Source: Methylobacterium goesingense
GTDB lineage: Bacteria; Pseudomonadota; Alphaproteobacteria; Rhizobiales; Beijerinckiaceae
Assembly: GCF_022179225.1 (NCBI RefSeq)
Contig: NZ_BPQL01000029.1
Coordinates: forward strand, 1-60,676
Direction: 5' to 3'
DNA: 60,676 nt
In this document: one piece after another, positions 1 to 60,676 of the stretch
Layout of the letters: each line of letters opens with the position of its first letter
Position numbering within the stretch: position 1 is the stretch's first letter
Made by a program: the position numbers and the translations under genes
The notes under the pieces: generated by a model
Told to the model about the DNA's origin: nothing
What the model saw: the letters and a program-made list of their open reading frames with translations, nothing else
Database searches by the model: none

Positions 1-52
1 GCTACGCGGCGGCATTCCTCGGCGTGGGCGCCAAGGAATGCCGCCGCGTAGC
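1..52. repeat. Perfect 19-bp inverted repeat at window edge
   Basis: Positions 1-19 and 34-52 are exact reverse complements with a 14-nt loop. The hairpin lies in the terminase large-subunit frame, exactly at the window edge. A real gene can contain this, but fold-back sequence at a contig end looks the same. Confidence 0.85.
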
Positions 53-1514
53 TGTCCTGGCCGTCGACCGCGTGAACGGCGCGCCCGGCCTGGGTCCGGA
101 CGAAGGCGTAGACCTCGGCGGTGAAGCCGCTGGAATCCACGCCCCAATCGCGAACGCGCATGTCGGCGCCGCTCTCGTGCTCCCATGTCTCGTCGAACAT
201 GGCCTCGAGGTCTTTCCAGACCTGGGCCCGAACCGTGTCACCGGGGAGCACCCGGTGCTCGACCAGCCAACGCTCCCGGTTGCGCCCGAAGGCCCAGACG
301 CTCGCCTCGAGGCGGTCTTTCTGGACGTCGACGCCGCCGAAGAGGATGAGGCCGCTTGCCGGCACGGTGCCGCTGCGATACCGATCCTTCCGCGCGTAGA
401 CGTCCTGCCACTCCGGCGCGTCGGCCCCCTCTTTCCATGTCCGCGCCAGCTGGGTGTTGAAGAACGTCCTCAACGCCTCCGGACCTCGTCTCAGCGCGCG
501 GGCGAACTTCGCCACCGTCTCGCGGATGGTCTGCTTCGGGGCGTAGAGCTTGGACGCCTGGAAGCCCGCATGGTCGTTCGGCACCGCCTCCGCGCCGCAG
601 TGGATGCACAGGGCCAGGGCGACGCCGTGCGCCTCTGGCGCCCAGCGTTCCGGAGTCTGATTTTCGCCGCAGCAGGTAAACGGCCGGGTCTGGCGCCACT
701 CCACCTTGCGCAGCGCGACGAGCCGCTGGGGCTCCGTCATCGGGTGCTCGCAGGCCACGCATTCGTAGCGCGCGGTCTCGGGCCGGATCTTGCCGGCCTC
801 ATCCTTGTCGAAGCGAACCTGCTCCCATTCGAGCGGGTGCCAGCCGTGGCAGCCCTGGCACTCGACGAAGGCCTTTCGCTGGTCGCTCTCCTCGTAGGAG
901 GCCTCGATGGCGCTGCGGCCTGCGATCGTCGGGGAGCAGGCCCGCACCGAAAGGCTGTTCGCCTTGAACTCGGCCTGCCGCTCCTCGGCGAGGTCGATGG
1001 GCGAGCCTTCACCGCCGGCCGAGAGCGGGTATTTGTCGATCTCGTCGCAGCAGAGCAGCCGGATCGGCCGCATCGCGAGGTTGGTCGGGCTGTTCGAGCC
1101 CACGAGGGTGATGTGCCCGCCGGGGAACTGCTTGTGCGTCAGCGTAGCGCCGGCGTCCCGGGACTTCAGGTCGCCGAAGATGTCCCGAAGGGCCTTCGAG
1201 TCCCGGATCATCGGGGCCAGCCGGTCCTTCGAGAACGTCTCGGCTGCGTCGTCCTTCGGCTGCACCACGAGGATGGGGCACGGGTCGATGTGGATGAACC
1301 GCCCGAGGATGTTCTCGATGACGGTCGTCTTCAGCAGCTGCGTGCAGGCCATCAGGGTGATGGTGGCCACCCCCGGCTCCGTCGCCGCCAGCATCGGGCC
1401 GCGGGCGACCTCGACCCGGGAGGTGACGAAGCGTCCTCCGTTCGAGGATTCCTTGCTGAGGCGCCGGAACTCCTCTGCCCACTCGACCACGTTGAAGTCT
1501 CGGGTCGGGGTCAT
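1..1514 (-). CDS. Phage terminase large subunit, GpA family (partial, C-terminus beyond window)
   Basis: ATPase-nuclease that cuts and translocates phage DNA into the prohead. The minus-strand frame is open from the ATG at 1514 to the window edge (about 504 codons). It shows the GpA-type N-terminus (VVEWAEEFRRLSKESS), an ATPase segment (ITLMACTQLLKTTVIENILG), a Walker-B-like LLCCDEIDKYP, and a cysteine-rich stretch (CQGCHGWHPLEW ... CVACEH) typical of GpA proteins. It lies directly downstream of the small subunit, 34 bp after its stop. In-frame codons continue upstream of 1514 without a stop, so the true start could be a little earlier and overlap the small subunit. The last residues before the edge coincide with a perfect inverted repeat (1-52), so the extreme C-terminal reading should be treated with caution. 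Confidence 0.9.
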   Translation of the reverse strand, partial: MTPTRDFNVVEWAEEFRRLSKESSNGGRFVTSRVEVARGPMLAATEPGVATITLMACTQLLKTTVIENILGRFIHIDPCPILVVQPKDDAAETFSKDRLAPMIRDSKALRDIFGDLKSRDAGATLTHKQFPGGHITLVGSNSPTNLAMRPIRLLCCDEIDKYPLSAGGEGSPIDLAEERQAEFKANSLSVRACSPTIAGRSAIEASYEESDQRKAFVECQGCHGWHPLEWEQVRFDKDEAGKIRPETARYECVACEHPMTEPQRLVALRKVEWRQTRPFTCCGENQTPERWAPEAHGVALALCIHCGAEAVPNDHAGFQASKLYAPKQTIRETVAKFARALRRGPEALRTFFNTQLARTWKEGADAPEWQDVYARKDRYRSGTVPASGLILFGGVDVQKDRLEASVWAFGRNRERWLVEHRVLPGDTVRAQVWKDLEAMFDETWEHESGADMRVRDWGVDSSGFTAEVYAFVRTQAGRAVHAVDGQDSYAAAFLGAHAEECRRV

Positions 1515-1548
1515 CCCCTTCCGCCAGGACCGGAGCAGGCTCCCCGTG

Positions 1549-2193
1549 TCAGCCGAAGTCGGCTTCAGGATCGCCGAGCTCGGAGAGGTGCTGTTTGACA
1601 TAGGCGTTCAGGATCGCCGTCAGCGCGCGGGGGTCGACCTTCAACTCATCGGCCATCGGGATGGCGACCCGGGCGGGCCAGGACAGCCACGCGTCGCGGA
1701 CATCGCGCGCCTGGTCGAAGAACAGTTTCTCGGCGGCCTCGCGGTCGACCAGCTTGCCCTCGTTCTTCTCGACCTCCTGCTTGCGCTGCAGGCCGAGGAA
1801 GTTCTCCTTCCGGCGGATGGCCAGCGGGAGGGGCAGGTTCGTCGGGTCGAGGCCCGCCCCGTCGTCCTCACCCTCGACCGGCACCGCGCCGGGCCTGGGC
1901 ATCGCCTCGCTGATCGTCTGCCAGGTGTCCGGCTTCGGCTTGGCGGGCGCCTTTGGCTCTGGCGCTGGCCTGTTACCCGGTACGGCTCGTACCGGGCGAT
2001 GGGTAACACCGCCCCGATAGTTCGCCGGGCGCTGGTCGAGGGCCCATTCGGTGGCCTCGACGTCGATCCGGCCAGCCTCGTCGGTGACGAGAATACCCTT
2101 TTGCTTCCAGCCAGTTACCGTCTTCCGGGACACTCCGCGACGGCGGGCGAAGTCGGCTTGGCTTAGGAATTTAGCCCCGGTCGTTTCGGCCAT
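1549..2193 (-). CDS. Phage terminase small subunit (Nu1-like DNA-packaging protein)
   Basis: A 214-residue DNA-recognition subunit of the packaging terminase. The N-terminus is a MerR/Nu1-type winged helix: residues 8-35 read LSQADFARRRGVSRKTVTGW followed by KQKGILV. A proline- and alanine-rich linker follows (about 70-100), then a helical C-terminal part (LGLQRKQEVEKNEGKLV) of the kind that binds the large subunit. It is followed by GpA on the same strand with little spacing, as in lambda-like late operons. The ATG at 2193 begins the helix-turn-helix segment almost at once, which supports this start. Confidence 0.85.
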   Translation of the reverse strand: MAETTGAKFLSQADFARRRGVSRKTVTGWKQKGILVTDEAGRIDVEATEWALDQRPANYRGGVTHRPVRAVPGNRPAPEPKAPAKPKPDTWQTISEAMPRPGAVPVEGEDDGAGLDPTNLPLPLAIRRKENFLGLQRKQEVEKNEGKLVDREAAEKLFFDQARDVRDAWLSWPARVAIPMADELKVDPRALTAILNAYVKQHLSELGDPEADFG

Positions 2194-2402
2194 AGGCGCT
2201 GTTACCTGTTACCCTGTTACCGGGTTTTGGGGCCCTGGCGCTAGGAACATTGGGGGCCCCGACCACCCGTATAGGGTTCGAAGGCCTAGGGTCCCTGCCG
2301 GTCAGCTGATCAAAACAAAATCTGGATCGATAAGTAGGATGTCGACATCTGGACTCAGACCGAAGATAGCCGAGCCCCTTACCTGACAGCGTAGGATACC
2401 TG

Positions 2403-3530
2403 ATGCGAGCGACTGTATGGATCTCCGGATGTTTTGCCGCCCTTACCCCAGTCTCGGTTTTCTCACTGGACGCGACGAACCCTCCGGTGCGCGGCGGGCC
2501 AATCACTCTTGAGACGTTGACGATTACGCAGCCCGGCTCGACCGGCGACGCTTCGCTGCTAAGCGTCAAGCGAGGAGACGGCGCAACGGAAACCCTACGG
2601 GCTCTTGCGGACGGTGTGGCGGCTAAGGCCGACAAAGCGGACTTGGGCAGTAGCATCCCAGGGGTTGCGTGGAGGCCCTTTCAAACCCGGATACTCATCA
2701 CGAAAGATCACCAGCCGGGCGAGGCGCAAGGGCTTCTTGATGTTCAGGTCAACACCCGTCCGGGTACGATCAATGGCGGCAGCGGTGTGGGAAACGGTGT
2801 CTCGGTGACGTCCCGAGTGCTTGCTGGAACGAAGTACGGGCACTTCAGCTTTGTCGCACTCACCGAAAATTACTCTGAGATGAAACCCGGCGATCCGTTC
2901 TTCGGCCACACCGGGGCGTCGCTTTACATAAATCAGAACAAAATCAACAGCGCACCAGGTTGGGGCTATGCGGCCGAGGTGAAGGAGACGCACGGCCTGT
3001 CAAACCCGATGCACGGGTCACTGGCGGGCGAGAACGCCATTATCGCAACAGGTACAGACGTTCACAGGAAGCGAGCAGGCCTTTTTATTCCGCTCAACAT
3101 TCTGCCTGGCAACGAGAAGACCCCAACTGAGGCTGCGCAGGGTTGGTACGTTAAAACTGCCCCAAACGCCCGCTTCTACGACGGTGGTCTCTTCGAAGGC
3201 GACTACGGCAATGTCATTAATGCAAGCAGTGTCAACGCTCGCTCTTTCATCGTTGGGACGGGTAAGTTCTCATCACCTGTTATCGACCTCCATGCCGTTC
3301 AGGCGGCAGGTAATGGCGCGGCGATCGCGCTGAACGCGACCCACTCCTTGCAATGGCAAACGGCAGAAGGCGTGAGCTTGGGAGGCATAGGGTATGATAC
3401 GTCAGTACCTGCGGCTCAGACGATTCAAATCACAGGTGTGCGCGTGCAAGAAGCACCGGGAGGAGAAATGGAAGCAGTCATCAACATCAACGGCAAGCGT
3501 TACGGTATCCGCCTACGTCCGCTTCCTTAG
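2403..3530 (+). CDS. Hypothetical protein in the prophage accessory region, possibly surface or tail-fibre related
   Basis: A 375-residue protein that I do not recognise. The first 22 residues are hydrophobic and could act as a signal segment. The region from about 30 to 80 is Thr/Gly/Ala-rich and resembles N-terminal stalks of phage fibre proteins (for example ITLETLTITQPGSTGDASLL). The rest is rich in Gly, Asn and Ser, with beta-type sequence and no catalytic motif I can name. The gene is on the strand opposite to terminase, has lower G+C than its neighbours and stands alone, which suggests a moron or an acquired gene. Tail-fibre or exported adhesin function is only a guess. Confidence 0.6.
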   Translation: MRATVWISGCFAALTPVSVFSLDATNPPVRGGPITLETLTITQPGSTGDASLLSVKRGDGATETLRALADGVAAKADKADLGSSIPGVAWRPFQTRILITKDHQPGEAQGLLDVQVNTRPGTINGGSGVGNGVSVTSRVLAGTKYGHFSFVALTENYSEMKPGDPFFGHTGASLYINQNKINSAPGWGYAAEVKETHGLSNPMHGSLAGENAIIATGTDVHRKRAGLFIPLNILPGNEKTPTEAAQGWYVKTAPNARFYDGGLFEGDYGNVINASSVNARSFIVGTGKFSSPVIDLHAVQAAGNGAAIALNATHSLQWQTAEGVSLGGIGYDTSVPAAQTIQITGVRVQEAPGGEMEAVININGKRYGIRLRPLP

Positions 3531-3805
3531 ATTAGCTTCCGATCGGCTCCGCTCAGAATTGCAGATCATGTTGCGCGAATGAAGCCCACAAGCGGGTGGA
3601 TCTGCTGAACTCCTGCGGGATCGTCCGGTACAAGGCGGTGGCGATGTGAAGGGAGGGACTTTGGCCCCGAACCTTTGCCTGATCGCTTTGCAATGCAAAG
3701 TGCGGCTTATGCAGCCGAAGAGGTATATAGCGCGGCGATTATATAGGACTGTGCTAGCGTCGCATTCAGCTCCGCATCTGCTGCCAAGCTGATCAGGGCC
3801 ACCCT
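3531..3805. other. Non-coding gap with a 15-bp palindrome
   Basis: There is no convincing gene here. Positions 3686-3700 form an exact palindrome, CTTTGCA-A-TGCAAAG. AT-rich sequence follows (about 3720-3760) and could hold the promoter of the gene starting at 3806. The palindrome is a candidate operator, but no cognate regulator is evident. Confidence 0.4.
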
Positions 3806-4048
3806 ATGCGTCTAGAGCGAACCAAGAATGGCGACTGGATGATTGATCCAGAGCAACTCCACTCCAGGCTCATGATCAATCCTGGCGTCATGCGCCAAAA
3901 AATGCGCCTAGGGCTCGTGACTAGCCGCATCGAACGAGGCTCCGATAAGGATCTCGGCTCATCCCGGGTGACGATACGTGTCGCCGGGTCATCCTGGGAG
4001 GGCATCTTCGATGATGCCGGAGCCCTGATTAGCGAGAAGATGCTGTAA
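3806..4048 (+). CDS. Small protein resembling DUF6522 proteins
   Basis: An 80-residue soluble protein with the pattern MRLER...GDWMIDPEQLHSRL, then MRQKMRLGLVTSRIERG and a C-terminal half rich in beta strands. Small proteins with this layout are common in Methylobacterium-type genomes, and the resemblance to DUF6522 is from memory. No catalytic residues are apparent. The gene stands alone on the plus strand in the prophage accessory block. Confidence 0.6.
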   Translation: MRLERTKNGDWMIDPEQLHSRLMINPGVMRQKMRLGLVTSRIERGSDKDLGSSRVTIRVAGSSWEGIFDDAGALISEKML

Positions 4049-4225
4049 CCCCGCGCGAGCGATCTCGCGTTCGAGGCACGGGCCTCCATCGTGGAGAAGC
4101 GATCTGACCCGTCTTTGCCAAGGGCTGACCGGCGCGCACGTACTGACGCGGGCGCCGTTCAGACTGTGGCTTCTAGAGTGCATGGGCGGACTGCCTGAAC
4201 GGGTAGGTCTGCGAGGAGCAACCCT

Positions 4226-4546
4226 ATGTTCAAGACACTCACGCTCGGTGCTGGCCTGTTGGCTGCCGGTTTGTTCATGGCACCGGCACCGTCGTCAGCA
4301 GCACCGCTCGGTGCTGTGACGATGCCTGAAGCCACGAGCACAGTAGAGAACGTCCAGTACGGCTACGGCGGATATGGTGGCGGTGGATACGGGCGCCGCG
4401 GTTATGGCGGTGGATACGGACGTCGTGGCTACGGTGGCGGTCGTCACTTCGGACCGCGCTTTGGTGGCCGTGAGTTCGGCTTCGGTCGGGGACGCGGTCA
4501 TGGTTATGGACACGACCGTGGATACGGCCGGCGCAGCTACTACTAG
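4226..4546 (+). CDS. Secreted Gly/Tyr/Arg-rich repeat protein
   Basis: A 106-residue protein with a clear signal peptide (hydrophobic residues 5-20, then a likely Ala-X-Ala cleavage site near 24-26). The mature part is low complexity, built from tandem Y-G-G and G-R-R-G-Y-G units, and ends in Tyr-Tyr. Such short Gly-rich exported proteins are widespread in Rhizobiales and their role is not established. Surface or periplasmic assembly is possible. A GGAG-type ribosome site precedes the ATG, and a strong hairpin (4555-4580) follows the stop, so it is a self-contained unit. Confidence 0.75.
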   Translation: MFKTLTLGAGLLAAGLFMAPAPSSAAPLGAVTMPEATSTVENVQYGYGGYGGGGYGRRGYGGGYGRRGYGGGRHFGPRFGGREFGFGRGRGHGYGHDRGYGRRSYY

Positions 4547-4882
4547 AACATAGAGGCGTCCCTCAAGTTTGAGGGGCGCCATCAATGGTATCAAGAGATA
4601 CGCTGGCTCAAGCAGTGCCCTCTTGGGGTACAACTTACTGAACCAGCCTTCAAAGTGGAGAGGCGGTTTCACCCGTCTCCGTAGAGGCTTAACCTCAATC
4701 CCGCTAGGGGAGAGTACAGCGCCTACAGGGTCACTGAACAACTACAATACTCGGTCGACATGCGCAACGCCTTTGAGCCGTTCAGAGCGTCGTTATTGAC
4801 ATCCTGCAGATTTGGCTATTGCGGCGAGTGCCCTATCAGGGCACCTTTCTGACCTGTGGCGTCGGGGAGCAGGGCACCGGGT
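4547..4882. other. Gap with a terminator-like hairpin after the Gly-rich gene
   Basis: Positions 4555-4566 and 4569-4580 form a 12-bp stem with one mismatch and a 2-nt loop. No T-tract follows, so factor-independent termination is uncertain and the hairpin may only stabilise the transcript. I see no gene in the remaining roughly 300 bp. Confidence 0.5.
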
Positions 4883-5155
4883 ATGGCTGACGATCACAGC
4901 TCCGAGCAGGAGCAGTTCTTCGCCCTGGAGGCAGCCGAGCAGGTCGAGTTCGACGGCGAAGGCCCCTTCATGTTCCCCCTGTGCGAAGCTAAAGCCGGCA
5001 TTCTCATGGGGGAGGATGTGGGAATCCTGATCCTGAAAACCGTCGAAGGTGATCGCTTTGGCGTGCCGCTGGGGCACGAGGCGCTGTCGACCCTCTACCA
5101 AGTACTGGGCGAAGCGCTGCGTGGGCTGAAGCCTGCTGATGAGATCATACAGTGA
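4883..5155 (+). CDS. Hypothetical small acidic protein, first of a tandem paralogue pair
   Basis: A 90-residue acidic protein of unknown function. Its core (GILILKTVEGDRFGVPLGHEAL, then YQVLGEALRGL) matches the next gene's core (IIVFTTVEDQRIGVPMSHQAL, HQTVGEALRML), so the two are tandem duplicates. The fold suggested is two or three strands followed by an amphipathic helix. A GTG at 4856 would add nine residues, but paralogue alignment favours the ATG at 4883. It heads a four-gene plus-strand group. Confidence 0.6.
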   Translation: MADDHSSEQEQFFALEAAEQVEFDGEGPFMFPLCEAKAGILMGEDVGILILKTVEGDRFGVPLGHEALSTLYQVLGEALRGLKPADEIIQ

Positions 5156-5230
5156 CCCCCGGGCTCGACGACGCGAAAGTCGCGCGCGTCCACTGCGTCA
5201 TTCCCTATCCCGAACTCATAGGCATCTGAA

Positions 5231-5491
5231 ATGGCGGATCAGAAGCCCTACCAGCCGTCAGAGGCTGAGGATCTGTTCCCCGAGCCGGAGAAAGGCGACT
5301 TTCTCGCACCGATGGCCATGCCATCCCCCGGACTGATGATGGGTGAGAGCATGGCCATCATCGTTTTTACGACCGTCGAGGATCAGCGCATTGGCGTTCC
5401 AATGAGCCACCAGGCCCTATCCGACCTGCATCAAACGGTTGGAGAAGCCCTCCGCATGCTCCAGGCCCCTGAGGGTGGATCGGTGCAGTGA
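5231..5491 (+). CDS. Hypothetical small acidic protein, second of a tandem paralogue pair
   Basis: An 86-residue paralogue of the preceding gene with the same strand-then-helix core at residues about 45-78. The N-terminus is acidic (SEAEDLFPEPEKGDF). Its TGA stop overlaps the GTG start of the next gene in a GTGA junction, so translation is probably coupled. I cannot assign a function. Co-transcription with the two larger genes downstream suggests a partner or regulatory role. Confidence 0.65.
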   Translation: MADQKPYQPSEAEDLFPEPEKGDFLAPMAMPSPGLMMGESMAIIVFTTVEDQRIGVPMSHQALSDLHQTVGEALRMLQAPEGGSVQ

Positions 5492-6081
5492 CAGGAGGCC
5501 CGCTCGGCTATCCATTGAATGAGTGGGCGTCCCTGTTGAACGAATCGAAGGGCGTCTTCAACTGGCCGGACTGGCAAACGCCGCGCGTCTTTGTCGAGGG
5601 CAAACGGGCCGCTGCCAAGGCTGGACGATCAAGGTTCGTCTCGCACGAGACTGAGCGGTGCCGCCTGCACGTTCAGCTAATGGACAAGTCCGGCGCTTCC
5701 ATAGAAGGGGCCGAGGTCTGCCTCATGATGTGGCGCTACCGTCCCATGGAGGATATGTCAGCCATCCTAAGCGTCGCTTACGAGGGAAAATCGGTCTGCA
5801 TCTGCCGGGTCGACGTCCGCCCTGCGGCACCTCATATCAACAAGCACTGGCGGCGCTTCGGCGGCCCCTCGGAGATCAACGGATCGCACGTCCATCAATT
5901 TTCCGATAACGCCACGCTGGGCCGGAAAGCGTTCGATCCTTTCGGCAATCTCCCGCAAGCCGTGCCACTGCACACCGAGCCGGACCATTTGCGGGATTTC
6001 TTGCAAGTCGTAGAGCGCGCGTTCAATGTCGATGGGCTAACGACCCTTCACCCACCGCCAACCCAGGAGAGCCTATTATGA
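5488..6081 (+). CDS. Hypothetical protein coupled to a DUF1828-like gene
   Basis: A 197-residue protein that I do not recognise. It starts at a GTG overlapping the previous stop and ends with a TGA overlapping the ATG of the next gene. It contains a conserved-looking middle (HVQLMDKSGASIEGAEVCLMMWRY, split here as it is longer in the protein) and a C-terminal part with many His residues (INKHWRRFGG, GSHVHQFSDN). The His-rich segments could bind metal or nucleic acid, but no known catalytic motif is complete. Tight coupling on both sides says it works with its neighbours. Confidence 0.65.
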   Translation: MTGGPLGYPLNEWASLLNESKGVFNWPDWQTPRVFVEGKRAAAKAGRSRFVSHETERCRLHVQLMDKSGASIEGAEVCLMMWRYRPMEDMSAILSVAYEGKSVCICRVDVRPAAPHINKHWRRFGGPSEINGSHVHQFSDNATLGRKAFDPFGNLPQAVPLHTEPDHLRDFLQVVERAFNVDGLTTLHPPPTQESLL

Positions 6082-6848
6082 CTTCGCTTCTCGGGTTGGC
6101 CGTCAACCCGACCATTGTGACGCCGAGGAGCATCAGCGCCATCGCTGACGAGGTTGCTCGTTCGCTTGCATATTCGCGAGAGTCGGCCGAGGCACCTGCT
6201 ATCGTTACGCCGCTGCTCTATCCAGGCGGCTCAAGGGTTGTTCTCACCTTGCGGGAAGATAGCGGCAGCTTCTTCGTGACAGATGGCGGGCATGGCGCGC
6301 GCGAGGCCGACATGATGGGCGGTTCCCGCGTTTTTCAGCGTGTCGCTCGCGACCTCGCAGAGGCCAACGACATCCGCTTCGACAGCGACCTCATTTTCGA
6401 CATCGAGGTTCCTCGCGATGCGCTGCTGACGGCGGCCATCGTGGTGGCAAACGCCTCAAAGACCGCCGTCGAGACCACAGCGCTCCGACTGGCGAACCGC
6501 AAAATTGAAGGGCGGCTGGACGAGCTGCTTGTGCGGTTTGACCGCCAGTTCGGCGTTGAGAAAGTGATTCGCGCGCCGAGCATTCGGGGCGCCACCGAAG
6601 AGTGGGAGGTCGATGCAATGATCATCACCTCTGGACGCTCGGCGCTCGTTGATCTTGTTGCTGCCAATGCAAATTCGGCAAACTCAGTCCTTGCTAAGTA
6701 CTTTGATATCAGTCGACTTCCAGAAGATGAGGGCTTCCGTAGGTTCGCGGTTTTGCTTGATCGCGAAAAAACCCCGAACCTGAGTGTGCTCGGCGCAACC
6801 TCTCGCTTGGTAGAATACGATCAGGCGGTTCAGGCCATAGCCGCCTGA
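6078..6848 (+). CDS. DUF1828-like prophage accessory protein
   Basis: A 256-residue protein. Residues about 50-75 (VVLTLREDSGSFFVTDGG) resemble the signature of DUF1828 proteins, where a short beta region ends in a (T/S)D(D/G)G turn. The rest is helical, with a later region (VDAMIITSGRSALVDLVA) that looks like a nuclease-like or ligand-binding core, but the catalytic residues are not clear. DUF1828 genes are typically found in mobile elements next to small partner genes. The start ATG overlaps the upstream stop (ATGA). A defence or toxin-type role is plausible from context only. Confidence 0.55.
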   Translation: MTSLLGLAVNPTIVTPRSISAIADEVARSLAYSRESAEAPAIVTPLLYPGGSRVVLTLREDSGSFFVTDGGHGAREADMMGGSRVFQRVARDLAEANDIRFDSDLIFDIEVPRDALLTAAIVVANASKTAVETTALRLANRKIEGRLDELLVRFDRQFGVEKVIRAPSIRGATEEWEVDAMIITSGRSALVDLVAANANSANSVLAKYFDISRLPEDEGFRRFAVLLDREKTPNLSVLGATSRLVEYDQAVQAIAA

Positions 6849-6860
6849 TCTATCGGGCGC

Positions 6861-6917
6861 CTAGAACGGCAGCGCATCCTCCACCCCTGGCGGGACATTC
6901 TCGAAGCTGCCAGGGTG
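6861..6917 (-). repeat. Imperfect repeat copy 1: orphan C-terminal coding tail ending EDALPF
   Basis: Read on the minus strand, this block encodes HPGSFENVPPGVEDALPF followed by a TAG stop. It pairs with a second copy at 7205-7260, and together they bracket the small membrane gene at 6931. The acidic tip plus L-P-F resembles the C-terminal tip of single-stranded DNA-binding proteins (D-D-D-I-P-F). The frame is closed by a stop about 20 codons upstream, so it looks like a relic. Confidence 0.5.
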
Positions 6918-6930
6918 GCGCGCCCTCGCG

Positions 6931-7200
6931 ATGGACGTTCCGAAGGCAAGCGGGGATCACGTGAAGCTCACCCTATACATCGCCGGCGCGCTGCACATCG
7001 CGTTCGGCATTTTCTTCTTCCTCGCGTCATCCGGTGCACCCGCAACGGAAGGCGGCGTCTACTTGGGGCCAGCGCTTGGCGGCACGATCGGTGGGTTCGT
7101 GATGCTCGCCCTTGGCCGTGCCATCCAGCTGCTAAAGCGGATCGAGCGGAGCGTTCGCCAACCGGTGTCGGACGAGACGCAGTCCAACCGCCTCTCGTAG
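6931..7200 (+). CDS. Small two-segment inner-membrane protein
   Basis: An 89-residue protein with two predicted membrane helices (about 14-32 and 45-66) and a basic C-terminal tail (LKRIERSVRQP). A GTG at 6961, preceded by a GGGG ribosome site, would start just before the first helix and may be the true start. I do not recognise the family. Small double-spanning proteins occur as phage holins and as superinfection-exclusion proteins, but nothing here decides between these. The gene is flanked by the two EDALPF relic repeats. Confidence 0.55.
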   Translation: MDVPKASGDHVKLTLYIAGALHIAFGIFFFLASSGAPATEGGVYLGPALGGTIGGFVMLALGRAIQLLKRIERSVRQPVSDETQSNRLS

Positions 7201-7204
7201 CTCC

Positions 7205-7306
7205 CTAGAACGGTAGAGCATCCTCGATACCCGGCGAGACAGGTCCATAGACCGCCAGGGTGTTGGGCTCGCTCGTGCCGGAAAATCGGCAGCTGGCATC
7301 CGCCTG
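7205..7306 (-). pseudogene. Repeat copy 2: remnant reading ...PGIEDALPF stop
   Basis: The minus-strand frame reads NTLAVYGPVSPGIEDALPF and a TAG stop. About 15 further open codons lie upstream before another stop. It matches copy 1 at 6861-6917 in its last ten residues (PG-V/I-EDALPF). Two tails of the same type flanking one gene suggest a duplicated and decayed gene end. Confidence 0.45.
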
Positions 7307-7313
7307 CCACTAT

Positions 7314-7640
7314 CTACTTTTGGCTTACGGCCCATGCGGTTATTGGCTGAACACTAATTTGGCCATTGTGGCACCATCTCACCGACATCCACCGATAAGT
7401 TCTATCGTCGCCAAATTTTAACTCTACCCTTGGCGGCATCTTATCTGGAAGCTTTGAAGCGACTTTCACTAGTGTTTTGCTGCTAATTTCGCCGACAACT
7501 TCGCAGTCAAGTATATTTCGCCCCACCCTTAGCTTTGATGCGTGTGAGCGAACGGACGAAGGCGGCTTTTTGTTTTTACCGACATGAAGGGTGAATCGCT
7601 TAAATCTTGAAGGAACCCAAGCAAACATGTTGTATACCAA
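7314..7640 (-). CDS. Hypothetical protein, possibly a divergent PilZ-like domain
   Basis: A 108-residue protein with unusually AT-rich codons for this genome. From about residue 40 it has a strand-rich layout (ILDCEVVGEISSKTLVKVA ... VELKFGDDRTYRWMSVRWCHNGQISVQ, in pieces) like the C-terminal beta-barrel of PilZ proteins. The basic N-terminus (SRFKRFTLHVGKNKK) does not show a clean RxxxR c-di-GMP motif. The base composition suggests recent transfer. The PilZ assignment is tentative. Confidence 0.5.
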   Translation of the reverse strand: MVYNMFAWVPSRFKRFTLHVGKNKKPPSSVRSHASKLRVGRNILDCEVVGEISSKTLVKVASKLPDKMPPRVELKFGDDRTYRWMSVRWCHNGQISVQPITAWAVSQK

Positions 7641-7834
7641 ATATCAGATTTGTCTAAGATAGCATCCAAGGCCTTACATGTCGGAGCATTAATACTTCTT
7701 TTCTTGCATCCCAACTGTACGAATTGTGATGAGGGTGGTGCCACATGGCGTTTCCCAAGAGGCCCACTCCTGAGAACGGTGCCTCCGACCTCCCTCGTTC
7801 GGAATGGTGCGAGGCGCTTCGCTGATCGCGTCGC

Positions 7835-8551
7835 CTACAGCATCTGCACATCGGCCATCCCCATCTCAACCGGCGAGGGACGCCCGAACAGGCTGACGGC
7901 GACCCGCAGACGGTCGTTCGGCAGGATCGCTTCGACCACGGCTGGGAAGCTCGCGAATGGGCCCTCCCGCACGACGACGCTCTGACCGACCTTGATGCCG
8001 ACTGGCTCGACGATCTCGCCGCGTGCCAGGACGTCGACGAACTGCTGCAAGCCCTCGGCGTCGAGGCGGGCCGGCTTGAGGACGGGACCCGCGATGTTGC
8101 CCTCCGTGCTGGCGTCCTCGACCGGGTAGCAGACGAGATCGGCGACGCCGGGAGCAGCCTTGGCTTCGTCGAGGTGGTCGGCATCAGCGACACCGATGAA
8201 GACGATGCGGAGGAGCATGGCTGTCCGGCGGATCACGCGGCGGCCGCGGCGCACGACCACCTCCGAGGTGCGGGGCTGATAGGTGACGACCTGGGCGGCC
8301 TGGAGGGCCTGGAGGGCCCGCTCGCCCATCCGTGGCTTCGTCCGGGCAATGTACCAGAGCAGGCTCGGATCGATCGTCAGGGAGGCCACGCCGCAGACCG
8401 GGTCCGCAGCGCTCTTGGCACTTGTAGCGACGTTCGGCGAGGCATTGGCACTCAGGCCGGCTGGAAGCCCCCGACGCTCCGACCTGCGCTGTTCCCGACG
8501 CTGCCTCCGCTCTCTATCGCGTTGACGCTTGCCCTTGGCTCGGCTGCTCAT
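7835..8551 (-). CDS. Phage NusG/RfaH-like transcription factor with arginine-rich N-terminus
   Basis: A 238-residue protein. Residues 64-178 form an NGN domain (WYIARTKPRMGERAL, then YQPRTSEVVVRRGRRVIRR). Residues about 188-222 are a KOW domain (GQSVVVREGPFASFPAVVEA). NusG paralogues bind RNA polymerase at the clamp and suppress pausing or termination. The first 30 residues are extremely basic (KRQRDRERRQRREQRRSERR), like the RNA-binding arginine-rich motif of lambda N. A GAGGA ribosome site precedes the ATG at 8551, so the basic segment is really part of the protein. The gene closes the leftward replication operon, upstream of terminase, where a late-gene antiterminator would act. Confidence 0.85.
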   Translation of the reverse strand: MSSRAKGKRQRDRERRQRREQRRSERRGLPAGLSANASPNVATSAKSAADPVCGVASLTIDPSLLWYIARTKPRMGERALQALQAAQVVTYQPRTSEVVVRRGRRVIRRTAMLLRIVFIGVADADHLDEAKAAPGVADLVCYPVEDASTEGNIAGPVLKPARLDAEGLQQFVDVLARGEIVEPVGIKVGQSVVVREGPFASFPAVVEAILPNDRLRVAVSLFGRPSPVEMGMADVQML

Positions 8552-8594
8552 CGGTGATCCTCGGCTGGCGACTGGATGAGGGTGGAGGGCAGGG

Positions 8595-10136
8595 TCACGG
8601 CACGAAGGCCAGCAGCTCGTCGTCGAACATCAGCGAGACGTCGCCGATCTTGCCAGTCTCGTGGAATTTGACCTTCCGGATGCCGACGTTGGCGATGCGG
8701 TCGTGCGGCGAGGCGCGGTGAATCACGACGCCGATCTCGGCCTTGTTGGCCCATGTGGCGCCGTCGGCGATGTCGTAGAGGGACATCGGCTCGCCGGCCT
8801 TGACCGAGAGGCCGGCCGCCTTCGTGGGATGAGCCACGACGATCGTGCAGACGTCGTAGGAGTGGGCGAAGCGCTTCAGCAGGCGGATGGCCCGATTGGT
8901 GTAGTCGGCCACGTTCTCGCCAGGCCGGCGTTTGTGCTCGACCTCGTTCCAGGGATCGAGGAGCAGCATCGAGATGCCCTCGCGCACCACGGCGTCGGCT
9001 GCCCTATCAATGACCCACTGCACGTCGGCCTCGGTCTCGTCGTCCTCCGGGGCCAGGGCGATGAAGACGAAGTGCTCGTCAATGAAGCGCCGGCAGCCGT
9101 CGCATTCCGGCTTGGTCCAGAGGGACCGGGGCTTCTGCAGGAGGAAGCCGATCAGCATGTTTTCCAGGATCGGCCGGACGTGCATCTCGAAGGAGGCGAT
9201 GGCGATGCGCCAACCGTGGCCACGAGCCATGTTCATGGCGATTTGGGTCATGAGGGCGGTCTTGCCCCCGCCGGGCAGGCCGCTGACGACGACGAAGGCG
9301 CCTCGATAGAGCCGCATGTGCAGGTCGAGCGGCGGAAAGCCGGTGGTGAGTGCCTGGAGCGGTGGTCGCTCCGGGAAGTCCGAGAGCTTGTAGAGACCCT
9401 TCACGGGGAAAGGCTTGGCATCCCGGATGCAGGCGAGGACGGCGTCGGCTCCGAAGTAGTGGAGCACCTCGTTCAGATCCTTGGCCGGCCTCAGGACCCC
9501 GTCCGCGTCGGGCACGCACGGTTCGGGCGGGTAGCTCACCATGGCGCAGCGGGAGCGACCAAGGCGACGGGCGAGCTCCAAGCTGAGGCGGCTGCCGGGC
9601 TCGTCACCATCGGTCGCCAGGACGAACCGGCGAATCCGCTTCAGGCGCTCCCAGTTGTTCGAAACGTAGCGGTACTTGTCGTCGTGCTCGGGCACCACGT
9701 CGTCGGCGTTGTCCGGCACGGCGACGAGATTGCCGGCCTCGTCACGGGCCGGCGGCGCACCGTCAGGGACCGAGACAGCGAACGGAAAACCGGCCTGGAT
9801 GGCCGCGATCGTGTCCAATTCGCCTTCGGTGATCACGGCTGGAGCCTGCCCGGAGTGCAAGGCCGGATCGTCGAGAACGTCGGCGTTGAAGAACGTCTTG
9901 CGAGCCCCGGCCCGCTGCCAGAACCGCTTGCCGCCCTTCGCGTCGCGAACCCGGTACTTGGCGTTCACCTCCTCGCCGCCGTCGATGTACGGGAACACCA
10001 GGATCGTGCCGGCGATGTCAGGAGCCGGGTCGCCACCCTGGACGTGCTTGGCGCTGTAGATCCCCAAACGTGATGCGGTCTCGCTCTCGATGGACCGGCT
10101 TTCCAGCCACGCCACGGCCTTGGGATTGAGGTGCAT
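8595..10136 (-). CDS. Toprim-containing replicative helicase (T7 gp4/Twinkle-like)
   Basis: A 513-residue protein. A Toprim domain lies at about 98-185, with the acidic TEGELD (103-108) and TDGDEPG (175-181) motifs. A RecA-like DnaB-type helicase follows from about 262, with Walker A GLPGGGKT (286-293) and Walker B MLLLDPWNE (about 390-398). It would unwind phage DNA and, through Toprim, could act in priming. The N-terminal zinc finger normal for gp4-type primases is missing here and is encoded separately, in another frame, by the overlapping upstream gene. The ATG at 10136 lies inside that gene. Confidence 0.9.
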   Translation of the reverse strand: MHLNPKAVAWLESRSIESETASRLGIYSAKHVQGGDPAPDIAGTILVFPYIDGGEEVNAKYRVRDAKGGKRFWQRAGARKTFFNADVLDDPALHSGQAPAVITEGELDTIAAIQAGFPFAVSVPDGAPPARDEAGNLVAVPDNADDVVPEHDDKYRYVSNNWERLKRIRRFVLATDGDEPGSRLSLELARRLGRSRCAMVSYPPEPCVPDADGVLRPAKDLNEVLHYFGADAVLACIRDAKPFPVKGLYKLSDFPERPPLQALTTGFPPLDLHMRLYRGAFVVVSGLPGGGKTALMTQIAMNMARGHGWRIAIASFEMHVRPILENMLIGFLLQKPRSLWTKPECDGCRRFIDEHFVFIALAPEDDETEADVQWVIDRAADAVVREGISMLLLDPWNEVEHKRRPGENVADYTNRAIRLLKRFAHSYDVCTIVVAHPTKAAGLSVKAGEPMSLYDIADGATWANKAEIGVVIHRASPHDRIANVGIRKVKFHETGKIGDVSLMFDDELLAFVP

Positions 10137-10347
10137 TGTCGAAGAACTTTCCGCCGCTCAGGTCGCAGTTGAGGCATCGAAACCCGACGCCACCGGCGTC
10201 GATCGTGACGCCCAGGGAACGGCGTCGGCGGTTGGCGGCGTGCTTGGCGTGGACCGCGCAGTTCGGGCAGATCGCGTAGTGCCGGCCGGGCGAGGTGGAT
10301 CGCAGGACGATCCCGAGTTCGCGCAGGATCTCATCGACCGATCTCAC
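10018..10347 (-). CDS. Zinc-finger primase fragment (CHC2-like), overlapping the helicase gene
   Basis: A 109-residue protein beginning at a GTG that overlaps the upstream stop (GTGA). Residues about 24-27 give CPNC and about 52-55 give CLNC, forming a four-cysteine ribbon with the basic spacer HAANRRRRSLGV. This is the template-recognition finger of phage primases. The conserved part ends near CDLSGGKFF, right where the helicase begins in another frame. The last 39 codons are therefore out-of-frame helicase sequence. It may act as a separate subunit, or it may be joined to the helicase by frameshifting. Confidence 0.75.
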   Translation of the reverse strand: MRSVDEILRELGIVLRSTSPGRHYAICPNCAVHAKHAANRRRRSLGVTIDAGGVGFRCLNCDLSGGKFFDNAPQSQGRGVAGKPVHRERDRITFGDLQRQARPGWRPGS

Positions 10348-11174
10348 GGCACGTAGCCGCAGGCCTTCGGCTTGGGCGCGTTGGCATTGGCGATGGCCTC
10401 GGCCTTGATGCGCTCGACCGCGAGCCGCGCCTCCCGATCCCGCTTGGCCAGGGCGCCGGGTACGGCGAAGAACCAGTTCGGCTGATCGGCCGCCCAGCCG
10501 GCAAGCCCGGTCAACTCGGCTCGCAGGCTGACGCTCGGGAACGCCGTCTCCCACTTCCGGAAATCGACCTCGTTCAGCCGAATGACGCCAGCCTCGAAAA
10601 AATACCGGCTCGTCTCGGGCACCGATCGCGAAGCGGCGGTGCGAGTTACGGGCTCAGTTTTTTCAGGAAGAGGCTCAGGTATCTGCTCTCCACCCTTCCC
10701 CTTCATCCTACATCCTACATCCTCCATCTGAGAGCCGCATTCAGAACCAGTTCCGAACTCAGCCGGAACTGGTTCGGAACTCGATGCGAACCGCTTCCTC
10801 CCAGTGGTGGCGTCAGGACGCGATCCGTCGCCGTTAAAGCCGGCGTAGTTCCGGTGGGATTCCGGCAGAGGGTGGACGACCTTCGGCGACTTCGGACGCT
10901 GGTGCTTCACGAAGTTGCGGACGACGCCGTAGGGCCTGCCCTCCTCGAAGCGACAGATGCAGCCGGCATCCAGAAGCTCCTGAAGCAGGGGCTCGACGCT
11001 CTCGGTTGAGGCCGGCATGAGGCGCATCTTCAGCGTGAGCGGCTTCCATTCGAAGACGCCCTGATCGTCAGCCTCGCACCAAAGGCCGATCCACAGGACC
11101 TGTGCCGGCGCCGATAGCGAGACGAACGCCTCATCGGTGAAGAGACCGGGATGAATTGATCGTATGCGGCTCAT
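10344..11174 (-). CDS. Phage replication initiator/organiser-like protein
   Basis: A 276-residue protein. The N-terminal 105 residues (MSRIRSIHPGLFTDEAFVSL, QGVFEWKPLTLKMRL) match the winged-helix domain common at the start of alphaproteobacterial prophage replication proteins. The middle is low complexity and charged. The C-terminal part (FRKWETAFPSVSLRAELTG) is helical and may recruit the helicase. I chose the ATG at 11174 because it begins the conserved domain and overlaps the upstream stop (ATGA). The stop overlaps the GTG of the zinc-finger gene. Confidence 0.8.
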   Translation of the reverse strand: MSRIRSIHPGLFTDEAFVSLSAPAQVLWIGLWCEADDQGVFEWKPLTLKMRLMPASTESVEPLLQELLDAGCICRFEEGRPYGVVRNFVKHQRPKSPKVVHPLPESHRNYAGFNGDGSRPDATTGRKRFASSSEPVPAEFGTGSECGSQMEDVGCRMKGKGGEQIPEPLPEKTEPVTRTAASRSVPETSRYFFEAGVIRLNEVDFRKWETAFPSVSLRAELTGLAGWAADQPNWFFAVPGALAKRDREARLAVERIKAEAIANANAPKPKACGYVP

Positions 11175-11455
11175 GCCGGTCCTCCTCCACGTACGCGGGC
11201 CTTGAGACGGCTGTTCTCGACAGTCAGCCGGGCGATCTCGTCCTCGAGGTCGAGGTGGGTGCGCTCGTCCGAGGCCAAGTGGGCCCGCATGAAGGCCGTG
11301 TAGGCATCCACCGCGGCCTGATGGTCGGCGAGGTCGTCGCTGGTCTGGGCGAAGCGCTTGGCCTCCACCCACCGGTCGAACAAGCAGGACCGGTACGCCT
11401 TCACCCGCTCGACGATGGGCGGGGACGTCGAGGAATTGGAGACAGTAAGGGGCAT
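11171..11455 (-). CDS. Hypothetical coiled-coil phage protein upstream of the replication initiator
   Basis: A 94-residue protein. The C-terminal half (LDLEDEIARLTVENSRLKAR) is a clear leucine-zipper-like coiled coil. Its stop overlaps the next start by four bases, so it is translationally coupled to the replication initiator. It may dimerise and assist replication or act as a regulator. No DNA-binding motif is evident. Confidence 0.7.
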   Translation of the reverse strand: MPLTVSNSSTSPPIVERVKAYRSCLFDRWVEAKRFAQTSDDLADHQAAVDAYTAFMRAHLASDERTHLDLEDEIARLTVENSRLKARVRGGGPA

Positions 11456-11569
11456 CGGCCAAAGCTCCGGGGTTCGGGAGCGCCGTGTTCAGGCGGGGAT
11501 GTCGGATGGCGGTGGAGCGCTAGGGCCGGATCAGGGCGGCGGCTGCGCGTGGGTCAGCGGGATCACTCG

Positions 11570-11959
11570 TCACTCTCCCTGAGCCAGACGCCGAGAGCGG
11601 CTAGCGAGAGCCCGAAGCGCATCAGCATCCGGCCCACCGGGTCGCGCAGCCAGACGGGACACGCGTTCCGCAAGCGCTTCGAAATCTGCCGCGAGGCACG
11701 CCAACTCATCTGAACTCTCCCGGCTGCGGGCTGCGCGTGCCGCGCGGATAGCTTCTATCTCAATGGCCTCGACACGCCGGGCCTTGCGGTACCAGAGGTC
11801 AAAGGCGCGCCAGTAGGACAGACCGGCCCGGCGGGCGGCACGCCCGATCTGGGTCTTGACGCGGTCGTCCGCCCCGACCGGCCGGGCAAGCTCGCGCAGC
11901 CCTTCGGCTGCCTCAAGAAACAGAGCGGTCAACGACCTCTCCCAAGACTTTTGGGACAT
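11570..11959 (-). CDS. Hypothetical helical phage protein
   Basis: A 129-residue, strongly helical and basic protein. Residues about 28-62 (VGADDRVKTQIGRAARRAGL, SYWRAFDLWYRKARRVE) resemble a helix-turn-helix-type DNA-binding region found in several rhizobial prophage proteins. The C-terminal part is Ala/Arg-rich. I chose the ATG at 11959, which is preceded by GGGAG, over one at 12037 whose leader looks non-coding. It belongs to the leftward early operon. Confidence 0.65.
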   Translation of the reverse strand: MSQKSWERSLTALFLEAAEGLRELARPVGADDRVKTQIGRAARRAGLSYWRAFDLWYRKARRVEAIEIEAIRAARAARSRESSDELACLAADFEALAERVSRLAARPGGPDADALRALASRSRRLAQGE

Positions 11960-12118
11960 CTCCCAACGCTCCCTCGCCACAGTGATGGGCGTGACGAGGA
12001 GGTTGAGTGTGCAGTCCCTGAACGGTGGAACGGACAAGGTCGGACCTGACGTGCGCGGTGCTCTGGCGGGCGAGCGCGTACGGCAGGGCCGAGCCCTGGA
12101 AAAAAGGATCGGAGGCGA

Positions 12119-12343
12119 TCACGAAGACGCCTCCGCGACGGCGCGGGCCGGCTTCACCGGCTCGAGGTCCGGGGCGCGGACCATACCGCCGGAGATCTCC
12201 TCGATCCGGGCGGCGACCCGGATAGACGGGCCCCTCTGGCGGAACCGGAGCTTGCGGACGCCGAACACGGAGATGTCGCCGATGCGCTCGGCCAGGCCGG
12301 CATCGTCGATCTCGCTCGTGCGCATCCAGTCCTTGAGCAGCAT
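12119..12343 (-). CDS. Small HTH protein (YdaS/Cro-like)
   Basis: A 74-residue protein. Residues 3-50 (LKDWMRTSEIDDAGLAERIG, then VFGVRKLRFRQRGPSIRVAA) form a Cro/YdaS-type helix-turn-helix; the PSIRVA segment is the usual end of that fold. A GGAGGT ribosome site precedes the ATG. It stands at the head of the leftward replication genes and probably regulates them. Its start codon shares bases with an oppositely oriented ATG at 12342. Confidence 0.75.
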   Translation of the reverse strand: MLLKDWMRTSEIDDAGLAERIGDISVFGVRKLRFRQRGPSIRVAARIEEISGGMVRAPDLEPVKPARAVAEASS

Positions 12344-12584
12344 GGGCGGGCTACCTCCGGCCGGCGGAAATGAAGACGGCGGCGCGGCCGCGCTGCCGAC
12401 CTTGGGCGACGCTCTGGCGGTGCTGTGCGTCGACCTGATCGCGGTGCTGCCGGCGCAGGATCGCGCGGCCGCGCGGGAGCGGCTGGCGAACCGCCTCTAC
12501 GAGCAGGCCCGTACGCCCCGGAGCGGGCCGGCGGCCGCCCTGCTTGGCGCCATCGCGAACGCGATGATGCGCCTGGAAGGCTGA
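12342..12584 (+). CDS. Hypothetical small alanine-rich protein
   Basis: An 80-residue helical protein (LGDALAVLCVDLIAVLPAQD, then ARERLANRLYEQA). It starts at an ATG overlapping the opposite-strand start in a CATG palindrome. The ribosome site is weak (GAGCAG), so the start is uncertain. The product may be a small regulator or a partner of the HTH protein. The family is not recognised. Confidence 0.5.
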   Translation: MGGLPPAGGNEDGGAAALPTLGDALAVLCVDLIAVLPAQDRAAARERLANRLYEQARTPRSGPAAALLGAIANAMMRLEG

Positions 12585-12638
12585 AGGGTCCCGGCTATGC
12601 CCATCTGAAGATTTCGACATCCCGACGAGGAGACGATG

Positions 12639-12899
12639 ATGGCCGACGCGCCGGACGAGGACCTGTTCGAGATCGAGTTGGATGGCATCGAGCGGACGAT
12701 CTGCCCGTCCATCGGCGACAAACTCTACGACATCGCGTTCGACTGCACCCGGGGCAGCTGTATCGTGAACATCACCGTCACGATCGACGCGGAGGTGGTG
12801 ACGACCCTGGAGATCGTACCGATGGGCATGAGTGAGTTGAACCGGGCCTTCGCCGCTCTTGCCGAGCAGACGAAAGCGTGGCGGATCGCCTTGGAATAG
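12639..12899 (+). CDS. Hypothetical acidic small protein
   Basis: An 86-residue acidic protein. The N-terminus DAPDEDLFEIELDGIER is followed by strand-rich sequence with two cysteines (TICPS, FDCTRGSC). A GAGGAG ribosome site precedes the tandem ATGATG, and the second ATG (12639) is taken here. It follows the previous gene on the same strand. Function unknown. Confidence 0.6.
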   Translation: MADAPDEDLFEIELDGIERTICPSIGDKLYDIAFDCTRGSCIVNITVTIDAEVVTTLEIVPMGMSELNRAFAALAEQTKAWRIALE

Positions 12900-12937
12900 T
12901 ACCCGGGGCATGATCAGCGATGCGCTTGCAGCTAGAA

Positions 12938-13207
12938 TCATTTCCACACCGTGGAATAGGAGGCTGTTCGCTTTTGAGATGCACGAAAAGAATTACGTGC
13001 TTTTGCCCAGGCTGCTGCGCCCACAGAGCCGTTACTGATCACTTCAACAAGAGCTATAATTTCGACTGGTACGGGACGCTGGCCTCTCTCCCACCGTTGT
13101 AGCGTTCTTGCTGGGTTTTGACCCCCTAGACCCAATCCCAAGGCGCACTCCCGGAGAGACATGTTTTGGCTAGTCCGCCATTGGGTCGGTAGGGTTGGAG
13201 CGCTCAT
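12938..13207 (-). CDS. Cro-like HTH regulator divergent from the phage repressor
   Basis: A protein of about 89 residues. The central part (LRECALGLGLGGQNPARTLQ, then RWERGQRPVPVEIIALVEVI) is a helix-turn-helix of the Cro/XRE type, with the typical WERGxRPVP turn. It is divergent from the CI-type repressor, as cro is from cI. An in-frame ATG at 13243 would place the coding start beyond operator O1, and another ATG lies at 13162. I took 13207 because the operator and -10 box then lie just upstream. Ribosome sites are weak at all three. Confidence 0.65.
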   Translation of the reverse strand: MSAPTLPTQWRTSQNMSLRECALGLGLGGQNPARTLQRWERGQRPVPVEIIALVEVISNGSVGAAAWAKARNSFRASQKRTASYSTVWK

Positions 13208-13217
13208 ACCAGCACCA

Positions 13218-13232
13218 TAGCCGAATGGGCTA
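13218..13232. promoter_or_regulatory. Operator O1 (TAGCC-N5-GGCTA), leftward promoter
   Basis: A perfect inverted repeat with a 5-bp spacer. On the minus strand a TTGCGC box (13243-13238) lies about 17 bp from GCTATG, so the operator overlaps the -10 of a leftward promoter for the Cro-like gene. The same architecture occurs at 14003. Confidence 0.7.
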
Positions 13233-13243
13233 ACTAAGCGCAA

Positions 13244-13258
13244 TAGGCTAAATAGCCT
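13244..13258. promoter_or_regulatory. Operator O2, outward-facing half-sites
   Basis: AGGCT-AAAT-AGCCT (13245-13258) carries the same GGCTA half-site in inverted order. It lies between O1 and the repressor start and is probably part of the autoregulatory region. Confidence 0.5.
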
Positions 13259-13302
13259 CAGGCGCTATAGACGTCAAAATCTCCCAAGCGCATACGGCTT
13301 AT

Positions 13303-13965
13303 ATGTCTGATACGAGCCCAAACCGGATTGCAGAACTGCGTAAGCTGCGAGGTATGACTCAGCAGGCGCTCGCTGATGCCGTGGGCGCGCACTGGATTAC
13401 GATCTCAAAGCTAGAAAGAGGAAAGCTGCCGCTCAGCTTCGAATGGGCAGAGCGAATTGGTCACGCGCTCGGCGTCGGAGAATTTGATGTATTTAGGACT
13501 AGATTTGCCCCTAATACTGTATTTGTTGATGGCGTCATAATTGAAGGTGGCAGGGCATTCTACTATAAAGACGAAGCTGGAAATCTTGATCATCAAGCAT
13601 ACATGATTGAGGTGGAAACCGCGCAGTCCCCATTAAAAGATTGGTTCATTATTGAAAATAACGCATTATTTCCGTTCTTTCAAACGAACGATCTTGTACA
13701 GGTGACTTATGTCGATCCAACGGAAATAGACTTGTTTATTGACCGCTTATGCCTCGTATCAATGCCTATAGAGAATACCGATAAGCTCAATAGTGTTTTA
13801 GGTTTTGTTGTGAATGGCCGCAAAAGTGGCTTTGATCTCAATATCCCCGGCAGTGCGCCTCTGAGGGACATCAAGATTGAAGGTGTGCGTCCGGTTACGA
13901 TGGCCTTGTATAACCCGCCCGTATGGGACCAGCGATCCGGACGACCGAGGCAGAAAAAGGCCTGA
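13303..13965 (+). CDS. CI-type phage repressor with S24-like C-terminal domain lacking the serine
   Basis: A 220-residue protein. The N-terminal XRE helix-turn-helix (residues 8-62) includes RGMTQQALADAVGAHWITIS and KLERGK. The C-terminal half has the layout of LexA/CI S24 domains; where the nucleophile motif G-D-S-M-x-P is expected, it reads N-N-A-L-F-P followed by F-Q-T-N-D-L-V. The serine is thus apparently replaced by alanine, so RecA-stimulated self-cleavage is unlikely. The gene has markedly lower G+C than the genome. It is flanked by TAGCC-N5-GGCTA operators on both sides and should be the lysogeny regulator. Confidence 0.85.
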   Translation: MSDTSPNRIAELRKLRGMTQQALADAVGAHWITISKLERGKLPLSFEWAERIGHALGVGEFDVFRTRFAPNTVFVDGVIIEGGRAFYYKDEAGNLDHQAYMIEVETAQSPLKDWFIIENNALFPFFQTNDLVQVTYVDPTEIDLFIDRLCLVSMPIENTDKLNSVLGFVVNGRKSGFDLNIPGSAPLRDIKIEGVRPVTMALYNPPVWDQRSGRPRQKKA

Positions 13966-13967
13966 CA

Positions 13968-13982
13968 TAGCCTGAACGGCTA
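13968..13982. promoter_or_regulatory. Operator O3 (TAGCC-N5-GGCTA)
   Basis: A perfect copy of the O1 motif, three bases after the repressor stop codon. It lies 35 bp from O4, a spacing that would allow cooperative repressor binding. Confidence 0.65.
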
Positions 13983-13990
13983 ATTATCTG

Positions 13991-14018
13991 TTGACGTCGA
14001 TATAGCCAGTTTGGCTAT
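13991..14018 (+). promoter_or_regulatory. Rightward early promoter with operator O4
   Basis: TTGACG at 13991-13996 and GGCTATG around 14013 are spaced like -35 and -10 boxes. The perfect operator TAGCC-agttt-GGCTA (14003-14017) lies across the spacer and -10. The promoter should drive the rightward operon from 14241 and be shut by the repressor. Confidence 0.6.
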
Positions 14019-14240
14019 GTACGCGTGACGTCGCTTAGCGCGAGGCGCTTCAATGTCCGGTTCGATTTCTATCGTGGATATAATGCCTGAGCGGTTGCGC
14101 GTCAGCACCGAAGCCCTGTCCGGAAGCATATCGAACATCTGACAGGTCTCGGGTGAGCGCGGCGCGCCACTCGACACAAGCGGCCCCCGCCAGTGCTGCA
14201 ACACCAGCGAGGGCCTTCCCCGAACTCAGGAGCTGAAACC

Positions 14241-15431
14241 ATGGAACAGGGCAATTGCCTTGATAGCACCCGCATGTCCGCAGTGCATGAGGTCGACACC
14301 CGAACGGATGGCGAGCCTGCGCTGGATGCGGCGATCACCAACCTGCTTCAGGCCCCGACGCGAGCGACGGCCTCCGAGCCGATGTCCGCGGCACGGTCAC
14401 AGGACGACGTTCCCGATCTCGCGGATGCCTGCATTGAGCAGGTGGCCCGCCTGAATCATTGGGATGCGAACACGGGCTCGCTGACCGAAGAGCAGGGTAT
14501 CGCGGAGATGGCCCGCTGGAACGGGGTGTTCCGGCGCGCAATCGAAACGCCCTCAGCCGGCCTGCGGGACCTTGCTGGCAAGGCGTATCTGATGCTGGCT
14601 GACCTCGACCGGTTTCATCCGGTGGAGAAGGATTCGAGCGACGACTTCCAATTGATGCGGGTCATCTTAGGGGAGGTTTTGACGCTCGGGGGGCTCGCAG
14701 ACCACGTCGGAGTCACAAAGGGCGACCCGATCCTCACCGTGATCAAGGAAGGCCGGCGCCTTCTGCGCGCCTACCTCGATGCACACCACATATACGAGCA
14801 GGACCCAAACACCGTTGAGCCGCGTCCCGAATGGGGTGAGGCCGGCCGTGCCCTTTGGGCCTACGTCGATGCGACGATTCTCCAGACGGTTCCCCTGACG
14901 GCGGTCGGATGCCGCGAACTGACTCGGTTCGCCGTCGATTACGCCGATGCGTTGGAGTGCTCTATTTGCGATGACGACGAACAGGCGATCTCGCGCCTGA
15001 TCGCTCAGAGCCCTCTGCTGTGCGACGGCACCGAGAACGCGAAAGCCGACTCCGTCTTCGCGCTCGCCAAGGCGGAAGCCGAGGCGCTGGGGGTCTCAGG
15101 GATGGGCATCAGCGAGTTGGGCGCCCTCTATGACAAGCTCAGAGCGGCGCGCGAATTGTGGGGCGCGGCGATGTGTGAGCCCGTCGCAGTGGCCAGCCAC
15201 TCGACCCAGGGTTTCGTCGTTCGATCGCACTACGGCAGCCGTGCGGAGTTCGAGGACGTTCGCGCCGGCTTCCTCATGGATCGCATCGCAACTGAAATTG
15301 CGAACCGTCCTGCGATCAACGATTGGGAGCGCGACAATCAGCTCGTACTGCGTATCCAGCAGGAGATCGCGTGCGAGGGACGCATTCAAGATCCTGCCTT
15401 GCTGGCCGAAATCGCCCGGACATGGGGGTGA
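14241..15431 (+). CDS. Hypothetical protein, first gene of the rightward early phage operon
   Basis: A 396-residue, mostly helical acidic protein that I do not recognise. It has an N-terminal variable part and a helical core (GEAGRALWAYVDATILQTVP, then CRELTRFAVDYADALECSIC). No catalytic motif is visible. The ATG is preceded by AGGAG. It is the first gene after the repressor-controlled promoter, so it is silent in the lysogen and expressed on induction. Confidence 0.7.
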   Translation: MEQGNCLDSTRMSAVHEVDTRTDGEPALDAAITNLLQAPTRATASEPMSAARSQDDVPDLADACIEQVARLNHWDANTGSLTEEQGIAEMARWNGVFRRAIETPSAGLRDLAGKAYLMLADLDRFHPVEKDSSDDFQLMRVILGEVLTLGGLADHVGVTKGDPILTVIKEGRRLLRAYLDAHHIYEQDPNTVEPRPEWGEAGRALWAYVDATILQTVPLTAVGCRELTRFAVDYADALECSICDDDEQAISRLIAQSPLLCDGTENAKADSVFALAKAEAEALGVSGMGISELGALYDKLRAARELWGAAMCEPVAVASHSTQGFVVRSHYGSRAEFEDVRAGFLMDRIATEIANRPAINDWERDNQLVLRIQQEIACEGRIQDPALLAEIARTWG

Positions 15432-15435
15432 GCCG

Positions 15436-15888
15436 ATGAACATCCCCTCTGCTCCTATCCGGGGCGTCACCACCATCCTCCTCCAGGATGGCAGCGAGAT
15501 CACCCTCGATGCCATTGAGACCAGCGCTCATGGGCAAGCCATCCTGGCCGAGATCGACGAGGCGATCTTGGCCATCGAGGGGCAGTTCGCCTTCGGGCGA
15601 GAGACAGACGATCCGTCCTGGCGCACCCGTGCCGAGATTGCGCTGAAGCGGAAGCGCCGCAGCCGTCCGCTCCTCCAGGAACGCATCGGGGTTCTGCGCC
15701 GTGCCGAGCGTTCGTTGGCGCTCGGTGCGAGCCAGGCCGCCGTGTCCTCGAAGGTCGACGCCAAGCGGCAGGCCTTCGTCCACGCCGCCTACGAACTCCT
15801 CGGTCACGAGGCGTGCACGGAGGTGTGGGCCCGGGCTCAACAGAAGCAGCCGGGGCTGTTCGCGGATGGGAGAGGACCGGACGCATGA
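15436..15888 (+). CDS. Hypothetical basic phage protein
   Basis: A 150-residue protein. The N-terminal third is strand-rich (GVTTILLQDGSEITLDAIE) and the rest is a long basic helix (RAEIALKRKRRSRPLLQERI). It starts five bases after the previous stop. It could bind nucleic acid. Function unknown. Confidence 0.65.
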   Translation: MNIPSAPIRGVTTILLQDGSEITLDAIETSAHGQAILAEIDEAILAIEGQFAFGRETDDPSWRTRAEIALKRKRRSRPLLQERIGVLRRAERSLALGASQAAVSSKVDAKRQAFVHAAYELLGHEACTEVWARAQQKQPGLFADGRGPDA

Positions 15889-16151
15889 GCACGCTCAGCA
15901 TCCTCCCGTACACGGACGCCACCGGCCGGACGTGGTTCGTCGAGAAGCTCGACCGGCTCCTCGAAGACCCCGCTGTGAGACGTAAGGCCGAGGAAACCCT
16001 TCGCGCCAGCACCAACAGGGCCGGGAGGTTCAATCCCGGCGCCGCCTTCACCAAGGCGTGCCGCCACTACAAGCGCGACGAGTGCGGTGCCCTCCTGCAC
16101 ATGCTGGTCGTCCGACTGAGAGACCGGGGGGATGAGGATGAGCACGCCTGA
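15885..16151 (+). CDS. Hypothetical small phage protein
   Basis: An 88-residue protein whose ATG overlaps the previous stop (ATGA). It begins STLSILPYTDATGRTWFVEK and has a basic middle with HYKRDECGALLHML. No known motif. Coupled translation shows it belongs to the early operon. Confidence 0.6.
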   Translation: MSTLSILPYTDATGRTWFVEKLDRLLEDPAVRRKAEETLRASTNRAGRFNPGAAFTKACRHYKRDECGALLHMLVVRLRDRGDEDEHA

Positions 16152-16881
16152 TCCGATCTTCGCCGTGCTCGATCGCGTCAACACGGCGGAGCAGGAGCAC
16201 GTCACGGCGTGCTCCAACCTCGACGAGAGTGACGAGACGGCCATGCGCCGCTGCAACGCCGACTGCGATCAGGCAGCCGCCGTCCGGCGCGACCTGACGC
16301 AGATCGTGCCGGCGACGATGGGCGGGCTACAGGCCCTCGCCGCCCACTACTGCCGCTGGGGGGAGGCAGGAGCGGAGGAGAGTTTCCTCCACATCGTGCG
16401 ATCGCTGGAGGGGTGTGATTCCGAATGGCCGTTAAGGCGTTTGGATCAGGTGGAAAGCCAATCGTTTCAAGCACATGGCTCCGTGAGTCGGATAACGGCT
16501 TTCGAGCCTCCGTGCGCGGGGAACGTGAGGGTCCCGACCCCACTCGAACTCGGCTCGGCTTGGTCACGCCTCCCTCCCACAGCGCGCGATCAGATCGGTC
16601 TCGTCGTGCTGGATATGATTCTCCAGGAGTTCATCCACGGCGACGCCTGCGTGGTCGGCGGGCAGCCCGAGGATCGGCCGTTCCCCGACGACACAGAGGA
16701 ACACGAGCAGATCCGTGGAGCGGCATGGTCAGCCTCGAACCGACGCCTCAACGAACTCACCCCGCTGATCCACGACCTCTTCCCGGACCTGTTCGGCCAG
16801 CCGGGAGAGAACCCGATGTGGTGCGCGAATCCGGGCCCCGGACCCGCGAGGGTGGAACGAAGCGAGGTGCGTTGTGCCTAG
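16138..16881 (+). CDS. Hypothetical phage protein
   Basis: A 247-residue protein overlapping the end of the previous gene by 14 bp. The N-terminal 60 residues are helical with several Cys (VTACSNLDE, MRRCNADCDQAAAV). The C-terminal part is rich in acidic residues and Trp. Two ATGs occur at 16132 and 16138, and the second sits at a better distance from the G-rich ribosome site. Function unknown. Confidence 0.6.
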   Translation: MSTPDPIFAVLDRVNTAEQEHVTACSNLDESDETAMRRCNADCDQAAAVRRDLTQIVPATMGGLQALAAHYCRWGEAGAEESFLHIVRSLEGCDSEWPLRRLDQVESQSFQAHGSVSRITAFEPPCAGNVRVPTPLELGSAWSRLPPTARDQIGLVVLDMILQEFIHGDACVVGGQPEDRPFPDDTEEHEQIRGAAWSASNRRLNELTPLIHDLFPDLFGQPGENPMWCANPGPGPARVERSEVRCA

Positions 16882-17014
16882 CGCAAAACTCCTCCAGGCG
16901 CCGGACAATCGCTTTCGTGTCGAGCCCCGTGACGCTTGCGTGGATGACGCCTCCTCGCATGCCGGCGGTCTCCGCTCACTCCATAGCATCACCGAGAGCC
17001 ATAGGAGCAGGACG

Positions 17015-17215
17015 ATGCAGCAGGCCGATCCGACGCGCTTCGTCGTTCGATTCCCTGAGGTGGCGAGGGAGCTCGGGGTGTCGGCGACGACCCTTCGCCA
17101 GATGTGCCGGAAGGGGAAGGGGCCGCCCCTGCTACAGCTGAGCGAGCGGTGCTTCGGCGTTCGCCGCGGCGAGCTCGATGCCTGGATCGAGACCCGCAAG
17201 GTGGCGAGCCCATAG
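17015..17215 (+). CDS. AlpA-like excisionase/HTH protein
   Basis: A 66-residue protein with a MerR/AlpA-type fold: RFPEVARELGVSATTLRQMC, then KGPPLLQLSERCFGVRRGEL and DAWIETRK. Such proteins bend att DNA and direct excision by the neighbouring integrase, or activate its transcription. The ATG at 17015 has an AGGAG site. Its 3' end overlaps the 3' end of the convergent integrase gene by 84 bp. Confidence 0.85.
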   Translation: MQQADPTRFVVRFPEVARELGVSATTLRQMCRKGKGPPLLQLSERCFGVRRGELDAWIETRKVASP

Positions 17216-18334
17216 GTCGAGAGCGGCCCGCTTCTCCGGGTTGTAGAGGGCATAATTGTAGACGCCGGCGACGCCGGCCTTCGTCCCTGAGATGTGGTTC
17301 AGCACGGCCTCGACCACATGAGGCAGCACCCCGAGGTCGCCCATCCCCGTGGCGGCCGTCCGACGCAGATCGTGCAGCCGCCAGTCCTTCACCCCGGATG
17401 CCCGGTCGAGCGCGGCCTTCGCCCGGGTGAAGCCCTGGAATCCGCCAGCGCCGCTGCCGAACACCAGACCCCGTCCTTCGATCCGCGGCGCGCCGGCCAG
17501 GATCGCGAGCGCCGGCCGGGACAGGGGCACATCGTGCGACAACCCGTTCTTCGTCCGCTCGCGCGGCAGGCTCCAGAGCCCGGTGGCGAGATCAAGTTCG
17601 GCCCACGGCATGTCGGCCACCTCGTCACGGCGCTGGGCGGTGAGCAGGAGTAGGCGCACGATCCGCCCGAAGTCGCCGACGGGGAGGGCGCCCAGGATGG
17701 CCTTGATCTCCTCCGGCTTGAGCACGCGCTGCCGGCTCTCCTCCCGGTGCGGCTTGCGGGTGCCGACGACCGGGTTCGACTCGGCCACCCCCTCCGCAAT
17801 CAGCCAGGCGTAGAACGATGAGAGCGTGGTGCGCGCGCGGTTCGCTGCGTGTGGCCCCGAAGTCTTGACGATCTCGTTCAGCCGGGCCGACACTTGGGCG
17901 CGGGTGACGCCATCGACGGGGGTGCGGTGCAGCGGCGTCCAGATCTTCTGCATGTAGTAGGTCGATTCGCCGTGGCCCTTGGCGCGCACGCGGGGCCGGT
18001 GCGCATCAAGATAGGACTCGATTTTCAGCCCCACCGTGATGGCGGCACGCTTTCTCTCAGCCTCGCGCTCGGCGCTGGGGTCGCCTCCCAAGCGGACCCG
18101 GGCCAAGCGCTCAGATGCGGCGCGGCGCGCGTCGGCCGCGGGCAGCAGCCCGACCTTGCCCAGCGTCTCCCGCTTGGTCTGCCCGAGCGCATTGCGGTAC
18201 TGCACGACCCACACCCGCGAGCCGCCCGCGTTGGCCCGGACCCCGAACCCGGCCAGATCGTCGTCGAACACGATGACGTAGGCCTTGCCCTCGGGTACTT
18301 TCAGGGCAGCCGCCGATTGGTTCGTCAGGCGCAT
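17132..18334 (-). CDS. int: Tyrosine-recombinase integrase (P4-type, DUF4102 N-terminus)
   Basis: A 400-residue site-specific recombinase that integrates and excises the prophage. The N-terminal DUF4102 arm-binding domain covers about 1-90 and the core-binding SAM-like domain about 100-190. The catalytic residues are visible: Arg at about 235 (TAQRRDEV), Lys near 262 (RTKNG), H321-x-x-R324 (HDLRR), His 347 (LNH) and Tyr about 359 (GVYNY). It is complete. It lies about 160 bp from the tRNA-Val fragment that forms the attachment site, the usual place for such integrases. Confidence 0.95.
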   Translation of the reverse strand: MRLTNQSAAALKVPEGKAYVIVFDDDLAGFGVRANAGGSRVWVVQYRNALGQTKRETLGKVGLLPAADARRAASERLARVRLGGDPSAEREAERKRAAITVGLKIESYLDAHRPRVRAKGHGESTYYMQKIWTPLHRTPVDGVTRAQVSARLNEIVKTSGPHAANRARTTLSSFYAWLIAEGVAESNPVVGTRKPHREESRQRVLKPEEIKAILGALPVGDFGRIVRLLLLTAQRRDEVADMPWAELDLATGLWSLPRERTKNGLSHDVPLSRPALAILAGAPRIEGRGLVFGSGAGGFQGFTRAKAALDRASGVKDWRLHDLRRTAATGMGDLGVLPHVVEAVLNHISGTKAGVAGVYNYALYNPEKRAALDLWARHLAGLDPGIELAAANAEAPLAQL

Positions 18335-18496
18335 GGGCCAGTAAGCGTCCGGTAAGCAGGTAGTAAGCAGATGGAGCGCCCGCCACGGCGCGCCGTGCGC
18401 ATGACGGAGATGGTATCTGCGAAATTGCTCGCGTTCTCAAGGGACTTGCGCCGCTGGTAAGCGCGGGATAGTGGTCTTCCTCCCCGGGGCATCTGT

Positions 18497-18541
18497 TTTA
18501 CACGGAGAGGGTCGGCGGTTCGAGCCCGTCACCGCCCACCA
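18497..18541 (+). repeat. Attachment site: 3' half of tRNA-Val(UAC)
   Basis: From the anticodon loop TTTACAC (18497-18503, anticodon TAC) the sequence continues as a tRNA: 3' anticodon stem GGAGA, T-arm GGCGGTTCGAGCCCGTC, acceptor ACCGCCC, discriminator A and CCA. The sequence 5' of the loop cannot form the matching anticodon stem, D-arm or acceptor (GGGCGGT is absent). It is therefore only a 45-bp core duplicate made by integration into the tRNA gene. The intact tRNA should lie at the other prophage end. Confidence 0.85.
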
Positions 18542-18606
18542 CGTTTCGAAGTAAGCATCGGCACTGCTGACTGCCCACTCCGATACGTCAACTAATAGTA
18601 GGCGCC

Positions 18607-18717
18607 GTGCCCCGTTGGTTTTTTCTAGTCGTTTCGGCTTTTCTCGCTTTGGGCGTCGTCGGTAGCACCCTGATCATTTTGCGTTCGCCGACTCCGGTTG
18701 TGCAGCGGTCGGACTGA
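18607..18717 (+). CDS. Possible 36-residue single-span membrane protein
   Basis: A short GTG-initiated frame with one strongly hydrophobic helix (WFFLVVSAFLALGVVGSTLI) and a short polar tail. No strong ribosome site is visible. It may be a genuine small membrane protein or chance. It lies just outside the prophage. Confidence 0.35.
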   Translation: MPRWFFLVVSAFLALGVVGSTLIILRSPTPVVQRSD

Positions 18718-18963
18718 TGTCGTGGATGCGCGTAGGATTGCTTTCGCGCATCGGGGAGCAAACTTCCGACACCTGGAGCGACGCTTCCTTGACCATGGCT
18801 TGGAGCTCCGCTTTCAAGGCCCGAGTGTGAAGATCTGAACCTCTAGATATCAAGATCAACTAGTGCCGATCATCGGAATGGGCAGTACGTACGTTCAAGC
18901 AGGTAATGATATTCAGCGAAGGTCTTCGCAGATAATCGCCAGAATTCACCGGAGATTTCGGTT

Positions 18964-19770
18964 ATGGGTGCCCTGAAATACATGCTTCGGTTGGTTTCGC
19001 AAAATCTTGGTCCGGTTTCGTTGGCTTTGCATCAGGCGGCAAATTTATACACCAAGAGCTACACGAACGTGAATCACGACATGAGGACAAACGGTGAGTT
19101 CTACCTTCTGGACAAGTTGGCGCGCTTCGACGTAAAGACAATTTTCGATGTCGGCGCCAATAAGGGCGAGTATACAAATGCTTGCCTGACCAAATTTCTA
19201 AAGGCACGAGTGCATGCCTTTGAAATCGTCCCTGAGACGCATGCCAAGTTCATAAGCAACGTGAGGTCTGACAGGGTTATTATCAATAATTTTGGTCTCG
19301 CCGATCGATCTGGCACTATTGAGATAAACTATAATCCGAAGAAGGACGGTCTTTCTTCCCTCATAGAGGGTACTGACATTAACAAGGGACACTGGACTAC
19401 CCGGCGCGTGGAAATCCGGTGCGGCGATGAGTATTGCCGAGCAAACGATATCAAGTCGATCGATTTTCTCAAGATGGATGTGGAGGGTGCTGAAAATCTA
19501 GTTCTGCTCGGATTTTTTGAAATGTTGCGTGGCAATAAAGTATCTATTATTCAATTTGAGTTCGGTATGATAAATATATACAGTAAATTTTTACTAATAG
19601 ATTTCTGGAAAATATTGGAGGGACATGGATTTCGTCTTGGGCCTGTAATGCCAAAGGGTGTCGACTTCATGGGGTACAACCCGCGGAACGAAAACTTTCA
19701 GGGGCCTCCGAATTATGTGGCGGTACATTCATCGAGGCCTGATCTGATCGATGCCGTCAGACTGAAGTGA
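18964..19770 (+). CDS. FkbM-family SAM-dependent methyltransferase
   Basis: A 268-residue protein. The SAM site is IFDVGANKGEYT (about 60-71), followed by AFEIVPETHAKF and a later FLKMDVEGAENLVLLG, which are the FkbM hallmarks. Members methylate sugars or other hydroxyls in polysaccharides and secondary metabolites. Codon use is clearly more AT-rich than in the neighbours, so it was probably acquired. It stands alone next to the prophage attachment site. The acceptor substrate cannot be predicted. Confidence 0.9.
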   Translation: MGALKYMLRLVSQNLGPVSLALHQAANLYTKSYTNVNHDMRTNGEFYLLDKLARFDVKTIFDVGANKGEYTNACLTKFLKARVHAFEIVPETHAKFISNVRSDRVIINNFGLADRSGTIEINYNPKKDGLSSLIEGTDINKGHWTTRRVEIRCGDEYCRANDIKSIDFLKMDVEGAENLVLLGFFEMLRGNKVSIIQFEFGMINIYSKFLLIDFWKILEGHGFRLGPVMPKGVDFMGYNPRNENFQGPPNYVAVHSSRPDLIDAVRLK

Positions 19771-20746
19771 GTCTCGTCGGGGCTGGCGTGAGAACGTTGT
19801 CAGCCTGAATGAAACATAGGGGAGCGAGACCTCTCCTCATGCGTCCATGGTCCGACTGCCTTCAGCGGCGAAACCTCTACCCCAGCCGGACCCGGGCTGG
19901 CGAAAGGATGCGGGTGGTAAACATTCTCAGCCGGGCGCGAGAGCTCCGTTAATACTCCGGATGCGGCGGTACGAAAGTGACCGCGATGCGTTTCCTCCTG
20001 CCTTCGAGTTTGAGAAATCTGCATCGGTGCCGGTCGCACTTAGCGATTTTACATGAGTCGGACGCTCACGGGTGGTGTTCCTCCTAATGTTCAATGACGT
20101 AATCGCCTCGGTCCGTATGCCGCGAGCCGACTTCGGCTTCTGTGACCGTCGTCACAGGGATGGGGTTGGCAGGTAACAGGTCGCGAAGAGACGGCATCAG
20201 CAATTATATTTTAAAATTTGGGTAGTCGGAAAAGGCGAGAGAAGATTTTCGATGTCTCCAATCAGCTGCGGAAAATGGACTGGTCCCTCGATTTTCGTCG
20301 ATGCGGCTAGATTGCTGCTGTTTTCCTCGGCTCACCGGAGATCTGATCGGACTTCTGTCGTCTTGCACCGTTTCAGGTTGGCGCGGCGGCCGATGACTTT
20401 CGGTCGATTCCTTTGAGGTACGGGATCAATCGGTGACCGAGTTGATCGCTTGTGACGCCGACGCGGTTCAAAGCGGATGGGTCAGTGATTCCAAGAAAAA
20501 CCCGCCACAGCTTTTGCCGGGCGGGTGAGAAAGATCCTGATCCCTCGGGGATAAGGATTGTGTAGCGGGTGCCCCTGCGCATGCATCCCGCATCTGGGGG
20601 ATAGCTCGGCAAATCACGCTGCTGGATCCAGGCGTCCGAGCATGTCTTTGGCGCTCTTGCCACGCGGGCGAGAGCGCCTCACACCACCCCGCTCCGGGCT
20701 GCCCGCCCTGGCCCTCGGGGCAAACCCGCGCTAGAGCGAGGTCGCC
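19771..20746. other. 976-bp gap upstream of aroC
   Basis: No convincing protein gene. An AT-rich stretch lies near 20190-20230. Positions 20500-20506 and 20520-20526 form a GC-rich stem which, read on the minus strand, is followed by TTTTTCTTGG (see separate terminator). This implies a leftward transcript starting near aroC. Confidence 0.5.
20490..20526 (-). terminator. Leftward intrinsic terminator in the gap before aroC
   Basis: The minus strand reads ACCCGCC, a 13-nt loop, GGCGGGT, then TTTTTCTT. This is a classical terminator, but no annotated leftward gene precedes it. It may end a small RNA, or a short ORF (20614-20682, 22 codons), divergent from aroC. Confidence 0.55.
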
Positions 20747-21850
20747 ATGTCGCACAATACATTCGGACATCTGTTTCGCGTCACCACTTTCGGCGAGAGC
20801 CACGGGGTCGCCCTCGGCTGCATCGTCGATGGCTGCCCGCCCGGGTTGGCCCTCTCGGCTGAGAACATCCAAGCGGAACTGGACCGGCGCAAACCCGGCC
20901 AGTCGCGCTTCACCACCCAGCGGCGGGAGCCCGACCAGGTCCGCATTCTCTCCGGGGTCTTCGCCGACGACCGGACCGGCGGCGTCCAGCTGACGACCGG
21001 CACGCCGATCGCCTTGGAGATCGAGAACACCGATCAACGCTCAAAGGATTATTCAGAAATCCGCGACAGCTACCGGCCGGGCCATGCCGACTACGCCTAC
21101 GATGCCAAGTACGGCATCCGCGACTATCGCGGTGGCGGCCGCTCCTCGGCCCGTGAGACCGCCGCCCGTGTCGCCGCCGGCGCGGTCGCGCGCAGGGTGC
21201 TGCCCGCCGGCGTCACCGTCCGAGCTGCCCTTGTGCAGATGGGGCCGCATGCCATCGACCGGTCACGCTGGGACTGGGAGGCGGTCAACGCCAACCCGTT
21301 CTTCTGCCCGGATCCAGAGGCCGCGCGCCTCTACGAGGATTATCTCGATGGCATTCGAAAGGATGGCTCGTCGGTGGGCGCGGTGATCGAGGTCGTGGCC
21401 GAGGGCGTGCCTCCAGGCCTCGGCGCACCGATCTATGGCAAGCTCGACGCGGATCTCGCAGCGGCGATGATGTCAATCAACGCCGTGAAGGGCGTCGAGA
21501 TCGGCGACGGTTTCGCATCGGCCGCGCTGCGGGGCGAGGAAAACGCCGACGAGATGCGCTCGGGCAATGGAGGCGCTCCGATCTTCCTGGCCAACCACGC
21601 AGGTGGCGTACTCGGCGGCATCTCCACAGGCCAGCCGGTCATCTGCCGCTTCGCTGTGAAGCCGACCTCGTCGATCTTGACCCCCCGCATGAGTGTCACG
21701 CGAGACAACCGGGACGTCGACCTTATCACCAAGGGGCGCCACGACCCCTGCGTCGGCATCCGCGCCGTGCCGGTGGCCGAGGCCATGATGGCGTGCGTCC
21801 TCGCCGATCACTATCTGCGCCATCGAGGGCAGACCGGCGCCCGCGTTTGA
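20747..21850 (+). CDS. aroC: Chorismate synthase
   Basis: Catalyses the last shikimate-pathway step, 5-enolpyruvylshikimate-3-phosphate to chorismate, with reduced FMN. The 367-residue protein has the family's usual length. The signatures are all present: an N-terminal TFGESHG (about 15-21), central [19 protein letters not shown] and a C-terminal [17 protein letters not shown]. It is cytoplasmic and housekeeping. It is followed 51 bp later by ribB on the same strand, so the two may share a transcript. Confidence 0.98.
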
Positions 21851-21901
21851 TCCCGCCTGCGCCCGCCGCCGACCCGATTCGCGAACGTTGAGAGACAGCC
21901 C

Positions 21902-22978
21902 GTGCCCCACACCCACGTCACGCAAGCCATTGAGGCCTATGCCCGCGGCGAGATTGTCGTTGTCACCGATGACGACGACCGCGAGAATGAGGGCGACCTT
22001 GTCGTCGCAGCCTCCCTCTGCACACCGGAGAAGATGGCCTTCATCATCCGCAATACCTGCGGCATCGTCTGCGCGCCCCTGACCCGTGCCGAGGCGCGGC
22101 GCCTGCGCCTTGATCCCATGGTGGCATCGAACGACGCACCCCTCGGCACCGCCTTCACGGTCACGGTGGACGTCAAGCACGGGCTCACCACCGGCATCTC
22201 GGCCGAGCAACGTTGCAACACCGTGCGGGCGCTCGCCAATGGTAACATGGGCGAGGACGATTTCGTGCGCCCTGGCCACGTCTTCCCCCTCATCGCCAAG
22301 GACGGCGGTGTTCTCATGCGCTCGGGCCACACCGAGGCGGCGGTGGATCTCTGCAAGCTCGCGGGCCTGCCTCCCGTGGGCGTGATCTGCGAACTCGCCA
22401 ACGACGACGGCACAGTGATGAAGGGGCCGCAGATCACGGCCTTCGCCGAGGAGCACAATCTCAAGCGCGTCTCGGTGGCGGACCTCATCGCCTTCCGGCA
22501 GGCCCGTGAGACCTTGGTGGAGCGAGTCTGCACCTTCCCGGTTCGGACTGAGTTCGGCGAGATGACGGGCTACGCCTACACCACGCCTTTCGAGACCGTG
22601 CAGCAATTCGCCTTCGTCCACGGCCGCATCGGTGATGGGCGGGACGTGCTGGTGCGCCTGCACCGCTCCAATGTGGTGGCCGACGTCATCGAGGGCGGCC
22701 GTCAGATCGAGGCGGTGATGCGCCGGTTTGCGCAGGAAGGCCGTGGCGTCCTCGTCTACCTGCGTGACGGGACCGCGGGCGTGCCCGTGAAGCCCATCGC
22801 CGAGGAGGGCTCGGAGGCCCAGCGTGTCGCCCAATGGCGCGAGGTCGGGCTCGGCGCCCAGATCCTGCGCGACCTCGGCGTTTCCTCGATCCGTAACCTC
22901 GCGACGTCGTCGCGCGCCTATGTGGGGCTATCGGGCTTCGGCATCGAGTTCCTGGGCGACCAGCGTCTGGAGGGCTAA
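21902..22978 (+). CDS. ribB: 3,4-dihydroxy-2-butanone-4-phosphate synthase with degenerate GTP cyclohydrolase II domain
   Basis: Makes the four-carbon precursor of riboflavin from ribulose 5-phosphate. The N-terminal RibB domain (1-205) is intact, with DDDDRENEGDLVVAA, the RCNTVRAL turn and RSGHTEAAVDL. The C-terminal half (about 210-358) is homologous to RibA, but where the zinc-binding Cys motif should be it reads LVRLHRSNVVADVIEGG, with no cysteines. The RibA half is thus probably not a cyclohydrolase, and a separate RibA should exist elsewhere. This arrangement is known in alphaproteobacteria. Confidence 0.93.
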   Translation: MPHTHVTQAIEAYARGEIVVVTDDDDRENEGDLVVAASLCTPEKMAFIIRNTCGIVCAPLTRAEARRLRLDPMVASNDAPLGTAFTVTVDVKHGLTTGISAEQRCNTVRALANGNMGEDDFVRPGHVFPLIAKDGGVLMRSGHTEAAVDLCKLAGLPPVGVICELANDDGTVMKGPQITAFAEEHNLKRVSVADLIAFRQARETLVERVCTFPVRTEFGEMTGYAYTTPFETVQQFAFVHGRIGDGRDVLVRLHRSNVVADVIEGGRQIEAVMRRFAQEGRGVLVYLRDGTAGVPVKPIAEEGSEAQRVAQWREVGLGAQILRDLGVSSIRNLATSSRAYVGLSGFGIEFLGDQRLEG

Positions 22979-22980
22979 GT

Positions 22981-23877
22981 TCAGACCCGGCGCGGCATTC
23001 GGAAGGGTAGCATCAGGCGCACCAAGGGGTTGCTGAACCGAGTTAGCGAGAGGCTCTCGTGCACCGGCCGCACCGATTCTCCGCGCAGGGTCGCGGCGAG
23101 GTGCGAGCGCGCGTAAAATGGGGTGTCCTCGAAGGTTCTCAGGATTTCGGCTTGGCCGTCGTCGCTGCGCGTGTGGCGGGGCATTCGCCAGAAGCGGGTC
23201 GGGGGCAGGGCGGCGCGGCGCGGCGGCGTGATCTCGCGCGGGGTTCCGTCCGAAGCGAAGCAGAGCGTGAGGGCCTGGGCGGTCCCGTCCCGGCGGTGCA
23301 CATCGTAAAGGATCGCAGCCCCGTCCTGCAGGTCTGCCCGGCACCAGGTCCAGTCCGTGAAGGCGGCCTCCAGGGCGGTGTCGCCGTGGTTCGTGTCAAA
23401 GTAGGCCGTGCCGCGCCAGTTGATGCCGGGCTCGGACAGCGCCACCTCGACGGGCGAACTCGGTGCCATCGGCCACCAGCGGTGGCGGCCGTCCGCGTCG
23501 AGGCTATGAGGGCCCGGCGTGAAGCCGGGGGGCTTGAGCCGCACCGTGCCCCGAACCTGGTTGGGAATCGGCGCCGTCACCTCGTCGAGGCGGATCGTCA
23601 GGGTTGTCCCGTCCCAGTCGATGCCGCTTGGCCCAATTCGGATGTGGTCCGCCTCCCGGTCCAGGGCGGCACGCCCGCGCTCGGTCATGCAGAAGCGGTT
23701 GGCCCGTTCGCCGTACAGCACCACGTTGACGGCGCAATGGTTGAACGGATCGCGCGTCGGGTCCCAGGCATAGTAGGGAGAGAACACGCTGCCGATGAAG
23801 GCGATGATGGTCAGCCCCTGGCGTCCGTCCGCGCTCAGGGCGTCGACGTACCACCAGACGTAGCCGTCGCGATCCAC
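22981..23877 (-). CDS. crtC: Hydroxyneurosporene synthase (carotenoid 1,2-hydratase)
   Basis: Adds water across the terminal double bond of neurosporene or lycopene in spheroidene/spirilloxanthin synthesis. The 298-residue protein shows the CrtC core (YVWWYVDALS, LTIIAFIGSVFSPYYAW, HCAVNVVLYG, RGTAYFDTNHGD, WTWCRADL). The frame stays open upstream, but that stretch is out-of-frame crtD. The first plausible start is the GTG at 23877, eight residues before WYVDALS. This makes it overlap crtD by 43 bp, consistent with one leftward transcript. Confidence 0.93.
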   Translation of the reverse strand: MDRDGYVWWYVDALSADGRQGLTIIAFIGSVFSPYYAWDPTRDPFNHCAVNVVLYGERANRFCMTERGRAALDREADHIRIGPSGIDWDGTTLTIRLDEVTAPIPNQVRGTVRLKPPGFTPGPHSLDADGRHRWWPMAPSSPVEVALSEPGINWRGTAYFDTNHGDTALEAAFTDWTWCRADLQDGAAILYDVHRRDGTAQALTLCFASDGTPREITPPRRAALPPTRFWRMPRHTRSDDGQAEILRTFEDTPFYARSHLAATLRGESVRPVHESLSLTRFSNPLVRLMLPFRMPRRV

Positions 23878-25358
23878 CCGCGTATCGAAGCGCGGGCGCG
23901 GCTGCGGTCGTGCATCAGACTGTCCGCCGCGATCCGCCCGGATTGCGCCGCCATCGGCACCCCCGGACCCGGATGCACGCTCCCCCCTGCCAGATACAGG
24001 CCCGGGATCTTCGTGCGCGCCCCCGGTCGCTTGAACGAGGCCATCCAGCCATGGGAGGCCCGCCCGTAGAGCGCCCCCGCCGAGCCCGGAAACAACCGGG
24101 CGAAATCCTCCGGCTGGGTCGTCACCGGCTCCGCCGTGTCCGCCAAGGTCAGGCCGCTCGCGCTCAGGCGCCGCCGCATCGTGGTCACGCATGTCTCGAT
24201 CTCCGAGGGGCTGAACGGGCGGGCCGGGGCGTTGGCGAGGCAGAGCAAGCGCTCCGAGCCGTGAGGATGCGGGGCGGCGTCGCTTCGGTCCTGGGCGCAG
24301 ACGTAGATCGTGGGGTCGTCAGGCAGGGTGCCCCGAGCGATCTGTGCGAACTCGGCGGCGTAATCGGCCGAGAAGAACACGGTATGGCGGGCGAGCGGGA
24401 AGCCCTGGGCCCGGGCCGAAAGGCAGAGCGTCACCGCTGAGAGGGAGCGCTCGGAGGCCGGGACCGCGTCCGCCCCCCGGGCAGCCTCGCGACCGAGCAA
24501 GCCCTCGGCGAGGCCCGCGACGTCGGCGTTGCAGATCACCGCGTCGGCGGGAACTCGCTCGCCGTCAGTAAGGTCGACCCCGACCACGCGTCCCCCCGAG
24601 ACGGCGATGCGCCGGGCGGGCGTGGCATAACGGAAGCGGGCGCCGCGCTCGCCGGCTAGGTGCGCCACGGCGTGAGCTAAGCGGCTGAGGCCCCCCGTTA
24701 CGTGCCATACCCCCTGGCTCTCCACATGCGCGACAAGCATCAGGGTGGCGGGTGCTGCGAAGGGCGAGGAGCCGCAATAGGTCGCGTAGCGCCCGAAGAG
24801 CTGACGCAGGCGTGAATCGGCGAAGTAATCGCCGAGTGCGCTCCACAGGCTTGTGAAGGGCTGGATTCTCCAGAGATCGCCAAGACCCGAGAGGCCAGCG
24901 CGCCGGGTCAGGTCGACGGGACTCGGGCGCTCGCCACGGATGAACGGCCCCTCAAGGGTGGCGTAGACCTCTGCTGCTCGAGCGCGGAAGCGACGGTACC
25001 CGTCCCGCTCGCGTGCCCCAGCGAACGTCGCGATCGCGGCCTCGGAGGCCTCCGGCTCGGCCATGAGATCAAGCGTCTCGCCCGGCCGCCAAGTATGGCG
25101 GGCCAGGATCGCAGCTGGTTCGAGTCCGACATGGGCGGCAAGTTCGGCTCCGCACTCCGCGAAAAGTTCGTCGAAGACCCAACGCATAGTAAAGACCGTG
25201 GGCCCGGCCTCTACCGCGCTGACGCCCACAGGAACGCTGCGCATCTTGCCGCCTGGACCGTGCGCCTGCTCCAGCACCGTGACGTCGAGACCCGCATGGG
25301 CGAGCCGTAGGGCAGCCGTGAGGCCTCCGATCCCGGCACCAACGATAACGACCTTCAA
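23835..25358 (-). CDS. crtD: Methoxyneurosporene (1-hydroxycarotenoid 3,4-) dehydrogenase
   Basis: A phytoene-desaturase-type FAD enzyme that introduces the 3,4 double bond of spheroidene-series carotenoids. The 507-residue protein has an N-terminal dinucleotide fold (VVIVGAGIGGLTAALRLAHA) and the C-terminal family signature (GLYLAGGSVHPGPGVPMAAQ). I place the start at a TTG (25358), because GGAG lies at the right distance and it opens directly with KVVIVGAG. Another TTG at 25400 would add 14 residues and overlap the PpsR box. It is transcribed divergently from crtE, with a PpsR-type operator between. Confidence 0.93.
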   Translation of the reverse strand: MKVVIVGAGIGGLTAALRLAHAGLDVTVLEQAHGPGGKMRSVPVGVSAVEAGPTVFTMRWVFDELFAECGAELAAHVGLEPAAILARHTWRPGETLDLMAEPEASEAAIATFAGARERDGYRRFRARAAEVYATLEGPFIRGERPSPVDLTRRAGLSGLGDLWRIQPFTSLWSALGDYFADSRLRQLFGRYATYCGSSPFAAPATLMLVAHVESQGVWHVTGGLSRLAHAVAHLAGERGARFRYATPARRIAVSGGRVVGVDLTDGERVPADAVICNADVAGLAEGLLGREAARGADAVPASERSLSAVTLCLSARAQGFPLARHTVFFSADYAAEFAQIARGTLPDDPTIYVCAQDRSDAAPHPHGSERLLCLANAPARPFSPSEIETCVTTMRRRLSASGLTLADTAEPVTTQPEDFARLFPGSAGALYGRASHGWMASFKRPGARTKIPGLYLAGGSVHPGPGVPMAAQSGRIAADSLMHDRSRARASIRGWIATATSGGTSTP

Positions 25359-25394
25359 CGCTATATCTCCGGCACGCGGAACTGCCTTGACGAT

Positions 25395-25412
25395 TGTCAA
25401 CTAATACTGACA
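25395..25412. promoter_or_regulatory. PpsR/CrtJ operator between crtD and crtE
   Basis: TGTCAACTAATACTGACA is an exact TGT-N12-ACA box. PpsR/CrtJ represses photosynthesis genes under oxygen and light through this motif. The box sits in the divergent promoter region of crtDC and crtEF. Confidence 0.85.
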
Positions 25413-25453
25413 CTCTGAAATTCTAATAACAAGTGACATGGAAGGATCGCCGG

Positions 25454-26323
25454 ATGGACGCCAACCGTCGTATCGAACAGGCGCTGGACACCGCTGTCGC
25501 GCATTTGGAGGCACCGGGCGCTCCGCCCCGCCTCGCAGAGGCCCTGCGTTACGCGGTCTTTCCTGGCGGTCACCGCATTCGGCCGCGTCTTTGTTTGTCC
25601 GTTGCGCGGGCTTGTGGTGACGACGATCCGGCGGCTTCCGATGCGGCGGCGGCGGCGATCGAGCTTCTGCACTGCGCCTCCCTGGTCCACGACGATCTGC
25701 CCTGCTTCGACGATGCACCCCTGCGGCGGGGGCAGCCCTCGGTGCACGCGGCCTTCGGTGAGCCCCTGGCGGTCCTGGCGGGCGATGCCCTGATCGTCTC
25801 GGCCTTCGAGACCCTGGCGCGGGGAGCAGCCCGCAGCCCGAAGCGCCTCGCCGCCCTGGTCGGGCTCGTCGCCCGCGCCGCCGGCTCCCCCGCCGGAATC
25901 GCCGCCGGGCAGGCCTGGGAATCGGAGCCGAACGTGGCGCTCACCGAGTACCAGCAGGCCAAGACCGGCGCGCTGTTCGCCGCCGCGACGGTGACGGGGG
26001 CGGCGGCGGCCGGCGCGCCGTCGCTGCCCTGGCGGCTCCTGGGCGAGTGCCTGGGCGAGGCCTACCAGGTCGCCGACGATCTGCGCGACGTCGCCTGCCG
26101 GCAGGAGGAGGTCGGCAAGCCGGTCGGGCGCGATTCGACCCTCGGGCGGCCGAACGCCGCCGCCCTCCTGGGGATGGGGGGCGCCCTGGCGCGCCTCAGG
26201 CGCCTCGTGCGGGAAGCCATCGAGGTGATTCCCGATTGCCCGGGCGCCGAGACCCTCCGGGCCGAGATCGAAGCGCAGACGCGGCTGTTCCTGCCGGCGA
26301 GCCTCGCGCGGGAGCTGGCCTGA
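25454..26323 (+). CDS. crtE: Geranylgeranyl diphosphate synthase
   Basis: Condenses isopentenyl diphosphate units into GGPP for carotenoids and the bacteriochlorophyll tail. The 289-residue protein carries FPGGHRIRPRLCL, the first aspartate-rich motif as LVHDDLPCFDD (residues about 73-83), and the second as YQVADDLRDV. An ATG at 25433 would add seven residues; 25454 begins the conserved part. The next gene follows after one base, so crtEF are co-transcribed. Confidence 0.93.
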   Translation: MDANRRIEQALDTAVAHLEAPGAPPRLAEALRYAVFPGGHRIRPRLCLSVARACGDDDPAASDAAAAAIELLHCASLVHDDLPCFDDAPLRRGQPSVHAAFGEPLAVLAGDALIVSAFETLARGAARSPKRLAALVGLVARAAGSPAGIAAGQAWESEPNVALTEYQQAKTGALFAAATVTGAAAAGAPSLPWRLLGECLGEAYQVADDLRDVACRQEEVGKPVGRDSTLGRPNAAALLGMGGALARLRRLVREAIEVIPDCPGAETLRAEIEAQTRLFLPASLARELA

Positions 26324-26324
26324 C

Positions 26325-27473
26325 GTGGCGCGGGGCGCCGCGATCGGGACCCCGCGCCCGGCCCCGGGGGAGGGCTGGCGCACCCGCTGGCGCGCCTTCC
26401 GCACCCGCATGGTCGCCGATCCGCGCTTCCAGCGCTGGGCCGCCGGCTTCCCCCTGACCCGGCGCATCGCGCGGGCGAACACCCGCGCGCTGTTCGACCT
26501 CTGCGCGGGCTTCACCTACTCGCAGACCCTGTTCGCCTGCCTGCGTCTCGACCTGTTCGGGGCGCTGGCGCCGGGCCCCCTCGGCCTCGACGGTCTCGCG
26601 GCGCGGATGGGCTTGTCGGCCGAGGCCGCGAGCCGCCTCCTGAAGGCGGCCGCCGCCCTCGGCCTCGTCGCCCCCCTGCCGGACGGGCGCTACGCCCTGG
26701 CGGATCTGGGCGCGGCCCTGATCGGCAACCCCGCCATCGGCCGGATGGTTGAGCACCATGCCATGCTCTACGACGACCTGCGCGATCCCGTCGCCCTCCT
26801 GCGCGGAGAGGCGGGGCCGACCCGGCTCGCCGCCTACTGGCCCTATGCCGGGCAGGACGGCACCACCCTCGGGGCGGAGGCGGTGGCCCCCTATGGCGGG
26901 CTCATGGCCGCCTCGCAGGCGCTGATCGCGCAGGACATTCTCGAGGCCTACCCGCTGATCCGGCACCGCTGCCTGATGGATGTCGGCGGCGGGGAGGGCG
27001 CCTTCCTGACGGCGGCGGCGCGCGCGGCCCCGCACCTCCAACTCCGGCTGTTCGACCTGCCGGCGGTGGCCGCCCGGGCGCAGGCCCATCTCGACCGGGA
27101 GGGCCTCGCCGACCGGGCGCGGGCGATCGGCGGCAGCTTCCTCGCCGGCCCGCTGCCAGCGGGCGCCGACGCGATCTCCCTGGTGCGCGTGGTGCACGAC
27201 CACGACGATGAACAGGTGCGCATCATGCTGCGCGCGGCCCGGGTCGCGCTCCCGCAGCATGCGGCGCTCATCATCGCCGAACCGATGAGCGGCACGCCCG
27301 GCGCCGAGCCGATCACCGACGCGTATTTCGGGTTCTACCTGCTGGCGATGGGGACCGGCCGCTGCCGGACCGTGGCCGAGCTGACGGCCCTGCTGCACGA
27401 GGCCGGCTTCACGAAGGTCCGCGAGATGCCGACCCGACGCCCGCTGCTGGCGCGCGTACTTGTGTCAACCTGA
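26325..27473 (+). CDS. crtF: Hydroxyneurosporene O-methyltransferase
   Basis: Transfers a methyl group from SAM to the 1-hydroxy group of carotenoids. The 382-residue protein begins at a GTG one base after crtE. It has an N-terminal winged-helix dimerisation domain (LGLDGLAARMGLSAEAASRL) and a C-terminal Rossmann fold, with the SAM motif LMDVGGGEGAFL (about 217-228) and the acidic DLPAV. The LVRVVHDHDDEQV segment fits the active-site His region of O-methyltransferases. Confidence 0.92.
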   Translation: MARGAAIGTPRPAPGEGWRTRWRAFRTRMVADPRFQRWAAGFPLTRRIARANTRALFDLCAGFTYSQTLFACLRLDLFGALAPGPLGLDGLAARMGLSAEAASRLLKAAAALGLVAPLPDGRYALADLGAALIGNPAIGRMVEHHAMLYDDLRDPVALLRGEAGPTRLAAYWPYAGQDGTTLGAEAVAPYGGLMAASQALIAQDILEAYPLIRHRCLMDVGGGEGAFLTAAARAAPHLQLRLFDLPAVAARAQAHLDREGLADRARAIGGSFLAGPLPAGADAISLVRVVHDHDDEQVRIMLRAARVALPQHAALIIAEPMSGTPGAEPITDAYFGFYLLAMGTGRCRTVAELTALLHEAGFTKVREMPTRRPLLARVLVST

Positions 27474-27480
27474 GTTGACG
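27463..27480. promoter_or_regulatory. Imperfect PpsR box at the end of crtF
   Basis: TGT-N12-ACG with inner palindrome GTCAAC/GTTGAC, lying across the crtF stop codon. It is 70 bp upstream of an exact box (27533). Paired boxes are typical before bchC. Confidence 0.6.
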
Positions 27481-27532
27481 AAAACGGCGAATTCCACGCC
27501 CGTTCAGGTAATTTCAGATTGACGTAGAAAAG

Positions 27533-27550
27533 TGTCTATCTAGGATGACA
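27533..27550. promoter_or_regulatory. PpsR/CrtJ operator upstream of bchC
   Basis: TGT-N12-ACA (TGTCTATCTAGGATGACA), 54 bp before the bchC ATG. It should control the bchCXYZ-puf transcript in concert with the box at 27463. Confidence 0.8.
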
Positions 27551-27603
27551 CATCAGATCCGGCGCGAACCGGATCGAATGCCGGGACAGGGAGGAGAGGC
27601 TCG

Positions 27604-28539
27604 ATGAACGCACAGGCCGTCATCCTCCATCGTCCCGGTCAGATCGCCCTCGAGACCCTGGCCCTCGATGCTCCGACCCCGGCCGACGCCGTGGTGGCGA
27701 TTCGCTGGAGCGGGATCAGCACCGGCACGGAGCGCCTGCTCTGGTCGGGCCGGATGCCCGACTTTCCCGGCATGGGCTACCCGCTGGTGCCGGGCTACGA
27801 ATCGGTCGGCGAGGTCGTGGAGGCCGGCGCCGAATCCGGATTGCGCGCGGGACAGACCGTGTTCGTCCCCGGCGCCCGCTGCTTCGGTCCGGTGCGGGGT
27901 CTCTTCGGCGGCGCGGCCTCGCACCTCGTCAGCGCCGGCGCCCGCCTCGTACCCATCGATTCCTGTCTCGCCGAGCGCGGCACCCTGATCGCACTCGCGG
28001 CGACCGCCCATCATGCGCTGGTCGGCATCGACCTCGCCCGGCCGCTCCTCGTCGTCGGCCACGGGGTGCTGGGGCGCCTCGTCGCCCGCATCGCCACGGC
28101 CCTCGGCGGTGATCCGCAGGTCTGGGAGACCGTGCCGGTGCGCCGGCAGGGTGCGGAAGGCTACGCCGTGCGCGCCCCCGAGGACGATGCCCGGCGCGAC
28201 TACGCCACGGTTCTCGACGTCAGCGGCGATGCCGGGATTCTCGATGCCGGAATCGCCCGCCTCGCGCCCGGCGGCGAGATCGTGCTCGCGGGCTTCTACG
28301 AGGCCCGGCTCGCCTTCGATTTCGCCCCCGCCTTCCTGCGGGAGGCCCGCATCCGGGTCGCGGCCCAGTGGCGGCCCGAGGATCTCGCCGCGACCCTGGC
28401 GCTGATCGAGGCGGACCGCCTCGCCCTCGACGGCCTCATCACCCACCGGCGTCCGGCGGACGCCGCTCCGGACGCCTATCGCACGGCCTTCGGCGATGCC
28501 GAATGCCTGAAGATGATCCTGGATTGGAGAGCCGCATGA
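27604..28539 (+). CDS. bchC: 3-hydroxyethyl bacteriochlorophyllide a dehydrogenase
   Basis: Oxidises the C3 hydroxyethyl to the acetyl group during bacteriochlorophyll a synthesis. The 311-residue protein is a zinc-alcohol-dehydrogenase-like medium-chain reductase. It has the N-terminal ISTGTERLLWSGRMP and VPGYESVGEV of BchC, and a nucleotide-binding segment (LLVVGHGVLGRLVARI, residues about 148-163). A GGAGGAGAGG ribosome site precedes the ATG. The stop overlaps the bchX start by four bases. Confidence 0.95.
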   Translation: MNAQAVILHRPGQIALETLALDAPTPADAVVAIRWSGISTGTERLLWSGRMPDFPGMGYPLVPGYESVGEVVEAGAESGLRAGQTVFVPGARCFGPVRGLFGGAASHLVSAGARLVPIDSCLAERGTLIALAATAHHALVGIDLARPLLVVGHGVLGRLVARIATALGGDPQVWETVPVRRQGAEGYAVRAPEDDARRDYATVLDVSGDAGILDAGIARLAPGGEIVLAGFYEARLAFDFAPAFLREARIRVAAQWRPEDLAATLALIEADRLALDGLITHRRPADAAPDAYRTAFGDAECLKMILDWRAA

Positions 28540-29552
28540 ACATCCAGCTGAAGTCGATGCAGCTGAACGGCGGCGCCCTGACGGCTTCCGAGGCGCTGCG
28601 CGCCGAGGCCGGCATCGAGCCGGACCCCGTGCCGGTCAAGGCCACCAAGGAGACGCAGATCATCGCGATCTACGGCAAGGGCGGCATCGGCAAGTCGTTC
28701 ACCCTGGCCAATCTCAGCTACATGATGGCTCAGCAGGGCAAGAAGGTCCTGCTCATCGGGTGCGACCCGAAGAGCGACACCACCTCGCTCCTGTTCGGCG
28801 GCCGGGCCTGCCCGACCATCATCGAGACCTCCACCAAGAAGAAGCTCGCGGGCGAGCAGGTCGCCATCGGCGACGTCTGCTTCAAGCGCGACGGCGTCTA
28901 CGCCATGGAGCTCGGCGGCCCGGAGGTCGGGCGCGGCTGCGGCGGGCGCGGCATCATCCACGGCTTCGAACTTTTGGAGAAGCTCGGCTTCCACGAATGG
29001 GGCTTCGACTACGTCCTGCTCGACTTCCTGGGCGACGTGGTCTGCGGCGGCTTCGGCCTGCCGATCGCCCGCGACATGTGCCAGAAGGTCATCGTCGTCG
29101 GCTCGAACGACTTGCAGTCGCTCTATGTGGCCAACAACGTCTGCTCGGCGGTGGAATACTTCCGCAAGCTCGGCGGCAATGTCGGGGTCGGCGGCCTCGT
29201 CATCAACAAGGACGACGGTACCGGCGAGGCCCAGGCCTTCGCGCAAGCCGTCGGTATCCCGGTCCTGGCCTCGATCCCGGCCCACGACGACATCCGCAAG
29301 AAGAGCGCGAATTACGAGATCATCGGCCGGCCGGAGAGCCCCTGGGGCTCGCTCTTCGCGGATCTCGCGCAGAACGTCCACGACGCGGCCGCCAACCACC
29401 CGACGCCGCTCTCCCAGGACGGGCTGCTCGGCCTGTTCAAGGGCGAGGCCGTCGGCCGGGGCGTCACCCTGGTGCCCGCCACCTTCGAGGACATGTGCGG
29501 CACGACCCAGGTCGTGAAGCCGTCCCTCGAAGTCGTCTACGACGAGGTCTGA
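28536..29552 (+). CDS. bchX: Chlorophyllide a reductase iron protein, subunit X
   Basis: The ATP-dependent electron donor of chlorophyllide a reductase, a nitrogenase-like enzyme that reduces ring B. The 338-residue NifH-type protein has a P-loop YGKGGIGKSFTLANLS and the switch region GCDPKSDTTSL. The 4Fe-4S ligands Cys occur in GGPEVGRGCGGRGI and DVVCGGFGLP. It starts at an ATG overlapping the bchC stop. It works with BchY and BchZ, encoded next. Confidence 0.97.
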   Translation: MNIQLKSMQLNGGALTASEALRAEAGIEPDPVPVKATKETQIIAIYGKGGIGKSFTLANLSYMMAQQGKKVLLIGCDPKSDTTSLLFGGRACPTIIETSTKKKLAGEQVAIGDVCFKRDGVYAMELGGPEVGRGCGGRGIIHGFELLEKLGFHEWGFDYVLLDFLGDVVCGGFGLPIARDMCQKVIVVGSNDLQSLYVANNVCSAVEYFRKLGGNVGVGGLVINKDDGTGEAQAFAQAVGIPVLASIPAHDDIRKKSANYEIIGRPESPWGSLFADLAQNVHDAAANHPTPLSQDGLLGLFKGEAVGRGVTLVPATFEDMCGTTQVVKPSLEVVYDEV

Positions 29553-29558
29553 CGCATC

Positions 29559-31154
29559 ATGGCCGTCACCCTCGACATCGCGGATCTTCGGGCGCGCCAG
29601 ACCCTTCGCGCCGGCAACGAGCGCCCGGCCTCGGCCCTGGCGCCCGTCGCGGCCCCGGCCGAGGTGGTGAACCTCGCCGCCGCGAAGGAGGACGGCCTGG
29701 GCTGTCATTCCGGTAAGGCCACGATGCGGGCGGCCGCCGAGGCCGCCGGGATGTCCGATACGCTGGATCAACTCCGGAAAGACTACCCGACGGGGCCGCA
29801 CGACCAGCCCCAGAGCATGTGCCCGGCCTTCGGTAGCTTGCGCGTCGGGCTGCGGATGCGGCGCACGGCGACGATCCTGTCGGGCTCCGCCTGCTGCGTC
29901 TACGGCCTGACCTTCACGGCGCATTTCTACGGCGCCAAGCGGAGCGTGGGCTACGTGCCCTTCAACTCCGAGACCCTGGTCACCGGCAAGCTGTTCGAGG
30001 ACATCCGCGAAGCGGTGTTCCAGGTGGCCAAGCCCGCCGATTACGACGCCGTCGTCGTCATCAACCTGTGCGTGCCCACGGCTTCCGGCGTCCCCTTGCG
30101 CCTCCTGCCCAAGGAGATCGACGGGGTCCGGATCATCGGCATCGACGTGCCGGGCTTCGGGGTCCCCACCCATGCCGAGGCCAAGGACGTGCTGGCCGGG
30201 GCGATGCTGAAATTCGCCCGCGGGGAGGCCGAGCAGGGCCCCGTCCAGGCGCCCCGCGCCGGCCGGGCCGAGCGCCCCACCGTGGCGCTGCTGGGCGAGA
30301 TGTTCCCCGCCGACCCGGTGGTGATCGGCGGTCTCCTCGAGCCGCTGGGGCTGGCGGCCGGTCCCGTCGTGCCGACGCGCGAATGGCGCGAGCTCTACGC
30401 GGCCCTCGACTGTACCGCCGTGGCGGCGATCCACCCCTTCTACACCGCCTCGCTGCGCGAGTTCTCCGCCGCCGGGCGGCCCATCGTCGGCTCGGCGCCG
30501 GTCGGGCACGACGGCACCGCCGACTGGCTGGACCGCATCGGCGAGGCCTGCGCCGTGCCCCGCGCCACCGTCGAGGCCGCCAAGAACCGCTTCCTGCCCA
30601 TGATCGCGGGGGCGCTCGCCGCCAACCCGATCCGGGGGCGGATCACGCTCTCGGGTTACGAGGGCTCGGAACTCCTGGTCGGACGCCTCCTCGTCGAGAG
30701 CGGCGCGGACCTGCGCTACGTGGGCACCGCCTGCCCGCGCACGCCCCATTCGGAGGCCGACCGCGACTGGCTCGAGGCCCACGGCGTCACCGTGCGCTAC
30801 CGCGCCTCCCTGGAGGACGATCTCGCCGCCCTCATGGATGTGCGGCCGGATCTCGCCATCGGCACCACGCCGGTGGTGCAGAAGGCCAAGGCGCTCGGGC
30901 TCCCGGCCCTCTACTTCACCAACCTGATCTCGGCCCGTCCGCTCATGGGCGTGGCCGGCGCCGGGTCCCTCGCCAAGGTGATCAACGCGGCCCTCGGCAA
31001 CCGCGCGCGCTTCGACGCCATGCGGGATTTCTTCGACGGGGTCGGCACGGGTCACGCCGCCGGCATCTGGGAGGACGTGCCCAAGCTCCGCAAGGCGGTG
31101 GCGAGCCCCCGTCGCGAAAAACCCGCTCATGATCCGATCGGGGAGATGGCCTGA
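29559..31154 (+). CDS. bchY: Chlorophyllide a reductase subunit Y
   Basis: One of the two catalytic subunits of chlorophyllide a reductase (531 residues). It shows the conserved cysteines of NifD-like proteins in [21 protein letters not shown] and [10 protein letters not shown], which hold the shared iron-sulphur cluster with BchZ. It follows bchX by six bases, and its stop overlaps bchZ by one base (TGATG). It forms a heterotetramer with BchZ in the cytoplasm. Confidence 0.96.
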
Positions 31155-32620
31155 TGCTCGTCCTCGATCACGACCGGGCCGGCGGCTACTGGGGCGCCGT
31201 CTACGTCTTCACCGCCATCAAGGGGTTGCAGGTCGTCATCGACGGTCCGGTGGGCTGCGAGAACCTGCCCGTCACCTCGGTGCTGCACTACACCGATGCC
31301 CTGCCGCCGCACGAGCTGCCCATCGTGGTCACGGGGCTGGCGGAGGAGGAACTCGGCCGGCACGGCACCGAGGCCGCGATGAAGCGGGCGCACGCCACCC
31401 TCGACCCGGCCCAGCCGAGCGTGGTGGTGACGGGCTCCATCGCCGAGATGATCGGCGGCGGCGTCACCCCCGAGGGGACCAACCTCCAGCGCTTCCTGCC
31501 GCGCACCATCGACGAGGACCAGTGGCAGACCGCCGACCGGGCCATGTCCTGGCTCTGGCAGGAATACGGCGCCAAGCGCTTCGCCAAGAAGGGCATCCCG
31601 GCCCGGCCGCAGCGCCAGGAGGGCGTAAAGCCCCGGGTGAACCTGATCGGGCCCGCCTACGGCACCTTCAACATGCCCTCGGACCTCGCCGAGATCCGCC
31701 GCCTGGTCGAGGGCATCGGCGCCGAGGTGAACCTCGTATTCCCCCTCGGCTCGCATCTGGCCGACGTACCGGCGCTCGTGAACGCGGACGCCAACATCTG
31801 CCTCTATCGCGAGTTCGGCCGCCTGCTCTGCGAAGCCCTGGAGCGTCCCTACTTTCAGGCGCCCATCGGCATCCATTCCACGACGCGGTTCCTGCGGGCG
31901 CTGGGCGAAGCGCTCGGCCTCGACCCCGAGCCGTTCATCGAGCGCGAGAAGCACACCACCATCAAGCCGGTCTGGGATCTCTGGCGCTCGGTGACGCAGG
32001 ATTTCTTCGGCACCGCGAGCTTCGGCATCGTGGCCTCCGAGACCTACGCGCGGGGCGTCCGGCACTTCCTCGAGGACGAGATGGGCCTGCCCTGCCATTT
32101 TGCGGAATCCCGCAAGGCCGGCGCCAAGACCGACAACGCCGCCATCCGCGAGATGATCGCCAAGAACCCGCCGCTGGTGCTGTTCGGCTCGTTCAACGAG
32201 CGGATGTACGCGGCCGAATGCGGCGCCCGCGCGGTGTTCGTGCCGGCTTCCTTCCCGGGCGCCATCATCCGGCGGCACACGGGCACGCCCTTCATGGGGT
32301 TCTCCGGGGCGACCTACCTCGTCCAGGAGGTCTGCAACGCGCTCTTCGACATGCTCTTCCACATCCTGCCGCTCGCCCGCGACATGGACAAGGTCGAGGC
32401 GACTCCGGCCCGGCTCCACCGCGAGCTGCCCTGGGACGAGGCGGCGCGTGCCCGCCTGGACGAACTCGTCGAGGCGCATCCGGTGCTGGTGCGGATCTCG
32501 GCCGCCAAGCGCCTGCGCGATGCCGCCGAGCGGGCGGCGCGCCAGGCCGGCGCGGGCCGGGTCGTCCCGGACCATGTCGAGCGCGCCCGCGCCGAGGCGA
32601 GCCTCGGAGCCGCCGCATGA
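31154..32620 (+). CDS. bchZ: Chlorophyllide a reductase subunit Z
   Basis: The second catalytic subunit (488 residues), NifK-like. Its N-terminal [20 protein letters not shown] and [14 protein letters not shown] carry the cluster cysteine. Its mid region [19 protein letters not shown] and C-terminal [20 protein letters not shown] match BchZ. Its stop overlaps an ATG (32617) in the pufQ frame. Together with BchX and BchY it converts chlorins to bacteriochlorins. Confidence 0.96.
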
Positions 32621-32739
32621 GCGCCGGCCACCATTCCCTTTCCGGCTGGATCGGCGCGGCGCCGTCCAGCCGGTCGATGCCGACCCCGCGCGTCCTCGCA
32701 AGGACGCGTCCCGCCGCGGAACGCCAGGAGAGAGATCCC

Positions 32740-32955
32740 ATGCAACGTTCGCTGAATCCGGTGTCGCGCCTGCATCAGGACGAGGTCCAGGCCCGGATCC
32801 TCCTGGCCACGACCTACCCGTTCTTCCTCGCCGCCGCCGTGGTGCAGCGCGTGCTGCCGCAGGCGCGCAGCGCCGTCGCCCAGCCGCGCCGCTCGGTCTT
32901 CGCCGAGGCGCGGGCCATGGCCGTCTCGGCGATCCCCTTCGTCTTCATGGGGTGA
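32740..32955 (+). CDS. pufQ: PufQ, bacteriochlorophyll assembly protein
   Basis: A 71-residue protein with one membrane helix (about 22-41), preceded by the conserved [20 protein letters not shown]. PufQ aids bacteriochlorophyll supply for LH1 and reaction-centre assembly. An in-frame ATG at 32617 overlaps the bchZ stop and would give 112 residues. The shorter start is chosen for its strong AGGAGAG site and for matching the usual PufQ length. Confidence 0.88.
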
Positions 32956-33155
32956 TGCCCCCCGGAGCGCGCCGCCCGCGCGGCGCCGCTGCCCACCTGT
33001 TTGCCCCTCGGGCCGAGGCGTCACGCCCGGCCCCCGACCGACCTCCCGTCCGAACAGGCGGGAAGGACCGCCTCGAGCCGCGCCGCGCGGCCCGAGGCGC
33101 ACCCCGCCGTCTCCCGATCCGCGGGCGCGGCCAGTCACAGCGGAGGTTTGAACCG

Positions 33156-33377
33156 ATGGCCAATGGCATTGTCGAGAAACCGAGCAGCCTGTCCGGGCTG
33201 ACGGAACCGGAAGCCAAGGAGTTCCACGCGATCTTCTTGACGAGCTTCATCATCTTCACGGCGATCGCCGTGGTCGCCCACATCCTCGTGTGGCTGTGGC
33301 GCCCGTGGCTGCCCGGACCGAAGGGCTACGCCGCCCTCGAGACGGCGGCCCAGGGCGTCGTCTCCCTGCTCTCCTGA
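33156..33377 (+). CDS. pufB: Light-harvesting 1 beta polypeptide
   Basis: A 73-residue LH1 antenna subunit. It has the beta-type N-terminus ([20 protein letters not shown]), with the conserved His in EFH, a single helix, and the bacteriochlorophyll-ligating His of [18 protein letters not shown] site precedes the ATG. The C-terminus is longer than usual by about 20 residues. It is followed by pufA after 14 bp. Confidence 0.95.
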
Positions 33378-33391
33378 GAAGGACCCTCATC

Positions 33392-33580
33392 ATGCACAAG
33401 GTCTGGCTTCTCTTCGATCCGCGTCGCACCCTCGTGGCGCTCTTCACCTTCCTGTTCGTCCTGGCGCTGCTGATCCACTTCATCCTGCTCAGCACCGACC
33501 GGTTCAACTGGCTGGAAGGCCCCAAGGCGCCGCGCGCGGCCAACGCGCAGACGCTGGTTCTGCCGACGATGCCCGCCTGA
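33392..33580 (+). CDS. pufA: Light-harvesting 1 alpha polypeptide
   Basis: A 62-residue LH1 alpha subunit. It has the N-terminal [13 protein letters not shown], a single membrane helix, and the ligating His in [10 protein letters not shown], followed by FNWLEG. It pairs with PufB to form the ring around the reaction centre. A hairpin follows before pufL. Confidence 0.95.
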
Positions 33581-33625
33581 CCGGGCCGGCATCCAGAGCA
33601 GAATACCCCGAACACGGATGATCGG

Positions 33626-33647
33626 CGGGCTGGCCACGAGCCACCCG
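33626..33647 (+). promoter_or_regulatory. Intercistronic hairpin between pufA and pufL
   Basis: CGGG-c-TGGC, loop cacga, GCCA-CCCG. In Rhodobacter a hairpin here stabilises the pufBA part of the message over pufLM, giving excess antenna. The location fits the same role. Confidence 0.55.
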
Positions 33648-33688
33648 TCGGCCATCGCCAAAGAGCGTGGTGGGCCTGGGAGGTCGCG

Positions 33689-34513
33689 ATGGCGATGCTG
33701 AGCTTCGAACGAAAATACCGCATCCGCGGCGGCACCCTGGTCGGCGGAGACCTGTTCGATTTCTGGGTCGGGCCGTTCTACGTCGGCTTCTTCGGCGTCA
33801 CGACGCTGTTCTTCTCGGTGCTGGGCACCGCCCTGATCATCTACGGCGCGGCGCTGGGGCCGACCTGGAACATCTGGCAGATCAACATCGCGCCGCCCGA
33901 CCTCAAGTACGGGTTGGCGCTGGCCCCCCTCCAGGAGGGCGGCCTCTGGCAGATCATCACCTTCTGCGCGGTGGGCGCGTTCTGTTCCTGGGCGCTGCGC
34001 GAGGTCGAGATCTGCCGCAAGCTCGGCATCGGCTACCACGTGCCCTTCGCCTTCTCGATCGCGATCCTGGCCTACGTCACCCTGGTGGTGGTGCGGCCCC
34101 TCCTGATGGGCGCCTGGGGCCACGGCTTCCCGTACGGCATCCTCAGCCACCTCGATTGGGTCTCGAACACCGGCTACCAGTACCTGCACTTCCACTACAA
34201 TCCGGCGCACATGCTGGCGGTGACGTTCTTCTTCACCACGACGCTGGCGCTCTCGCTGCACGGCTCGCTGATCCTGTCCTCCACCAATCCGGGCAAGGGC
34301 GAGGTGGTGAAGACGCCCGAGCACGAGGACACGTTCTTCCGCGACACCATCGGCTACTCGATCGGCACGCTGGGCATCCACCGGCTCGGCCTGTTCCTGG
34401 CGCTCTCGGCGGGCTTCTGGAGCGCAGTCTGCATCGTCATCAGCGGCCCGATCTGGACCCGCGGCTGGCCCGAATGGTGGGGCTGGTGGCTCAACCTTCC
34501 CGTCTGGCGCTGA
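33689..34513 (+). CDS. pufL: Photosynthetic reaction centre L subunit
   Basis: A 274-residue subunit with five membrane helices. The family signatures are [18 protein letters not shown] ([20 protein letters not shown]), the special-pair/accessory His region [11 protein letters not shown] and [22 protein letters not shown], and the iron-ligand His in the later helix. A GGGAGG site precedes the start. It binds the bacteriochlorophylls and quinone together with M. Confidence 0.97.
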
Positions 34514-34540
34514 TCTCGGAAAAGGGAGGCTCGTGACACC

Positions 34541-35533
34541 ATGGCCTACTACCAGAACATCTTCTCCGAAGTGCAGGTCCGCCCGATCTCGCCGGACCTC
34601 GGTATCCCGGTCGACTCCAACAAGCGCTGGGGCACGCCGTTCAACTCCTACCTGTTCGGCCTCATCGGCAACGCGCAGGTCGGCCCGATCTACATCGGCT
34701 ATCTCGGGGCGCTCTCCTTCGCCTGCGGGCTGATCGCCTTCGAGATCATCGGCCTGAACATGTGGGCCAGCGTGAACTGGGATCCCGTCCAGTTCGTGCG
34801 TCAGTTGCCCTGGCTGGCCCTCGAGCCGCCGCGACCGCAATACGGCTTGCGGGTCCTGCCGCCGCTGGCCGAGGGCGGCTGGTGGCTGATCGCCGGCTTC
34901 TTCCTCACCGCCTCGGTGCTGCTCTGGTGGCTGCGCCTGTTCCGCCGGGCCAAGGCGCTGGGTCTGGGCTACCACGTGCCCTGGGCCTTCGCCTCCGCGA
35001 TCTGGCTGTTCCTGGTGCTGGGCTTCATCCGCCCCGTGCTGATGGGCTCCTGGTCGGAGGCGGTGCCCTTCGGCATCTTCCCCCACCTCGACTGGACCGC
35101 CGCCTTCTCGCTCCGCTACGGCAACCTGTTCTACAACCCGTTCCACATGCTCTCGATCGTCTTCCTGTACGGGTCGACGCTGCTCTTCGCGATGCATGGC
35201 GGCACCATCCTGGCGGTGAGCCGCTTCGGCGGCGAGCGTGAGATCGACCAGATCGTCGATCGCGGCACCGCCACGGAACGCGCCGCCCTGTTCTGGCGCT
35301 GGACCATGGGCTTCAACGCCACCATGGAATCGATCCACCGCTGGGCCTGGTGGTTCGCGGTCCTGACCACGCTCACCGGTGGCATCGGCATCCTGCTCAC
35401 CGGCACGGTGGTCGACAACTGGTACCTCTGGGCGGTCAAGCACGGCGTCGCCCCGGCCTACCCGCAGGTCTACCCGCCCGTGATCGATCCGCTCGCCACC
35501 TCTGCCACCACCATTCCCGGGGGAGCTCCATGA
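34541..35533 (+). CDS. pufM: Photosynthetic reaction centre M subunit
   Basis: A 330-residue subunit with five membrane helices. It has the N-terminal [20 protein letters not shown], the ligand-bearing [16 protein letters not shown], the [16 protein letters not shown] segment and the iron-binding [12 protein letters not shown]. Its stop overlaps the pufC start by four bases. Length and motifs are normal for the family. Confidence 0.97.
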
Positions 35534-36651
35534 AGATCTTCTTCACCGTCCTTGGAGCCGCCGTCGCCTTCTTCCTCACGGTGGCGATGATCGGGTTGAC
35601 CGATTGGGACCGGCCGCCCCTGGCGGTCCAGCAGAACGGCTATCGCGGCACCGCGATGGCGCAGGTCCACACCCGCGAGGCGGTGGCGGAGAAGAAGGAG
35701 GCCAACCTGGCGCCCGCACCCGCCGACCCGGCCGAACCCGGCGACGATCTGGCCGGCACCACCTACGAGAACGTCCAGGTCCTCAAGAACGTCAGCGTCA
35801 ACGAGTTCAACCGCCTGATGGTCTCGATGACCGAGTGGGTCAGCCCCGAGCAGGGCTGCACCTACTGCCACAACACCGAGAACATGGCCGACGACAGCCT
35901 CTACCAGAAGAAGGTCGCCCGCCGGATGCTGCAGATGACCCAGCATCTCAACAGCGACTGGAAGGACAAGCACACCGGCGGGGCCGGCGTGACCTGCTAC
36001 ACCTGCCACCGGGGCCAGCCGGTGCCGGCCAATATCTGGTTCACCGATGCGGGCCCGAACCGCCCAGGCGGCTTCACGGCCCGCAACAACGGCCAGAACC
36101 TCGCCAAGAGCTCGGTCGGCCTCGCCTCGCTGCCCTACGACACGCTGACCGAGTACCTCGCCGACAAGACCATCGACAACAACGTCATCCGGGTGAATTC
36201 GACCACGGCCCTGCCCACCACCAAGGGCAAGCCGATCCAGGACGCGGAGAAGACCTACGGCCTCATGATCCACATGTCGGAGGGCTTAGGGGTCAACTGC
36301 ACCTTCTGCCACAACACCCGGGCGATCTCGAACTGGTCGCAGAGCACGCCGCAGCGGACCACCGCCTGGCACGGCATCCGGATGGTGCGGGACATCAACG
36401 GCAACTACCTCGAGCCGCTGACCTCGACCTTCCCGCCGAACCGCCTCGGGGCGCTCGGCGACGTGCCGAAGGTGAACTGCACCACCTGCCACAACGGACA
36501 GAACAAGCCCCTCAACGGCGCCCACGTGGTGGACGCCTATCCGGAACTGACCAAATCCACCGAGACCGCCAGCGCGACCCCACCCGCCGTGCCGGCGAAC
36601 CCGCCCACCATGCCGGCGACCCCGGCGCAACCCGCGCCCGCGCCGCAATAG
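35530..36651 (+). CDS. pufC: Tetrahaem reaction-centre cytochrome c subunit
   Basis: A 373-residue subunit that re-reduces the special pair from soluble cytochrome c. The N-terminal hydrophobic segment (4-23) anchors or exports it; no lipobox cysteine is seen. Four CxxCH haem sites occur at about 110, 156, 257 and 317 (CTYCH, CYTCH, CTFCH, CTTCH). The C-terminus is Pro/Ala-rich. It ends the puf operon and is followed by a terminator. No pufX is present, as expected when pufC is. Confidence 0.96.
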
Positions 36652-36676
36652 CGGCCCGGGGCGAGGGCGAGACGAC

Positions 36677-36712
36677 AGAGGCCGCCCGGGCAACCGGACG
36701 GCCTCTTTCGTT
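36677..36712 (+). terminator. Intrinsic terminator of the puf operon
   Basis: AGAGGCCG (36677-36684) pairs with CGGCCTCT (36699-36706), followed by TTCGTTT. It is 26 bp after the pufC stop. Confidence 0.8.
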
Positions 36713-36794
36713 TGTCCGATTCGCGGAGGGCGTGTTTCGCTCGCCACCCAGCGGCGGGTCGATCGCATCCGCAAGTCCGAGGCATTGCCCGGCT

Positions 36795-36848
36795 CTCCTC
36801 CCCCTTGTGGGGAGGCGTTGGAGGTGGGGGTGGCTCCGCCAGCCTCCG
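36795..36848. repeat. Palindromic intergenic repeat, family A copy 1 (truncated)
   Basis: The block begins CTCCTCCCCCTTGTGGGGAG and ends GCCAGCCTCCG, matching 48516-48570 with few differences. The second half of the palindrome seen at 48525-48619 is only partly recognisable here. Confidence 0.7.
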
Positions 36849-37069
36849 CCGGCTGAGAGTGACTCAGCCACCGTTACCCCTAACGTTAAAGACCAATTAG
36901 CTTGACCGCGCGAAGGGCTGATGAGGGTGGAGAGAGGTTGGTCCGCTTCAGAGCGGCAGGGCATCGAAGCAGACGTTGCCGCCCCGCCCGTTCACGACCC
37001 TTTGCAGAAGGCGGGAACGTCCGCTTCTAAGCGGCTCGTGAAGGCCGAAACTGACGACTGGAACGGATG

Positions 37070-38633
37070 GAGGCTGTGTGAGAACGCGGTTTGGCGTGTT
37101 GACGCGGATCAGTGATGGCGCGCGGCAGTCCGCGTGCCCTCACGCCCGCAGGGCGGTGAGGAGTGGCCCGGTGCCGAGGATCGCGATCACCCGCTTCAGG
37201 TTGTAGGCCAGGACCTGCAGGCTCATCTCGGTGGCCACGTTCTTCAACCTGCGCATCCGGAAGTGGGGCGCCCCCATCCAGCCTTTGAGCGTCCCGAACA
37301 CGTGCTCGACCGTCTGCCGACGTGTGCGCATCGCGTGAGGATACTCGTCGAGCCGGCGCTGCACGGCTTCCAGGACCGCCTCGTGCTCCCAGCGCGTCAC
37401 CCGCCGCTCCTTGGCCGGCGTGCAGCGTGCCTTGATCGCGCAACCCTGACAGGCCGTCGTCCAGTAGCGGCGCAGCGTCAACCCACCCTCCACGTTCGTG
37501 TAGCGGTAGGAGAGCCGCTCGCCGGCCGGACACCGATAGGCATCCGCCTCCGGCTCGTAGACGAAGTCCTGTTTGCCGAAGCGCCCCTCCGCCTTGGCGC
37601 CCGAGGTCAGCGGCTTGGGCAGGGTCACCGCGATGCCGACCCGCTCACAGGCCAAAATCTCCTCGCCCGAGAAGTAGCCGCGGTCGGCCAGCACGCTGAG
37701 CGCTTCGTGCCCGGTCGCCGCCTGTCCCTGGCGGCTCATGTGAGCCAGCTGGTTGCGGTCGTGCCTGACGTTGGTGACCGCGTGCGCGACGATCAGATGA
37801 TGCTCGGCGTCGACGACCGCCTGGACGTTGTAGCCGACCATCCCCGTCCCCTTGCCGCTCGTGGCCATCGCCCGCGCGTCCGGGTCGGTCAGCGAGATCT
37901 GCCGGTCGGGGGCGGCTTCGACGAGCCTCTCCATCGCCTGAAGTTCGCGCATCCGCGTCCGCAAGGCGTCCAGACGTTCAGCAACGCGGACCTTGCGCAC
38001 GCGCGCGATCTCGTCCTCCTGACGGTCGGCCGTGTCGAGGGCGGCGAGATAGCGTGCGATGCTCGCCTCGACCTGCTCGATGCGGCGCCGGACCGCCGCC
38101 GGCGTGAAGTTGCGGTCGCGGGCGTTCACCGCTTTGAAGCGGCTGCCGTCGAGAGCCACGACGCCACCGGCCAGGAGGCCGAGTTGGCGGCACAGCACGA
38201 CGAACTGGCGGCAGGCGGCCTGGATCGCAGGTCCGTTGTCGCGCCGGAAGTCGGCGATGGTCTTGAAGTCGGGGGCAAGGCGGCCGGTCAGCCACATCAG
38301 CTCGACGTTGCGGCCGGCCTCACGCTCCAGGCGGCGGCTGGAGGAGACCTGATTGAGGTAGCCGTAGAGGTAGAGCTTCAGCAGCGTCGCGGGATGGTAG
38401 CCGGGCCGGCCCGTCGCGGCCGGTCTCACGCCAGCAAAACCCAGAGCCGCGAGATCGAGTTCGTCCACGAACAGATCGACGACACGCACCGGATTGTCCT
38501 CGGACACGTAGTCGTCCAGGCGATCCGGCAACAACGTGACCTGATGGCGATCCGCACCCAAAACGAACCGCGCCATACAAGCCTCCGCCGTCACGCAGAG
38601 ACTATCAGAACAGCAGCGTTTTCACACAGCCTC
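37070..38633. mobile_element. Complete IS1182-like insertion sequence
   Basis: Terminal inverted repeats are GAGGCTGTGTGAGAACGC (37070-37087) and GCGTTTTCACACAGCCTC (38616-38633), 17 of 18 matching. GATG flanks both ends (37066-37069 and 38634-38637), a 4-bp target duplication. The element is 1564 bp with one intact transposase gene, so it may be active. Confidence 0.88.
37140..38576 (-). CDS. IS1182-family DDE transposase
   Basis: A 478-residue transposase. The N-terminal DUF772-type domain has PDRLDDYVSEDNPVRVVD, PGYHPATLLKLYLYGYLNQV and SSSRRLEREA. The first catalytic Asp is in ALDGSRFKAV, the second in VLADRGYFSG, and the Glu likely in QTVEHVFGTLKGWMG. A CPAGERLSYR cysteine region lies between. 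The ATG at 38576 starts the conserved ARFVLGADRHQ; one at 38594 would add six residues. No frameshift is seen. Confidence 0.93.
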   Translation of the reverse strand: MARFVLGADRHQVTLLPDRLDDYVSEDNPVRVVDLFVDELDLAALGFAGVRPAATGRPGYHPATLLKLYLYGYLNQVSSSRRLEREAGRNVELMWLTGRLAPDFKTIADFRRDNGPAIQAACRQFVVLCRQLGLLAGGVVALDGSRFKAVNARDRNFTPAAVRRRIEQVEASIARYLAALDTADRQEDEIARVRKVRVAERLDALRTRMRELQAMERLVEAAPDRQISLTDPDARAMATSGKGTGMVGYNVQAVVDAEHHLIVAHAVTNVRHDRNQLAHMSRQGQAATGHEALSVLADRGYFSGEEILACERVGIAVTLPKPLTSGAKAEGRFGKQDFVYEPEADAYRCPAGERLSYRYTNVEGGLTLRRYWTTACQGCAIKARCTPAKERRVTRWEHEAVLEAVQRRLDEYPHAMRTRRQTVEHVFGTLKGWMGAPHFRMRRLKNVATEMSLQVLAYNLKRVIAILGTGPLLTALRA

Positions 38634-38676
38634 GATGGAAAGCTGTCGTTCGTTCTGCCGGGCAGGCCACTGTTCG

Positions 38677-39171
38677 TCATGCAAAACGGTGCATAAGGAT
38701 GGCTTGGCCCCACCGTGTTACGAGCGGCTCGCCTGAGACGACGAACCCCGCACGGGCGAAAGACTTTCGTGCGCGTTCGTTGTCGGGATGAGGATCGATG
38801 CCCACCGCTGGCACGCTGAGGCTGAACAGACAATCCACATGCTGTCGTACGATCCTGGCACCATGCCCCCGGCCAAGTGCCCCTTCTTCGCCAATATAGA
38901 CGTCCATGCCACGCGAGCCGTTCGGGAGATAATCGAAGTGGTGGGGCGACCAGTTAGCAACGGCATAGTCCTGTATGAAGGCCAAGGGACGCTCGGTGTC
39001 CGCAGCGATCCACATGGCAACCCGACCCTCACGCAATTTCTCCGCTTCGGGCTCAACGTCGGGTGAGCCCCACCAACGGCAGACGTGATCTTGTCGCCGC
39101 CAGCACGCGAGCAGAGGCAGATCGTCTTCCCTCACTCGTCGGATCAGGTAGCTGTCGGACATTGGAGCCAT
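38677..39171 (-). CDS. GNAT acetyltransferase, AAC(6')-like
   Basis: A 164-residue protein like aminoglycoside 6'-N-acetyltransferases. It shows HVCRWWGSPDVEPEAE (substrate loop), AFIQDYAV, RGMDVYIGEEGALGRGHGAR (acetyl-CoA motif), and IDPHPDNERARKSFARAGF. Enzymes with this layout acetylate aminoglycosides; chromosomal relatives may have other primary substrates. ATGs at 39171 and 39162 are both possible. It follows the APH-like kinase on the same strand, suggesting a resistance-type pair. Confidence 0.85.
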   Translation of the reverse strand: MAPMSDSYLIRRVREDDLPLLACWRRQDHVCRWWGSPDVEPEAEKLREGRVAMWIAADTERPLAFIQDYAVANWSPHHFDYLPNGSRGMDVYIGEEGALGRGHGARIVRQHVDCLFSLSVPAVGIDPHPDNERARKSFARAGFVVSGEPLVTRWGQAILMHRFA

Positions 39172-39246
39172 GATACCACAGGCAAGAACTCGTCTGTAAA
39201 GCCGCACCAGAAGGGAATCAGACCTTCAAGACCTACGAGATTTCGC

Positions 39247-40059
39247 CTACCGGTCCAACTCGGCGGCAGCCAAGGCAGCGATCCGAAGATCGATTTCCGC
39301 GAGGGGATCGTTGTCGCCGAGAAACCACGAGGCCGAAAGGCCGGTCCATGCCAGCACCCAGAACAGCAGACGTCCCCGTTCCAGCCCACTCGCTGCGGTG
39401 ACGATATCCAGCCGACGCGCGAAGCAGCCGGGCTGTGTCGCCACCGGCCGCGCGGGGTCAGCTAGGTCGGGATTGGTGAAGATGTTAGCGAAGTCGAATC
39501 CCCGCTCGCCGATCAGGTGCTTGGGATCGATGGCCAACCAGCCCCGCACGCCGAAGTCGAGTACGTTCCCATGATGCAGATCGCCATGTAGCGCAACGAC
39601 TTCACGCTGATGTGCCAAAAGGTTGCGGGCTGTGTCCGCGCTACGGGCGAGGATGCCGCCGTGGCGGTCCGCCACAGGCCACAGGTCGCTGAACCACTCC
39701 GCAAGGGGCGTTAGCTCCGGTAGGGGCTTCGAGCGGGGTGCGTGCAAGCGAGCGGCGGCCGTGCAGAGAATACGACACGCCTCGTCGTCCTGCCCGTGCC
39801 GGGCCATGTCGCTTAGGGACCCCAAGCCAGTTGCACGCTCCATCAACAAGGCGTCGCCGTCCCTAGCGATCACCTGTGCGGCCCCATCACCGCCCCACCA
39901 TTCCATCAGCACGCCGCCGAGGCGTTCATCAGCCTCATGGGACAGCTTGAGCATTGCTGGCCTACCGTCCTTCAGAACCGGGAGGAGGTGGGCAGCTTGC
40001 GTGGCTATCGGCGCGCCGTCGGGGACCAGACCCCAGCGGGTCAGATGGGCTTCGAACAT
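39247..40059 (-). CDS. Aminoglycoside 6-phosphotransferase (streptomycin kinase) family
   Basis: A 270-residue kinase of the APH(6) family. The catalytic loop is VALHGDLHHGNVLDFG (about 188-203), and the Mg-binding Asp is in WLAIDPKHLIGERGFDFANI. The N-terminal nucleotide site is around LLPVLKDGRPAMLKLSHEAD. Members phosphorylate streptomycin, and some are chromosomal with unknown substrate. The ATG at 40059 begins the conserved MFEAHLTRWGL. The gene lies upstream of the AAC-like gene. Confidence 0.9.
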   Translation of the reverse strand: MFEAHLTRWGLVPDGAPIATQAAHLLPVLKDGRPAMLKLSHEADERLGGVLMEWWGGDGAAQVIARDGDALLMERATGLGSLSDMARHGQDDEACRILCTAAARLHAPRSKPLPELTPLAEWFSDLWPVADRHGGILARSADTARNLLAHQREVVALHGDLHHGNVLDFGVRGWLAIDPKHLIGERGFDFANIFTNPDLADPARPVATQPGCFARRLDIVTAASGLERGRLLFWVLAWTGLSASWFLGDNDPLAEIDLRIAALAAAELDR

Positions 40060-40305
40060 ACCGCCTGCATAGCACGCTGTAGAACCGTTCTGGGTCGGAT
40101 GCGGAAGGTCCGATTCCGGGCGGAGGGCTAAAGCCTGCTTCCCACCCTTCCTGGCAGTCAGGACATTCCACTTTCGGGCGCTTGGCTGGATCAGCCCTAA
40201 AGCCTGGAGCCATCGGTCCATTCGACAAAGCTCGTGTATGTGCTTTGTACGCAGCAGACCCGCATCCTTTTCCGCGCAATACTCGCCAAAAATAGGGAGA
40301 GGACG

Positions 40306-40467
40306 ATGCGCAAAAACCTTATCGCGACCTTGATCCTCGCTTTTGTCGTATCCGGTTGCTCGACGACAAATACGGGTGGTCGAAACCCGGACCGCGACAA
40401 CGCATCCTCCCTTGATCCTAGCCGATCGAAGTCGTGTTACGGCGGCCCTGTCTACGTACCCTGTTAG
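40306..40467 (+). CDS. Small lipoprotein
   Basis: A 53-residue protein with a lipoprotein signal: KNLIATLILAFVVSGC, with the lipobox VSGC at residues 15-18. The mature part is short, with a Cys pair at the end (SKSCYGGPVYVPC). A GGGAGAGG site precedes the ATG. Function unknown; membrane-anchored in the periplasm. Confidence 0.75.
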   Translation: MRKNLIATLILAFVVSGCSTTNTGGRNPDRDNASSLDPSRSKSCYGGPVYVPC

Positions 40468-40985
40468 GTATTCCGCCGACCAGCAAAATTGGCGTTCGCA
40501 ACCGTAATGTTCGCTTGGAGGCGGAATGTCTGCTTCTGGCCGAAGGGCTGAGGTCCGTTTGCCACCCCGAGCCGAAGTTGTCGGACGGCCAACGAATGAC
40601 CGCTTTCGGGGAGCACCATCCGGGGCCTTGTACGGCAGAAGTGGGTCGGCACCCGCCTGTCGGCTCTACGACCGCCCTGGGTGGTTTTGCGACGATCTGC
40701 TTTCGGATCACGATACGGATGAGCGGACATTCGGCGGGAAGCGATTTGCTCGAAAGGGGATCTGACCATTTCGAACGGCCGAACGGCCTATGATGATCGC
40801 CTTCCACGAAAGCCAGCCTGCGCCACGAAGCCCCCCACGGATCGCCGCATACCGAATGGCGGATATTGCAAGTCTATTGGCATGTCGTGCTAGTTCAAAG
40901 ACGATTCAAACCGTCGATGTGTCGGTCGGTCGCCCCGGGTTCTCCGGTGGCGGCATCCTTGGCTCAGACACGAATGGACCCTTCC
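40468..40985. other. Gap with decayed repetitive sequence
   Basis: It has short patches of the GAATGTCTGC and GAGCGGACATTC type often seen in alphaproteobacterial intergenic debris. No convincing gene. Confidence 0.4.
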
Positions 40986-41735
40986 ATGGCCGACAAGATC
41001 GCACTCATCACCGGTGGAGCGACCGGCATCGGCAAGGCGACGGCGCTGATCCTGGCGCGGGGCGGCGTCAAGGTCGTGATCACCGGCCGTCGCGACGACC
41101 GCGGGCGCCAGGCCGTCCAGGAGGTCGAGGCCGCCGGTGGCGAGGCCTCCTTCGTCAATTGCGACGTCGACAGCGAGGAGGCGGTCGGCCGGACCGTCGC
41201 GGACATCGTCGCACGCTACGGCCGCCTCGACCTCGCGGTGAACAACGCCGGCATCTCGAACGAGAACAAGACCATCGGCGCCTCGGACACCGACGCGTTC
41301 AACGGCATGCTCCAGACCAACGTCCTCGGCCTGTACTTCTGCATGAAGCACGAGATCCACCAGATGGAGCGACAGGGCGGCGGCGCCATCGTGAACCTGG
41401 CGTCCATCGCCGGACTGAACGGCATTCCCTGGGCCGCGACCTATGCCGCGACCAAGCATGCCGTGGTCGGCCTGACGAAGTCCGGCGCCCTCGACTACGC
41501 GACGAAGAACATCCGCATCAACGCCGTCGCGCCAGGAGCCATCAAGACCGACCTGATCGAGAAGCAGATCGAGCTCGGGCAGTACGACGAGGCGATGATC
41601 TCCGGCATGCATCCGATGGGCCGGATGGGCCATCCCGAGGAGATCGCCAACGGCATCGTCTGGCTGCTCTCCGACGAGGCGTCTTTCGTCACCGGGCATG
41701 TGCTGAACATCGATGGTGGCTTCCAGGCCAAATAG
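40986..41735 (+). CDS. Short-chain dehydrogenase/reductase (SDR)
   Basis: A 249-residue classical SDR. The cofactor motif is TGGATGIGKAT (9-19), then NNAGIS (about 87-92). The catalytic Ser is in NLASIAG and YxxxK in YAATKHAV (Tyr about 155, Lys 159). The C-terminal GHVLNIDGGF is standard. The substrate is unknown. The GRRDDRGR segment after the second strand hints at NADP. The gene precedes an AraC regulator by 11 bp, so the regulator may control it. Confidence 0.9.
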   Translation: MADKIALITGGATGIGKATALILARGGVKVVITGRRDDRGRQAVQEVEAAGGEASFVNCDVDSEEAVGRTVADIVARYGRLDLAVNNAGISNENKTIGASDTDAFNGMLQTNVLGLYFCMKHEIHQMERQGGGAIVNLASIAGLNGIPWAATYAATKHAVVGLTKSGALDYATKNIRINAVAPGAIKTDLIEKQIELGQYDEAMISGMHPMGRMGHPEEIANGIVWLLSDEASFVTGHVLNIDGGFQAK

Positions 41736-41746
41736 GGAGTTCCGTG

Positions 41747-42748
41747 ATGGCGTCGCGCCGCCCCGACCGGTCCAAGGTCGCACCAGCCTTCTGGCAGGGG
41801 CTCGGCGCCGTCGGGCTCACCCCGACGGCGGTGCTGCGCCATGCGCGGCTACCGGCCACCTTGGCGACGGACCCGCGCGGACAGGTCACCACGGCGCAAT
41901 ACTTCGCGCTGTGGCGGTCGCTGGAGGCGCTGTCCCCGGCCCCCGACATCGGGATGAGGTTGGTCGTCGGGATGGAACCCGGCACGCTGCCGCCAGCCTT
42001 CCTCGCCGCCTACTACGCCCGCGACCTTCGCGAGGCATTGACGCGTGTCGCGCGCTTCAAGGCCCTGTGCTCGCCAGAGGAGATGATCCTGGAGGAGAAC
42101 GGGGCTTCGGCCACGATCAGCCTGGCCTGGCCGCTCGCGGGCGAGGATGCCCCGGCGGCGCTCGTCGACGCGGCTTTCGCCTCGTTCGTGGAACTCGGTC
42201 GCCGGGGCACGCGTCGGGTCATCCGTCCGCTACGCCTCGAACTCTCCGGCACGGGGCGCAACGTCTCCGGGCAGTCGGACTACCTCGGATGCGCCGTGAT
42301 CCAGGGCGCGCGCCGGAACGCCCTGATCCTGCATCGTGCGGATCTCGACGCGGCGATGGTCTCCCACAATCCCGAGATGCTGGAGGCCATCGACCCGCAT
42401 CTCGCGAGGCAAAGGCAGGAGCACCTGTCCAAGGCCTCGGTCACCGAACAGGTGCGATGGGCCCTGAAGCGTCTCCTGGCGGGCCAGACCCCCGACGTCG
42501 GCGCGGTAGCGCAGGAGCTGGGACTGACCGCCCGGACCCTTCAACGACGCATCACCGAAGAGGGCGGCAGCTTCCGCCGTATCCTCGCCGACGTCCGCCG
42601 GGAGCTGGTGCGCCAATACCTCGCCGATCCCGCCCTCGACATGAACGAGGTCGCCTACCTGCTCGGCTACGACGACACGAACTCGTTCTACCGCGCCTTT
42701 CGGAGCCTGGAGGGCACGACGCCGGCGCGCTGGCGCTCCCTCCACTAG
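41747..42748 (+). CDS. AraC-family regulator with Arabinose_bd-like N-terminal domain
   Basis: A 333-residue protein. The N-terminal 190 residues match the PF12625-type domain of OruR/ArgR-like AraC regulators (AQYFALWRSLEALSPAPDIG). The C-terminal double helix-turn-helix (about 235-333) has VGAVAQELGLTARTLQRRIT and MNEVAYLLGYDDTNSFYRAF, then GTTPARWR. It likely responds to a small metabolite and acts on the adjacent SDR genes. Confidence 0.9.
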   Translation: MASRRPDRSKVAPAFWQGLGAVGLTPTAVLRHARLPATLATDPRGQVTTAQYFALWRSLEALSPAPDIGMRLVVGMEPGTLPPAFLAAYYARDLREALTRVARFKALCSPEEMILEENGASATISLAWPLAGEDAPAALVDAAFASFVELGRRGTRRVIRPLRLELSGTGRNVSGQSDYLGCAVIQGARRNALILHRADLDAAMVSHNPEMLEAIDPHLARQRQEHLSKASVTEQVRWALKRLLAGQTPDVGAVAQELGLTARTLQRRITEEGGSFRRILADVRRELVRQYLADPALDMNEVAYLLGYDDTNSFYRAFRSLEGTTPARWRSLH

Positions 42749-42758
42749 GATCGGCCCC

Positions 42759-43451
42759 ATGAGAATCCTGCTGTTCGGCGCCACCGGCATGGTCGGTGCG
42801 GGCGTCCTGCGCGAATGCCTGCTCGCCTCCGATGTGACCGAGGTCAGGACGGTCGGGCGTACCCCGACCGGACGCGCGCATCTCAAGCAGCACGAGACCG
42901 TCGTCCAGGACCTCTTCGATCCCGGACCGACGGCATGGCGGGAGATGACGGGATACGACGCCTGCTTCTTCTGCCTCGGGGTGACGTCCTCCGGCCTGAC
43001 CGAGGCCGAGTACCTCCGGCTGACCAACGATTTGACGCTGGCCGTGGCGGGAAGGCTGGCCCTGCTCGATCCCGACATGACCTTCGTCTACGTGTCCGGG
43101 GCCGGCACCGATGGTGGCGGACGCGGGCGCAGCATGTGGGCGCGTGTCAAGGGGCGCACCGAGAACGCGCTGCAGGCGCTGCCGTTCGCGGGGGCCTTCA
43201 TGTTCCGGCCGGCCGTGATCCTGCCGATGCACGGCGAGCGTTCGAAGACCACGTCCTACCGGCTTCTCTACCGGCTGACCGGCCCTGTGCTGCATCTGCT
43301 GCGCCGCATGGCTCCCGCGCAACTCTTGACGACCGAGGTGATCGGCCGCGCCATGCTCGCCGTCGCGCGCCGCGGCCGGGGCCGTGCGGTCATGGAAGCT
43401 TCCGACATCTACAGGGCGGCCACGGCCACGGCGCGCTCATCTGAACGTTGA
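42759..43451 (+). CDS. NAD(P)-binding Rossmann protein (HTATIP2/TIP30-like)
   Basis: A 230-residue protein with an N-terminal RILLFGATGMVGAGVLREC dinucleotide fold. FFCLGVTSSGLTEAEYLRLT and FVYVSGAGTDG follow, and FMFRPAVILP comes later. These match atypical SDRs of the TIP30 group, in which catalysis is often unclear. It follows the AraC gene by 10 bp in the same direction, so the three form a likely operon. Confidence 0.85.
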   Translation: MRILLFGATGMVGAGVLRECLLASDVTEVRTVGRTPTGRAHLKQHETVVQDLFDPGPTAWREMTGYDACFFCLGVTSSGLTEAEYLRLTNDLTLAVAGRLALLDPDMTFVYVSGAGTDGGGRGRSMWARVKGRTENALQALPFAGAFMFRPAVILPMHGERSKTTSYRLLYRLTGPVLHLLRRMAPAQLLTTEVIGRAMLAVARRGRGRAVMEASDIYRAATATARSSER

Positions 43452-43598
43452 TCGGCCGGTTCACAAGGACGACGCAAAGAGGCCCGCGTCATGTGGGCGA
43501 GCGCATTCCAGACGCTGCGGTATTCTGATACCGCACCCTGTAAATCGTTCATAGAACACGGATTTCCGAAATTTTTGCCCGCCGATCGGCGTTCGCGC

Positions 43599-43627
43599 TT
43601 GACGCCTGGACCGCGCTCCCCTATTGG
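43599..43627 (+). promoter_or_regulatory. Sigma-70-type promoter of rplM-rpsI
   Basis: TTGACG (43599-43604), 17-bp spacer, TATTGG (43622-43627). Transcription should start near 43634, giving a leader of about 70 nt. Confidence 0.65.
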
Positions 43628-43636
43628 CTCCGGCAA

Positions 43637-43663
43637 CGCCGCCGCGTCCTGCACGCGGCGGCG
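43637..43663 (+). promoter_or_regulatory. Leader hairpin upstream of rplM
   Basis: CGCCGCCGCGT and ACGCGGCGGCG form a perfect 11-bp stem with a 5-nt loop, followed by catcgtttt. It could be an attenuator or a ribosomal-protein binding site. Its position at the mRNA 5' end is unusual for an ordinary terminator. Confidence 0.55.
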
Positions 43664-43702
43664 CATCGTTTTGACTTCAGACACCATACGGAACGCCACG
43701 GG

Positions 43703-44164
43703 ATGAAGACCTTTTCTCTGAAGCCCGCCGACGTCGACAAGAAGTGGATCATCGTCGATGCGGAGGGCCTGGTCGTCGGCCGGCTCGCCTCCATCGTCGC
43801 CATGCGCCTGCGCGGCAAGCACAAGCCCGCGTACACGCCCCACGTCGATTGCGGCGACAACGTCATCGTCATCAACGCCGAGAAGGTGCAGTTCACCGGC
43901 CGCAAGCGCGAGCAGAAGGTGTACTACCACCACACCGGCTACCCGGGCGGCATCAAGGAGCGCACGGCCAAGTTCATCCTCGACGGGCGCTTCCCCGAGC
44001 GCGTCGTGGAGAAGGCCGTCGAGCGCATGCTCCCGCGTGGTCCGCTCTTCCGCCAGATCATGGGCAACCTCCGGGTCTACAAGGGCTCCGAGCATCCCCA
44101 CACCGCCCAGCAGCCGCAGGCGCTCGACGTCGGCAGCCTCAACCGCAAGAACGTGAGCGCTTGA
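43703..44164 (+). CDS. rplM: Ribosomal protein L13
   Basis: A 153-residue large-subunit protein. Family motifs are [46 protein letters not shown] and the C-terminal [21 protein letters not shown]. Length is normal. It is followed by rpsI after 2 bp, the conserved bacterial pair. Confidence 0.98.
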
Positions 44165-44166
44165 TC

Positions 44167-44646
44167 ATGGCGACCCTTCAGTCCCTCTCCGACCTGAACC
44201 GCGCGAACGTCGAGAACCCCGAGAACGCGGCGCCCGTCCACGTTCAGAAGCTCGATGCCCAGGGCCGCGCCTACGCCACCGGCAAGCGCAAGGACGCGGT
44301 CGCCCGCGTCTGGATCAAGCCCGGCAACGGCACCGTCGTGGTCAACGGCCGCGCGGTCGAGGTGTACTTCGCCCGTCCCGTGCTGCGCATGATCCTGCGC
44401 CAGCCCCTCACCATCGCCAACCGCGTCGACCAGTACGACATCACCGTCTCGGTGCATGGCGGCGGTCTGTCGGGTCAGGCCGGCGCCGTGCGCCACGGCC
44501 TCTCCAAGGCGCTGACCTACTACGAGCCCGAGCTGCGCGCGCCCCTGAAGCGCGAAGGCTTCCTCACCCGCGACAGCCGCGTGGTCGAGCGCAAGAAGTA
44601 CGGCCGCAAGAAGGCCCGCCGCAGCTTCCAGTTCTCGAAGCGCTAA
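44167..44646 (+). CDS. rpsI: Ribosomal protein S9
   Basis: A 159-residue small-subunit protein. The start lies 2 bp after the rplM stop. An alphaproteobacterial N-terminal extension (about 35 residues) precedes the conserved [38 protein letters not shown] and the C-terminal [18 protein letters not shown] follow; the terminal SKR reaches the P-site tRNA. A terminator follows. Confidence 0.98.
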
Positions 44647-44669
44647 GACGTTTCGACAGCTATACGGAC

Positions 44670-44697
44670 AGGGCGGCTTCGGCCGCCCTTTCTTTTT
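44670..44697 (+). terminator. Terminator of rplM-rpsI
   Basis: AGGGCGGC-ttcg-GCCGCCCT (44670-44689) followed by TTCTTTTT. Strong UUCG-capped stem. Confidence 0.9.
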
Positions 44698-44726
44698 GAG
44701 CCGCCACAGCGAGAGACGAACCCACG

Positions 44727-44978
44727 ATGGCCAAACCCTTCCGGCGTGTCCGCGAGCCCGATGCTTCCGCCGTCACCCTCTGTCTCGCGGAAAGCGACGG
44801 CGCGACGACCGGGGAGGTGAAGCTGGCCGACGGCCGCCTGTTCAGCACCACCGGAGCGCTGCCCATCGCCCAGGCCTTCGGAATCGCCGTGCACGTGGCC
44901 AACGAGAGCGGCCGGGAGATCGTGGTGATCGACCCCCGCAACCTCTGGAAGCCGAGCTGGGGCGAACTCGTCGCCTGA
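44727..44978 (+). CDS. Hypothetical small protein
   Basis: An 83-residue protein of mixed strand and helix (VTLCLAESDGATTGEVKLAD, ALPIAQAFGIAVHVANES), ending in IDPRNLWKPSWGELV. It looks like a small conserved cytoplasmic protein. I do not recognise the family. It lies just after the rpsI terminator. Confidence 0.65.
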   Translation: MAKPFRRVREPDASAVTLCLAESDGATTGEVKLADGRLFSTTGALPIAQAFGIAVHVANESGREIVVIDPRNLWKPSWGELVA

Positions 44979-45013
44979 GGGCGCGGGCCCGGTATGGGGC
45001 CCGCGCGCTTGCG

Positions 45014-45514
45014 TCACGCGAGGGCGTGTTCGAGCTCGCTCTTCGACATCTTGGAGCGGCCCGGAATATTCTTGTCGCGGGCGGCCTTCATCAGGTCGGC
45101 CTTGGTGTGGCCGCTGTCCGTCTTGCGCGCCGCGGCGGTCTTCTTGGCCACGTCGGCTGGCTGCTTGGAGAACTGCTTGCCCTTCGCCGTGTCGGCGCGC
45201 TTCTTCTTCGTCGAGCGGTCGTACTCGGATTTGGAGACCGCCTCGCGGGCCTTCTTCGGCAGGTAGCGCTCGCCGGTCTCGCCGCTCTTGTGGCCGGACT
45301 TCGTGTCCCACTCCTCCTCGGTCCATTGCTTCAGGTGGTTGTCGTCCGACTTCTTGCCCTTGTAGCCGCCGCCGGCATCCTTGTAGGCCTTGGTCGCGGC
45401 CTGGGCCTTGCGCGCCGACCACTGGCCCGGCTTGCCGCCCTTGTCCGATTTCGTGACCTGGGTCTTCACCTTCTCCCAAAGCTTTGGGTCGGTTTTCTCC
45501 GCGCTCGCTGACAT
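45014..45514 (-). CDS. DUF5872-like protein with Rho-N/SAP-like C-terminus
   Basis: A 166-residue, highly basic protein. Residues 1-90 (KTDPKLWEKVKTQVTKSDKG, GGYKGKKSDDNHLKQWTEEE) match the DUF5872 pattern as I recall it. The last 35 residues (HTKADLMKAARDKNIPGRSK, MSKSELEHAL) form a SAP/Rho-N-like helix-extended-helix that can bind nucleic acids. It is probably a stress-related nucleoid or RNA-associated protein; this is inferred from composition. The ATG at 45514 starts the conserved part. Confidence 0.75.
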   Translation of the reverse strand: MSASAEKTDPKLWEKVKTQVTKSDKGGKPGQWSARKAQAATKAYKDAGGGYKGKKSDDNHLKQWTEEEWDTKSGHKSGETGERYLPKKAREAVSKSEYDRSTKKKRADTAKGKQFSKQPADVAKKTAAARKTDSGHTKADLMKAARDKNIPGRSKMSKSELEHALA

Positions 45515-45731
45515 CTGCGCCTCCGAATTGCTGATTTCTCGGGGCGACAACCGGCGACCCCCGGCCCGTTCCGGGGCGGCATGCGTCGTGCACAGATGAG
45601 TCGCGGCGTCATCAAGGCTTGTCGGAGGGATGCGAGACGATTGACTTGACGAAGCGGGCCGGTCAGGTGGCGCGCACGGATCCGTTGCGTGCTGAAGGCC
45701 CGCGAATCCGACGAAGGGAAGTCGAGTGTCC

Positions 45732-46670
45732 ATGAGCGAACACGGCGCGGGGCGCGAGCCCACGGTCTTCATCGACGGCGAGGCCGGAACCACCGGCCTC
45801 GGCATCCGCGAGCGCCTGGAGCGCGAGGGGCGCGTGCGCGTGCGCAGCATCCCGCACGAGAGCCGCAAGGACCCGGCCGTGAAGCGTCGCCTGCTGGAGG
45901 AGGTCGACCTCGTCGTCCTGTGCCTGCCGGATGCCGCCGCCAAGGAGACGGTGGCGCTGGCCGACACCCTGCCCGGGGGCGGGCCGCGCATCCTCGATGC
46001 CAGCACCGCGCACCGGGTCGACCCGGCCTGGGTCTACGGGTTCGCCGAACTCGAACCGGCGCAGGCGCACGCCATCGCGCAAAGCCGCCGGGTGGCCAAT
46101 CCCGGCTGTTATCCCACCGGCGCGATCGCGCTGATCCGTCCCCTCGTGGAGGCCGGGTTGCTCCCGTCCGACCACCCCATCAGCATCAATGCGGTCAGCG
46201 GCTACAGCGGCGGCGGCAAGGGCATGATCGAGACCTACGAGGCCGGGGAGGGCGAGCCGTTCCTGCTCTACGGCCTCGGCTTCGCGCACAAGCACCTGCC
46301 CGAGACCCAGGCCTATGCGCGCCTCACGCGCCGGCCGATCTTCATTCCCTCCGTCGGCAATTTCCGGCAGGGCATGCTGGTCAGCGTGCCGCTCCACCTC
46401 GACACCCTGCCGGGCACGCCGACGGTCGGCGCCCTCGAGGCCGCCCTGAGCGCCTATTACGAAGGGCAGGATCTCGTCCGCGTAATCCCGGTCGGAGATG
46501 CCGAGCGGATCGAGCCCGAGGCGCTCAACGACACCGACCGGCTCGAACTGCGCGTCTTCGGCAGCGACACCCATCGGCAGGCCGTCCTGGTGGCTCGCCT
46601 CGACAATCTCGGCAAGGGCGCGTCGGGGGCGGCCGTCCAGAACATCGGCCTGATGCTGGGCCTCGCCTGA
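45732..46670 (+). CDS. argC: N-acetyl-gamma-glutamyl-phosphate reductase (type 2)
   Basis: Reduces N-acetyl-glutamyl phosphate to the semialdehyde in arginine synthesis. The 312-residue protein belongs to the shorter type-2 ArgC group. The N-terminal [17 protein letters not shown] is the NADP site, the catalytic Cys is in [14 protein letters not shown], and [12 protein letters not shown] and FAHKHLPE follow. A GTG two codons upstream (45726) is an alternative start. It sits near rplM-rpsI, as in related alphaproteobacteria. Confidence 0.95.
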
Positions 46671-47725
46671 CGCCCGTAAACGACAGCCGCGCCGGGGGCC
46701 GGGCGGTCCAGCTTCCGTCGCGGTAGGCCGGCGCAGCCCCTGCGAAGGATGCGGCCGGACCTCGCCTCCGGCCGCCGGCTTGCGTTCCGCCCCATCGAGG
46801 GGCGTCGTTGCACGCGGTCGGAGCGGCCGTCGTCTCCGGCACAGACCGTACGACGGGGCGGTCGCTCAATGGCCGCCCTTGGGCCTCCACGCCCACCGGC
46901 CCGTTATTCTGAACCCAAGCCTCCGAACAAATCGTCCCACCAAGATACCGGGACCGACCGGCGCCTCGCGACCGGACCGTCGGCGCTCCACCTGATCGGC
47001 TTCCAGTCGATGGCTTCGGTCTGCCTGCGCGCGCCGCGCTTCCTCTCCTAAGAGGAGAGAGTCGTGATCGGTGTGGTCCCTCTCTGAAAAGATCACACCC
47101 GTCGCCCTGTGCCTCCCCCGAGAGAAAGAAGACCCGCGCCAGAAACCGTCGCGCAGGCGCGTCTGCGTCCGTGCTGCCGGATGCGTCGATCGCAGCCCCG
47201 CGCCGACCGAGGCGCGCCGGGGTCTCGAGCATCCGGTCGGATCTGATCTTGTCGAACTCGTAGTCCAGGCCAGGAATGAGATCGTGAAGCGCGCCGCTTT
47301 GCACGATGTCGTAGAAGACGTGACGTCCGCGTCGTTCGATCGGCAACCATTCGGCATCGGTCCGACTTGCACAGGGACGCCGCCGCTCCCGCGCGCGATC
47401 GATACGCCCGCAGCGCTGAATCCGCGTCGTGCGACGAACAAATTGATGAAATTGCCTGTCGCTGCCTAGCGGATACGAACGGGTTTCCAAGAACGCCGGA
47501 CAGTCCGAACGAGTTTCGCCGATTCATCAGGTTCATCCCGCGTCTTACCGGGCAACCGGAGGGTGACTGTTGGGTGTCGTGCAGGCGGCGCGCGAAAATT
47601 TGACAAATGATCCACAGCGAGGCGAGGAAAAAACGCTTGACCGGCCGAACAACATCTTGCCTGGAAAAAGAAGTGAGCCTAAGTTTGTCAACAACATCAA
47701 CACTTATGCAGATTGGCATCGCCTC
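46671..47725. other. 1055-bp gap between argC and the mucR-like gene
   Basis: No convincing protein gene. It holds an intergenic repeat (47010-47049) and a short palindrome, TCTCTCCTAAGAGGAGAGA, around 47041-47060. A more AT-rich stretch just upstream of the MucR homologue (47590-47725) is probably its regulatory region; MucR proteins bind AT-rich DNA and autoregulate. Confidence 0.45.
47010..47049. repeat. Intergenic repeat, family B copy 1
   Basis: ATGGCTTCGGTC-t-GCCTG... matches 57683-57722 with about six differences in 40 bases. A GCGCCAGAAACCG string further on occurs in both places. Confidence 0.6.
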
Positions 47726-48268
47726 ATGAACGAAACTGACACCGACGCAGCGCGACTCATCACCCTGGCGGCCGATATCGTCTCGGCCTACGTCAGCAAC
47801 AATCATGTCCAGAGCGCCGAGCTGCCGAAGCTGCTGAGCGATGTCCATGAAGCGATCCGCGGCGTCTCTGCCGCCGGGGCGCCGGCGGCCGAGACCGGCC
47901 CGCCGAAGGCGACACCGCAGGAGATCCGCCGCTCCGTTACCCCGGATTACTTGATCAGCTTCGAGGACGGGAAACAGTACAAGACCCTGCGCCGTCACCT
48001 CACCCTGCGGGGCCTGACGCCCGAGCAGTATCGCGCAAAGTGGGGCCTGGCGCCCGATTACCCGATGACCTCCGCAAGCTATTCCGAGCAGCGCTCCGAG
48101 CTCGCCCGCGCCCTCGGCCTTGGCCAGCAGCGCCGCAAAGGCGTCGCCCGCGCGGCACCCGAGGAGACCGTCAGCGAGGAAGTGCCCGAGGTCGAGGCGC
48201 AGCAGGAGGAGGAAGCTCCGGCGCCCGAGAAGAAGAAGCGCGGTCCTCGCAAGAAGGTCGACGCGTAA
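47726..48268 (+). CDS. mucR: MucR/Ros-family regulator lacking zinc-finger ligands
   Basis: A 180-residue regulator. The N-terminal oligomerisation segment is LITLAADIVSAYVSNNHVQS. The DNA-binding part is RSVTPDYLISFEDGKQYKTL, then RRHLTLRGLTPEQYRAKWGL and DYPMTSASYSEQRS. In zinc-containing MucR the finger begins Y-x-x-C-L-E-D and ends H-x4-H. Here the Cys is Ser and the second His is absent, so zinc binding is unlikely. Zinc-free relatives are known in Mesorhizobium. The C-terminus adds an acidic then lysine-rich tail of about 45 residues. Confidence 0.88.
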   Translation: MNETDTDAARLITLAADIVSAYVSNNHVQSAELPKLLSDVHEAIRGVSAAGAPAAETGPPKATPQEIRRSVTPDYLISFEDGKQYKTLRRHLTLRGLTPEQYRAKWGLAPDYPMTSASYSEQRSELARALGLGQQRRKGVARAAPEETVSEEVPEVEAQQEEEAPAPEKKKRGPRKKVDA

Positions 48269-48332
48269 TCGATCGACGCGCGCCCCACCGTCTCGGTCGG
48301 GCGGGCTTCGTCTCCGTCGCTTTTCGCAAACC

Positions 48333-48381
48333 GCCGAGCAGGTCGTCCGAGTCGAATCGGAGCGGCTTGCTCGGCTTTTTT
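48333..48381 (+). terminator. Intrinsic terminator after the mucR-like gene
   Basis: GCCGAGCA (48333-48340) pairs with TGCTCGGC (48368-48375), followed directly by six T. The loop contains a further inner pairing. Confidence 0.8.
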
Positions 48382-48515
48382 CGTTCGCGGACGAGGCTGC
48401 GAGATTGGCTGGCGCGCGGGCCTGATGCGAGGTCCGGCTGTATCCGTTCGGGTTCCGGCGCGGGTCCCCTCTCCTGGAAGGCTAGGGTATCGACACATTT
48501 CAGCGCGACGCGGCC

Positions 48516-48619
48516 CTCCTCCCCCTTGTGGGGAGGAGTATGGAGGTGAGGGTGGTTCTGCCAGCCTCCGCGCTCGGAGGGGCACCCAACCACCCCCACG
48601 CCTACCCGCTCCCCACAAG
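48516..48619. repeat. Palindromic intergenic repeat, family A copy 2 (full)
   Basis: Nested arms: CTTGTGGGGAG (48525-48535) with CTCCCCACAAG (48609-48619); GTGAGGGTGGTT (48546-48557) with 48588-48599 (one mismatch); CCTCCG (48565-48570) with CGGAGG (48575-48580). The whole would fold as a long hairpin or cruciform. The left half recurs at 36795-36848. Confidence 0.8.
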
Positions 48620-48831
48620 CTTGACGGATCTTGGGCAGGCCCGAGATCCGCTGGGGAGAGGGACGCGTCGAGCCTCCAGAATACGGATGTGTGAATCGGA
48701 TTGCCGAGAAAGAGCGGCCCAGGTGCGTGACCTCTTCGAAGAGGGATCAGACCTCACCCGCACCCTCTCCCTTCAGGAGAGGACGCGTGGCGCGCGCAGG
48801 CGGCCCGAAGCGATCAACCGAAACCTCGTCG

Positions 48832-50115
48832 TCAGACGAGCGGCGTCGCCAGCACCTTGTCGATCCGCCGGCCGTCCATGTCGACCACCTCGAAGCGCCA
48901 GCCATGCGATTCGAAATGGTCGCCGGTGGCCGGAATGCGGCCCATCTGGAAGATCACGAAGCCCGCCAGGGTGGTGAAGTCGTCGGAATTCGGCCGGTCG
49001 GCGAAGGCGAGGCGGTCGAAGGCCTGACTCGCCGGCATCATCCCGTCGATGAGGAGCGAGCCGTCCTCGCGTTCCACCACGTTCGGCTCGTCGCCTACCT
49101 CCGGGATGTTGCCCGCGATGGCCTCCAGGAGGTCGGTCTGGGTGACGATGCCCTCCAGGCTGCCGTATTCGTCGACGACGACGGCCATCCGCACTGGCTT
49201 GGACTGGAAGGTTTCGAGGACGGCGAGGATCGACATGCTCTCGTGCACGACGATGGGCGGCTGCGTGGCGGCCAGCACGTCGACGGGGCGGCCGTCGAGA
49301 AGCTGATCCAGCAGGTCCTGCTTGCGCACCACGCCGACGATCTCGTCGACGGCGCTGCGGCTCACGACGAGCTGGGCGTGGTCGCACTCGCGCACGGAGC
49401 GGAGCATCGCATCCCGCTCCTCGTCGGCGTCGACCCACTCCACCTCGTGGCGCGGGGTCATGATATCGCGCACCCGCCGTTCGCCGATCGAGAAGATGCG
49501 CTGCACCGCCTCCTGCTGCGCCTCGCGGATGAGGCCGGCCTCCTGGCTCGCCTGGACCAGAAGGTTGAGTTCGGCGGTGGAGTGCAGGGACCCCTCGCCG
49601 TGACCGGCCTGGAGCCCGAACATCCGCACGATGCCGTTGCCGAGGCCGTTCAGGAACAGGATCGCCGGGCGGAAGACGAAGAGGAACACACCGAGCGGCC
49701 GCACGACCGCCAGCGCCGTGCGCTCGCTGCGCTGGAGCGCGAGGCTCTTGGGCGCGAGCTCGCCGAGCACGATGTGCATCGACGTGATGATGACGAAGGA
49801 GATCACCACCGCGATGGTGTGCGCGGCCGTGGTGCCCACCGGCTCCGGCAGGAACGAGAGCAGCGGAATGATGATGTGGGCGAGTGCGGGCTCACCGACC
49901 CAGCCCAGCGCCAGGGACGAGATGGTGATGCCGAGCTGCGTGGCGGCGAGGAAGGCGTCGAGCTGATCGGTGGCCCGCTGGAGCGACTTGGCGTTGGTCC
50001 GACGCTCGGAGACCAGTTCGGCGACCCGGCTCTTGCGCACGGAGACCAGGGCGAACTCGGCGGCCACGAAGAACCCGTTGGCGAGCACGAGGGCGATGAC
50101 GGCGACGAGACCCAA
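48832..50115 (-). CDS. CNNM/CorC-type integral membrane protein (hemolysin-C family)
   Basis: A 427-residue protein. An N-terminal CNNM (DUF21) transmembrane domain (about 1-170) has NGFFVAAEFALVSVRKSR and GELAPKSLALQRSERTA. Two CBS domains follow (about 200-330: VRDIMTPRHEVEWVDADEER, LETFQSKPVRMAVVVDEYGS), and a CorC/HlyC C-terminal domain comes last. The family is linked to magnesium/cobalt efflux. The start given is a TTG. An in-frame ATT at 50142, with GGGGAG at the ideal distance, would add FDDAWATG and may be the real start. Confidence 0.9.
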   Translation of the reverse strand: MGLVAVIALVLANGFFVAAEFALVSVRKSRVAELVSERRTNAKSLQRATDQLDAFLAATQLGITISSLALGWVGEPALAHIIIPLLSFLPEPVGTTAAHTIAVVISFVIITSMHIVLGELAPKSLALQRSERTALAVVRPLGVFLFVFRPAILFLNGLGNGIVRMFGLQAGHGEGSLHSTAELNLLVQASQEAGLIREAQQEAVQRIFSIGERRVRDIMTPRHEVEWVDADEERDAMLRSVRECDHAQLVVSRSAVDEIVGVVRKQDLLDQLLDGRPVDVLAATQPPIVVHESMSILAVLETFQSKPVRMAVVVDEYGSLEGIVTQTDLLEAIAGNIPEVGDEPNVVEREDGSLLIDGMMPASQAFDRLAFADRPNSDDFTTLAGFVIFQMGRIPATGDHFESHGWRFEVVDMDGRRIDKVLATPLV

Positions 50116-50239
50116 ACCCGTCGCCCATGCGTCGTCGAAAATCGTCGTCTCCCCTGGTCAGCCGGGGATCTCTAACAGCAACGCCACGCACCGGCCACAG
50201 CGATCCCGAGAAAGTCCCGGAATCGCCACGTCGGATCGG

Positions 50240-50794
50240 TCAGCGGTCGGCCTTTTCGCCGGCGACGGTCAGGTCGATGTAGCGCAGGGTGGTCGGACGC
50301 ACGAGTTCGCGTACCTTGCGGGCCATGCCCTCCTCTTCCCGCAGCGATTGCTGAAAGCCCGTGATCGCCGCCTGCTGGCCGGCGGCCTCGGTGATCGCGA
50401 TCAGCGACTCGTAGGCCGCGATCTCGAAATTCTCGAAGGCGTGGTTGGCGTAGGCGTTCTTCAGGATCTCGTCCTGGGCGGGCGCGTGGCCAAGCGCCAT
50501 GATGTTGCCGACGAAGCCGAGCACGCCTTCCTTGATGGTCGAAGGGCTCTCCGAGACGGCGTGCAGCGCCTCCTCGAGGCGGGTGCGCTGGCCGTGGGTC
50601 TCCTCGATGTGCCGGCGCAGGGCCGCCTCCATCTCCGGGTAGCGCTGCAGGCGCTCGACCTGACGCTCCATGATCTGAAGCGCCTGCATTTCGAGGGCAT
50701 GCGTATTCTTGAGGGCCGTCACGTAGATGTCGCGCGTATCTAGGGTCACGTCGAAGCTCTCCTCGTCGGTCGCGAACGCATTCGCTCTCGTCAC
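50240..50794 (-). CDS. Ferritin-like DUF892/YciF-type protein
   Basis: A 184-residue four-helix protein. It has the conserved YVTALKNTHALEMQALQIME start, an ETHGQRTRLEEAL helix and HAFENFEIAAYESLIAITEA, with Glu and His positions typical of ferritin-like domains (E in LEMQ, E-x-x-H in EETH, E in FEIAAYE). YciF-type proteins are induced in stress and general stress responses. It is a single leftward gene. Confidence 0.88.
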   Translation of the reverse strand: MTRANAFATDEESFDVTLDTRDIYVTALKNTHALEMQALQIMERQVERLQRYPEMEAALRRHIEETHGQRTRLEEALHAVSESPSTIKEGVLGFVGNIMALGHAPAQDEILKNAYANHAFENFEIAAYESLIAITEAAGQQAAITGFQQSLREEEGMARKVRELVRPTTLRYIDLTVAGEKADR

Positions 50795-50921
50795 GAGAAG
50801 ATCAGCTGACGGTTCGATGTTCCGCGTCGTCGCCGTGCTTTATCGGTGTCACCACGGCTATTTGGCGTGCGGCATCGGCGTGCTTGAGGTTTGCGTGCGG
50901 ATACGCTTGCGGCGACGCGCG

Positions 50922-51131
50922 TCAGGGCGCCGAGGCCGCCTTCAGTCGCTCCAGCTCGGCCTCGGCGCTCAGGGCCCGGTCTTTCCAGGCGTCGCGCTCG
51001 GCCTCCGCCGCGCGCGTGGCGGTCTCGGCCCGCTTCGCCCGCGCAGCCTCCGCCGTCGCGACGGCCTGGGCCCGCTCGCGGGCCCGGGTCTCGCCCGCCA
51101 TCTGCACCTTGAGGTCGCGGGGCGTGGCCAT
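50922..51131 (-). CDS. Small alanine/arginine-rich coiled-coil protein
   Basis: A 69-residue protein that is one long helix (ARERAQAVATAEAARAKRAE, then AEAERDAWKDRALSAEAELE). The ATG at 51131 has a GGAAGG-type site. Possibly structural or regulatory. Unknown family. Confidence 0.55.
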   Translation of the reverse strand: MATPRDLKVQMAGETRARERAQAVATAEAARAKRAETATRAAEAERDAWKDRALSAEAELERLKAASAP

Positions 51132-51252
51132 CGCGGTCCTTCCTGTCCAATTCAATCCGGGTTCGGAAGGCGTGCCTTCCCGCGCCGGGCGGCCGGGGTC
51201 AAGCGCGGATCGCCGGGTGGCGGGGTGCCGAACCCGGGGGCCGTGGGACCGC

Positions 51253-52818
51253 TCAGAGGAACTTCGCCGGATCCGTGCTCGGGGGCGCCGGCTTCACGTC
51301 GGTGCGGTTCCACCAGCCGCCGCCGAGCGCCTGGAACAGGGCGGCGGTGTCGGCATACTGGTTGGCGCGCGCGCCCGCCGAGGTGACGAGGGCCGAGAGG
51401 TAGGATTGCTGGGCGATCAGCACCTGCGTGCTGTTTAGCGCGCCCGCCGCGTACTGCTTGCGGATCAGGCCGAGGCTCTCATTCGTGGCCCGCTCGGCGG
51501 CCGAGGCCGCCGCCACCGCCTTGGCGTCGGATTGCAGGGCGCGCAGGGTGTCGGCGACGTTCTGGAAGGCGCCGATCACCACCGCCCGGTACTGGGCCTG
51601 GGCCTCGTTGAGGGTCTCCTCCGCCGCGCGCTGGCGCCGGAACAGGGTTCCGGCATCGAAGATCGGCTGCGCCACGGTGCCGACGATGCCGTAGAACGAG
51701 GCGGCCGAACTCGCGAGCTGCGCGATCCGCACCGCGCTGGCGCCGCCATTGGCGGTGATGTTGAACTGCGGCAGGCGGTTGGCCACCGCGACGCCGACCG
51801 CCGCGCTCGCCTGCTGCACGTTGGCCTCCGCCGCCTTCACGTCCGGGCGCTGCTGCACGAGGCGCGAGGGCAGGCTCACGGGCAGGCCGGTGGGCAGGCG
51901 CAGGGAAGCGAGGGTGAAGGTCTGCGAGACCTCCTCGCTCGGCAGGCGTCCGACCAGGGCGGTGAGCAGGTTGCGCTGCTGGGCGAGCTGCTTCTCCAGG
52001 GGCGGCAGCAGCTGCATCGAGACCGAGAGCGCGGCCTGCTGCACCACCACGTCGGCCCCGGCGATCTGCCCGAGGGACAGCTGCTTGTTGTAGAGGTTGA
52101 GGACTTCGGTCTGGGCCTGGATCACCTTGCGGGTGGCGTCGATCTGGGCGCGCAGCGACGCCTCCTGGATCGCCGCCAGGACGACGTTCGTGGTCAGCGT
52201 CAGGTAGGTGGCTTCCAGTTGGAAGCGCTGGTTCTCGGCCTGCGCCTCCAGGGACTCGATCTGGCGCCGGTTGCCGCCGAACACGTCGGGGGTGAACGAG
52301 ACCGTCACCTGCGGCGTGTAGAGGCTGTAGAACAGCTGCCGGGTGTCGTTGAGCGGCCCCTGCAGGGCGCCCCCGGGGGCCTTCTGGCGCGAGCCGAGGC
52401 CGTTGGCGGCGACCACCGGGAACAGCGTGCCGCGCTGCGCCTCGACGTTCTCCTGCGCGATCCGCAGGGCGGCCTGCGCGGCGTCGAGGTTCGGATTGTT
52501 GGCGAGCGCTTCCTCGACCAGCCGATCGAGGGCGGGAGACCGGAACAGCGTCCACCACCGGCCCGGCACGTCGGCACCCGCGACGAAGCTCTGGTCGGCC
52601 GAGCCGCCATGGGCGGTGCGGATGGTGTCGGCGGCGCTGGGGTTGGCCAGGGGCTCGCGGGTGTAGCGGGTCACCGGCGGATCGGTCGGCGGCACGTAGT
52701 CCGGACCGACCACGCAGCCGCCGAGGCCGGTCATCGCGAGGGCGAGCAGGGCGCCGCGCAGGCGGCGCGGGGCCGGGCCCCGGCCGGCCGGCGCCGCGTT
52801 CTGGGATGATGCCGCCAT
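51253..52818 (-). CDS. Efflux outer-membrane lipoprotein (NodT/OprM family)
   Basis: A 521-residue TolC-type channel. The N-terminal signal ends in a lipobox (GLGGC, residues about 37-41), followed by VVGPDYVPP, a NodT hallmark. Two OEP repeats are seen (LVEEALANNPNLDAAQAALR and RLVQQRPDVKAAEANVQQAS). It ends AALFQALGGGWWN. It is the outer-membrane part of the pump encoded upstream and is last in the leftward operon. The ATG at 52818 is chosen; in-frame codons further up overlap the RND gene. Confidence 0.93.
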   Translation of the reverse strand: MAASSQNAAPAGRGPAPRRLRGALLALAMTGLGGCVVGPDYVPPTDPPVTRYTREPLANPSAADTIRTAHGGSADQSFVAGADVPGRWWTLFRSPALDRLVEEALANNPNLDAAQAALRIAQENVEAQRGTLFPVVAANGLGSRQKAPGGALQGPLNDTRQLFYSLYTPQVTVSFTPDVFGGNRRQIESLEAQAENQRFQLEATYLTLTTNVVLAAIQEASLRAQIDATRKVIQAQTEVLNLYNKQLSLGQIAGADVVVQQAALSVSMQLLPPLEKQLAQQRNLLTALVGRLPSEEVSQTFTLASLRLPTGLPVSLPSRLVQQRPDVKAAEANVQQASAAVGVAVANRLPQFNITANGGASAVRIAQLASSAASFYGIVGTVAQPIFDAGTLFRRQRAAEETLNEAQAQYRAVVIGAFQNVADTLRALQSDAKAVAAASAAERATNESLGLIRKQYAAGALNSTQVLIAQQSYLSALVTSAGARANQYADTAALFQALGGGWWNRTDVKPAPPSTDPAKFL

Positions 52819-52916
52819 GTCGGAGAATCCTGTCGCCAACCGCGGCCGTAGAGGCGCCGGAGCGGCGTCGAAGTCAACGCGGGCGGGCGCAGGCGCGCGA
52901 GGCTGTGATCCGCGCA

Positions 52917-55900
52917 TCACGCGTGCTCGGCCTGGGCCACGGCCCGGACGGCCGCGTCCGAGGGAACCGCCGCCGGCACCCGGCGCGAGAACAGCGCGAT
53001 CAGGATCGGGACCACCACCAGGATGAGGTTGGGCGCCAGCAGGATGCCGCCCACGACCACGAGGGCCAGCGGCTTCTGCACCTGCGAGCCGATGCCGGTG
53101 GAGATCGCCGCCGGCAGCAGGCCGACGCAGGCGGCCACACAGGTCATCATCACCGGGCGCATGCGCACGTTGGCGGCGTGCCAGACCGCGTCCGCCCGGG
53201 CCCAGCCCTCGTCGAGGAGCTGGTTGTAGTAGGAGAGCAGGATCACGCCCTCCATGGTGGAGATGCCGAAGAGGGCGATGAAGCCGATCGCGGCCGAGAT
53301 CGAGAACGGCGTCAGGGTCAGGACGAGGGCAAAGATGCCGCCGATCATCGCCATCGGGATGACGCTGAGCGTCAGCGCCATGTCGGTGACGGAGTTGAAG
53401 TTCACGTAGAGCAGCAGGGCGATCAGCGCGATGGTCACCGGCACCACGATGGTCAGGCGCTGCACGGCGTCCTGAAGGTTCGTGAATTGCCCGACCCATT
53501 CGAGGTGGAACCCGGCCGGCAGGGTCACCTCGCGGGCGATGCGATCCTGGGCTTCGAGGACCGCACCACCCAGATCACGCCCGCGTACCGAAAACTTCAC
53601 CGGGATGTAGCGCTCCTGGTTCTCGCGGTAGATGAAGGCCGCGCCGGAGACGAGCTCCACGGTGGCGATCTCGGAGAGCGGCACCTGAACCACGCCGCCG
53701 GCCGGGTTGGCCGCCCCGATGGTGATGTTGCGGATGGTCTCGAGGCTGCGGCGGTACTGGGGCGCGAGGCGCACCCGCATGGGGAAGTGCCGGTCCGAGC
53801 CGTACTCGTAGAGGTCGCCCGCGGTCTGGCCGCCGATGGCAGCCTGGACGGTGGTGTTCACATCGCCCGGCGACAGGCCGTAGCGGGCGGCCTTGCGCCG
53901 GTCGATGTCGATCCGCACGGTCGGCTGGCCGAGGGAGGCGAAGACCGCCAGATCCGCGATGCCCGGCACCGTCGACAGGGTGGCCTTGATGGCTTCGGCG
54001 GTCTTGGTCAGGTCGTTGAGGTCGTTGCCGTAGATCTTGACGGAGTTCTCGCCCTTCACGCCGGAGGCCGCCTCCTGGACGTTGTCCTCGATGTACTGGG
54101 AGAAGTTGAACTCGATGCCGGGGAAGGCCTCGTCGAGCTTGGCCGAGAGGTCGCGCACCAGCGTCTCCTTGTCGAGGCCCTTGCGCCAGGTGTCGAAGGG
54201 CTTCAGGGGCGCCAGGATCTCGACGTTGAAGAAGCCGGTGGCGTCGGTGCCGTCGTCCGGGCGGCCCTGGTGCGACAGCACGGTGACCACCTCCGGTACT
54301 TCGGCAATGATCTTGCGCAGGCGCTCCACGTAGGCGTTGCCGGCCTCCAGCGAGATCGAGGCCGGCATGGTGCCGCGGATGTAGAGGTTGCCCTCCTCGA
54401 GCTTGGGCAAAAATTCGAGGCCCAGCGTCCGTGCGGCGATGCCCGAGGCGCCGAGAAGCGCCGCGAGGACGAGGAGCGACAGCACCTTGTTGCGCAGGCC
54501 GAAGCGCAGGATCAGCACGTGGCCGAAGCGCAGCAGGCGCACGATCAGGGTGTCGCGCTCCTCCACGTGCTTGGGCAGGATCAGCGCCGAGAGCGCGGGC
54601 GAGACCGTGAAGGTGGCGATGAGCCCGCCGAGCAGCGCGTAGGCGTAGGTCTTGGCCATGGGGCCGAAGATGTGGCCCTCGACGCCGGTCAGCGTGAAGA
54701 GCGGCAGGAAGCCCACGATGATGATCGTGGCCGAGAAGAAGATCGCCCGGTTCACCTCCGCGCCCGCGATGGCGATGGTGCCGAGGCGCCCCGTCAGTCC
54801 GCCCGGCGGTGCCTCGCCGCCGCCGTGCTCCGGCTCGGCCAGGTGCCGGAACACGTTCTCCACCATGATCACGGTGGCGTCGACGATCAGGCCGAAATCG
54901 ATGGCGCCCAGGGAGAGGAGGTTCGCCGAATCCCCGCGCAGGACCAGGATCAGGATGGCGAAGCCGAGCGCGAAGGGAATCGTCGCCGCCACGATGACGG
55001 CGCTGCGCAGGCTCCCCAAGAACAGCCACTGCACCACGAAGACCAGCACCACGCCGAAGACGAGGTTGTGCATCACCGTGTGGGTCGTGGTGTGGATCAG
55101 CCCGCTGCGGTCGTAGATGCGCTCCACCCGCACGCCCGGGGGCAGGATGCCGCTGGCGTTGACCTTGTCGATCTCGGCGTTGACCAGCTTCAGCGTCGGC
55201 AGGCTCTCGCCGTCCCGGCTCATGAGCACGATGCCTTCGACGATGTCGCTCTGCCCGTCGTGCCCGACGATGCCGAGGCGGGGCGCGTTCGAGACCCGCA
55301 CCTCGGCGACGTCGCGCACCAGCACCGGTACGCCGGCAACCTGGGTCAGCATCGTGTCGCGGATGTCGTCCATGTCGCGGATGAGGCCGATGCCGCGCAC
55401 CACCGCCGATTGCTCGCCCACGTTCAGGGTCTGGCCGCCGACGTTGATGCTGGAATTGTTCAGCGCCGTGACGAGCTGGACCAGGGTCAGCCCTTGCGCC
55501 TGGAGCCGGGTGAGGTCGACGGCGATCTCGTATTCCTTGGTGCGGCCCCCGAAGGCCGTCACGTCGGTGACGCCGGGAATCGCCTTGAACCGGCGCTGCA
55601 GCACCCAGTCCTGCAGGGACTTCAGGTCGGTGGAGGAGTAGCCCGGCGGCCCCGTCACCTTGTAGCGCATGATCTCGCCGACGGGACTCGTGGGGGAGAT
55701 CTGCGGCTGGGCACCGTTGGGAAGCGGCGGCAGCTGCGAGAGGCGGTTGAGCACCCGCTGCAGGGCCTGCTGGTAGGTGAAGTTGTAGTTGAACTGCACC
55801 TTCACGTCCGAGAGCCCGAACAGCGAGATCGTGCGCACCACGGTCGCGTTGGGGATGCCGGCGAGCTGCACCTCCAGGGGGATCGTGATGTAGCGCTCGA

Positions 55901-56078
55901 TCTCGTCGGCCGATTGCCCGGGGTTCTGGGTGATGACGTCGACGAGCGGCGGCACCGGGTCGGGATAGGCCTCGATGTTGAGCTGCGTGTAGCTCGCGTA
56001 GCCCAGCGCCAGCATCACCACGAACAGCAGGAACACCAGCACGCGCTGGCGCAGGGCAAAGACGATCAGGCCGTTCAT
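52917..56078 (-). CDS. Heavy-metal-type RND efflux transporter (CzcA/CusA family)
   Basis: A 1053-residue inner-membrane proton antiporter with 12 predicted helices. The N-terminal NIEAYPDPVPPLVDVITQNP and SLFGLSDVKVQF are HME-family features. Helix 4 reads AIDFGLIVDATVIMVENVFR, keeping the two Asp and the Glu needed for proton relay in CzcA. The usual Gly after the second Asp is Ala here. Substrate (divalent versus monovalent cation) cannot be fixed. The adaptor is upstream and the outer-membrane channel downstream. Confidence 0.95.
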   Translation of the reverse strand: MNGLIVFALRQRVLVFLLFVVMLALGYASYTQLNIEAYPDPVPPLVDVITQNPGQSADEIERYITIPLEVQLAGIPNATVVRTISLFGLSDVKVQFNYNFTYQQALQRVLNRLSQLPPLPNGAQPQISPTSPVGEIMRYKVTGPPGYSSTDLKSLQDWVLQRRFKAIPGVTDVTAFGGRTKEYEIAVDLTRLQAQGLTLVQLVTALNNSSINVGGQTLNVGEQSAVVRGIGLIRDMDDIRDTMLTQVAGVPVLVRDVAEVRVSNAPRLGIVGHDGQSDIVEGIVLMSRDGESLPTLKLVNAEIDKVNASGILPPGVRVERIYDRSGLIHTTTHTVMHNLVFGVVLVFVVQWLFLGSLRSAVIVAATIPFALGFAILILVLRGDSANLLSLGAIDFGLIVDATVIMVENVFRHLAEPEHGGGEAPPGGLTGRLGTIAIAGAEVNRAIFFSATIIIVGFLPLFTLTGVEGHIFGPMAKTYAYALLGGLIATFTVSPALSALILPKHVEERDTLIVRLLRFGHVLILRFGLRNKVLSLLVLAALLGASGIAARTLGLEFLPKLEEGNLYIRGTMPASISLEAGNAYVERLRKIIAEVPEVVTVLSHQGRPDDGTDATGFFNVEILAPLKPFDTWRKGLDKETLVRDLSAKLDEAFPGIEFNFSQYIEDNVQEAASGVKGENSVKIYGNDLNDLTKTAEAIKATLSTVPGIADLAVFASLGQPTVRIDIDRRKAARYGLSPGDVNTTVQAAIGGQTAGDLYEYGSDRHFPMRVRLAPQYRRSLETIRNITIGAANPAGGVVQVPLSEIATVELVSGAAFIYRENQERYIPVKFSVRGRDLGGAVLEAQDRIAREVTLPAGFHLEWVGQFTNLQDAVQRLTIVVPVTIALIALLLYVNFNSVTDMALTLSVIPMAMIGGIFALVLTLTPFSISAAIGFIALFGISTMEGVILLSYYNQLLDEGWARADAVWHAANVRMRPVMMTCVAACVGLLPAAISTGIGSQVQKPLALVVVGGILLAPNLILVVVPILIALFSRRVPAAVPSDAAVRAVAQAEHA

Positions 56079-56169
56079 GGGTGAGACTGGGTCATGACGG
56101 GTTTTCGCCTCGAAAAAAGGTGTCGGCTTCGAAGGGGGATTCGGCCTCGAAGGATGGCGGGCGCCCGCT

Positions 56170-57441
56170 TCAGGACGCCTTGTCGCCGCTGGTGGCCCGA
56201 TCCATGAAGACGGCGCCGCGCGTGACGATCGCCTCGCCGGCCGCGAGGCCGTCGGTCACCTGGGCGAGGCCGCCGACGGTCATGCCGAGGCTGATCGGGC
56301 GGGCCTCGATGGCGCCGTCCGGCCGCGCCACCCAGACATGCGCCTGCGCGCCCTCGTACACGATGGCGGCGGCGGGCACGGCCGGTGCCGTCTGTCCGGG
56401 ACCGGTGAAGATCGTGAAGGCCGCGAACATCTCGGGCTTCAGGATGCCGTCGGGATTCTCGACCTCGCTGCGCACGGCGAGCCGCCGGGTGGCCGGGTCG
56501 AGGCTGGCGGACATGTAGTTCACCCGCCCCTTGAACACGCGCTCGCCGAAGCCCGCCACCGTCGCCTCGATCTCCTGCCCGATCCGGATCCGGGGGATCT
56601 CGCTCTCGCGCACGTTGGCCACCAGCCACACCGTCGAGAGGTCGCCGATCACGAAGACCGGGTCGCTGGAGGCGGAGAGATACTGGCCGAGACCGACCTT
56701 GCGCTGGACGATGGTGCCGGCGATCGGCGCCCGGATCTGGGTTTCCGGGCTCATGGTGCCCTTGCGCTCGTAGGCGGCGATCTCCGCGTCGGTCTTGCCG
56801 AGGAGGCGCAGGCGGTTCTTGACCGCCTCGAGGCCGGCCTCGGCGGTCTTCAGGTCGCTCTGAGCGCCGATCACGTCGTTCTGGGCCGACTGGTAGTCCT
56901 TGAGCGCCACCGCCTTGGCCTGGAACAGCTCCTGCTGGCGGGCCGCGATGGTCTGGTCGAGCTTGAGCAGCGCGGTCGCCTTGGCGAGGGTATTGAGGGC
57001 GGCCTGATAGTCGCTCTGCGCCTGGACCATGTCGGTGGCTTCCAGCGTGAGGAGGACGTCGCCCGCCTTGACCGTGTCGCCCGCCCGCACGAGCACGCGC
57101 GTGACCCGGCCCGCATACGGAGAGGTGACCGGCACGTTGTCGTCGTCGTTGAGGGCGATGCGGCCCTCCGCCGTGCCCTCCGGCCGGAAGCTCGTCGTGC
57201 GGACGGGCTGGATGTCCAGGGCGGCACGCTGGGCGGGGTTCGGCCGGAAGAGCCGTCCCCCGGACGGATCCGGCTGCTGGCCCGCCTCCGCCCCGGCCGT
57301 CTCGGACGCCGAGAGCCGGTCCCGGATCGACGTGGCGATGGCCACGATGGGGCCGGGCCAGATGCTCGCGGCCGCAACCGCGCAGATCAGCAGCCCGAGG
57401 GGAATGACGATCCTGGCCATCGCAGGCGGGGTCCTGTTCAT
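56170..57441 (-). CDS. RND periplasmic adaptor (CzcB/HlyD family)
   Basis: A 423-residue membrane-fusion protein. An N-terminal anchor helix (8-28), then the lipoyl half-motifs (VTSPYAGRVTRVLVRAGDTV and IRAPIAGTIVQRKVGLGQYL) flank a long helical hairpin (about 135-225). The barrel domain has TVWLVANVRESEIPRIRIGQ. It connects the RND pump and the NodT channel. ATGs at 57441 and 57420 are both possible. It is first in the operon; no His-rich metal-binding tail is seen. Confidence 0.93.
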   Translation of the reverse strand: MNRTPPAMARIVIPLGLLICAVAAASIWPGPIVAIATSIRDRLSASETAGAEAGQQPDPSGGRLFRPNPAQRAALDIQPVRTTSFRPEGTAEGRIALNDDDNVPVTSPYAGRVTRVLVRAGDTVKAGDVLLTLEATDMVQAQSDYQAALNTLAKATALLKLDQTIAARQQELFQAKAVALKDYQSAQNDVIGAQSDLKTAEAGLEAVKNRLRLLGKTDAEIAAYERKGTMSPETQIRAPIAGTIVQRKVGLGQYLSASSDPVFVIGDLSTVWLVANVRESEIPRIRIGQEIEATVAGFGERVFKGRVNYMSASLDPATRRLAVRSEVENPDGILKPEMFAAFTIFTGPGQTAPAVPAAAIVYEGAQAHVWVARPDGAIEARPISLGMTVGGLAQVTDGLAAGEAIVTRGAVFMDRATSGDKAS

Positions 57442-57666
57442 CAGGCGCAACTTCGTTCGGGTCTGGGCGTGGATCGTCGTCCGGCGGGGTGCCGGAGCGC
57501 GCGTCATGGTCTCGGCACGAGGCGGAGAGAGCCGGGGCCGGTCAGCCGTCGCGCGAGCCGCGCCGGTGTGCGCCCGCGGATCGGTGCCCCCCGATTCGTG
57601 CGGGACTGGCGTCGGGTCGCACCGCGTCGAATTTGAGGCGCGGGGCGATGCGGCGCTTGGCGCCTC

Positions 57667-57775
57667 ATACGGTTTCCGGGTGATGGCTTCGGTCAGCCTG
57701 TGCGCGATGCGCTCCCTCTCCCGGAAGGGGAGGGGAGCCGCGCCAGAAACCGAACGATTCAGCCGGAAACCGTAT
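57667..57775. repeat. Palindromic intergenic repeat, family B copy 2
   Basis: ATACGGTTTCCGG (57667-57679) and CCGGAAACCGTAT (57763-57775) are a perfect 13-bp inverted repeat bounding a 109-bp element. Inside lies the block shared with 47010-47049 and a CTCCC/GGGAG inner stem. The right arm abuts the stop codon of the SMR gene. Confidence 0.8.
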
Positions 57776-58101
57776 CAGTGGCTCGTCTGTGCGGAGGCCA
57801 GGATTGCGACCCCGACCGCGATCACGCCGATGCCGACGATCATCGTCGGGCTGATCGGCTCGTCGAACAGGAGGGCGCCCCCGAGCGCCGCTCCGACCAT
57901 GCCGACGCCCGCCCAGATCGCGTAGACGACCCCGATCGGCAGCATGTCCATGCTGGTGGACATGAGCCAGAGGGCCGTGCCGTAGCCCAGCGCCACCAGC
58001 ACGGTCGGCCCCGGCTTGGTCAGGCCATCGGCCGCCTTGAGGGCGAGGGTGGCGGTGATCTCGGCGCCGATGGCCAGGGAGAGGATGAGGAACGGGTTCA
58101 C
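57775..58101 (-). CDS. Small multidrug resistance (SMR) transporter
   Basis: A 108-residue protein with four membrane helices. The helix-1 Glu (LAIGAEITATLALKAADG, Glu about 13) is the drug/proton site of EmrE. GVVYAIWAGVGMVGAALGGA and GVAILASA are also typical. The start is a GTG that overlaps the stop of the upstream gene (GTGA). It exports cationic compounds or guanidinium-like metabolites; KAADG and YAIWAG point to the drug-efflux group rather than guanidinium exporters, though not firmly. Confidence 0.9.
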   Translation of the reverse strand: MNPFLILSLAIGAEITATLALKAADGLTKPGPTVLVALGYGTALWLMSTSMDMLPIGVVYAIWAGVGMVGAALGGALLFDEPISPTMIVGIGVIAVGVAILASAQTSH

Positions 58102-59252
58102 GCGATGGCCGTCAGCGCCGCGGGCGCGCTCGGCACGGGGGCCGTGAACATCTCGAGGTCGTCGGCGAACTGCTCGACGATCTCGTCCGAATTGGCGAGG
58201 CAGGTGGCGAGGTAGGCCGGCAGGGACGGCGGCGGCGCGAAGCCTTCCGCCAGGAGGCGCGTGTTGTCGAAGCTGAGGTCGAGGGAGCAGAACGCGTAGT
58301 AGGCCCGGGTCGCGCGCAGCATCGCCTGCTTGAGGGAGCCGTCGAGCCCGAACACCTCCGCGAAGCGGGCGCGCAGGGTGGCGCGGTCGGACAGGTCGAA
58401 GCGGCGGAAGGCCCGCACCCCGTCGGACGGCTCGGCCGCCTCGAAGGCGCCGATGAGATCGCGCCAGGAGGCGCTGGACGCCGCCCCGCCGGAGACATGA
58501 TAGACCCGGTGCGCGAGGTTCGGCTTGAACAGCAGGCCGTGCAGGGTCTCGGCGACCCAGTCCGAGGGCACGATGTCGACCCGGCTCTCGTCGGCGCAGG
58601 GCAGCATGCGCAGGCGGTCGGCGGCGCGGACCACCCACAGGATGCTGGAACTCGGGCCCGCGCCGAGCGTGGAATGGCCCACGACGATGGAAGGTCGGGC
58701 CACCACGACCGGCAGATCGGAGAAGTGCTCGGCGAGCGAGGTCTCGGCCGCCGCCTTCGACACCGTGTAGGCCACGAGGTGGCGGGCATCGGCCGCCGGG
58801 TAGGCGGCCTCTTCCACCCGGTGGGGGGCGTTCGCGCCGCAGATCATCGCGGTGCCGACGTGAAGGAAGCGTTCGAGCCCCGCCATGGCGCGAGCCCGCC
58901 GGGCCAGGGCCAGGGTGCCGTCGTGGTTGGTCCGGTTCACCCGCTCGTCGCCCCACCAGGACGTGTCGGCGGCCAGGTGCAGGATGTGGGTGACGTCGTC
59001 GAGGCGCGGATCCATGTCGAGGTCGGCGCGGGTGAAGTCGCCGGGCACGATCTCGATCTTGCGGGCGAGGCGCTGGGCCGTGAACGGATCGGTGAAGCGG
59101 GCGAGGCGGGCCGCGACGCGCTGCCGGCCCTGATCGACGCTGACGCAGCGCACGAGGCAGACCCACGAAACCGCGTCGTCCCGGTCGAGGGCGTGATGGA
59201 GGACGGCGCCCCCGATGAGACCGGTCGCGCCGGTGAGCAATACGCGTTTCAA
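58098..59252 (-). CDS. NAD-binding extended SDR, thioester-reductase-like
   Basis: A 384-residue protein. KRVLLTGATGLIGGAVLHHA is the cofactor fold; the later parts (RKIEIVPGDFTRADL, ILHLAADTSWWGDERVNRTN, AYTVSKAAAE, VDIVPSDWVAETL) match NAD_binding_4 proteins related to fatty acyl-CoA reductases and carboxylic-acid-reductase R domains. The start is a TTG preceded by AGAGGGGGG; an ATG at 59351 would cover the operator region. The substrate is unknown. It is coupled to the SMR gene. Confidence 0.85.
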   Translation of the reverse strand: MKRVLLTGATGLIGGAVLHHALDRDDAVSWVCLVRCVSVDQGRQRVAARLARFTDPFTAQRLARKIEIVPGDFTRADLDMDPRLDDVTHILHLAADTSWWGDERVNRTNHDGTLALARRARAMAGLERFLHVGTAMICGANAPHRVEEAAYPAADARHLVAYTVSKAAAETSLAEHFSDLPVVVARPSIVVGHSTLGAGPSSSILWVVRAADRLRMLPCADESRVDIVPSDWVAETLHGLLFKPNLAHRVYHVSGGAASSASWRDLIGAFEAAEPSDGVRAFRRFDLSDRATLRARFAEVFGLDGSLKQAMLRATRAYYAFCSLDLSFDNTRLLAEGFAPPPSLPAYLATCLANSDEIVEQFADDLEMFTAPVPSAPAALTAIA

Positions 59253-59343
59253 CTGAGGCCCCCCTCTGGTTTTGAGGGGTATCTGCCAGAAAAAATTAGA
59301 AATAATCCGCGCGGTTGCAGCCAGTTTCGGGATTAAATCCAGG

Positions 59344-59361
59344 TGATGCAAATATGCATCA
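59344..59361. promoter_or_regulatory. Palindromic operator candidate upstream of the SDR-SMR operon
   Basis: TGATGCA-AATA-TGCATCA is a perfect 7-bp-arm palindrome, about 90 bp upstream of the SDR start. The XRE regulator gene at 59510 is a possible cognate. Confidence 0.55.
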
Positions 59362-59509
59362 TCGGCTCACGGATTCGTGTCCGCGCCGCCCCATCCCGCC
59401 TTCGCAAATCGCCGGGCGATCGGCCTTTTTCGCGGGGCATTCTCCGGCTGCAGCCAATCCGGATTCGCGAGCAGGCCGGGTCGGGGCCTGTGGCGTCGCC
59501 AGGGCGCAA

Positions 59510-59719
59510 TCAATCGGATCGCGGTGTCGGGCCTCCGGCGCGGGGATCGTGGGCGAAGAACGTCTCAAGCGCTGCCTGAAGCTGCGGATTGGGCTTCTTC
59601 AGACCCGTGATGAACCGTGAGATGCGCGGCTGATTGATCCCCAGCGTCCAGGCGAGCTGCGCCTGGCTCCAGCCGGAACGATCGAGGAACCGGGAGACGT
59701 CGGCTGGCTGGATCGGCAT
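59510..59719 (-). CDS. XRE-family transcriptional regulator
   Basis: A 69-residue protein that is essentially one helix-turn-helix domain: ADVSRFLDRSGWSQAQLAWT, then LGINQPRISRFITGLKKPNP. Helix 3 is QPRISRFI. The ATG at 59719 begins the domain. It lies upstream of the SDR-SMR pair in the same direction and may regulate it through the palindrome at 59344. Confidence 0.8.
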   Translation of the reverse strand: MPIQPADVSRFLDRSGWSQAQLAWTLGINQPRISRFITGLKKPNPQLQAALETFFAHDPRAGGPTPRSD

Positions 59720-59922
59720 GGCCCCACCCCTTCGATGCGCCATCGTGCGATGCGAGATCGGGGGAAAATTCTATGGGGGATGTGGGTGGTTTCCAGGGCC
59801 GATGATAGCTAATCCCACCGGGTTACTTCAAATTACCGTGATATTGCTGGACGTAGGGATACGTTTCCGAAGCTGCGGCTTAGGTTCCTGAGCGCAACGA
59901 CAATCATCGGAGAGGAAACCCC

Positions 59923-60282
59923 ATGCGGTACATCATGCTCGGCGCGATCGTGGCGGCACTGCTTCCCATGGCGGCGCAGGCCGAGGGCGATGCGGCGGCC
60001 GGCGAGAAGGCCTTCGCGCCCTGCAAGGCCTGCCACGCCTTCGGCAAGAACGGCGTCGGCCCCAACCTCACCGGCGTCGTCGGCCGCAAGGCGGCGTCCG
60101 AGGAGGGCTACACCTACTCGGCTGCGCTGAAGGGCTCGGGCATCACCTGGGACGAGGCCAATCTGCACGAGTGGCTGAAGAACCCGAAGGCCAAGGTGCC
60201 CGGCACCAAGATGGTGTTCGCCGGCTATCCCGACGACAAGAAGATCGACGACGTCATCGCCTATCTCGCCTCGAAGAAGTAG
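59923..60282 (+). CDS. Soluble class I cytochrome c
   Basis: A 119-residue periplasmic electron carrier. The signal peptide ends after AAQA (residue 20). The haem site is CKACH (about 34-38). The axial Met is in PGTKMVFAGY, and VGPNLTGVVGRKA is a typical c2 segment. It could feed electrons to PufC or oxidases. A GGAGAGGAAA ribosome site precedes the ATG. Confidence 0.93.
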   Translation: MRYIMLGAIVAALLPMAAQAEGDAAAGEKAFAPCKACHAFGKNGVGPNLTGVVGRKAASEEGYTYSAALKGSGITWDEANLHEWLKNPKAKVPGTKMVFAGYPDDKKIDDVIAYLASKK

Positions 60283-60555
60283 GCGCTCGTCGCTCCGCCC
60301 CGCCGGCGCGCGGTCGGTCCTTCCCGGAGGGGGAGGCCGGCGGCTCGCGACCGGGGCGGAGTTTCGAGCCCGGCGTGCTTCGCCTGATGGCCAGGGCGAG
60401 CATCTGTCTCGCGGCGGCAACAGCCCCGGCACGGTGTCGTCGTTTGGCGCGCGAACCGATGCTGCCGGCATGGCGCGGAATCCGGAAGGTGCTAGAATCG
60501 CCTCGGTCCTGACGGCCGGGCGATTTGCCCGTGAGCGCGGCCCGGAGCCCCCCTC

Positions 60556-60676
60556 GTGCTGGAAGCGTCTGGACGCCTCGACCTTTCCACCCTCGCGACC
60601 GCTGCCCCGAGCCCTCGCAACAGGCGGTTCGCGACCGTCGTGGCGGTCGCATTCGGGCTCCTCACCCTCGTGCTCG
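60556..60676 (+). CDS. N-terminus of a membrane protein (partial, runs off window)
   Basis: A GTG with a GGAG site opens a frame to the window edge (40 codons). A cytoplasmic lead of about 25 residues (ending PRNRR) is followed by a membrane helix, FATVVAVAFGLLTLVL. This looks like the start of a sensor with an N-terminal membrane array, but too little is visible to decide. Confidence 0.4.
   Translation, partial: MLEASGRLDLSTLATAAPSPRNRRFATVVAVAFGLLTLVL

Follow-up and report, generated by a model that had tools for sequence, protein, structure and literature searches.

The closest described systems are LoaP, RfaH, the put RNA of phage HK022, and lambda Q and N. In the LoaP system of Bacillus, a structured RNA hairpin in the leader of the dfn and mln operons is essential for antitermination in vivo and in vitro (PMC12691694), and loaP adjoins its target operon (PMC7819879). 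RfaH recognises a 12-nt DNA element (PMC7819879). The put RNA of phage HK022 is a phage RNA located near a promoter that modifies RNA polymerase without a protein (PMC9378689).

The locus considered here lies in a 60,676-nt stretch of Methylobacterium goesingense DNA (the window) and encodes a NusG-type prophage protein that is probably a processive late-operon antiterminator recruited by a co-inherited leader RNA, with RNA binding and readthrough being the predicted parts of this reading. The RNA, termed R1, is a new structured element of ~118 nt without a match in Rfam. As in the LoaP system, a NusG paralogue is combined with an RNA structure in the 5′ leader of its putative target operon; the LoaP signal is a small hairpin with a UNCG-type tetraloop, whereas R1 has four helices, an N-terminal basic arm and a Methylobacterium prophage setting belong to the protein described here, and the dfn leader contains a terminator whereas the window shows no clear one. 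Like RfaH, the protein is a specialised NusG paralogue with the same two-domain fold, whose processive action would extend over a long operon acquired by horizontal transfer, but RfaH reads the ops DNA signal rather than a long covarying RNA. HK022 put shares with R1 the character of a phage RNA close to a promoter; it is protein-free and serves early genes, whereas R1 is tied to the NusG-like gene and precedes late genes. In the literature examined, which covered few subscription papers, no phage NusG paralogue was described as having an RNA partner. The gene, its parts and its upstream neighbour are as follows:

7835..8551, minus strand: NusG-like gene encoding an NGN-KOW protein of 238 aa (open reading frame with ATG start, exact coordinates; Pfam, PHROG and fold)
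8018..8365, minus strand: NGN domain, residues ~63-178, by its model the likely RNA polymerase-binding domain
7838..7996, minus strand: KOW domain, residues ~186-238, near the E. coli NusG C-terminal domain
8453..8542, minus strand: Arg-rich N-terminal arm, codons of residues 4-33 (sequence composition, predicted helix)
8595..10136, minus strand: primase/helicase, upstream neighbour in the presumed early operon (profile matches)

The order of the domains, NGN followed by KOW, places the protein in the NusG/Spt5 superfamily. Pfam identifies the NusG NGN domain at residues 66-140 (E 6.8e-6; 26.9 bits, above the curated 22.2) and, more weakly, a KOW motif at residues 188-215 (E 0.008, under its cut-off), and nothing besides these two at E up to 1. 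Residues 64-236 match the PHROG 6386 profile (E 2.8e-13), whose label 'transcription antiterminator' is annotation only. The best Foldseek match is RfaH on an ops-paused complex; entry 8f5g, a 'NusG-RNA complex' that we take to be LoaP, is also among the matches, yet absent from the best 50 listed. The KOW domain superimposes on the E. coli NusG C-terminal domain with an rmsd of 1.4 over 58 residues at 40% identity. The protein is not a member of the housekeeping NusG family (TIGR00922, 44.6 bits against a cut-off of 135.7), of RfaH (TIGR01955, 38.9 against 144.5) or of LoaP (NF033641, 11.8 against 125), and a separate housekeeping NusG is encoded in the same genome (G000:C2:19595-20122). The sequence-only reading had proposed a phage NGN-KOW protein encoded by the last early gene, ahead of a moron region and the terminase, and both proposals hold up: the primase/helicase precedes the gene and the terminase genes follow it on the same strand, although the operon itself is deduced from this order.

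The same reading had attributed to the protein a tail of about 30 residues rich in Arg, Gln and Glu. The composition is correct, with 12 Arg, 2 Lys, 3 Gln and 3 Glu among the 30 residues 4-33, but the position is not, as the extension is N-terminal. At least 13 Arg and Lys occur in only 26 of 4633 30-aa windows taken from the long open frames of the window, antisense frames included. A search for homologues with the same basic extension was rewarding: in the DNA, a usable start is available for 25 R1-bearing relatives, and in 23 of these the first 33 residues include 11-14 Arg and Lys. The two exceptions are L044, where the arm lies within the frame with no ATG ahead of it, and L057, where the N-terminus has been replaced. 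Some relatives are annotated with later starts, such as the 164-aa protein of Leaf117, where the DNA encodes the arm (236 aa). By eye, a basic N-terminal stretch is also present in most of the divergent NusG-like proteins. The basic stretch of the arm exceeds chance and is conserved; charge and conservation are what suggest a function for it. The arm is modelled as a helix at residues 5-27, with low confidence for residues 28-43, and this conserved, basic, predicted helix is reminiscent of the N-terminal arginine-rich arm of lambda N. The location of the gene, between replication genes and late genes (a predicted late promoter and the terminase), corresponds to that of lambda Q. To our knowledge, neither Q nor N is a NusG-type protein.

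A comparison of oriented relatives revealed a conserved stretch 3′ of the NusG-like gene and on the same strand, which in the window is preceded by promoter-like hexamers:

4612..4729, minus strand: R1, conserved structured RNA element of ~118 nt with four helices (alignment, covariation), the predicted recruitment signal
4762..4767, minus strand: -35-like hexamer TTGCGC of the predicted late promoter (conservation)
4739..4744, minus strand: -10-like hexamer TAGTTG, 17-nt spacer (conservation)

In the window, R1 is located 3.1 kb past the stop codon of the NusG-like gene and 2.4 kb ahead of the terminase small subunit gene, flanked by plus-strand ORFs at 4226-4546 and 4856-5155 and overlapped by shorter mechanical ones. 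A conserved RNA had been anticipated in the early leader, but R1 sits on the late side of the gene instead. The covariation of R1 points to a structure at the level of RNA, which would also be its fold in the cell. In an alignment of 22 sequences, 92.7% of the cells in the four helices are paired (85.2% in shuffles), double-change cells number 44 (17.1 in shuffles), and the covariation of 0.227 (0.103 in shuffles) is reached by none of 500 shuffles, while slid structures attain at most 0.092. One position of helix 1 is represented by C-G in 10 sequences, A-U in nine, U-A in two and U-G in one. A second set of 19 rows gave 38 double-change cells against 10.3, with the qualification that only about 14 of the rows are new, at least five records score identically to the earlier set, and the alignment was fitted to the model and thereby favours it. 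The folding energies of single sequences are unremarkable (z from -0.4 to -1.5 in the four R1 members folded and from 0.3 to -1.8 in three sequences of the R2 type described below); among these four R1 members, the minimum-energy structure contains all consensus helices in L047 only, and that of L041 is quite different. Rfam yields no gathering match in the window, only RF01075 in 4500-4850 at E up to 10, on the opposite strand and far under its gathering score, and only tRNAs in eight R1 loci.

These features bear on an alternative in which the protein is recruited in the manner of RfaH, via non-template DNA at an ops-like pause site in or beside the element, the helices serving pausing or another purpose. 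The top fold match is compatible with such a mechanism, and a near-invariant stretch after helix 3, unpaired in the consensus, could be a signal at the DNA level. However, helices 1 and 4 display pair-preserving changes on both sides, which point to RNA structure, R1 has roughly ten times the length of the 12-nt ops, and the score against the RfaH family is far under its cut-off; we regard this alternative as unlikely.

Transcription of R1 would start at its very beginning. A TTG[CT] and a TA at -35/-10 spacing (17 nt) directly 5′ of R1 are found in 25 of 27 loci compared with 14 of 5400 control windows, for a pattern chosen after inspecting these same loci. Where R1 adjoins the NusG-like gene, the -35 element falls within the last codons of the gene; in the ten loci where R1 is far from it, the pattern is free of this coding constraint and is retained in all ten. 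The promoter assignment is based on conservation; a generic sigma-70 scan of 1500-8700 gave no site. By prediction, transcription begins no more than about 10 nt from where R1 itself begins, and thus helix 1 would sit near the 5′ end of the transcript.

A protein database search retrieved 93 proteins, 85 of them close relatives (E 1.7e-41 or better), and all close relatives with an organism in the source name belong to Methylobacterium or Methylorubrum. The group of the window comprises 27 non-redundant loci, after removal of the duplicates L003, L007 and L076 (same as the window, L004 and L008); a divergent group comprises 17 fetched loci with 28-35% identity. When 248 genomes of the family were searched with a protein profile, only the window's own protein far exceeded the housekeeping NusG level among the matches listed. 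With stricter filters, R1 was found in one of 297 genomes drawn from the order, which is the window's own, and the DNA of R1 has no match in the phage and plasmid collections searched.

R1 is present in all 27 loci of the window's group and on the same strand as the gene, at a distance of 10-23 nt after the stop codon in 17 loci and of 0.6-4.9 kb in ten, and in none of the 17 fetched divergent loci. In a tree of 43 proteins, from which L054 and L057 were excluded, as they were from the distance test, the 25 R1 carriers form one group (99/98). Across the genus, R1 occurs in 25 of 111 genomes, and 30 of its 35 matches are situated 19-4864 nt downstream of a listed NusG-like match on the same strand. 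Distances between NusG-like proteins correlate with those between their RNAs, with r 0.72 over 25 loci and 0.69 when the ten displaced loci are taken by themselves; in both cases the permutation p is 0.0001, the lowest value that the test can return. Linked inheritance can inflate such a correlation. In the 12 loci with a usable terminase small subunit gene (terS; L006 and L040 were excluded because of partial matches), the correlation is 0.79 between NusG-like protein and RNA, but 0.20 between NusG-like protein and terS (p 0.17) and 0.16 between RNA and terS (p 0.16); hence, the RNA follows the protein and not the operon behind it. The five genus R1 matches without a listed NusG-like match nearby are L098-L102, where the fetched 9-19 kb contain none; L098 is a short contig, the match in L102 is weak (E 5.3e-4), and the loci L099-L102 may be prophage remnants.

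A put-like leader RNA acting on RNA polymerase alone, with the NusG-like protein acting elsewhere or globally, is very improbable in the light of this pattern. Such a view would accommodate a predicted transcript that opens with R1, much as putL is found just downstream of PL, the independence of put from any protein (PMC9378689), and the retention of R1 beside a broken NusG-like gene at three loci (L054, L057 and L058, the last with a TGA in frame). It does not sit well with the position of 30 of the 35 genus matches behind a NusG-like match, nor with an RNA type that follows the NusG-like group rather than the terminase.

The divergent NusG-like proteins add a further dimension to the proposed recruitment by a leader RNA. 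In 16 of the 17 divergent loci, a different conserved RNA, R2, occupies the same place downstream of the gene, its anchor lying 84-312 nt past the stop codon in 13 loci and 1.7-2.0 kb past it in three; in the 17th, L066, the contig ends inside the gene, and the locus is labelled R2 in the tree nonetheless. R2 covaries as well, with 19 double-change cells against 5.6. It occurs in 29 of the 111 genus genomes, and 26 of its 33 matches there follow a listed NusG-like match, the other seven having none nearby; in the order, it was found in two of 297 genomes, one belonging to the genus and the other, with a weak match (E 2.8e-4), lying beyond it. Among the 73 NusG-like matches listed (E down to 1e-8, excluding matches to the last 55-57 residues only, which are housekeeping-NusG-like), 30 are associated with R1, 26 with R2, none with both and 17 with neither; at least one of these 17 is a housekeeping gene (G031:C125). 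The tree does not resolve the R2 carriers as a single clade, since housekeeping NusG is placed among them on a long branch. No clean identity threshold separates the carriers of the two RNAs: L059 with R1 and L064 and L071 without it are all near 35%. One genome, G068, harbours both an R1-type and an R2-type prophage, the terminase small subunits of which are 96% identical, and the pair looks like a cassette swap.

The occurrence of a different RNA in the same place suggests that protein and RNA are exchanged as a matched cassette. It also weighs on a third alternative, in which R1 is an attenuator or small RNA of the late region that is merely linked to the gene, while the protein competes with host NusG in general and relieves Rho silencing of the prophage. 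The fourth helix of R1 resembles a terminator stem, the linkage is close in 17 of 27 loci, and the KOW domain resembles that of housekeeping NusG. Yet no U-tract follows the fourth helix, the pairing of gene and RNA persists in the ten loci where they are 0.6-4.9 kb apart, and two protein groups are accompanied by two different RNAs, so that this alternative appears quite improbable.

The late side of the window is cut short by the end of the contig:

1549..2193, minus strand: gene for the terminase small subunit, the first to be identified in the predicted late operon (phrog_57, E 2.4e-21)
3..1514, minus strand: terminase large subunit of the GpA family, cut by the contig end (E 9.5e-68)

The terminase small subunit has no Pfam match; terS is located behind R1 in 16 of 27 loci, at ~0.7-5.2 kb. 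In the window, the leader between them is 2.4 kb long and antisense to plus-strand ORFs, and the 'moron' region between the NusG-like gene and the terminase has its gene-like ORFs on the plus strand. Seven of the eight ORFs scanned there, in 2403-7200(+), are without a Pfam match, and a small ORF at 3806-4048(+) matches DUF6522 (E 2.9e-12); the ORFs of this stretch are candidate morons, directed opposite to the late operon.

The RNA precedes the terminase genes, in agreement with the proposal that the late genes are reached by readthrough, but the window contains no clear intrinsic terminator between the two for polymerase to read through. Over the 1.5 kb that follow R1, intrinsic terminators show no enrichment (four sense and two antisense in 27 loci, none in the window), which makes them a less likely target of antitermination, and a looser scan of 1500-8700 found five terminator-like sites compared with 5.7 in shuffles. 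Given their rarity in the late leaders, Rho or pausing would be the likelier obstacle. Behind R2, 13 loci contain five sense and two antisense terminators. Two of the five, in L060 and L062, are strong intrinsic-terminator-like hairpins with a T-run directly behind R2 and constitute a natural test site for readthrough.

About 100 nt directly 5′ of the terminase small subunit gene (2194-2297, minus strand) are conserved as well, with a GGGTGGTCGGGGCCCC core and GGTAAC-type repeats behind it; the GGGTGGTCGG core is exact in 13 of the 14 loci printed. This stretch was set aside as an antitermination target, being kept with either RNA type and located at the start of the terminase. By its resemblance to lambda cos, it is presumably a cos site with terminase-binding repeats.

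Four features fit the antitermination reading: the position of the gene, the leader RNA found where late transcription is predicted to begin, a fold of the polymerase-binding type, and protein and RNA that are inherited as matching partners. The protein would be made last in the early operon, as the observed gene order suggests. RNA polymerase would then start at a weak promoter ~3 kb downstream, conserved in sequence and active by prediction, and immediately make R1, which according to its covariation would fold into four conserved helices and offer a binding site to the basic arm, to the NGN and KOW domains, or to both. The fold suggests that the NGN domain would clamp onto the polymerase during elongation, keep host NusG away and remain bound in an RfaH-like fashion. 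The modified polymerase could thus cross the 2.4-kb antisense leader, where it would otherwise be prone to Rho or pausing, and go on to transcribe the terminase and virion genes. Several observations speak against this reading: the unremarkable single-sequence folding energies, the lack of terminator enrichment behind R1, the RNA matches without a NusG-like neighbour, the NusG-like matches with neither RNA, and the three loci that retain R1 beside a broken gene. For the sequence-only reading, which had envisaged an antiterminator that recognises a nascent RNA, there is now a candidate: a covarying RNA behind a promoter-like sequence and co-inherited with the gene, with binding as the predicted step.

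Whether Methylobacterium prophages employ a third kind of phage late antitermination, neither Q nor put, is a wider proposal for which we see the balance as even: a NusG paralogue would be addressed by its own leader RNA, and at least two orthogonal pairs (R1 with the protein group of the window, R2 with the divergent one) would be swapped between phages as cassettes without regard to the terminase, which would keep prophages that share a host from reading one another's late leaders. If the antitermination reading itself holds, it adds a second RNA-addressed NusG system to LoaP, makes RNA-addressed NusG paralogues a phage strategy too, and would explain late-gene expression across the long leaders of these prophages. 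The question can be put to a direct test with the two RNA families and the candidate promoter, and the two RNA classes allow specificity to be probed by partner swap.

Several minor features accompany these loci. A tyrosine integrase (Arm-DNA-bind_3, Phage_integrase) is encoded at 17132-18334 on the minus strand of the window. A weak second match to the R1 model at 4053-4167 (minus strand; 19.2 bits, E 0.0066, with E-values of the RNA models being rough), ~450 nt downstream of the main element, is possibly a decayed copy of R1. In L042, L047 and L050, tRNA or tRNA-like genes begin within about 40 nt of the end of R1. The divergent NusG-like genes of L069-L075 are accompanied by R2 and show no match to the window's terminase; these loci are possibly domesticated prophages or gene-transfer-agent-like clusters, and in L075 the flanking short ORFs resemble, by eye, repressor and connector genes.
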